Positions 1-25,088 of a DNA stretch of 25,088 bases are shown piece by piece; positions within the stretch are counted from its first letter, which is position 1; each line of letters starts with the position of its first letter. The stretch is taken from IMG/VR virus record IMGVR_UViG_3300023109_000128, positions 1-25,088 of that record; one strand, written 5' to 3'. Under the pieces are notes generated by a model. The model searched no databases and was not told the DNA's origin. It worked only from the letters and a program-made list of their open reading frames with translations. This stretch comes from a virus. The translations under genes and the position numbers were made by a program.

Positions 1-38
1 CACTCTTTGTCTGGCTTCTAGTCAGTGAGTACATGTAA

Positions 39-46
39 TATAAATA
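39..46 (+). promoter_or_regulatory. T4-type late promoter of the tmRNA gene
   Basis: The octamer TATAAATA is an exact match to the T4 late promoter consensus recognised by gp55 sigma with gp33 and the sliding clamp. In T4 the octamer ends about 7 nt before the transcription start, which predicts a start near base 53, right at the beginning of the tmRNA acceptor piece. The placement suggests that the tmRNA is a late phage transcript. Related NATAAATA octamers appear before several structural genes in this window. Confidence 0.75.
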
Positions 47-52
47 AAGATG

Positions 53-336
53 TTCGTTGATGAAGCGAGCGGAACGTATGCAGGACCGGGGGGCAGTACC
101 CCGCTGGTCCACCATAAGGGTATTAAGGTATCTTTGTGATGGGCCAGAACTAGGATCGACTGGTGCGGAAAGCAAGTGGAGACAAACCGGGTGGTTTCGT
201 AAGAACCAAATTAAAGTAAGAGCAAACAACTATGTAGCTCCTAAGGCTTACGCTCTCGCAGCATAAGTTCTTTGGGTATATTTCGGGGTGCCTAGAAACA
301 GAAGAGAGTCTACGGACTCTCACCCGAAGCATTTTT
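53..336 (+). ncRNA. ssrA: circularly permuted (two-piece) tmRNA
   Basis: The acceptor piece comes first (about 53-114): T-stem CGGGG 87-91 and CCCCG 99-103 enclosing loop GGCAGTA, acceptor strand CTGGTCC 104-110, discriminator A111, encoded CCA 112-114. An intervening segment (115-140) follows, then the coding piece from 141. Its 5' strand GGGCCAG 141-147 pairs fully (one G-U) with 104-110, closing a 7-bp acceptor stem. The conserved tmRNA 5' region GAACTAGGATCGACTGG follows at 147-163. A hairpin GGTTT/GAACC (193-207) occupies the pseudoknot-1 position. The tag frame starts at resume codon GCA 222 and ends at TAA 266. This order, 3' part before 5' part, is the known permuted form of alphaproteobacteria and a few other lineages, where the intervening segment is removed to leave two RNAs held by base pairing. 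A GNRA-free, non-TTC T-loop is as I recall it for alphaproteobacterial forms. With host SmpB it should rescue stalled ribosomes. The end of the coding piece is uncertain (about 325-336). Confidence 0.9.
222..266 (+). other. tmRNA proteolysis tag reading frame
   Basis: Reading from the resume codon GCA gives the 14-residue tag ANNYVAPKAYALAA followed by TAA. The terminal ALAA is the classic ssrA degron read by ClpX/ClpA, and the ANN start resembles bacterial tags that begin AN or AAN. The resume codon lies 14 bases after the 193-207 hairpin, the usual region for it. The longer open frame that begins at base 57 only exists because it runs through the RNA gene and is not a protein. Confidence 0.88.
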
Positions 337-337
337 T
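304..337 (+). terminator. intrinsic terminator and 3' stem of the tmRNA coding piece
   Basis: GAGAGTC 304-310 and GACTCTC 315-321 form a perfect 7-bp stem capped by TACG, a very stable UNCG-type tetraloop. Bases 282-289 can pair with 322-328 (one bulged G), stacking a second helix on the first. Six T residues at 332-337 complete a Rho-independent terminator. It separates the late tmRNA transcript from the next promoter, whose -35 box starts three bases later. Confidence 0.75.
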
Positions 338-339
338 AC

Positions 340-368
340 TTGACAAACTTCTCAAACATATATATAAT
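340..368 (+). promoter_or_regulatory. sigma70-type (early) promoter
   Basis: TTGACA 340-345 and TATAAT 363-368 are both perfect consensus boxes with the ideal 17-base spacer. The promoter directly precedes the gene at 397 and begins immediately after the tmRNA terminator. It should be read by unmodified host RNA polymerase, hence early expression. Confidence 0.8.
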
Positions 369-396
369 ACTATTATAACTTAGAGAGGATCGCAGC

Positions 397-1674
397 ATGG
401 CAGCGAAGAAAAAAGTAAAAACCGTATCCGTAAAAAAAGGTCATAAGCTTAAAGCACCTGGTTGGGACGGTTGGGAATCTTGGACCGGCAGAGCATACCA
501 CATATTTTCTAAAGATGCTTTTAAGTTTTACTACGAAAACTTTAAGACTGTAGATCTACTTCCTGAGATGTTTACCTGGATGTTGGAAAACGGTTACACT
601 AAAGACGATGTATCCGCAGTTAAAGCAGCACCGTATGTAGAAACTACTCCGGCAATTTACTGTAACATGATGTCCAAGGGTATGCCTTCTTATAATCCTG
701 CGGAAGACGAGTACTGGCAGAGCTTGCCGGGCACTATGGGCGACGTAGAAGACGTGACAAAGTTTATTCACGAAGAAGTTAAGAATGCGATCCGGCGTGG
801 TAATGTTGCTAAAGCTGAAAAAGCTAAAGAAGAAAAAAAGAAAGAACAACTCGAAGGCATTTTGCATCTCACTGTACAGCAACGTGTGATGCAACAGTCT
901 CGTGAAACATGCGTGAGCATCAACGACTGGCTTGAACAGTTTATTATCAATCCTAAGAAATTTGACGCTAAAGCGTTTAACATCGTAAAGCACTTTAAAG
1001 AAAGAAATGTAACACAAGCGCACGCTCGTAAGATCCTCGGCTTGTATACGCCTGTAAAAGAAGAATACACTAAACTCCAGAACATGCCTACTCCGGCGCA
1101 GATGAAAAAACTAAGCGAGGATGATCGTAACGAATACGAGCAAATTAAAGAAGGCTACAGCCACCTTAAGAAAGCCGATGTGTCAAAGCAGCTAGATGCG
1201 CTAGAAGCTATTGTAGACGCTTGTACGCACGTTATAGACGCCAGCAAAGCTAATCGTAAGCAGCGTACTCCACGCCCTAAGAGTGTTGACAAAGTTGTAC
1301 AGAAGTTGAAGTTCTGTAAGATCGACGACAAGTTTAAGATCTCAAGTGTTACTCCTGGTACTATTGTAGGAGCAAGCGAGCTTTGGGTGTTTAACACCAA
1401 GACACGTAAGATTGGCAAGTACGTAGCAGCTAAGATTGATCCAACTGGTCAAGGACGTGACGGTAGTGGATTGTCAGTAAAAGGTACAACTATTATTGGC
1501 TTTGACGAAGCTGCTAGTATTCAGAAAACTTTGCGCAAGCCTGAAGAACAGTTGAAAGAGTTTAAAGCGGCAGGCAAAGTAAAGCTGCGCAAGTATATGG
1601 AAAGTGTTCCTACTATGGAGACTAAACTGAACGGAAGAACAAACGAACACACTGTTCTGCTTAAGGTTAGTTAA
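397..1674 (+). CDS. Lys-rich protein of unknown function (425 aa)
   Basis: I do not recognise a named domain. The N-terminus is strongly basic (MAAKKKVKTVSVKKGHKLK), followed by an aromatic-rich stretch (residues about 22-50) and a Lys/Glu-rich helical segment around 135-155. The C-terminal third (about 300-425) looks more globular and beta-rich, with TPGTIVGASELWVFNTKTRK as its most distinctive stretch. I recall similar hypothetical proteins in marine T4-like phages. The gene has its own perfect sigma70 promoter (340-368) and a good Shine-Dalgarno (AGAGAGGA, 382-389), so high early expression is likely. The basic head could mean nucleic-acid binding, but that is inference only. It is monocistronic: the next 209 bases do not code. 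Confidence 0.85.
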   Translation: MAAKKKVKTVSVKKGHKLKAPGWDGWESWTGRAYHIFSKDAFKFYYENFKTVDLLPEMFTWMLENGYTKDDVSAVKAAPYVETTPAIYCNMMSKGMPSYNPAEDEYWQSLPGTMGDVEDVTKFIHEEVKNAIRRGNVAKAEKAKEEKKKEQLEGILHLTVQQRVMQQSRETCVSINDWLEQFIINPKKFDAKAFNIVKHFKERNVTQAHARKILGLYTPVKEEYTKLQNMPTPAQMKKLSEDDRNEYEQIKEGYSHLKKADVSKQLDALEAIVDACTHVIDASKANRKQRTPRPKSVDKVVQKLKFCKIDDKFKISSVTPGTIVGASELWVFNTKTRKIGKYVAAKIDPTGQGRDGSGLSVKGTTIIGFDEAASIQKTLRKPEEQLKEFKAAGKVKLRKYMESVPTMETKLNGRTNEHTVLLKVS

Positions 1675-1883
1675 GAGACGTGTCGTTGATAGCGACTAGT
1701 GGGCGTGGTCTGACTCCCATGACGAGAAGCAGTGTAATAACCGCAAAACTAAAGGGCCGATGGTAGTAACCCGTGATGAAGGAAACGATAGCGAGGTATT
1801 GGGGAGACGTTTAAACCTATACTAGGGAGTCAGGGAACCAATGCTTCGCACCTTCACTTTTATCATATCAGATAAATATATGC
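1675..1883 (+). ncRNA. candidate structured non-coding RNA region
   Basis: All three forward frames are closed within a short distance, yet the stretch is GC-richer and less repetitive than typical phage spacers. Possible helices: GTCGT 1682-1686 with GCGAC 1692-1696 (loop TGATA); CTGACTCCC 1710-1718 with GGGAGTCAG 1825-1833, a perfect 9-bp long-range stem; AAACG 1783-1787 with CGTTT 1808-1812; CCTA 1816-1819 with TAGG 1823-1826, which would compete with the 9-bp stem. This resembles an RNA closed by a long-range stem. I could not match it to a known family (not tRNA, RNase P or a clear hammerhead). A 5' or 3' regulatory leader is an alternative. Confidence 0.4.
1871..1878 (+). promoter_or_regulatory. 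NATAAATA late-promoter-like octamer
   Basis: GATAAATA differs from the T4 late consensus only at the first base. It ends 5 bases before the ATG at 1884. If the T4 geometry holds, transcription would begin at or next to the start codon. Confidence 0.5.
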
Positions 1884-3167
1884 ATGTCACAGAATCATGC
1901 TAAAAATCTAAACAAACTAAATGACGGCTTAGCCGCTCTGCAAAACCTTGTACAAGAGTCTGTAAGCAAAGACTACACGCAAGAAAAAGTAGAGATGGTT
2001 GCCGAAGTTGCTGAGCGCTCTAAGCAGTATGCAGATACGCTAGCACAACAAAAAGCTACTGAACTTGAAAGCAGTTTACTAACTGTCATTGATAACAAAG
2101 CTAACGAATTTGTACAGAGATTTACAAATATCGAAACCAAGATTAATACTTGGGAGCAACCTCAGCTTAAAGATCGAGAACTAAGCGGCAATAAGATCAA
2201 CGGCGGTATGATCACAAACTTCTCTAGTAGAGGTATTGTTGACGAAGCAAGTGATAAAGTGTTGCGGGTCACAAACGATGCTATAATTGTAGACACTGAG
2301 TTACAAGTTAAAAGCATCAAGTCTAATGTTACTGTAGACGGCGACCTAACTACAACTGGCACACTTAGAGCAAAGAAGATTAGAGTCGACGAAGTTGAAA
2401 GTGACACAAGACTTCAAAGAACAACGCCTTTAACATTCGAAGCTGAAGAAGGCAACGTAGCAGGCAAGGGACTACTATGGACAGGCGACGGTCATACAAA
2501 ACAGTTTGTATATCAAAAGAACAGTGACAGATTCTTTAGTAGCGAGTCGATTGACTTACACAATGACAACACATACCGTATTAACAACGCTGTAGTGCTG
2601 TCTGCTAGCGGGCTAGGTGCTAGCGTACACAAGAGTAGCTTACGCACTGTAGGCACGCTACAAAACTTAAAAACCACTGGCGATTTTAGCATAGACGGAT
2701 TTATTTTCTACGACTCAGGCAGCTCACGTTTAGGTATTGGCACAGATGTTCCAAACGCTGACCTTAGCATCATGAGCTTTGACCACGAGTTTGTAATTTC
2801 CAGTGAAGACGAAACTGCTTGGCAGATTGGTTCTCGCAGTAATATTGCTGTAAGTCTTGTAACAGACAACACACCAAGAATTACCATTGGTAGAACAGGC
2901 AAAGTAAACTTTCACAGCGCTGCGCATTTTGAAAACTTAGCTATTAACGCAAGCAACAATGACGATACTGTAAAGCTAAATGTCGGCGGTGCTATTGTAC
3001 AAGACGGCAAAAAGTTCCTAACAGGAGGTGCTGCGCCTACTAACGGATCGTTTAACCAAGGTGATATTGTGTGGAATCAAAATCCTCAATCACGTGGCTA
3101 CGTTGGCTGGATTTGCACTAAGCCTGGCACACCTGGTGAATGGAAAACGTTCGGACCAATAAGTTAA
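1884..3167 (+). CDS. tail-fibre-like virion structural protein (427 aa)
   Basis: The first 85 residues are helical and heptad-like (Leu/Val spaced among charged residues), suggesting a trimeric coiled coil. The body is rich in short beta-type repeats; SSRLGIGTDVPNADLSI (about 280) is of the kind repeated in phage fibre stems and head-binding tail proteins, and LTTTGTLRAKKIRV is a typical fibre shaft segment. The C-terminus (GDIVWNQNPQSRGYVGWICT, then a GTPGEWKTFG ending) matches the tip domain common at the end of phage fibres and appendages. No Shine-Dalgarno precedes the ATG: the upstream bases are AT-rich and include GATAAATA at 1871-1878. Which fibre it belongs to cannot be told from sequence alone. 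Confidence 0.8.
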   Translation: MSQNHAKNLNKLNDGLAALQNLVQESVSKDYTQEKVEMVAEVAERSKQYADTLAQQKATELESSLLTVIDNKANEFVQRFTNIETKINTWEQPQLKDRELSGNKINGGMITNFSSRGIVDEASDKVLRVTNDAIIVDTELQVKSIKSNVTVDGDLTTTGTLRAKKIRVDEVESDTRLQRTTPLTFEAEEGNVAGKGLLWTGDGHTKQFVYQKNSDRFFSSESIDLHNDNTYRINNAVVLSASGLGASVHKSSLRTVGTLQNLKTTGDFSIDGFIFYDSGSSRLGIGTDVPNADLSIMSFDHEFVISSEDETAWQIGSRSNIAVSLVTDNTPRITIGRTGKVNFHSAAHFENLAINASNNDDTVKLNVGGAIVQDGKKFLTGGAAPTNGSFNQGDIVWNQNPQSRGYVGWICTKPGTPGEWKTFGPIS

Positions 3168-3170
3168 CGG

Positions 3171-3199
3171 TTGACTTCTTAACTCATATATACTATTAT
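3171..3199 (+). promoter_or_regulatory. sigma70-type promoter with a dyad over the -10 box
   Basis: TTGACT 3171-3176 and TATTAT 3194-3199 have a 17-base spacer. The -10 region is the centre of an inverted repeat, TCATATAT 3184-3191 and ATATATGA 3198-3205. It begins four bases after the stop of the fibre gene and serves the auxiliary group starting with the QueD-like gene. Confidence 0.65.
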
Positions 3200-3221
3200 A
3201 TATGAACTAAAGGAGTTGTTA

Positions 3222-3671
3222 ATGAAATATCAATCGACTAAAACATACGGCCACGAACGTGGACTTTCAACTTGTTTTCGACAGCCACACGCAAGTCATT
3301 CGCACTGTAAGTATCTTCATGGATACTCGCTTGGCTTCCGATTTACATTCGGAGCTAATGAACTTGACGAGCGCAACTGGGTAGTTGACTTCGGCGGACT
3401 AAAGCCACTAAAACAATGGCTCGAAGATAGCTTTGATCACAAAGTGGTCCTAGACACTAACGATCCGTATCTAGCAGACTTTGTAGATCTCGAACGTAAG
3501 GGCCTTGCTCAACTAAACATCATTAATGGTGTTGGTGTTGAGAAGTTTGCCGAACACGCATTTACATTTGCTGACGAGCTTGTACGTGAACTAACTGACG
3601 GGCGATGTTGGGTTGACTCAGTTGAGTGTGCTGAACATGGTTCTAATTCTGCAATTTTTTCTAAGGAGTAA
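3222..3671 (+). CDS. queD: 6-carboxy-tetrahydropterin synthase family protein (QueD/PTPS-like)
   Basis: The product (149 aa) belongs to the PTPS/QueD family, which converts 7,8-dihydroneopterin triphosphate in pterin or 7-deazaguanine (preQ0, queuosine) synthesis. The signature is SHSHCKYLHGYS at residues 25-36: Cys29 is the likely catalytic Cys and His28 and His33 probable zinc ligands. The family usually reads CxxxHGH; here the last His is Tyr35, as I recall for a proteobacterial HGYSL subfamily. FDHKVVL near residue 70 and VECAEHGSN near the C-terminus match the remaining family blocks. I chose ATG 3222 over TTG 3216 because AAGGAG (3210-3215) then has a 6-base spacing. In phages this pathway can feed DNA modification or tRNA queuosine, but no partner genes lie in this window. 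Confidence 0.85.
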   Translation: MKYQSTKTYGHERGLSTCFRQPHASHSHCKYLHGYSLGFRFTFGANELDERNWVVDFGGLKPLKQWLEDSFDHKVVLDTNDPYLADFVDLERKGLAQLNIINGVGVEKFAEHAFTFADELVRELTDGRCWVDSVECAEHGSNSAIFSKE

Positions 3672-3676
3672 AAACT

Positions 3677-3841
3677 ATGGGTAACGAAACTGGCACTAAC
3701 ATTTGGCTTATTGGCTGGCTGTTCTTTATCGGCTACGCTCTAGCTACTAACACCGCAATGGTATGGTGGGAATGGGTACTGTCCATTGTTGTATGGCCTT
3801 GGTTCATTGCTACTGCGTTTGTCGCCAACGGCGTTCTTTAA
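3677..3841 (+). CDS. small two-helix membrane protein (54 aa)
   Basis: The frame starts at ATG 3677 behind AAGGAG (3663-3668) and encodes a 54-residue, Trp-rich hydrophobic protein beginning MGNETGTNIWLIGWLFFIGY. Two membrane segments are visible, about residues 9-26 and 34-52, joined by a short polar turn containing a WWEW run. It lies between queD and clpP with tight spacing and is probably cotranscribed. There are no motifs I can assign; a holin-like or inner-membrane accessory role is possible but unsupported. Confidence 0.75.
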   Translation: MGNETGTNIWLIGWLFFIGYALATNTAMVWWEWVLSIVVWPWFIATAFVANGVL

Positions 3842-3856
3842 GGATAATATAATAAT

Positions 3857-4471
3857 ATGAACTTAGTACCTATGGTTGTTGAACAGACCGGTCGTGGTGA
3901 ACGAAGCTACGACATTTACAGTCGTCTTCTTAAGGATCGCATTGTAATGCTACACGGTCCTGTTCGTGAAGAGTCTGCGAGCCTTATTGTTTCGCAAATG
4001 CTGTTTCTCGAAAGCGAAGACAACACAGCACCTATCAACTTTTACATCAACTCTCCGGGCGGTAGTGTAACTGCTGGCTTGAGCATTTATGATACAATGC
4101 AGTACATTAAGAGTCCGGTGGCAACTATTGTGATGGGGCAAGCAGCGTCTATGGGTAGTTTCCTTGCGCAAGCAGGCACACCAGGCAAGCGTTATGTACT
4201 GCCTGAAAGTCGCACTATGATCCACCGTGTGTCAAGTGGTACTCGTGGCACAAGCGGCTCAGTTCACGTACAAGAACTTGAGTTTGAAGATGCTCGGCGT
4301 CATATGGAAGAGAGCAAGTATCTTAACAAGCGTCTTACTGAGCTATACGTTAAGCACAATACAGCAGGCAAGACTTACGACGAGCTGTTTGAAACAATGA
4401 AGTTTGATACGTTTCTTAGTGCTCAAGAAGCTATTGACAATGGCTTTGCTGATGCGATTGCCGAAAGGTAA
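3857..4471 (+). CDS. clpP: ClpP-family serine protease subunit
   Basis: The product (204 aa) is an ATP-dependent Clp protease proteolytic subunit. The oxyanion block INSPGGSV is at residues 64-71, nucleophile Ser98 lies in GQAASMGS, His123 in RTMIHR, and Asp184 in [11 protein letters not shown], so the triad is complete. The His-Asp distance is about 12 residues longer than in E. coli ClpP, with the extra residues mainly in the glycine-rich segment after the His and the following helix. ClpP forms a tetradecameric chamber fed by ClpX or ClpA. The N-terminal [12 protein letters not shown] block (residues 18-29) is canonical. Neither ClpX nor ClpA is in the window, so it would rely on host unfoldases. 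Together with the phage tmRNA tag it suggests phage-directed proteolysis; a role in head maturation is an alternative, since ClpP-fold proteases do this in other phages. Confidence 0.93.
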
Positions 4472-4473
4472 CC

Positions 4474-5277
4474 ATGACTAAACTAGACAAGTCTTTATAC
4501 ACAAAAGAAGAGTTTAGAAAGATACAAGCACAGCGCAGACTTGAAAAGCAACTCAAGTCTGCGCCTAAGGCGCCTTATCATATCGTATGTGTAAAGCACG
4601 GCGCTAAGTACCCAAGCGTATATGCCAACGTGCTCTACAATATGTGTAAGCGTAATACAACTGTAGATTTTAAATTTACTTGCCTTACTGATGATCCCAA
4701 AGGACTTGATTCCGGCATCAATTATCAGATACTACCTAGCAAAGTACAAGGCTGGTGGGCAAAGCCCTATATGTTCTCAAACGAACTTGGACTACAAGGC
4801 ACAATACTGTACATGGATCTTGATGTTGTAATTGCTAACAACATTGACAAGCTGTTTACATATAAGCCGGGGGAATGGCTTACTATTCGCGACTTCTTAC
4901 GTTCGCAGCGTCCGACCTGGGATCGTTACAACAGCAGTGTCATTCGATTCGACAGCGGACAGTTAGATAACATGTGGCAAGAGTTTAACAACAATCAACG
5001 TGACATTCAAAAACGCTTTCGCGGCGATCAAGATTATATCTGGGATTGGGCCAAGAAAAACAAACCAGCAACACTTTTCCCCGACGAATGGATCCGTAGC
5101 TGGAAGTGGGAAGTACGTTCGAGCAAAGAATGGGCGCCAGGCGGACGTCCGGGCAATAGAACATTTAAAACAATAGAAACAGTACGGCCTGACAAGAACT
5201 GTTGTATAACTGTGTTCCACGGTGATCCTAATCCCGAGAACTGTAAAGACCCTTTTGTGGTTGACAACTGGCGATAA
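4474..5277 (+). CDS. GT-A fold glycosyltransferase
   Basis: The product (267 aa) has the layout of a GT8-like glycosyltransferase. After a charged N-terminal helix (residues 1-32) comes the first strand YHIVCVKHGAKYPSVYANVL, where the nucleotide-sugar would bind; the DxD motif is DLD 115-117 within LYMDLDVVI, the usual metal and sugar-nucleotide site. YNSSVIRFD, FRGDQDYIWDW and a late FHGDPNP (third metal ligand His) match the acceptor-side blocks of this superfamily. It starts two bases after the clpP stop, with AAAGG inside the end of clpP as the ribosome site, so the two are translationally linked. Acceptor unknown: phage DNA, virion protein or host surface glycan are all possible. Confidence 0.85.
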   Translation: MTKLDKSLYTKEEFRKIQAQRRLEKQLKSAPKAPYHIVCVKHGAKYPSVYANVLYNMCKRNTTVDFKFTCLTDDPKGLDSGINYQILPSKVQGWWAKPYMFSNELGLQGTILYMDLDVVIANNIDKLFTYKPGEWLTIRDFLRSQRPTWDRYNSSVIRFDSGQLDNMWQEFNNNQRDIQKRFRGDQDYIWDWAKKNKPATLFPDEWIRSWKWEVRSSKEWAPGGRPGNRTFKTIETVRPDKNCCITVFHGDPNPENCKDPFVVDNWR

Positions 5278-5289
5278 TAGTAGTATATT
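5261..5289 (+). promoter_or_regulatory. sigma70-type promoter inside the glycosyltransferase 3' end
   Basis: TTGACA 5261-5266 and TATATT 5284-5289 are separated by 17 bases. The -35 box is within the last codons of the glycosyltransferase, the -10 box just past its stop. It would drive the two small genes and uvdE. Confidence 0.7.
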
Positions 5290-5327
5290 AAAGCATAACT
5301 TTAAACAGCACAGAAGAAGTTACTGCT

Positions 5328-5579
5328 ATGAAAACGTTTGAACTTACTCGCCCTGTTGGTGCACCCTACTTTGACGTTGAACAGCTGGTACAAGAGACCG
5401 AGCTGGTAGCAACGGTTCAAGCTGATAACGTAGCTGAAGCAATTGAAAAGCTCCGCAACGAAGCATGTATGGAAGTTTCTGTTGTTTCTCTTAACGAAGA
5501 AACTAACATTGCCGATGTTGATATTCCTCAGCGTAATCGTAATTGGGGATGGGACATGGCTTACGTAATGGAGGCATAA
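5328..5579 (+). CDS. small protein of unknown function (83 aa)
   Basis: An 83-residue acidic protein, MKTFELTRPVGAPYFDVEQL onwards. Residues 25-45 (ELVATVQADNVAEAIEKLRNEA) look like a strand-helix unit of a small alpha/beta fold, followed by the strand EVSVVSLNE and a Trp-containing tail. No family recognised. It has its own promoter (5261-5289) and only a weak Shine-Dalgarno (AGAAG, 5311-5315). The next coding stretch is in the same frame directly after its TAA stop (5577-5579). Confidence 0.75.
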   Translation: MKTFELTRPVGAPYFDVEQLVQETELVATVQADNVAEAIEKLRNEACMEVSVVSLNEETNIADVDIPQRNRNWGWDMAYVMEA

Positions 5580-5768
5580 ATTCAAACTTACGTTACTATA
5601 ATTTACAAAAAAGTACCGAACACAGGCTATAAAAAGTTGGTAGGTGTTTACTCTTCAAAAGAGCTCGCCGACGAAGCTGGAATCAAAGCTGTCGAGAAAA
5701 AAGGTGATAGCTTTTGGTATACAGTAACTAACAAGCGGCTTGACCATTATGAGGATTCTCTTGTATGA
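5580..5768 (+). CDS. small protein with apparent ATT start codon (62 aa)
   Basis: An open frame of 62 codons fills the 185-base gap before uvdE. No ATG or GTG lies at its head, but ATT 5580-5582 sits 5 bases behind GGAGG (5570-5574), ideal spacing. The translation reads (M)QTYVTIIYKKVPNTGYKKL and continues to a Tyr-rich, Lys-rich end, with codon use like its neighbours; it looks like a real small alpha/beta protein. Its TGA overlaps the uvdE ATG (ATGA, 5765-5768), the coupling seen elsewhere in this window. AUU starts are rare but known (infC). The only other options are a TTG at 5635-5637 without a ribosome site, or readthrough of the preceding in-frame TAA to give one 145-residue fusion. 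Confidence 0.65.
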   Translation: MQTYVTIIYKKVPNTGYKKLVGVYSSKELADEAGIKAVEKKGDSFWYTVTNKRLDHYEDSLV

Positions 5769-6796
5769 AGAAGTTTACAAATGACACACAACGCATCGGT
5801 TTCGCATGTAAGTATATGTACTCCGATCAATCGCTTAAGAAGAAGGAGCTTGAAGAAATTCAGCGTCCTTTCAATACCAAGTCCACAACTGTTGCTTGGC
5901 TTAATCGGCAGACTCGCGAAGTAGCTGAACAACGCCTGTGGGATATCATGGTCCACAACATTCAAGCTTACTATAACTTGATTGAGTATGTAGGCAAGCG
6001 TGAACCTGTGTATCGCATGGTGCGGCTCGGCAGTGATTGCTTGCCGGTGTACACACAGCAAGACTGGTGTTACTACTGGCAGCAGCCCGATGTAGTTGCT
6101 TACTGTGAACGTGAGTTTGCTAAAGTGGGCGACCTTGCTCGCAAACTTGATGTACGCTTGTCTATGCATCCGGGTCAGTTTACTGTATTAGCTTCAACTA
6201 CGCCTGACATTGTTGATCGCAGTATTGAAGAGTTTGAGTATCACATCAACATGGCACGCTGGATGGGCTACGGCACGCAGTGGCAAGACTTCAAGTGTAA
6301 CGTACACATCTCCGGTCGGCAAGGTCCCGAAGGTATTATCAAAGTACTGCCTCGACTGTCGCCCGAAGCTCGTAACTGTATTACTATCGAGAACGACGAG
6401 AACTCTTGGGGCCTTGATGCTTCACTAGAACTTGAGAAGCATGTTGCGCTCGTTCTTGACATCCATCATCATTACATTCGTAGTGGCGGCGAATACATTC
6501 AAGCTGATGACGATCGTGTTAAACGTGTGGTCGACAGCTGGCGTGGTCAACGCCCTGCTATTCACTACAGTGTGAGTCGTGAAGAATACATTGAGTCTAT
6601 TGATCCTAATACACTGCCTGATCTACAACTGCTTATGGAGCAAGGCTACAAAAAGCAAAAGCTCCGTGCTCACAGTGACTACTACAAAAACGTAGCATGT
6701 AATCAATGGGCACTGAGCTTCTTAGAACACGCAGATATCATGTGCGAAAGTAAGATGAAGAATCTCGCTGTTGAAGACTTGGTTAGTCTTCTATAG
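5765..6796 (+). CDS. uvdE: UV damage endonuclease (UvdE/UvsE family)
   Basis: The product (343 aa) is a UVDE-type TIM-barrel endonuclease that nicks 5' to pyrimidine dimers and 6-4 photoproducts, starting alternative excision repair. Diagnostic blocks are RIGFACKYMYSD at the N-terminus, the MVRLGSD strand, RLSMHPGQF (His135 to Gln138), NVHISGRQG, TIENDE (about residue 207) and LVLDIHHHY, which supply the metal-binding His, Glu and Asp residues of the barrel. A late HYS and the KLRAHSDYY block (about residue 300) complete the family pattern. Length is normal for the family. The start overlaps the preceding stop (ATGA). Photoproduct repair fits a phage of sunlit water. Its 3' end overlaps a convergent gene by 14 bases. 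Confidence 0.93.
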   Translation: MKKFTNDTQRIGFACKYMYSDQSLKKKELEEIQRPFNTKSTTVAWLNRQTREVAEQRLWDIMVHNIQAYYNLIEYVGKREPVYRMVRLGSDCLPVYTQQDWCYYWQQPDVVAYCEREFAKVGDLARKLDVRLSMHPGQFTVLASTTPDIVDRSIEEFEYHINMARWMGYGTQWQDFKCNVHISGRQGPEGIIKVLPRLSPEARNCITIENDENSWGLDASLELEKHVALVLDIHHHYIRSGGEYIQADDDRVKRVVDSWRGQRPAIHYSVSREEYIESIDPNTLPDLQLLMEQGYKKQKLRAHSDYYKNVACNQWALSFLEHADIMCESKMKNLAVEDLVSLL

Positions 6797-7334
6797 CTGC
6801 TGCGGCTTCGTCTTCGGCTTCCATAGCTTCGAGTAAACATGTTTCAAATATCCAAATTGCCATTAAGTAAGATGGCACAGGCTTTGATGATGGGTTACTC
6901 ATCATCCAGTATGTTTGATACTTGTAAGCATCTAGCTCAGCAGCGATGGAGCAGTCGTAACTTATGTCGTTAATGTACTGTAGATAATGCACTAACTCGT
7001 GCACTATCACGTCGAGGTGCTCGTTACTTTCCCAGTCAAAATCGTCGAGCAAAAAGATAGTACCTTCTCCTTCGCTTCGAAATATACCTTCAACTGGTAC
7101 TAGATCTTCTTGGTTTTGTACCCACTTATCAAGTCCGTAAAAATAGGCACTTAGTTGATCTTGCGTAGCATAAACAATAGCAGGCAATGGTTCACCGTTG
7201 TATTCAAGGTTTGACGACTCTTCTGCCAGCCATTCTATATTCTCGAGCATTACTTTTTCTTCGAGTTCTCGGTCAACTGCGCCTGCAACGCTGGCAACAA
7301 GTAGTGACAAACTAGCAATTAAAATTTTATACAT
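6783..7334 (-). CDS. secreted zinc metallopeptidase-like protein
   Basis: This is the only minus-strand gene. I take ATG at 7332-7334 because it gives a proper signal peptide: MYKILIASLSLLVASVAGA, positive n-region, hydrophobic core and a likely A-G-A cleavage site, then VDRELEEK. The 183-residue product has HELVH at residues 112-116 (HExxH zinc motif) followed by an Asp-Cys-rich loop and AAELDAYKYQ, where Glu/Asp could be the third ligand; this resembles small gluzincin-like DUF families with HELVHYLQ, but I cannot name one with certainty. Export by Sec to the periplasm is predicted. The frame is open further upstream to 7391, but that extension overlaps the next gene's start and lacks a signal. 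The C-terminus is an acidic Ala/Glu tail. No Shine-Dalgarno is evident. Confidence 0.75.
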   Translation of the reverse strand: MYKILIASLSLLVASVAGAVDRELEEKVMLENIEWLAEESSNLEYNGEPLPAIVYATQDQLSAYFYGLDKWVQNQEDLVPVEGIFRSEGEGTIFLLDDFDWESNEHLDVIVHELVHYLQYINDISYDCSIAAELDAYKYQTYWMMSNPSSKPVPSYLMAIWIFETCLLEAMEAEDEAAAAIED

Positions 7335-7383
7335 ACAGTATATATGTTCGGTAAATACAGTATCAAAAGAAAAAGGATTCAAT

Positions 7384-7680
7384 ATGGACAATCAATTACT
7401 GCGACAGATGTATAGCACTTCGTCTAACTCTGTTAGTAAAAATCCTAATAGAGTTATGGGCGGACTTCGAGCACACGGCCTCAATAGTCATACAGTTATT
7501 GCTGAAGATGGCAGTGAACAATCTGTTCCGTCGCAACGTTATGTAGAAACACTAGAACAAAAAGTAGCAGAGCTTACTGCTACTGTTTCTAACTTAGAAA
7601 AGCAAATACAAAAATTAAACCGCACGGTTAACAATCAGCAGAATCAAATAAATACAGTAACGAGGAATGTAACACAATGA
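7384..7680 (+). CDS. small coiled-coil protein, probably structural
   Basis: ATG 7384 follows AAAAGGA at 7371-7376; longer upstream frames run antisense through the peptidase gene and are rejected. The 98-residue product has a polar, Ser/Asn-rich N-half (MDNQLLRQMYSTSSNSVSKN) and a C-half of regular heptads (ETLEQKVAELTATVSNLEKQ followed by IQKLNRTVNNQQNQI) that should form a parallel coiled coil. It opens the structural cassette and overlaps the Fe-S carrier gene by ATGA. A weak late-promoter-like GGTAAATA lies at 7350-7357. A fibre trimeriser or chaperone is plausible; no family recognised. Confidence 0.8.
   Translation: MDNQLLRQMYSTSSNSVSKNPNRVMGGLRAHGLNSHTVIAEDGSEQSVPSQRYVETLEQKVAELTATVSNLEKQIQKLNRTVNNQQNQINTVTRNVTQ
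7647..7654 (+). promoter_or_regulatory. NATAAATA late-promoter-like octamer
   Basis: AATAAATA lies inside the 3' end of the coiled-coil gene, 23 bases before the ATG of the Fe-S carrier at 7677, with its ribosome site CGAGGA downstream. Spacing suits a late promoter for the Fe-S carrier and giant fibre genes. Confidence 0.5.
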
Positions 7681-8018
7681 ACATCTTGTCTTTAACAGAC
7701 AACGCAAAGAAAAAAATCGATGAACTAAGCTCCGGCAATACGGCTGTAAGTCTTAGTATTAAAGGTGGAGGTTGTGCTGGTTTTGAGTATAAGTGGGATG
7801 TGATTGACAATAATCAGATCGAAGCAGGTAGTGAAGTTGTTGAGGCTAATACTGGGAAACTAGTAGTAGATCCTACAAGCATTATGTTTTTAGTAGGAAC
7901 TGAAATAGACTACGAAACTGCGGCGTTTGGTCAGATGTTTAAAATTATCAACCCTAACGCAAAAGCAGCGTGCGGATGCGGCACTAGTGTAGATTTCGAC
8001 TTAGAAGCAATGAATTAA
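7677..8018 (+). CDS. A-type iron-sulfur cluster carrier (IscA/ErpA/HesB-like)
   Basis: The product (113 aa) is a compact HesB/IscA domain. The three cluster-binding Cys are present: Cys33 in GGGCAGFEY and Cys99 and Cys101 in the C-terminal CGCGTSVDF block. LTDNAKKKIDEL at the head and the IDYE/FKIINPNA segments fit the fold. A-type carriers pass [2Fe-2S] or [4Fe-4S] clusters to target proteins. Its ATG overlaps the stop of the coiled-coil gene, and the giant fibre gene starts 12 bases later, so it is locked inside a structural operon. Homologues occur in marine T4-like phages. It could mature a phage enzyme or support the host, but its position makes a link with the fibre worth considering. 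Confidence 0.9.
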   Translation: MNILSLTDNAKKKIDELSSGNTAVSLSIKGGGCAGFEYKWDVIDNNQIEAGSEVVEANTGKLVVDPTSIMFLVGTEIDYETAAFGQMFKIINPNAKAACGCGTSVDFDLEAMN

Positions 8019-8030
8019 TCGGAGACAAAA

Positions 8031-11000
8031 ATGTCAAGACAAGTAGTAGACATCGGTATTGAAGGCAACGACGGTACTGGCGATAGCATTAGAGAAAGTT
8101 TTCGTAAGAGTAACGAAAACTTCCAAGAGCTTTACGCAGTATTTGGTTTAGGTGGCCAGATCAGCATCACTAACATGAGTGATGTTCCTGATACACTAGA
8201 AGCAAATAAGATTCTTATAGTTAACAACGCAGGCACTGCTGTTACATTTTCAGAATTTGCTTCTGATAATGCACTAGACAGCAACGACGCAAATACTATT
8301 CAAATCGATACACTGAGTATACCAGGTAAGGTTATTTTAACTACTACGTTCGGACAGTTAGAAGACGACACAGTTTCTCCTACACTGGGCAATCATCTTA
8401 ACGCAAATGGCTTTGCTATAGGCGGGGTTGAGATAAGTGATGCTGCGGCTGTTGCGATTAACGCACTGCCTGGTAATAGCACTACTTACACTGCCGACGA
8501 TCTAGTTGCTCCTAGAAAGTATCTTGACCAGCGTTATGCTCCGAAAGATTTAGAACATAGAATTAGCACTACAGAACCAAGTGCTAGTGATCATGTATTA
8601 ACTGTTACTCAATATCAAAACAATAATGCGTACATTGCAGGTCACGGTATTACAAGTCAACAGAACGGACAGCCATTTGTACTTGACGTTACATTTACCG
8701 CACCTACTAACTTAGTAGACGGTACCACGTACTATGTTCGCTATGTTAACGATAACGAGCTTGCGTTGTTTGCTACAGAATCAGACGCAAAGTCTCTTAG
8801 CGCAACTGCGCTAACCAATAAGATTCTAATCGGTAACACCACTGTTGCTAGCGAAGATTCTCATACACTTACTGATGCTGCTTACGATGCTAACTTAGCT
8901 GGCAACTGGCTTAACAATCAATCGTTACCACGTGATGCGGTTGTAAGACGCCAAGGCGACACTATGACTGGTGCGCTATACCTAAATGATCACCCAGGCG
9001 AGCTTGCTGGTTCTGGCACTCCTAACGGCACAGCAGATCTACAAGCTGCTAGCAAGTTCTACGTCGATAACAAAGCTACGTCAAGTAGCAGTGTAATCTA
9101 CGTTAGCCCGCTGGGCACTGATCTGCAAACTAATACTCCTGCCGGTAAAGAAGGCGCTAGCTTGTCTTACGCATTTAAGACACTAGGCGCTGCTGCTGAA
9201 CACGCTGCTGAGCTTGTGAGCAACGCACAAGAAACAACAGGACCATACGTACAGACACTAACGCACACTAACTTTACAGTTAACAGCACAGTGTCGTCTG
9301 CTAGTGTAGCCACTGCGCAGGCACCAAATGCTGATGACAAAATCAAAGACAACAAAGAATACCTGGTTGAAGAACTTAAAGGCTTTGTTCAGTTTACATA
9401 CCCTAGTTATTTGTTCGACGAAAGAGAGTTTGATCAGGACTACGGTAACCTAATTGAAAGCTTCCGCTTTGACCTCAACCGCGGCACAAATGCAAACACA
9501 CTTACTAAGCGCTTTGCTCAAAAGTTCTATAGCGAAGTAAACAGTCGTGTTAAAATTAAGCAGTTCTTAACTGAGAATAATGCTGCTGTTGATAAGCTGT
9601 ATGATATCATTAACGATAGTATTTTTGAAAATCGTGGCTTCCAAGAAAAGACAGTTTCTAGTATTACAAAGAAAAGCAGTAATGTTGCTGCTGTTGTAAC
9701 GACTACAACTAATCACGGTTTAGTAGACGGCAACCTTGTTAAATTTACTAACGTAGCAGGCATGACTGAGATCAATGGTCAGTTTGCTTACGCAAAAGTA
9801 GTAACAGTAAGTACATTTGAACTGTACACTGATAGCACACTAACTACACTGTTTGATAACAGCGGATACACTGACTTCACTAACGACGGCAATGCTAAGT
9901 CTGCACTACGCTATCAGCAGTACTACCAGCAAGATACTACTGGGTCTAATGTAAATAGCACCGAAACAACTGTAGCAACGTCTTTAGAAACACTAAAGGA
10001 CCTTGTAAAGAATGTATGGACAACAGGGCCAGCTGCAGGACAGGAAGTTGTACACGGCGAGAAGTATAAGATTAGACTTGTAAATAACAGTGGACAACTT
10101 GACCAAACTGATTCCGATAATGTTGACGCACTTCCAAGTAAAATAGTACGTGGTAAAACCAGCGGCGCTATTGGACAAATTACAAGCTTTGAAAACAACG
10201 CAACCCCAGGCTTTACTGACTTCTATGTTAATATGCTATCTCCTTTAGACTTTATTGTAGACGAAGAAGTTGATTACGGCTATAAAACTGTTACCAAGCA
10301 GGTAACTATACAAGTCGAAGGCGGAGTGTTTGAAGAAGACTTTCCGATTAAGATTCCAGCAAACACCAGTGTAATTGGTAGCGAGTTCCGTAGAACTGTT
10401 ATCAAGCCACGTAACGGTGTTTCTCAAAGCTCACACGCTGGCACATACTTCTACAGAGACAACGAGTTTGATGGACTTACTATTGTTAATGAAGGTGTTG
10501 CTGTTAACGACCAGCAAGGTAACGAAAAAGGTAAAGTAGGACGTCACTACTTATACCGTGCTGATAGACCAAAAAACACAGGCTCTGTAATTGCTAACAC
10601 AGGTAGCTATACAACCGCAGCAAACATTCTATTAGAAAACAAAGAATACATTGTTGAAGAATCACTACGTTTCTTAGACACAAATTACAGCAGTGTTACA
10701 TACAATGCTGAATCTTACAGAACAGACTTTAGAACACTTGTTGACGCTCTTGCTAATGATCTACGTGACGGCGGCGATGCGCACAGTCTTGTAGTTCAAG
10801 GTTCATACCACGAAGTAGGAAACACAGACTACCTAAGCCGCTTTGGTGATAGTTCCACTGAAGTAGCTGTAGAAGCTGCTATTGACAACGTAGCTGTATT
10901 AGCTAGTAACTTATTAACTGCTACTGCTCCGGTTTACACAGACAGTAGCTACACTGCAGGTAATAGCGCAGTAACAAATATTGTTAAGCCAAATCTAAGC

Positions 11001-14000
11001 TTAGGCAGTGGCGAAGGCGGTACTGCTACAGTTATAACAAACTTAACTAGTAAAATTAACTTTGTATTCAGCATTGACTACAATCCACCGCTACGCAACT
11101 GCGACATTGACGTGTTCTTGCTAAACGATGCGTCTACTGTAGAAAATATTACAGTACAAGGACACAAGTCGTTTGCCATGGTCCTTGACCCACATGGGCA
11201 AGTACTAACTAAAGCACCGTACATTGCCAACAGCTCTAGTGTAACACAAAGCACAAACACAAAACTGTTTGCTGGTGGTGCTTTTGCTGATGCGTATACT
11301 GGCAATATTCCAGTTAAGATTAGAGGCAACTCAGGTACGTTCGACGACGGAGTACGTGGTACTGTAAGTCTTAACGCATTTACTCTTTGGGTCGAAAGCG
11401 AAGATGTTGACGTTATCGGGGATAGCACAAGCCTAAGCACACAAGGCTTAAAACTAAAAGAACCACAGGTTCCTGCTGTATTCTATGTGGGCGGTGTACG
11501 CTATCAGGTTAACGCTATTAGCAACTACGATCAGGATCTTGGTCGTTGTATTGTTTACTTAGACGCTAGCGCAAACAGTAGCAACGGCTACACAGGATCT
11601 GTTGACGTTGACACTTATATACAAAGTGGCGGTAGTCGTAGTATTGAAATTAGCAACTTTGCTCAAAGCAACGATTTAGCATACGGTATTGCTGGTGCTA
11701 ACGGCGCACAGATTACTGCCACTGGCATTGAAAGTACTTACACTCAATCTGCGTTTTACGCCGCTGACGGTACTGACATTAAAGTTTCTAACTCTACAGT
11801 AAACTTTGGTAAGTTTGGTCTTGTAGCAGATGGCGCAGATCCAAACGAAATTCCAGATGATGTAGATCTAATTAGTAACTCTACACAAGCTGCTAAGGCT
11901 TATGTTGATGCTAGCTACACTGGCGGCTCAGGCGACGGCTCTCTTGCTGTATATGATTGTGCTGTAGCACCGATGCAGGGTGGTATTATAACTATTGATC
12001 ACAGTACAGCAGGTACACTTAACTATCGTATCACATCTGTAACTGATATTACCGCAGCAAGTCCTACACCGGCACCATCGCCAACTGTGCTAAACGTAAA
12101 TGTTTATCAACTACAATTTGTTGCTGAGAATTCGTCTACTACTGATTTCTACGGTACGCTACAACAGGCTGTTACTGACGATACTATTGTTGAGATTCGA
12201 AGCGGTACGCAATTCCTTTACGATAACGTGGCAGCAGCAGGTACACTTAACCCAAGGCCAAATACAACTATAACGTATGACGAGTCTGCGGACGTTGGTT
12301 ACAAAGCAACTGCGTTTGCTACCACTGACAACTACGGAAACGCTTTATCTGCTAACCGTGTGCGAGCAACATTCGATGCAGACTATAAGTACATCGAGCT
12401 TACTCCTAACACTACACACAACGGCAACGGCTTTGGTAGCACTGCTAACGACACAAAATTAGCAATCGAAGTACTAGCAGGCGGCGCTGCTCCGTTCTTA
12501 GATAGCACAAGAGTTGTCGGTAAGATATTTGCTCACGCAGGAAAAAGTCATTACATTACAACTTACAAGAATGTAACTACGCTAGAAATGACAAGCGCTG
12601 TTTCGTTTACTGCTGGCGATACTGTAACACAAGCTGTATCAGGTGCTACTGGTACAGCACTAAAGACTGTGTCAAGCGGAACGACTGTACATGTTTATGA
12701 TGTAACCGGAACGTTTGATACAACAAACACTATTTCCAGTGTTGTTCCAACTACTGTTACTGTAAACAACTTTGCTTATGTTGAATTTAATGTAAGCGAC
12801 TCAAGTGTAAGTGGCTCTAATATTAATCCATCGCCGCAGGCTGCTGGTTTAAACACTGCGATTACAACTACAAGAAAATTATTCGCAGGTGTTCCAACTG
12901 GCGCTGACGCAAGCGTAGTTGAAAACACAGCAATTATTCGTGCTACAAACACAGTGTTCAAAAGTGTAGGCGCAGGCTCGTTTAACGAAACTAACTATCC
13001 AAACGATATTCTTGGCGATCCTGAGAACACACAAGATCCCACAGCGTTTACTGATTCTCCGGCTGCTACTACTGCTGAAGTTTGGGAACGTGGACAAGGT
13101 AGAGTGTTCTGGACAAGTACTGACCAATACGGCGTGTTCCGTGTAGGACAGTTCTTTAACGTAGACCAAGCAACAGGCGACACTACTATTGAAGGCGGTG
13201 TTGGTATTTCCAACGCTGTGAGTCTTGGATTTAGTTCAGGTACAACAATTAATGAATTCTCAACTGATACAAGTATGAGCGGTGTATCCGATAGTGCTGT
13301 GCCAACTGAGAAAGCTGTAAAGACATACATCGATAGACGTTTACACCTAGACGAATCTGGATCGGTTATTTCCGGCGGTGAGAAGCTAGGGCCAGGTTAC
13401 CTTGACCTTGAAGGTAACACTACTATGGCAGGTAACCTTAACATGGGTAGCAGCTACCGTATTACTAACCTTGCTACAAACAGTGGTGTTAGTACTGATG
13501 CTGCTAACGTAGCATACGTTAACTCTAAAGTAGCAGAGTTTGATAGCATTAGCGAACTAGCTGATACTAGCATTAGTTCTGCGGCTACAAGCGACCTCCT
13601 GGTATATAACGGTAGTGCTTGGGAAGATGCTGCTGTTACAGGTGACGTAACACTTACACGCACAGGCGCTAACGCTATTACAAGTGCTATTACAGCAGGT
13701 TCTATTGTTAACACTGATGTAAATGCTAGTGCTGCTATTGCGCAAAGCAAACTTGCTCTTGATGATGCTACTACAAGCGCTAAGGGTATTGCTAGCTTTA
13801 GCAGCTCGCACTTTACAGTAACTTCGGGTGCTGTTAATATTACCGCTAACAGCATAGCTAAAACAGACCTTGAACAAATTGCCACAAACACTGTTCTTGG
13901 TAGAACAACTGCTGGCACAGGTAATGTTGAAGAGATTCTAATTAGTAGTTTAATTAGCGCAGGTGGTGCTGTTGTAGACGCAGACTTTACTACCGACAAC

Positions 14001-14990
14001 ACTGGTTCAAAAGTGTTAACACAAGTTGCTGCTGGGTCATACGGCTTAACTAACTTGTCTGCTACAACGTCTAACAACTCTATAGTTAAGCGTTCAACAG
14101 CAGGTGAAGTAGATGCTACTGCTTATCAGATTGACGGTAGTCAGATACTTGATGTAGACGGTACTGATACTGTACTTAAAACTACAGCAGGCGGCGTGCT
14201 ACTAAGAGGCGAAGGTGCTAGTAACCCTGTACTAGAAACAGGCGGCGCAGTTCAAGTAGGCGACATTGCTAACGTAAACAACAGTACATTCCAAGATGCT
14301 AGTAGCTACAGCGCAAACACAAGTAAGCTAGCGTCGACTTGGATTTACACAAACTTCTTAGAAGCAGCTACCGAAAAAGACGCTACGAGCACTGGTATTG
14401 GCTTAGGAGCCGGTGGCGGGTTTGCTGAGTCTGCTGCTGATTCTATTGTTGCTGTGTCCAACGGTAATGTTAAAGTTGTAATTAACGACAGCGGACTAGA
14501 AGTTGCTGCTGGTTCTTACGTAAAGACTAATACAATTACAACAGGCGCAAGTGGTACTGCTGGCACTATTACTGGTAACTGGAGCTTAACAACTGGTTCT
14601 AGATTTGAAGCTACTTATGCTGATATCGCAGAATACTACGAAGCAGACCACATTTACGAAGTGGGCACTGTGCTTGTCTTTGGCGGCGAGAAAGAAGTTA
14701 CAGGCTGTACTGAGCATCGATCCACAAGAGTTGCCGGCGTAGTTTCTAACAATGCTGCGTTTACTATGAATCAAGACTGCCCAGGCATTGCTGCTTGTGT
14801 TGCGCTCGTAGGACGTGTTCCGGTGAACGTAATTGGTCAAGTGCGCAAAGGTGATATGTTAGTTGCTAGTGCGGTTCCTGGTTATGCTATAGTCGACAAC
14901 GACCCTAAAGTCGGAAGTGTAATTGGTAAAGCAATTGAAGATAAGATCGATAACGACAAAGGTGTAGTTGAAACACTGGTCGGCAAGTAA
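8031..14990 (+). CDS. giant tail-fibre-type protein (2319 aa)
   Basis: The N-terminus (residues 8-31) carries the attachment motif IGxxxNDGTGDxxRxxFxKxNxNF also seen in the protein at 15839. Fibre-stem signatures recur: RRQGDTMTGALYLN (about 305-318), YVSPLGTDLQTNTPAGKEGA leading into a probable beta-helix, and TMAGNLNMGSSYRITNLAT (about 1795). An internal duplication is visible, residues about 441-492 and 870-921, both starting NKEY[LI]VEE. The shaft is Thr/Ser/Ala/Asn-rich with short beta repeats. The last 125 residues (from about 2195) form the YADIAEYYEADHIYEVGTVL domain, a C-terminal tip module I recall from marine T4-like phage fibres, with three Cys. Ribosome site CGGAGA at 8020-8025. 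Likely role: long adsorption fibre; gene number relative to T4 cannot be assigned. Confidence 0.88.
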   Translation: MSRQVVDIGIEGNDGTGDSIRESFRKSNENFQELYAVFGLGGQISITNMSDVPDTLEANKILIVNNAGTAVTFSEFASDNALDSNDANTIQIDTLSIPGKVILTTTFGQLEDDTVSPTLGNHLNANGFAIGGVEISDAAAVAINALPGNSTTYTADDLVAPRKYLDQRYAPKDLEHRISTTEPSASDHVLTVTQYQNNNAYIAGHGITSQQNGQPFVLDVTFTAPTNLVDGTTYYVRYVNDNELALFATESDAKSLSATALTNKILIGNTTVASEDSHTLTDAAYDANLAGNWLNNQSLPRDAVVRRQGDTMTGALYLNDHPGELAGSGTPNGTADLQAASKFYVDNKATSSSSVIYVSPLGTDLQTNTPAGKEGASLSYAFKTLGAAAEHAAELVSNAQETTGPYVQTLTHTNFTVNSTVSSASVATAQAPNADDKIKDNKEYLVEELKGFVQFTYPSYLFDEREFDQDYGNLIESFRFDLNRGTNANTLTKRFAQKFYSEVNSRVKIKQFLTENNAAVDKLYDIINDSIFENRGFQEKTVSSITKKSSNVAAVVTTTTNHGLVDGNLVKFTNVAGMTEINGQFAYAKVVTVSTFELYTDSTLTTLFDNSGYTDFTNDGNAKSALRYQQYYQQDTTGSNVNSTETTVATSLETLKDLVKNVWTTGPAAGQEVVHGEKYKIRLVNNSGQLDQTDSDNVDALPSKIVRGKTSGAIGQITSFENNATPGFTDFYVNMLSPLDFIVDEEVDYGYKTVTKQVTIQVEGGVFEEDFPIKIPANTSVIGSEFRRTVIKPRNGVSQSSHAGTYFYRDNEFDGLTIVNEGVAVNDQQGNEKGKVGRHYLYRADRPKNTGSVIANTGSYTTAANILLENKEYIVEESLRFLDTNYSSVTYNAESYRTDFRTLVDALANDLRDGGDAHSLVVQGSYHEVGNTDYLSRFGDSSTEVAVEAAIDNVAVLASNLLTATAPVYTDSSYTAGNSAVTNIVKPNLSLGSGEGGTATVITNLTSKINFVFSIDYNPPLRNCDIDVFLLNDASTVENITVQGHKSFAMVLDPHGQVLTKAPYIANSSSVTQSTNTKLFAGGAFADAYTGNIPVKIRGNSGTFDDGVRGTVSLNAFTLWVESEDVDVIGDSTSLSTQGLKLKEPQVPAVFYVGGVRYQVNAISNYDQDLGRCIVYLDASANSSNGYTGSVDVDTYIQSGGSRSIEISNFAQSNDLAYGIAGANGAQITATGIESTYTQSAFYAADGTDIKVSNSTVNFGKFGLVADGADPNEIPDDVDLISNSTQAAKAYVDASYTGGSGDGSLAVYDCAVAPMQGGIITIDHSTAGTLNYRITSVTDITAASPTPAPSPTVLNVNVYQLQFVAENSSTTDFYGTLQQAVTDDTIVEIRSGTQFLYDNVAAAGTLNPRPNTTITYDESADVGYKATAFATTDNYGNALSANRVRATFDADYKYIELTPNTTHNGNGFGSTANDTKLAIEVLAGGAAPFLDSTRVVGKIFAHAGKSHYITTYKNVTTLEMTSAVSFTAGDTVTQAVSGATGTALKTVSSGTTVHVYDVTGTFDTTNTISSVVPTTVTVNNFAYVEFNVSDSSVSGSNINPSPQAAGLNTAITTTRKLFAGVPTGADASVVENTAIIRATNTVFKSVGAGSFNETNYPNDILGDPENTQDPTAFTDSPAATTAEVWERGQGRVFWTSTDQYGVFRVGQFFNVDQATGDTTIEGGVGISNAVSLGFSSGTTINEFSTDTSMSGVSDSAVPTEKAVKTYIDRRLHLDESGSVISGGEKLGPGYLDLEGNTTMAGNLNMGSSYRITNLATNSGVSTDAANVAYVNSKVAEFDSISELADTSISSAATSDLLVYNGSAWEDAAVTGDVTLTRTGANAITSAITAGSIVNTDVNASAAIAQSKLALDDATTSAKGIASFSSSHFTVTSGAVNITANSIAKTDLEQIATNTVLGRTTAGTGNVEEILISSLISAGGAVVDADFTTDNTGSKVLTQVAAGSYGLTNLSATTSNNSIVKRSTAGEVDATAYQIDGSQILDVDGTDTVLKTTAGGVLLRGEGASNPVLETGGAVQVGDIANVNNSTFQDASSYSANTSKLASTWIYTNFLEAATEKDATSTGIGLGAGGGFAESAADSIVAVSNGNVKVVINDSGLEVAAGSYVKTNTITTGASGTAGTITGNWSLTTGSRFEATYADIAEYYEADHIYEVGTVLVFGGEKEVTGCTEHRSTRVAGVVSNNAAFTMNQDCPGIAACVALVGRVPVNVIGQVRKGDMLVASAVPGYAIVDNDPKVGSVIGKAIEDKIDNDKGVVETLVGK
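8067..8085 (+). repeat. 19-base direct repeat, copy 1
   Basis: AACGACGGTACTGGCGATA codes for NDGTGD in the giant fibre and is identical at 15875-15893 in a second fibre gene, at the same residue positions (13-18). Flanking DNA is diverged, so it could be a conserved join for module exchange or a recent gene-conversion footprint. Confidence 0.7.
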
Positions 14991-14996
14991 TAAATA
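14989..14996 (+). promoter_or_regulatory. NATAAATA late-promoter-like octamer
   Basis: AATAAATA overlaps the stop of the giant fibre gene and ends 19 bases before the ATG at 15015. The ribosome site AAGAGAG (15002-15008) lies between them. Confidence 0.55.
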
Positions 14997-15014
14997 TATA
15001 AAAGAGAGCGTAAT

Positions 15015-15827
15015 ATGGCTAACAGATATCCACTAATAGTTGACTCAACTGATTCAAATAAAATTAAGGAACTCCCGTCAGGGGATAACCTTAATCTTAC
15101 AGGAAGCAGTATAAGCAGCGTATCAAACATAACAGCTACTGGCACTGTAACAGCGCCTAGTGTTGTCGCTGACTCTGCTACTATAGGCGGCGCAACTATT
15201 AAGAACGTGGCAACTACTGCTAACTACACAGACCTTAATAACCTCCCTACTGCGCTAAGCGACTTTACAAACGATATTAACGCAGTTTCGTCGGGTGCTA
15301 ACGTAAGTGTGCTAACAAACGACGCAGGCTATTTAACAACAGTGTCGTTTGCTAGCTTAACAAGCAAGCCTACTACGCTTGCTGGATACGGTATTACTGA
15401 TGCGCTAACAACTGGTTCTAATAACAGTTTGCTTGTTAACGACGCAGGTTATATAACAGCAAGTGATCTACAGACTGGTGTTATTACTGTTGATGTAAAT
15501 AACACCGGTGACTTAGTTGGTAGTGTATTTGCCGACGACAGTACTGTAATGATCGACAGTTTGCTAGCTGCTGTAAACCTCGACGGTACTGTGCGTGGCA
15601 ACGTTATTCCAAATAACAACGGCGTACACAATATTGGATCTGGGTCTAATAAGTTTAACGTAATAACAGCCACTACAGTTACAGGTAAAATAGAAGCTAC
15701 TACTGACTCAGCTCCTACAGCAAACGCAGACCCAGGTAATACTGGTGAAATAAGATACGACGATAGCTTTATATATATTAAAACAGCAAGCGGCTGGAAA
15801 AAAGCAGCACTAAGCGCAATAGTTTAA
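15015..15827 (+). CDS. fibre-like virion structural protein (270 aa)
   Basis: The protein is Ser/Thr/Asn-rich throughout. Residues 1-30 (MANRYPLIVDSTDSNKIKEL and PSGDNLNLTG) form an attachment segment common in T4-like marine phage structural proteins; then come SNITATGTVTAPSVVADSAT beta-repeat units and two near-repeats of NDAGYLT/NDAGYIT (around residues 108 and 141) preceded by LPTALSDFTND, a pattern frequent in collar and fibre stems. The C-terminal segment ANADPGNTGEIRYDDSFIYI then ASGWKKAALSAIV is a typical short fibre tip ending in a Trp-Lys-Lys-Ala turn. It lies in a run of structural genes with a late octamer upstream. Exact virion position unknown. Confidence 0.8.
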   Translation: MANRYPLIVDSTDSNKIKELPSGDNLNLTGSSISSVSNITATGTVTAPSVVADSATIGGATIKNVATTANYTDLNNLPTALSDFTNDINAVSSGANVSVLTNDAGYLTTVSFASLTSKPTTLAGYGITDALTTGSNNSLLVNDAGYITASDLQTGVITVDVNNTGDLVGSVFADDSTVMIDSLLAAVNLDGTVRGNVIPNNNGVHNIGSGSNKFNVITATTVTGKIEATTDSAPTANADPGNTGEIRYDDSFIYIKTASGWKKAALSAIV

Positions 15828-15838
15828 CGGAGAGATAA

Positions 15839-16522
15839 ATGGCAGTACAATCAATTAACATAGGCACAATCGCAAACGACGGTACTGGCGATAACTTACG
15901 TGTTGCGTTTGAAAAGGTAAATCAAAACTTTCTTAATCTTGATGATCGTTTTTCGTTTACTAATAGTGTTGAAAACTTGGGCAGTGGCTCGGGTGTGTTT
16001 TACAGCAAAGAAAATAACATATTGTATTTTAAATCTTTAGTAGCAGGCTCTAATATAGCGCTAAGCACTACTGATAACGAAATAACAATTAACAGCAATG
16101 AAAACTTCACTATTCAAGCTGATAGTGACAGTGTTAACATCAGCGGCTCTAGTAAGTCGTTTGGGATCAAGGGTGTTGGCAATGTTAATGCTGGTATTTC
16201 GAGCAATGATATTCAAATATCCCTAGACCCAACTGGGCTAGTTGCTCTTGATACTGCTCCTACACTAGGCGGCAACTTAGATGCTAGTAACTTTAGTATT
16301 ACAAACGTCGCCGGCATAACTGCTTCTACATTTACTGGTAACTTAGTTGGCACAGTAAACGGCATTAGTATTACAAGCTCGTTTGAAGATCTAAACCTTG
16401 GCGGTATTGTCTATCAAGTTACCACTAACCAAGAATATGTAATAGCAACGTTAAACCTAGACTACGGTACATTTACTTCTCCTGGATCTTTAAACAGCGA
16501 CTTTGGAAGCATCGTATCCTAA
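15839..16522 (+). CDS. fibre-like structural protein sharing the giant fibre's N-terminal motif (227 aa)
   Basis: Residues 8-31 repeat the motif of the giant fibre position for position: Asn13-Asp18 NDGTGD, Arg21, Phe24, Lys26, Asn28, Asn30, Phe31. This suggests both proteins dock to the same partner. The middle is beta-rich (NIALSTTDNEITINSNENFTI) and a segment LDTAPTLGGNLDASNFSITN near residue 140 is a standard fibre stem block. The C-terminus (residues about 180-227) is a short domain, SSFEDLNLGGIVYQVTTNQEYV, ending in DFGSIVS. The leader CGGAGAGATAAATGG resembles those of the genes at 8031 and 19369. Function inferred from composition and context. Confidence 0.8.
   Translation: MAVQSINIGTIANDGTGDNLRVAFEKVNQNFLNLDDRFSFTNSVENLGSGSGVFYSKENNILYFKSLVAGSNIALSTTDNEITINSNENFTIQADSDSVNISGSSKSFGIKGVGNVNAGISSNDIQISLDPTGLVALDTAPTLGGNLDASNFSITNVAGITASTFTGNLVGTVNGISITSSFEDLNLGGIVYQVTTNQEYVIATLNLDYGTFTSPGSLNSDFGSIVS
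15875..15893 (+). repeat. 19-base direct repeat, copy 2
   Basis: Identical to 8067-8085 and encoding the same NDGTGD residues in frame. The two copies lie about 7.8 kb apart in the same orientation. Confidence 0.7.
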
Positions 16523-16528
16523 TAAATA
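16521..16528 (+). promoter_or_regulatory. NATAAATA late-promoter-like octamer
   Basis: AATAAATA spans the stop codon of the gene ending at 16522 and ends 12 bases before the ATG at 16541. AGGAG follows at 16532-16536, so a T4-like start point would fall inside the ribosome site; the promoter reading is therefore uncertain here. Confidence 0.4.
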
Positions 16529-16540
16529 CAATAGGAGTAT

Positions 16541-19342
16541 ATGATGCAAGCTGAACAAATCTGGACTAAGAAATCAGGCAATACTATTGCTACTGTAAAT
16601 GAAAACGATGTTGTTGCGATCGACCTTCCGTTAATAGATAGTGTTGACTCTACGGCAATCCAAGTTGAAGTTATTAGCGGTAAGCTACCTTCTGGTCTTA
16701 GAGTAAATGGTAATCAAATTACAGGCACGCCGATTGAAGTACCGATAGAGACTAAAGTTAGATTTGTACTAAGAGCTACATACAACGGTCATACATTTGA
16801 CCGTACATTTAATATTGTTGTAGTAGGATCTGACTTACCTGTATGGAAAACTCCAGAAGATTTATTACCTGCTGGCGCCAACGATCAATACTTTGTGCTA
16901 GACAACTCTTACGTTGATTTTCAACTAGTAGTCGAAGACGACGATATTAAGGCAGGGCAGGTGTTGCGCTACAGTTTAAAAAGTGGACAAATACCTCCAG
17001 GCTTGGCGCTAACGCACGATGGTAAAATTCAAGGAATAGTTGATCCTATACTAGCAATTGAAAAGAGCATCAAAGGCGGGTACGATGCTGCGCCTTATGA
17101 TTACGGTGCCGGTACTGGTTACGACTGGTACAGTGCTATTGCCAATTCAACTAACGGTTACGACAGTTACTACTACGACTTAGTTAAGTATGATATTTCT
17201 GTAAACACACGTACACCAAAAAAACTAAACAGATACTATCAGTTTACAGTTGATGTAACCGACGGCGAGAGCGTAATACCAAGAACATTTAGAATATTTG
17301 TAGTAGGTGACGATTTCTTTACTGCCGACATTACTACAATGCAGGCTGGCACTGGCACGTTTACTGCTGATGCTTCTAAGCTGCGTAGGCCAATTTGGCT
17401 TACACCGGGCGACTTTGGTTACCGTAGAGCAAACAACTATATTTCACTTCCGTTACAAGTAATCAACAACAGCACAATTAGCGGGCTTGTTTGGTATCGT
17501 ATGGAAGAAATTAACGACGACGGTACAGACAGTGTACTACCGCCCGGCTTAGGACTTGACTTCCGTAATGGTTACATTGTAGGTCGCACTCCGTACCAAA
17601 AAGATATCACTGAGACTTACAAGTTTACTGTATCTGCCATACGAGTAAGCTTTGACTCAGAACGTGTAGAGCTACAACAGAAGACAGAAGAAGCAGCAGC
17701 ACTAAACAGCGCTACTCTAAAAATTAGTAAAACTGAAAAAGTTACTGCTACTGATCTTATAGGCAGAACATTTACAGTTGAAGGTAACACTTACAAAATT
17801 CTGTTAGCTGACCTAAGCCATGCAGACTATGATCTGATCACCCTTACTTACGGTACACGCACAGTTATGCCAAAGGGCACCGGCATTAACTTAGGTATCT
17901 TTGACTTAACAGAAGCAGAAGAAGCTAAAAGTACAAAAACATTTACTGTTAATTTATTAGGTGAAGTAAACAGTGAAATTACCTGGATAACTAGCGGCAA
18001 TCTTGGTAGCGTGAGCGCAAACTATACAAGCACAAAGAGAATACAAGCATCCACTTCTGTTCCAAACGCTACATTAGTATACCGTGTACAATCAGGGAGC
18101 CTTCCTCCTGGGATGCGTCTTGATTTTAGCGGCGAACTTATCGGTACTGTAAAAAGCTTTGGCAATACAAGCGAGCAAGGGCTTACTGTTTTCGATAACG
18201 GTGCTACAAAGTTCGACGCTAATACGACTCGCATGGACAGACAGTTTGAATTCACTGTAGAAGTTAAGGATCATTTTGGGTACAGTATAACTACACGCAC
18301 GTTTACGCTAGTAGTAGACGATCCAAACAACAAAGAATTTAGTAACCTACATCTAAAGCCAATGCTAACAAGAAAGCAGCGTGACACATTTAGAGATATT
18401 ATAGGCGACCCTCAAATATTCTTACCAGAGCAACTGTACAGACAAAATGATACTAACTTTGGTATACAATACGACCCTACAGTTCTGTTGTACGCTGGTA
18501 TTGAAACTAAGAACATGCGCTACTATGTAGCAGCAGCAAATTTGTACGGTAAGCGTAAGACATACAGCATAGGCGAGCTAAGAACCGCAGTAGCCAAAGA
18601 GCCTGGTACACAAAACGTTATTTACGAAGTTGTATACTTAGACCTAGTTGATCCAAACGATACGTTGATTAACCGCAAAACACGCAAGTCTTACACACAT
18701 CAGGACCACACGCCTTTGTTAGTTAACAGCAGCCACTATGACGTTACTGACGAAACATACGATAGCGACCCATATGAACTAGTAGTCACTACTAAAGAAC
18801 AAGGCGATATTGTTGTTGACTTTACTAGTAGCTTAGATATAGAAACTAGAGACAACGGTGTATTACAGTATTTACTAGCACATCAACTTTTTGTGTATAC
18901 TCGATTGGGCAACATATTAGAAGTTAGCTTACAAACAATTGGCTCTAGTACAAACTATGAACTACGCCCTAGTAATCCAAATGTAGTTACTGTAGACATG
19001 GATCTTTACACCACCGACGGTATCTATAAAAACAAAAAAACTATATCCAGTATTACTAACATAAGAGAAGAAATACTTAAAATAGGTGAAACTGAGAAAG
19101 ACTTCCTGCCACTATGGATGCAAACACCACAGACTACTATTGCGGAAATAGGTTATGTGCCTGCTTTAGTACTTTGTTATTGTAAGCCAGGAGGCAGTAC
19201 ACTAATTAAAGAAAAGATCGAAAATCAAAAAATAAACTTTAAACAGTTTGAGCTTGATATTGATCGAGTAGTAATCGACAACGCAGAGTCGAACGCAGAT
19301 GATCAGTATCTAGTGTTCCAAAATAAAGAGTATGTAGTCTAA
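16541..19342 (+). CDS. large structural protein with Ig-like (He_PIG) repeats (933 aa)
   Basis: At least four putative-Ig (He_PIG) signatures of the type LPxGLxxxxxGxIxGTP are visible: GKLPSGLRVNGNQITGTP (about residue 47), GQIPPGLALTHDGKIQGIVD (about 149), LPPGLGLDFRNGYIVGRTP (about 333) and GSLPPGMRLDFSGELIGTV (about 519). Each is followed by a strand ending in F-x-V/F-T-V, as in cadherin-like sandwich domains. The C-terminal 350 residues differ: DPQIFLPEQLYRQNDTNFGI and the segments around GIETKNMRYYVAAANLYGKR form a separate, more charged domain ending FQNKEYVV. Proteins of this layout occur in the fibre/baseplate cassettes of marine T4-like phages. ATG 16541 or ATG 16544 could start it; AGGAG fits either. 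Surface display or host glycan contact is likely for Ig-like domains but not shown. Confidence 0.85.
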   Translation: MMQAEQIWTKKSGNTIATVNENDVVAIDLPLIDSVDSTAIQVEVISGKLPSGLRVNGNQITGTPIEVPIETKVRFVLRATYNGHTFDRTFNIVVVGSDLPVWKTPEDLLPAGANDQYFVLDNSYVDFQLVVEDDDIKAGQVLRYSLKSGQIPPGLALTHDGKIQGIVDPILAIEKSIKGGYDAAPYDYGAGTGYDWYSAIANSTNGYDSYYYDLVKYDISVNTRTPKKLNRYYQFTVDVTDGESVIPRTFRIFVVGDDFFTADITTMQAGTGTFTADASKLRRPIWLTPGDFGYRRANNYISLPLQVINNSTISGLVWYRMEEINDDGTDSVLPPGLGLDFRNGYIVGRTPYQKDITETYKFTVSAIRVSFDSERVELQQKTEEAAALNSATLKISKTEKVTATDLIGRTFTVEGNTYKILLADLSHADYDLITLTYGTRTVMPKGTGINLGIFDLTEAEEAKSTKTFTVNLLGEVNSEITWITSGNLGSVSANYTSTKRIQASTSVPNATLVYRVQSGSLPPGMRLDFSGELIGTVKSFGNTSEQGLTVFDNGATKFDANTTRMDRQFEFTVEVKDHFGYSITTRTFTLVVDDPNNKEFSNLHLKPMLTRKQRDTFRDIIGDPQIFLPEQLYRQNDTNFGIQYDPTVLLYAGIETKNMRYYVAAANLYGKRKTYSIGELRTAVAKEPGTQNVIYEVVYLDLVDPNDTLINRKTRKSYTHQDHTPLLVNSSHYDVTDETYDSDPYELVVTTKEQGDIVVDFTSSLDIETRDNGVLQYLLAHQLFVYTRLGNILEVSLQTIGSSTNYELRPSNPNVVTVDMDLYTTDGIYKNKKTISSITNIREEILKIGETEKDFLPLWMQTPQTTIAEIGYVPALVLCYCKPGGSTLIKEKIENQKINFKQFELDIDRVVIDNAESNADDQYLVFQNKEYVV

Positions 19343-19345
19343 CAA

Positions 19346-19353
19346 GATAAATA
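19346..19353 (+). promoter_or_regulatory. NATAAATA late-promoter-like octamer
   Basis: GATAAATA begins three bases after the preceding stop codon and ends 15 bases before the ATG at 19369. The ribosome site ACGGAG lies at 19356-19361. Confidence 0.5.
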
Positions 19354-19368
19354 TTACGGAGACAAAAA

Positions 19369-19929
19369 ATGGCCAGTAACATTACCGCAGATAACATTGA
19401 TGCTAACTTTCCTGTCGCAGGGCAAGATAATAATAGCCAAGGGTTTAGAGATAACTTTAACCTTACAAAAAATAGCTTAGTCGCAGCTAAGAGTGAAATC
19501 GAAGACTTGCAGACTAACACAGCTAAGACCAACAGCGATAACAACTTCGCTGGCAATAAGCTTACTAACTTTCAGCAAGAAAACTTCACCGAAACAGTTT
19601 ATAGCTACGGTGCTATATCTAATGACCTTGACGTTGACTGGGAGTTTGCTCCGTATCAATTGTTACAGGCAAGCGCAGACATTACACTAACGCTCATTGA
19701 CTGGCCTACTTCGCCAAAGCACGGCAAGCTAAAGCTACAGATTACCGGCGACGGTACTGAAAGAACAATTAGCTGGATAGCAGGTAACGGCGGTACTATT
19801 AAGAAAGACTCTAGTTGGCCGGCAACCTTTACAGTTACTAGCATTAACGATCCTGTGTTTGTTGAGCTTTGGACTACTAATGGCGGCGTAACTGTGTTCG
19901 CAAGATACCTAGGTCAGTACACTAGCTAA
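19369..19929 (+). CDS. virion structural protein (186 aa)
   Basis: Residues 11-40 (DANFPVAGQDNNSQGFRDNF, then NLTKNSLVAAK) form the dock-like segment of many T4-like marine phage structural proteins; R27, F30 and N35 parallel the R-F-N pattern of the two NDGTGD proteins. A heptad stretch follows (SEIEDLQTN). Residues 100-186 make a beta-sandwich-like C-domain with LLQASADITLTLIDWPTSP and the strands KLKLQITGDGTERTISW and TFTVTSINDPVFVELW, as in small fibre or decoration domains. The leader CGGAGACAAAAAA is nearly the same as that of the giant fibre gene. Its stop overlaps the next start (TAATG). Confidence 0.8.
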   Translation: MASNITADNIDANFPVAGQDNNSQGFRDNFNLTKNSLVAAKSEIEDLQTNTAKTNSDNNFAGNKLTNFQQENFTETVYSYGAISNDLDVDWEFAPYQLLQASADITLTLIDWPTSPKHGKLKLQITGDGTERTISWIAGNGGTIKKDSSWPATFTVTSINDPVFVELWTTNGGVTVFARYLGQYTS

Positions 19930-20156
19930 TGAATCCTTTTGTAGACGGGGCTTCGGATCTTAGCGAAGCGCAACTTATAGATAAAATCGAGGATCTATCT
20001 CGAAAGTACTTTATGACGTCAAATCCTCAAGTGCGTGAGCAAATGGCTTCAATACTTGACATGTATAAGCTTGAGTTCGAAGAAAGAAAAGTTCGAACTC
20101 AACAAAGACAAGACGACGACAATAAAGATCTTGACAACTTAATCAACATCAACTAA
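19929..20156 (+). CDS. small helical protein of unknown function (75 aa)
   Basis: A 75-residue charged protein, mostly helix: residues 10-55 have amphipathic periodicity (SEAQLIDKIEDLSRKYFMTS, QVREQMASILDMYKLEFEER), ending in an Asp/Asn-rich tail. Similar small genes follow fibre genes in marine T4-like phages in my recollection, but none has a known role. Its ATG overlaps the previous stop (TAATG), so translation is probably coupled; no independent Shine-Dalgarno is visible. Confidence 0.8.
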   Translation: MNPFVDGASDLSEAQLIDKIEDLSRKYFMTSNPQVREQMASILDMYKLEFEERKVRTQQRQDDDNKDLDNLININ

Positions 20157-20165
20157 ACTAATACT

Positions 20166-20696
20166 ATGCTTATAAAAACAGACAACCTCGGGGTGCCTCG
20201 TTTTACGAATAAAGATCTAATAGACATGATTTATCAGGGCAATGCTGATAAATGTCATGTAGTTCTCTGCGATCCAAGTGACGAAGTAGACAAGTTTAAT
20301 GCTGCTATGGAAGAACAAGGGCTGAGTAAACTACAGAAGTATATTTCGTTAGACGTAGATCAAAAGACCTTTGACACTGTATGTCAATCAGAATGGCTAA
20401 TGCCTCAGAAATACAAAGATATTAATGTACATGTGTACGTACTAGGCAAAGCAAAAACGCCGTGTCCTCAGGACGTGTTGGATCGTATATGGGAAGAACT
20501 AGCAGAGTTTGAAGAACACGGGATGCTGGATCTGTTACGCTACATGATTTATCTCGTAGACTTTATGCGAGAAAATAATATCGTATGGGGTGTAGGCAGA
20601 GGTAGCTCAGTCGCAAGCTACGTGTTATACTTGCTAGATGTACACAAGGTAGATAGTTTTAAGTATAATTTAGACTACAAAGAGTTCTTAAGATAA
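20166..20696 (+). CDS. DNA polymerase III alpha (DnaE)-like fragment protein (176 aa)
   Basis: The C-terminal third matches the start of the C-family polymerase palm: NNIVWGVGRGSSVASYVLYL (GRGSS 144-148), then a D-V-x-K-V-D-x-x-K-Y-N-L-D-Y-x-x-F-L pattern, equivalent to the DnaE GRGSAAGSLVAY region followed by TDVDPLKYNLLFERFL. The frame stops right there, before the catalytic Asp residues of DnaE, and lacks the PHP domain, so it cannot be an active polymerase. The first 110 residues (MLIKTDNLGVPRFTNKDLID onwards) include LGKAKTPCPQDVLDRIWEEL, which also echoes the helical part preceding the palm in DnaE. Length appears intact rather than decayed: codon use is normal and the neighbours are tightly packed. 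Possibly a decoy or adaptor that binds clamp or DNA; function unknown. Confidence 0.75.
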   Translation: MLIKTDNLGVPRFTNKDLIDMIYQGNADKCHVVLCDPSDEVDKFNAAMEEQGLSKLQKYISLDVDQKTFDTVCQSEWLMPQKYKDINVHVYVLGKAKTPCPQDVLDRIWEELAEFEEHGMLDLLRYMIYLVDFMRENNIVWGVGRGSSVASYVLYLLDVHKVDSFKYNLDYKEFLR

Positions 20697-20718
20697 GTAA
20701 CATACAAAGGAGAATACC

Positions 20719-20973
20719 ATGGTAGAAAAATCAAAAGGTAGACCACAACACAGAACTATGCGTGGCACAGTCATTGATATGGACATGCTGCGTAAAAAGA
20801 ATGAACTTACCCCAGCAGTGGGACTAGGCATGAAAGTAAACGCACGGGGAGACGAAATCGGTCCCGGCGGTAAGATTATTCGTACCCGTGACGAAGTATT
20901 AGCTGATTACTACAAAAACAATGATGCAGTAGTAGTGGCTGACCCAGGCAAAGCAAAACCAGACGAGGAATAA
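20719..20973 (+). CDS. small basic-to-acidic protein of unknown function (84 aa)
   Basis: An 84-residue protein starting MVEKSKGRPQHRTMRGTVID. The N-half is basic, a central Gly-rich turn (RGDEIGPGGKIIRTRDEVLA) follows, and the tail is acidic (DPGKAKPDEE). Shine-Dalgarno AGGAGA at 20708-20713. The stop is directly followed by the ATG of the co-chaperonin gene (20974), implying coexpression. It looks like a small conserved virion or assembly accessory protein, but I cannot assign it. Confidence 0.75.
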   Translation: MVEKSKGRPQHRTMRGTVIDMDMLRKKNELTPAVGLGMKVNARGDEIGPGGKIIRTRDEVLADYYKNNDAVVVADPGKAKPDEE

Positions 20974-21360
20974 ATGAAAACATTTACATCTAAAGTAAAA
21001 GCAATCGGCGACAAGGTACTTGTATCTGATATGGACTTTGGTGAACAAAAGACCAAAGGCGGACTTATTTTAGGCAGCGACGACGGCAAAAGCCGCGGCG
21101 TGCACGCACGTTGGGGTCGTGTGTTTGACAAGGGCCCACGCAACACTGACGACTATAAAGTTGGTGATTGGATTCTTATTGAACACGGTCGTTGGACTCG
21201 TGGCGTAGAGTTTGATTCAGAAGACTTTACTGGCACTATTCGTATGGTAGAGAACACTGCTATACTTGGCTACAGTGAGACTAAGCCAGACGATGTGTTA
21301 TTTGGTACTGAGTACAACGACGGTGAGCATATGACCGTTGACCCAAGCGACTTTGTTTAA
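20974..21360 (+). CDS. GroES/gp31-like co-chaperonin
   Basis: The product (128 aa) fits the GroES fold: VKAIGDKVLVSDMDFGEQKT opening strand, a mobile-loop region (about residues 20-45) with KTKGGLILGSDDGKSRGVHA, then RWGRVFDKGP and YKVGDWILIEHGRWTRGVEF, corresponding to the A-x-G-x-V and VGDxVLF blocks of GroES. The mobile loop GGLIL parallels the GroES GGIVL that docks into GroEL. T4 gp31 replaces GroES to fold the major capsid protein; marine T4-like phages carry shorter, more GroES-like versions as here. The C-terminal 25 residues (SETKPDDVLFGTEYNDGEHM onward) are a phage-type acidic extension. It overlaps the next gene by TAATG. Confidence 0.8.
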   Translation: MKTFTSKVKAIGDKVLVSDMDFGEQKTKGGLILGSDDGKSRGVHARWGRVFDKGPRNTDDYKVGDWILIEHGRWTRGVEFDSEDFTGTIRMVENTAILGYSETKPDDVLFGTEYNDGEHMTVDPSDFV

Positions 21361-21569
21361 TGAGTGGTCAGCGACGCTGGCTTAAAGTATGGGCAAGAAC
21401 TGTTGGCATGCCAATCGGCATTAATGACAACGACAAACCAGAATTCTTGCCCATCTCTCAAACAGACGTAAAGAAAGCACTAGCATTCCGAACATTTTGG
21501 ATTGTGTTACACATTATAACTTGTTTTGCTATTATAGCAGGCAACGGAAAGGTATTAGGATTTTGGTAA
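21360..21569 (+). CDS. small membrane protein (69 aa)
   Basis: A basic N-terminus (MSGQRRWLKVWARTVGMPIG) precedes one clear membrane segment at residues 44-63 (FRTFWIVLHIITCFAIIAGN), followed by KVLGFW. The positive-inside rule puts the N-terminus in the cytoplasm. I recall similar proteins next to co-chaperonin-like genes in marine T4-like phages, with no known function. Start codon overlaps the preceding stop (TAATG). Stop TAA at 21567-21569 overlaps the likely head of the next frame. Confidence 0.75.
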   Translation: MSGQRRWLKVWARTVGMPIGINDNDKPEFLPISQTDVKKALAFRTFWIVLHIITCFAIIAGNGKVLGFW

Positions 21570-21781
21570 AACCTAACACAAAGTTTACTCTTACAGTTAG
21601 AGATATAGAAATAATAGAATCAGCGCTAATGGCAAAAGCCGGGCGTAGAGGTATGGCTATTGCGCAAGGAGCCACTAGCACTACACTCAAAAAAGAAATG
21701 CACGAAATACAAGAATTACTAGGTAGATTACATAATCAAAAGAGATGGTATACGCCTAAAGACTTTACTCCGGGAGGATAG
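21563..21781 (+). CDS. small helical protein of unknown function, start uncertain
   Basis: The coding signal begins at VKPNTKFTLTVRDIEIIESA and runs through a helical, Lys/Glu-rich protein ending RWYTPKDFTPGG. The only in-frame ATG (21497) lies 73 bases inside the membrane-protein gene and would add residues that look like an out-of-frame shadow. A TTG at 21563 is the simplest start (72 aa) but AGGA at 21557-21560 is only 2 bases away; an ATT at 21560 behind AAAGG (21548-21552) has better spacing. Either way a non-ATG start is likely. TVRDIEIIESALMAKAGR suggests a helix-turn arrangement; no family assigned. Confidence 0.6.
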   Translation: MVKPNTKFTLTVRDIEIIESALMAKAGRRGMAIAQGATSTTLKKEMHEIQELLGRLHNQKRWYTPKDFTPGG

Positions 21782-21784
21782 CGT

Positions 21785-21982
21785 ATGCGTATTTTTAGTA
21801 GGCATAAACCAAAGTCTAACAAAGAAAGGCGCCCACGCACTTTGTTAGAAAAAATGGACGAAACAAAGTTCAATCCGTATGAACGAAAGAACGGCGAAGC
21901 TATGACCGAAATTGAAAAAATGGATCAAGGCTTCGACGGAAAAACTTATACTATAAACGGAATCGAAGGCGATTTTAGTTGA
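21785..21982 (+). CDS. small charged protein of unknown function (65 aa)
   Basis: A 65-residue protein: strongly basic head MRIFSRHKPKSNKERRPRTL, then acidic/polar KMDETKFNPYERKNGE and a C-terminal strand KTYTINGIEGDFS. Shine-Dalgarno GGAGG at 21774-21778. Its stop TGA (21980-21982) is embedded in the -35 box of the mazG promoter. No recognised domain. Confidence 0.65.
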   Translation: MRIFSRHKPKSNKERRPRTLLEKMDETKFNPYERKNGEAMTEIEKMDQGFDGKTYTINGIEGDFS

Positions 21983-22007
21983 CTTTATGTGTTGCTCTTG
22001 CTATAAT
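21979..22007 (+). promoter_or_regulatory. sigma70-type promoter of mazG, inside an inverted repeat
   Basis: TTGACT 21979-21984 and TATAAT 22002-22007 with a 17-base spacer. The -10 is itself within the short palindrome GCTATAATAGC (22000-22010). The spacer carries the left arm of a 14-bp inverted repeat whose right arm overlaps the ribosome site of mazG. Confidence 0.8.
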
Positions 22008-22034
22008 AGCTAAAGTTAAAAGCAACACATAAAG
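21983..22034. repeat. perfect 14-bp inverted repeat flanking the mazG promoter
   Basis: CTTTATGTGTTGCT at 21983-21996 is the exact reverse complement of AGCAACACATAAAG at 22021-22034; the 24-base loop holds the -10 box and the expected start point (about 22014). The right arm covers AAAG of the AAAGGA ribosome site (22031-22036) of the ATG at 22042. A transcript from upstream would contain both arms and hide the site; one from this promoter would contain only the right arm and leave it free. An operator for a dimeric regulator is the alternative. Confidence 0.85.
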
Positions 22035-22041
22035 GACTAAC

Positions 22042-22464
22042 ATGACTAACATCGTAGATCTAAACAAATACAAAGAATTTGTAGACGAAGTAACCAGCAA
22101 AGAATCTAAATCTACTGTCGATATGTACAATCGTATGGTTGACATGGAAACAGGCAAAGACGGTGCTGAAGTAAACAGCGCACGGCTTGTTACTGGTGCT
22201 ATTGGCTTAGCAAGTGAAGCAGGCGAGTTTGCTGAAGTTGTAAAGAAAATGGTTTTTCAAGGTAAGCCCTGCGATGAAGAAACTGTTTTTCACATGAAGC
22301 GTGAGCTTGGTGACATTATGTGGTACTGGGTAAATGCTGTAAACGCAATTGGTGAAGATCCTAATGAAGTAATTGCCGAAAACGTCCGTAAACTAGAAGC
22401 ACGTTACCCTGGTGGTAAGTTTGATGCGTTCTACAGTGAAAACCGCAAAGACGGAGATCTTTAA
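22042..22464 (+). CDS. mazG: MazG-like nucleotide pyrophosphohydrolase
   Basis: The product (140 aa) is an all-alpha NTP pyrophosphohydrolase of the MazG type, hydrolysing (d)NTPs or ppGpp-like substrates to monophosphate and pyrophosphate. The metal-binding pair is visible: E59-AG-E62 in LASEAGEFAEVVKK and E88-LG-D91 in RELGDIMWYW, with the helix between containing the Lys-rich FQGKPCDEET loop. NAIGEDPNEVIAENVRKLEA RYPGGKF is the usual C-terminal helix and RYP(x)GKF ending. Marine phages often carry this gene, possibly to recycle host DNA nucleotides or lower alarmone levels. It has its own promoter set in an inverted repeat (21983-22034). Its stop overlaps the next start (TAATG). Confidence 0.9.
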   Translation: MTNIVDLNKYKEFVDEVTSKESKSTVDMYNRMVDMETGKDGAEVNSARLVTGAIGLASEAGEFAEVVKKMVFQGKPCDEETVFHMKRELGDIMWYWVNAVNAIGEDPNEVIAENVRKLEARYPGGKFDAFYSENRKDGDL

Positions 22465-22658
22465 TGTCATTTAAGTCTCGCGAAGAATACACCGAATGGG
22501 CTCTTGATCTACTTGACAAGTATGGTGTAAAAGACCCCAACACTTATACTGCTGCTGAACTCAAGCATTATAATCCTAACATTCCTGAATCATTTATTGA
22601 TGATTATACAGGAAGCACAAACAACTACGACACTTATAAAGTTAATATCAAAAGGTAG
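22464..22658 (+). CDS. small protein of unknown function (64 aa)
   Basis: MSFKSREEYTEWALDLLDKY begins an amphipathic helix, followed by KDPNTYTAAELKHYNPNIPE and an Asn/Tyr-rich tail. No recognised family. Translationally coupled to mazG (TAATG at 22462-22466) and followed three bases later by the NADAR gene, so it belongs to the same transcript. Confidence 0.7.
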   Translation: MSFKSREEYTEWALDLLDKYGVKDPNTYTAAELKHYNPNIPESFIDDYTGSTNNYDTYKVNIKR

Positions 22659-22661
22659 TAA

Positions 22662-23165
22662 ATGATGGATAACAAACATTGGGAATACGAAGACACCGAT
22701 ATGATTCTGTTTTGGAACGGAATCTTTTCTAACTGGTATCCAGCTGGCTTTGTAATTGAAGGTGTTGAGTATAACTGTGTTGAACAGTACATGATGGCAG
22801 AAAAAGCTCGCTACTTCAACGATACTGAAATCGAACAGAAGATTATGAACGCAACGTTCCCGGGCGAGCAAAAGAGTCTCGGACGCAAAGTACGCAAATT
22901 TGATGCTGACGCATGGATGGCAGTGTGCAGAGAAAAAGTACTTCCTGGTATTATTGCTAAGTTTAAGTCTCATCCATCACTTAAGAATCTACTGCTACAA
23001 ACAGGTGATAAGATTATCGCAGAAGCATCACCTGTTGATAAAATCTGGGGTATCGGGTTAGCGCCAGATGACACAAAAGCACAAGACCAAGCTAACTGGG
23101 ATGGTCTAAATATTCTCGGAGAGCTAACAATGGAAGCTCGCAAGCAATTAAAGGAAAATGCGTAA
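22662..23165 (+). CDS. NADAR/YbiA-like family protein
   Basis: The product (167 aa) matches the NADAR (YbiA-like) fold: FWNGIFSNWYPAGFVIEGVE, then YNCVEQYMMAEKARYF (about residues 38-53), FPGEQKSLGRKVRKFD, AKFKSHPSLKNLLLQTGDK, and the closing block IAEASPVDKIWGIGL with W-D-G-L-N-I-L-G (about residues 115-155). NADAR proteins include N-glycosidases acting on riboflavin intermediates and enzymes that remove ADP-ribose from guanine bases, the antitoxin partners of DarT1-type toxins. In a phage this suggests reversal of DNA ADP-ribosylation, an anti-defence role, though metabolic function is equally possible. AAAGG (22650-22654) favours ATG 22662 (7-base spacing) over 22665. Overlaps the clamp-loader start (TAATG). 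Confidence 0.85.
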   Translation: MMDNKHWEYEDTDMILFWNGIFSNWYPAGFVIEGVEYNCVEQYMMAEKARYFNDTEIEQKIMNATFPGEQKSLGRKVRKFDADAWMAVCREKVLPGIIAKFKSHPSLKNLLLQTGDKIIAEASPVDKIWGIGLAPDDTKAQDQANWDGLNILGELTMEARKQLKENA

Positions 23166-24085
23166 TGAAAGAACTTTGGGTAGAAAAGTATCGTCCTAAG
23201 ACGGTAGACGGTTATGTGTTTCGTGACGAAGCACAGCGCAATCAAGTAAACACTTGGATTAAAGAAAAGACTATTCCGCATTTGCTGTTTAGTGGTAACG
23301 CAGGCATTGGTAAGACTACACTTGCTAAGCTGCTGTTTAACGAGCTTGAGCTTAACCCGCTTGACATTCTTGAGATTAACGCAAGTCGTACAAACTCCGT
23401 AGATGATGTACGTGATAAGATTGTAAACTTTGTACAAATGATCCCGTTTGGTGATTTTAAGGTTGTACTGCTCGACGAGGCTGACTATTTGTCTCCAAAC
23501 GCACAAGCAGCACTTCGCGGAGTAATGGAAGAGTATCACAGCACCGCACGTTTTATTCTTACGTGTAACTACCCAAACAAAATTATTCCTGCTATTCATT
23601 CACGTTGTCAAGGCTTTCACATTGCCAAGATTGATCAAACAGAGTTTACTGCTCGTGTTGCTGAGATTTTGATCACTGAAGGCACTGTGCCTGATCTTGA
23701 TGTACTTGATACTTATGTAAAGGCTACATATCCTGATCTGCGTAAGTGTATCAATATGGTACAGCAAAACATTGTCGACGGTACACTTGTTACTCCGCAG
23801 CAAGGCGACAGCGGCGAAACTGATTGGAAACTTGACATGGTTGAGTTGTTCAAAGCAGGCAAGATCCAAGAAGCTCGTAAGATGCTGTGTGGTTCAGTGC
23901 GAGCCGAAGAAATGGAAGAAATCTATCGTTGGTTATACGACAATATCGAACTGTTCGGAAATGAGCAGCAACAAGACCAAGCAGTGCTAATTATTAAGCA
24001 GGGCTTGGTCGATCACACCCTTGTAGTAGATCCTGAAATTAATCTGGCTGCTACGCTTATTAGATTAGCAAGACTAAAGGATTAA
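23165..24085 (+). CDS. 44: sliding-clamp loader large subunit (gp44-like)
   Basis: The product (306 aa) is an AAA+ clamp loader ATPase corresponding to T4 gp44, which with gp62 loads the gp45 clamp. It shows WVEKYRPKTVDGYV (residues 5-18), Walker A GNAGIGKT 44-51, Walker B VVLLDEAD 100-107, sensor 1 in FILTCNYPNK (130-139) and the SRC arginine-finger motif 146-148. The helical collar domain follows from about residue 200. Length is close to T4 gp44 (319 aa). Because late transcription in T4 needs the loaded clamp, this gene links replication to the NATAAATA late promoters seen here. No gp62 or gp45 gene follows; instead tdk is next, so gene order differs from T4. Confidence 0.95.
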   Translation: MKELWVEKYRPKTVDGYVFRDEAQRNQVNTWIKEKTIPHLLFSGNAGIGKTTLAKLLFNELELNPLDILEINASRTNSVDDVRDKIVNFVQMIPFGDFKVVLLDEADYLSPNAQAALRGVMEEYHSTARFILTCNYPNKIIPAIHSRCQGFHIAKIDQTEFTARVAEILITEGTVPDLDVLDTYVKATYPDLRKCINMVQQNIVDGTLVTPQQGDSGETDWKLDMVELFKAGKIQEARKMLCGSVRAEEMEEIYRWLYDNIELFGNEQQQDQAVLIIKQGLVDHTLVVDPEINLAATLIRLARLKD

Positions 24086-24088
24086 ATC

Positions 24089-24640
24089 ATGCGGGGACAA
24101 TTAGATGTTTATGTAGGCCCTATGTATGCTGGCAAGACCAGTAAACTGTTACAGCGTGTACTTTGGCTCAGTCACCAGCGTAAAAAAGTATTAGTAATCA
24201 AGCCAAGCAAAGATGATCGTTACAGCGAATCTGAAATTGTTACACATAACCAACTAAGTCATCCTTGCATGAGTGTTAAATCCACTACTGAGTTTGACCA
24301 AGACCATAATGTAATACCCGAGCACTTTGATACTATTTGTCTTGACGAGGCACAGTTTTTTGACACAAAAGAAACTGTAGCAGTTGTAGAGAAATGGCTT
24401 AGTGCCGGGGTTAACGTAGTTGCTGTTGGTCTTGATCAAGACAGCAGGGGAGTGCCATTTGAAACTGTAGCATTGCTTATGGCGTTGTCAGACTCTGTAG
24501 AAAAGATTGCAGCAGTGTGTACCAAATGCGGTGCGCCTGCTACAAAAACATACAGACTCAAAGCTAGTGGCGATCGTGTACAGGTAGGCAGTATGGGCAT
24601 GTACGAGCCTCGATGCACGGAGCACTGGGAGCCAAAATGA
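24089..24640 (+). CDS. tdk: thymidine kinase
   Basis: The product (183 aa) is a type II thymidine kinase phosphorylating thymidine to dTMP. P-loop GPMYAGKT 10-17, catalytic Glu87 in LDEAQFF (85-91), GLDQDSRGVPFE (the lasso/strand block, usually GLDxDFRGxPF; here Ser replaces the usual Phe), and the zinc site CTKCG plus a late C-x-x-H (about residues 145-180), though the last pair differs from the usual CxxC/H spacing. YEPRCTEHW is the usual C-terminal block. Shine-Dalgarno AAAGGA at 24075-24080. Stop overlaps the next start (ATGA). Confidence 0.93.
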   Translation: MRGQLDVYVGPMYAGKTSKLLQRVLWLSHQRKKVLVIKPSKDDRYSESEIVTHNQLSHPCMSVKSTTEFDQDHNVIPEHFDTICLDEAQFFDTKETVAVVEKWLSAGVNVVAVGLDQDSRGVPFETVALLMALSDSVEKIAAVCTKCGAPATKTYRLKASGDRVQVGSMGMYEPRCTEHWEPK

Positions 24641-25088
24641 TTTACATTTTAGTAGCTCTTGAGGATGAGCTCTCATCTAATCCGTATCCTGATCAGTATA
24701 CTATTATCTATACCGGAGTTGGTAAAGTAAATGCTACCCATGTAGCTACTATGATATCTCTTCGTAACGACTGCGAAAAAATCATTAACTATGGTACTGC
24801 TGGCGCATTCAGTAAGTTACACGTCGGTAGTTTGCTTGAGATCGGTATTGTCCGACAAAGAGATATCGACGCTCGTCCGTTAGTGCCTTTAGGAACAACA
24901 CCATTTGATCAGTTTCACCCTAGTGATATTAGAATATCAGATGTTAATGAATACAGCGTGAGCACAGGTGATAACTTTGTAACAGCACAGCCCGAATTAA
25001 CAAGTGACTGTGTAGACATGGAAGCATACGGTATTGCTAAAACATGTCGATTGACAAGCACCCCATTTGAATGTTATAAGTATATTAC
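24637..25088 (+). CDS. MTA/SAH nucleosidase-like protein, truncated by window end
   Basis: The open frame starts with MIYILVALEDELSSNPYPDQ at the ATGA overlap with tdk and runs without a stop for 150 codons to the window end. It shows the nucleoside phosphorylase/hydrolase pattern: TGVGKVNATHVATM (phosphate or nucleoside strand), NYGTAGAF (the GTAG loop), and CVDMEAYGIAKTC with the ribose-binding Met-Glu pair. It resembles 5'-methylthioadenosine/S-adenosylhomocysteine nucleosidases, though shorter between blocks. Such an enzyme would remove SAH and MTA, favouring methylation, or salvage nucleosides with tdk. The substrate cannot be settled from the sequence. Confidence 0.85.
   Translation, partial: MIYILVALEDELSSNPYPDQYTIIYTGVGKVNATHVATMISLRNDCEKIINYGTAGAFSKLHVGSLLEIGIVRQRDIDARPLVPLGTTPFDQFHPSDIRISDVNEYSVSTGDNFVTAQPELTSDCVDMEAYGIAKTCRLTSTPFECYKYI

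Follow-up and report, generated by a model that had tools for sequence, protein, structure and literature searches.

A two-piece, alpha-type tmRNA gene behind a predicted T4-type late promoter in a viral genome fragment, and putative protein genes in the spacers of related phage tmRNAs

Introduction

Two-piece tmRNAs have been published for the Methylophilales phage Melnitz (MZ577097) and the Pelagibacter phage Mosig (MT647606) (PMC9004378), and the two-piece tmRNA of Caulobacter is described by Keiler et al. 2000, as cited in PMC9004378. Melnitz infects OM43, which is not alphaproteobacterial, yet it carries an alpha-type tmRNA (PMC9004378), and its authors term the ssrA promoter of this phage early. 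For mycobacteriophage DS6A, which has a tmRNA consisting of the tRNA-like domain only, a decoy role has been proposed. Phage tmRNA genes are known already, while their timing and role have been guesswork.

Here we describe a viral record of 25,088 bases (the window), the first letter of which lies 51 nt 5' of a complete permuted tmRNA gene. This element is a real two-piece tmRNA gene of the alpha type and belongs to the phage two-piece tmRNAs; since those of Melnitz and Mosig have been published, it is a new member only of a known kind. The strongest novel claim presented here concerns not the window itself but the promoters of its relatives and the genes found within their intervening segments (ITSs).

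Results

The window was analyzed by cmscan, and model RF04321 (tmRNA_permuted) matched full-length at positions 52-266 with 102 bits (cut-off 47, E 3.7e-19) while RF01849 (alpha_tmRNA) matched at 12-314 with 76.9 bits (cut-off 50), so that the curated cut-offs of both the permuted and the alpha model were exceeded. The original prediction, made from the sequence and naming a covariance-model search as its check, had proposed a tmRNA in the permuted alpha-type order, and the two matches bear this out. Its further elements, a CCA-terminated acceptor end, a 26-base intervening segment, a GGGCCAG strand pairing over 7 bp with the acceptor 3' strand and an ALAA-ending tag of the phage's own, were all found in place (Table 1). 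The acceptor stem formed between the two pieces contains G3.U70 and is followed by A73 and CCA, and a resume codon opens a short tag frame which ends in a Clp-type degradation signal. ARAGORN made no call for the window copy and called the homologous gene, with a tag of the same kind, in two related loci (L027 and L028). A terminator scan of the + strand did not list the hairpin near the 3' end of the gene, since the T run there begins 11 nt past the stem.

Table 1. Features of the tmRNA locus in the window
Feature	Position	Strand	Basis or remark
T4-type late promoter octamer TATAAATA	39-46	+	TATAAATA or GATAAATA found here in nine relatives too
Acceptor piece (mature 3' piece)	52-114	+	sequence reading, cmscan, comparison of relatives
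5' hairpin of acceptor piece	52-70	+	
T arm, CGGGG GGCAGTA CCCCG	87-103	+	
Acceptor 3' strand CTGGTCC	104-110	+	sequence reading
A73	111	+	
Encoded CCA	112-114	+	
Intervening segment (ITS), 26 nt	115-140	+	hairpin by fold, expected to be cut out
Coding piece	141-331	+	3' end approximate; cmscan and relatives
Acceptor 5' strand GGGCCAG	141-147	+	7/7 pairing with 104-110, including G3.U70
D loop with TAGGATCGAC, then PK1 region	inside 141-331	+	
Tag reading frame, ANNYVAPKAYALAA then stop	222-266	+	resume codon GCA at 222-224
Alpha-type 3' motif CCTAGAAACAGAA	291-303	+	sequence reading
Hairpin GAGAGTC-TACG-GACTCTC (304-321), ACCCG, T run (332-337)	304-337	+	probable terminator or 3' end structure
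Perfect sigma70 promoter TTGACA-17-TATAAT of next gene (397-1674)	340-368	+	

The same tmRNA was present in nine further viral contigs, which were found with the invariant block GTTCGTTGATGAAGCGAGCGGAACG as search pattern, seven of the nine being recovered also by an independent coding-piece pattern. Two forms of the acceptor stem occur, GGGCCAG/CTGGTCC in the window and one contig (L114) and GGGGGTG/CACCTCC in the remaining eight, which differ by three compensated pairs and are identical at G3.U70; acceptor pairing is thus kept in related phages through compensatory changes. Within the T arm a C-G pair is replaced by an A-T pair among the relatives, and the same tag frame is present in them (ANNYVAPSRYALAA, ANNYVAPKTYALAA, ANNYVAPKAYALVA). 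Since L114 combines an acceptor piece and ITS as in the window with a 3' part of the type found in locus L109, modules of this tmRNA recombine.

A wider sample of at least 190 viral permuted tmRNA loci, at least 163 of them distinct, was assembled from an IMG/VR scan for the alpha-type coding-piece start together with the earlier loci. All seven acceptor pairs were formed in 162 of 163 loci among the matches listed, a figure which leans to pairing as the parser required at least six of seven, and pairs 4-6 switched among GC, CG, AT and TA across these 163 listed loci. G3.U70 was found in 163/163 of the matches listed, where G3 was fixed by the search pattern and U70 was free. The tag ended in ALAA in 119 of the 147 readable tags among the matches listed. 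Unusually long tags were seen in L153 (31 residues, ANDNVAVDNVVYANFGSQKALVSYENFALAA) and L250 (29 residues, ANDNVSNVFSFVDFGSLKNYVNEDYALAA).

The late octamer of T4 spans positions -13 to -6. Under this rule the octamer of the window gives +1 = 52, which is the first base of the block invariant in ten relatives, and the predicted transcription start coincides with the 5' end of the acceptor piece. The original prediction had placed a late octamer before the acceptor piece, and the spacing proved to be conserved: the [T/G]ATAAATA octamer and block GTTCGTTGATGAAGCGAGCGGAACG are five bases apart in 10/10, the block beginning where T4-type late transcription is expected to start. The octamer was judged by position only: shuffling gives 1.6 expected copies of TATAAATA in the window, where 1 was found, so that its mere occurrence is no rarity, and the three KATAAATA sites there are no more than chance would give. 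Two copies of GATAAATA, at 1871-1878 and 19346-19353, lie just 5' of the ORFs at 1884 and 19369 and are probably further late promoters. Because the perfect sigma70 promoter of the next gene starts directly behind it, the tmRNA is probably transcribed as a unit of its own.

For the wider sample, viral loci with full upstream sequence were grouped at about 90% identity into 123 clusters among the matches listed, and in 65 of these the distance from the end of the octamer to the CCA end was 64-73 nt, where shuffled sequences would give 0.4. The 86 distinct octamer loci among the matches listed included 56 in which an intact TTGACA precedes the octamer by 15-19 nt and another 11 in which five of its six bases match, where about 2.5 were expected. 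An octamer without a -35 box was found in 13/123 of the listed clusters. The octamer could accordingly be read as merely the -10 box of a sigma70 promoter making the RNA early, as postulated for Melnitz, and the TTGACA upstream of most sampled viral loci among the matches listed, like the term early used by the Melnitz authors, favors that reading. We consider it unlikely, since among the listed clusters with TTGACA and TATAA the continuation was TATAAATA, with ATA in place of the T of TATAAT, in 51/62 and TATAAT in only 9, and since the window octamer has no -35 hexamer upstream (best 2/6) while a separate perfect sigma70 promoter drives the next gene. Because TATAAATA rather than TATAAT follows in those 51 clusters, most of these promoters are composite and could in principle serve early as well as late transcription. 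The window promoter, as judged from its sequence, is the late-only form, a late element with no -35 box. No earlier description of a composite early/late tmRNA promoter was found in the open-access literature searched. A promoter of the late or composite kind, kept at a constant distance, speaks against the published view of a tmRNA acting only early.

The phage had been called T4-like in the original prediction, but it is no plain T4-like phage: judged by its proteins, the clamp loader (56%) and ClpP (69%), the nearest named relatives are Pseudomonas jumbo phages of the PA5oct type. Neither the tmRNA nor the whole window showed DNA similarity to named phages, and PA5oct has no permuted tmRNA. 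A gp55-like late sigma factor is encoded in three sister contigs (G002, G007 and G008), all with the same tmRNA; the search covered the window as a 25 kb fragment beginning just before the tmRNA gene, and the sigma factor was seen in the sister contigs. An alphaproteobacterial host, the other affiliation proposed originally, does not follow from the tmRNA type, as the OM43 phage Melnitz has an alpha-type tmRNA as well (PMC9004378). In the wider group, the permuted tmRNA of a related phage (locus L117, G032:C1:28086-28404) comes closer to the betaproteobacterial model (114 bits), and different phages of this group accordingly own tmRNAs of different bacterial types. A manA RNA motif (58.7 bits) was observed in the tRNA region of a relative (L037:2547-2754).

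SmpB was not found in any of the 26 phage records searched, so host SmpB would be used. This finding also lends itself to a decoy role, in which the phage tmRNA would bind SmpB or EF-Tu and dampen host trans-translation instead of performing it, for host SmpB would then be titrated and a DS6A-like molecule is reported to inhibit tmRNA. A decoy would, however, have no need of the tag frame, resume codon and degradation end, which are conserved despite a variable tag middle, and we hold this role to be very unlikely. Scans of the genome collection gave no exact match to the tmRNA core or D-arm/P2 block (the second pattern was too strict, as it had an extra N within the acceptor stretch), which argues against recent capture from a species in that collection. 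That the gene is a functionless passenger, recently captured from a host or decaying, is most improbable, for although its distribution is sporadic (absent from PA5oct and from 30/34 viral records searched, mostly fragments), the compensatory acceptor and T arm changes, the invariant 5' block, the promoter position and terminal ITS helix kept over many divergent phages, and the result of these scans all speak against it.

Other genes of the window were also observed. A full-length ClpP-type peptidase (3857-4471; PF00574, E 1e-60), in which visual inspection located the Ser, His and Asp motifs, lies 3.5 kb from the tmRNA, and it could act on tagged proteins with host ClpX/ClpA; since PA5oct has ClpP without the tmRNA, such a link is not obligatory. 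A NADAR-domain protein (22662-23165; PF08719) belongs to a family tied to ADP-ribose/NAD metabolism with possible counter-defence roles, and a stand-alone 176-aa piece resembling DNA polymerase III alpha (20166-20696; PF07733) is possibly a split or remnant gene.

The window ITS folds as a hairpin which is continuous with the acceptor stem and contains several G.U pairs, and it consists of hardly anything else. ITS length ranged from 5 to 499 nt (median 78) among the matches listed. The ITS ends paired over a median of 10 consecutive pairs compared with 4 in shuffled ITSs, and at least seven consecutive terminal pairs were formed in 79% compared with 6% in shuffles, again among the matches listed; in folds this terminal helix stacks on the acceptor stem. 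As the ends pair and the length of the interior varies, the helix is kept while the interior is replaced. Interiors of mid-length ITSs were not more stable than shuffles (median z -0.13) and no known RNA families were found in the ITSs of L108, L109 and L111, and we make no claim of structured RNA in ITS interiors.

An ITS of at least 130 nt was present in 41 distinct loci among the matches listed, nearly all with an open frame of 34-120 codons which takes up the greater part of the spacer and usually follows a ribosome-binding site. Two families recur among the matches listed, family A (MxWDWHWISWFKG..., 45-47 aa, 14 loci) and family B (MKNPLVQEVSKWM..., 38 aa, 11 loci); frames seen as single cases include 120, 75, 73, 67 and 62 aa. 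Pooled dN/dS was 0.18 for family A and 0.23 for family B, and differences concentrated at third codon positions, a pattern which other frames did not have. Protein-level selection on an ITS frame was thus observed in relatives and not in the window, where the ITS is 26 nt. For seven of the ITS protein groups, homologues with 38-74% identity are encoded elsewhere than in an ITS, many of them no more than about 1 kb from the tmRNA of other phages; one such homologue is the gene immediately upstream of the tmRNA in Melnitz. The existence of these stand-alone homologues indicates that the ITS genes are ordinary small phage genes which some lineages have moved into (or out of) the spacer. The 54-aa ITS frame of Melnitz begins MFKWLSKTRLVVITRDYFRERNRKADAKIPKYLSG, has 74% identity to the frame of L260 and is unannotated in the Melnitz record. 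The frames of family A, L180, L223 and Melnitz run past the predicted RNase P site before they reach their stop codon. None of the nested proteins matched a known protein family above cut-off, and no paper describing frames in the spacer of a permuted tmRNA was found in the open-access literature searched.

Discussion

We regard it as very probable that the window holds a functional, phage-owned, alpha-type permuted tmRNA gene which forms its own late transcription unit. This is based on the sequence, its structure and conservation, the alanine determinant, the tag, the promoter position and the lack of SmpB in the 26 phage records. By analogy with known tmRNA biology, a gp55-type sigma on phage-modified host RNA polymerase would start at about 52, and the 5' end of the acceptor piece would then be made by initiation, not cleavage. 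In the folded precursor the ITS hairpin would stack on the acceptor stem, a cut by RNase P would fall before G141, and tRNA 3'-processing enzymes would expose CCA114, the ITS being discarded. The two pieces would remain paired and be charged with alanine by host AlaRS via G3.U70. With host SmpB, the late-made tmRNA would rescue ribosomes stalled on broken mRNAs and add a tag of the ALAA type, directed to Clp proteases. Because late infection produces broken mRNAs, ribosome rescue is the likeliest function.

Since the same ITS position carries protein genes in relatives, their precursor would also be an mRNA, translated while intact and serving as tmRNA once cut. Translating and cutting one precursor should compete, because ribosomes could read the frame only by opening the ITS helix. 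For frames whose stop codon follows the RNase P site, we speculate that cutting creates a non-stop mRNA, the tmRNA's own substrate, and that the ITS protein accumulates only when trans-translation is overloaded. The nearest known logic is that of ArfA, the stopless mRNA of which is repressed by trans-translation in the account of PMC10107115. The full proposal, with the ITS serving a broad group of phages as a cargo slot for late genes, a dual mRNA/tmRNA precursor and an ArfA-like non-stop feedback loop, is offered tentatively and may well prove wrong. If true, placing protein genes inside the spacer that a structural RNA precursor discards would be a new form of gene packing and would link the making of tmRNA to translation of its own precursor. 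One nested-gene case occurs in a cultured pair, Melnitz on OM43 strain H5P1, and hence is testable now.

Compared with known systems, Melnitz and Mosig share with the window the alpha-type permuted gene, the encoded CCA, the ALAA-ending tag and ITS ends which form a hairpin, although the tmRNA cores have diverged so far that blastn does not connect them. Melnitz shares TATAAATA at the gene start but, unlike the window, combines the octamer with TTGACA and has a 142-nt ITS with a GGAG ribosome-binding site and the 54-aa frame, whereas in Mosig the octamer is lacking and the ITS is a hairpin of about 43 nt. The glutamine riboswitch of Melnitz (L292:666-714), which is said to control the tmRNA of this phage, is found between the coding piece, downstream of which it lies, and the late-transcription coactivator region, and because of this location it is unlikely to control the tmRNA itself. 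Rhodobacter phage RcRudolph (OP009285) likewise has a permuted alpha-type tmRNA, with a long helix-closed ITS and, in contrast to the window, no TATAAATA; this gene (L291:1451-1786, 103.6 bits) is annotated as hypothetical protein RCRUDOLPH_61. The alphaproteobacterial two-piece tmRNA (RF01849; Caulobacter) has the same gene order, TAGGATCGAC D loop and tag ending as the window. Its 3' motif is CCTGGCAACAGAA where the window has CCTAGAAACAGAA, its tag begins ANDN where that of the window begins ANNY, and in the window a late phage promoter replaces the housekeeping one and the 3' part is shorter.
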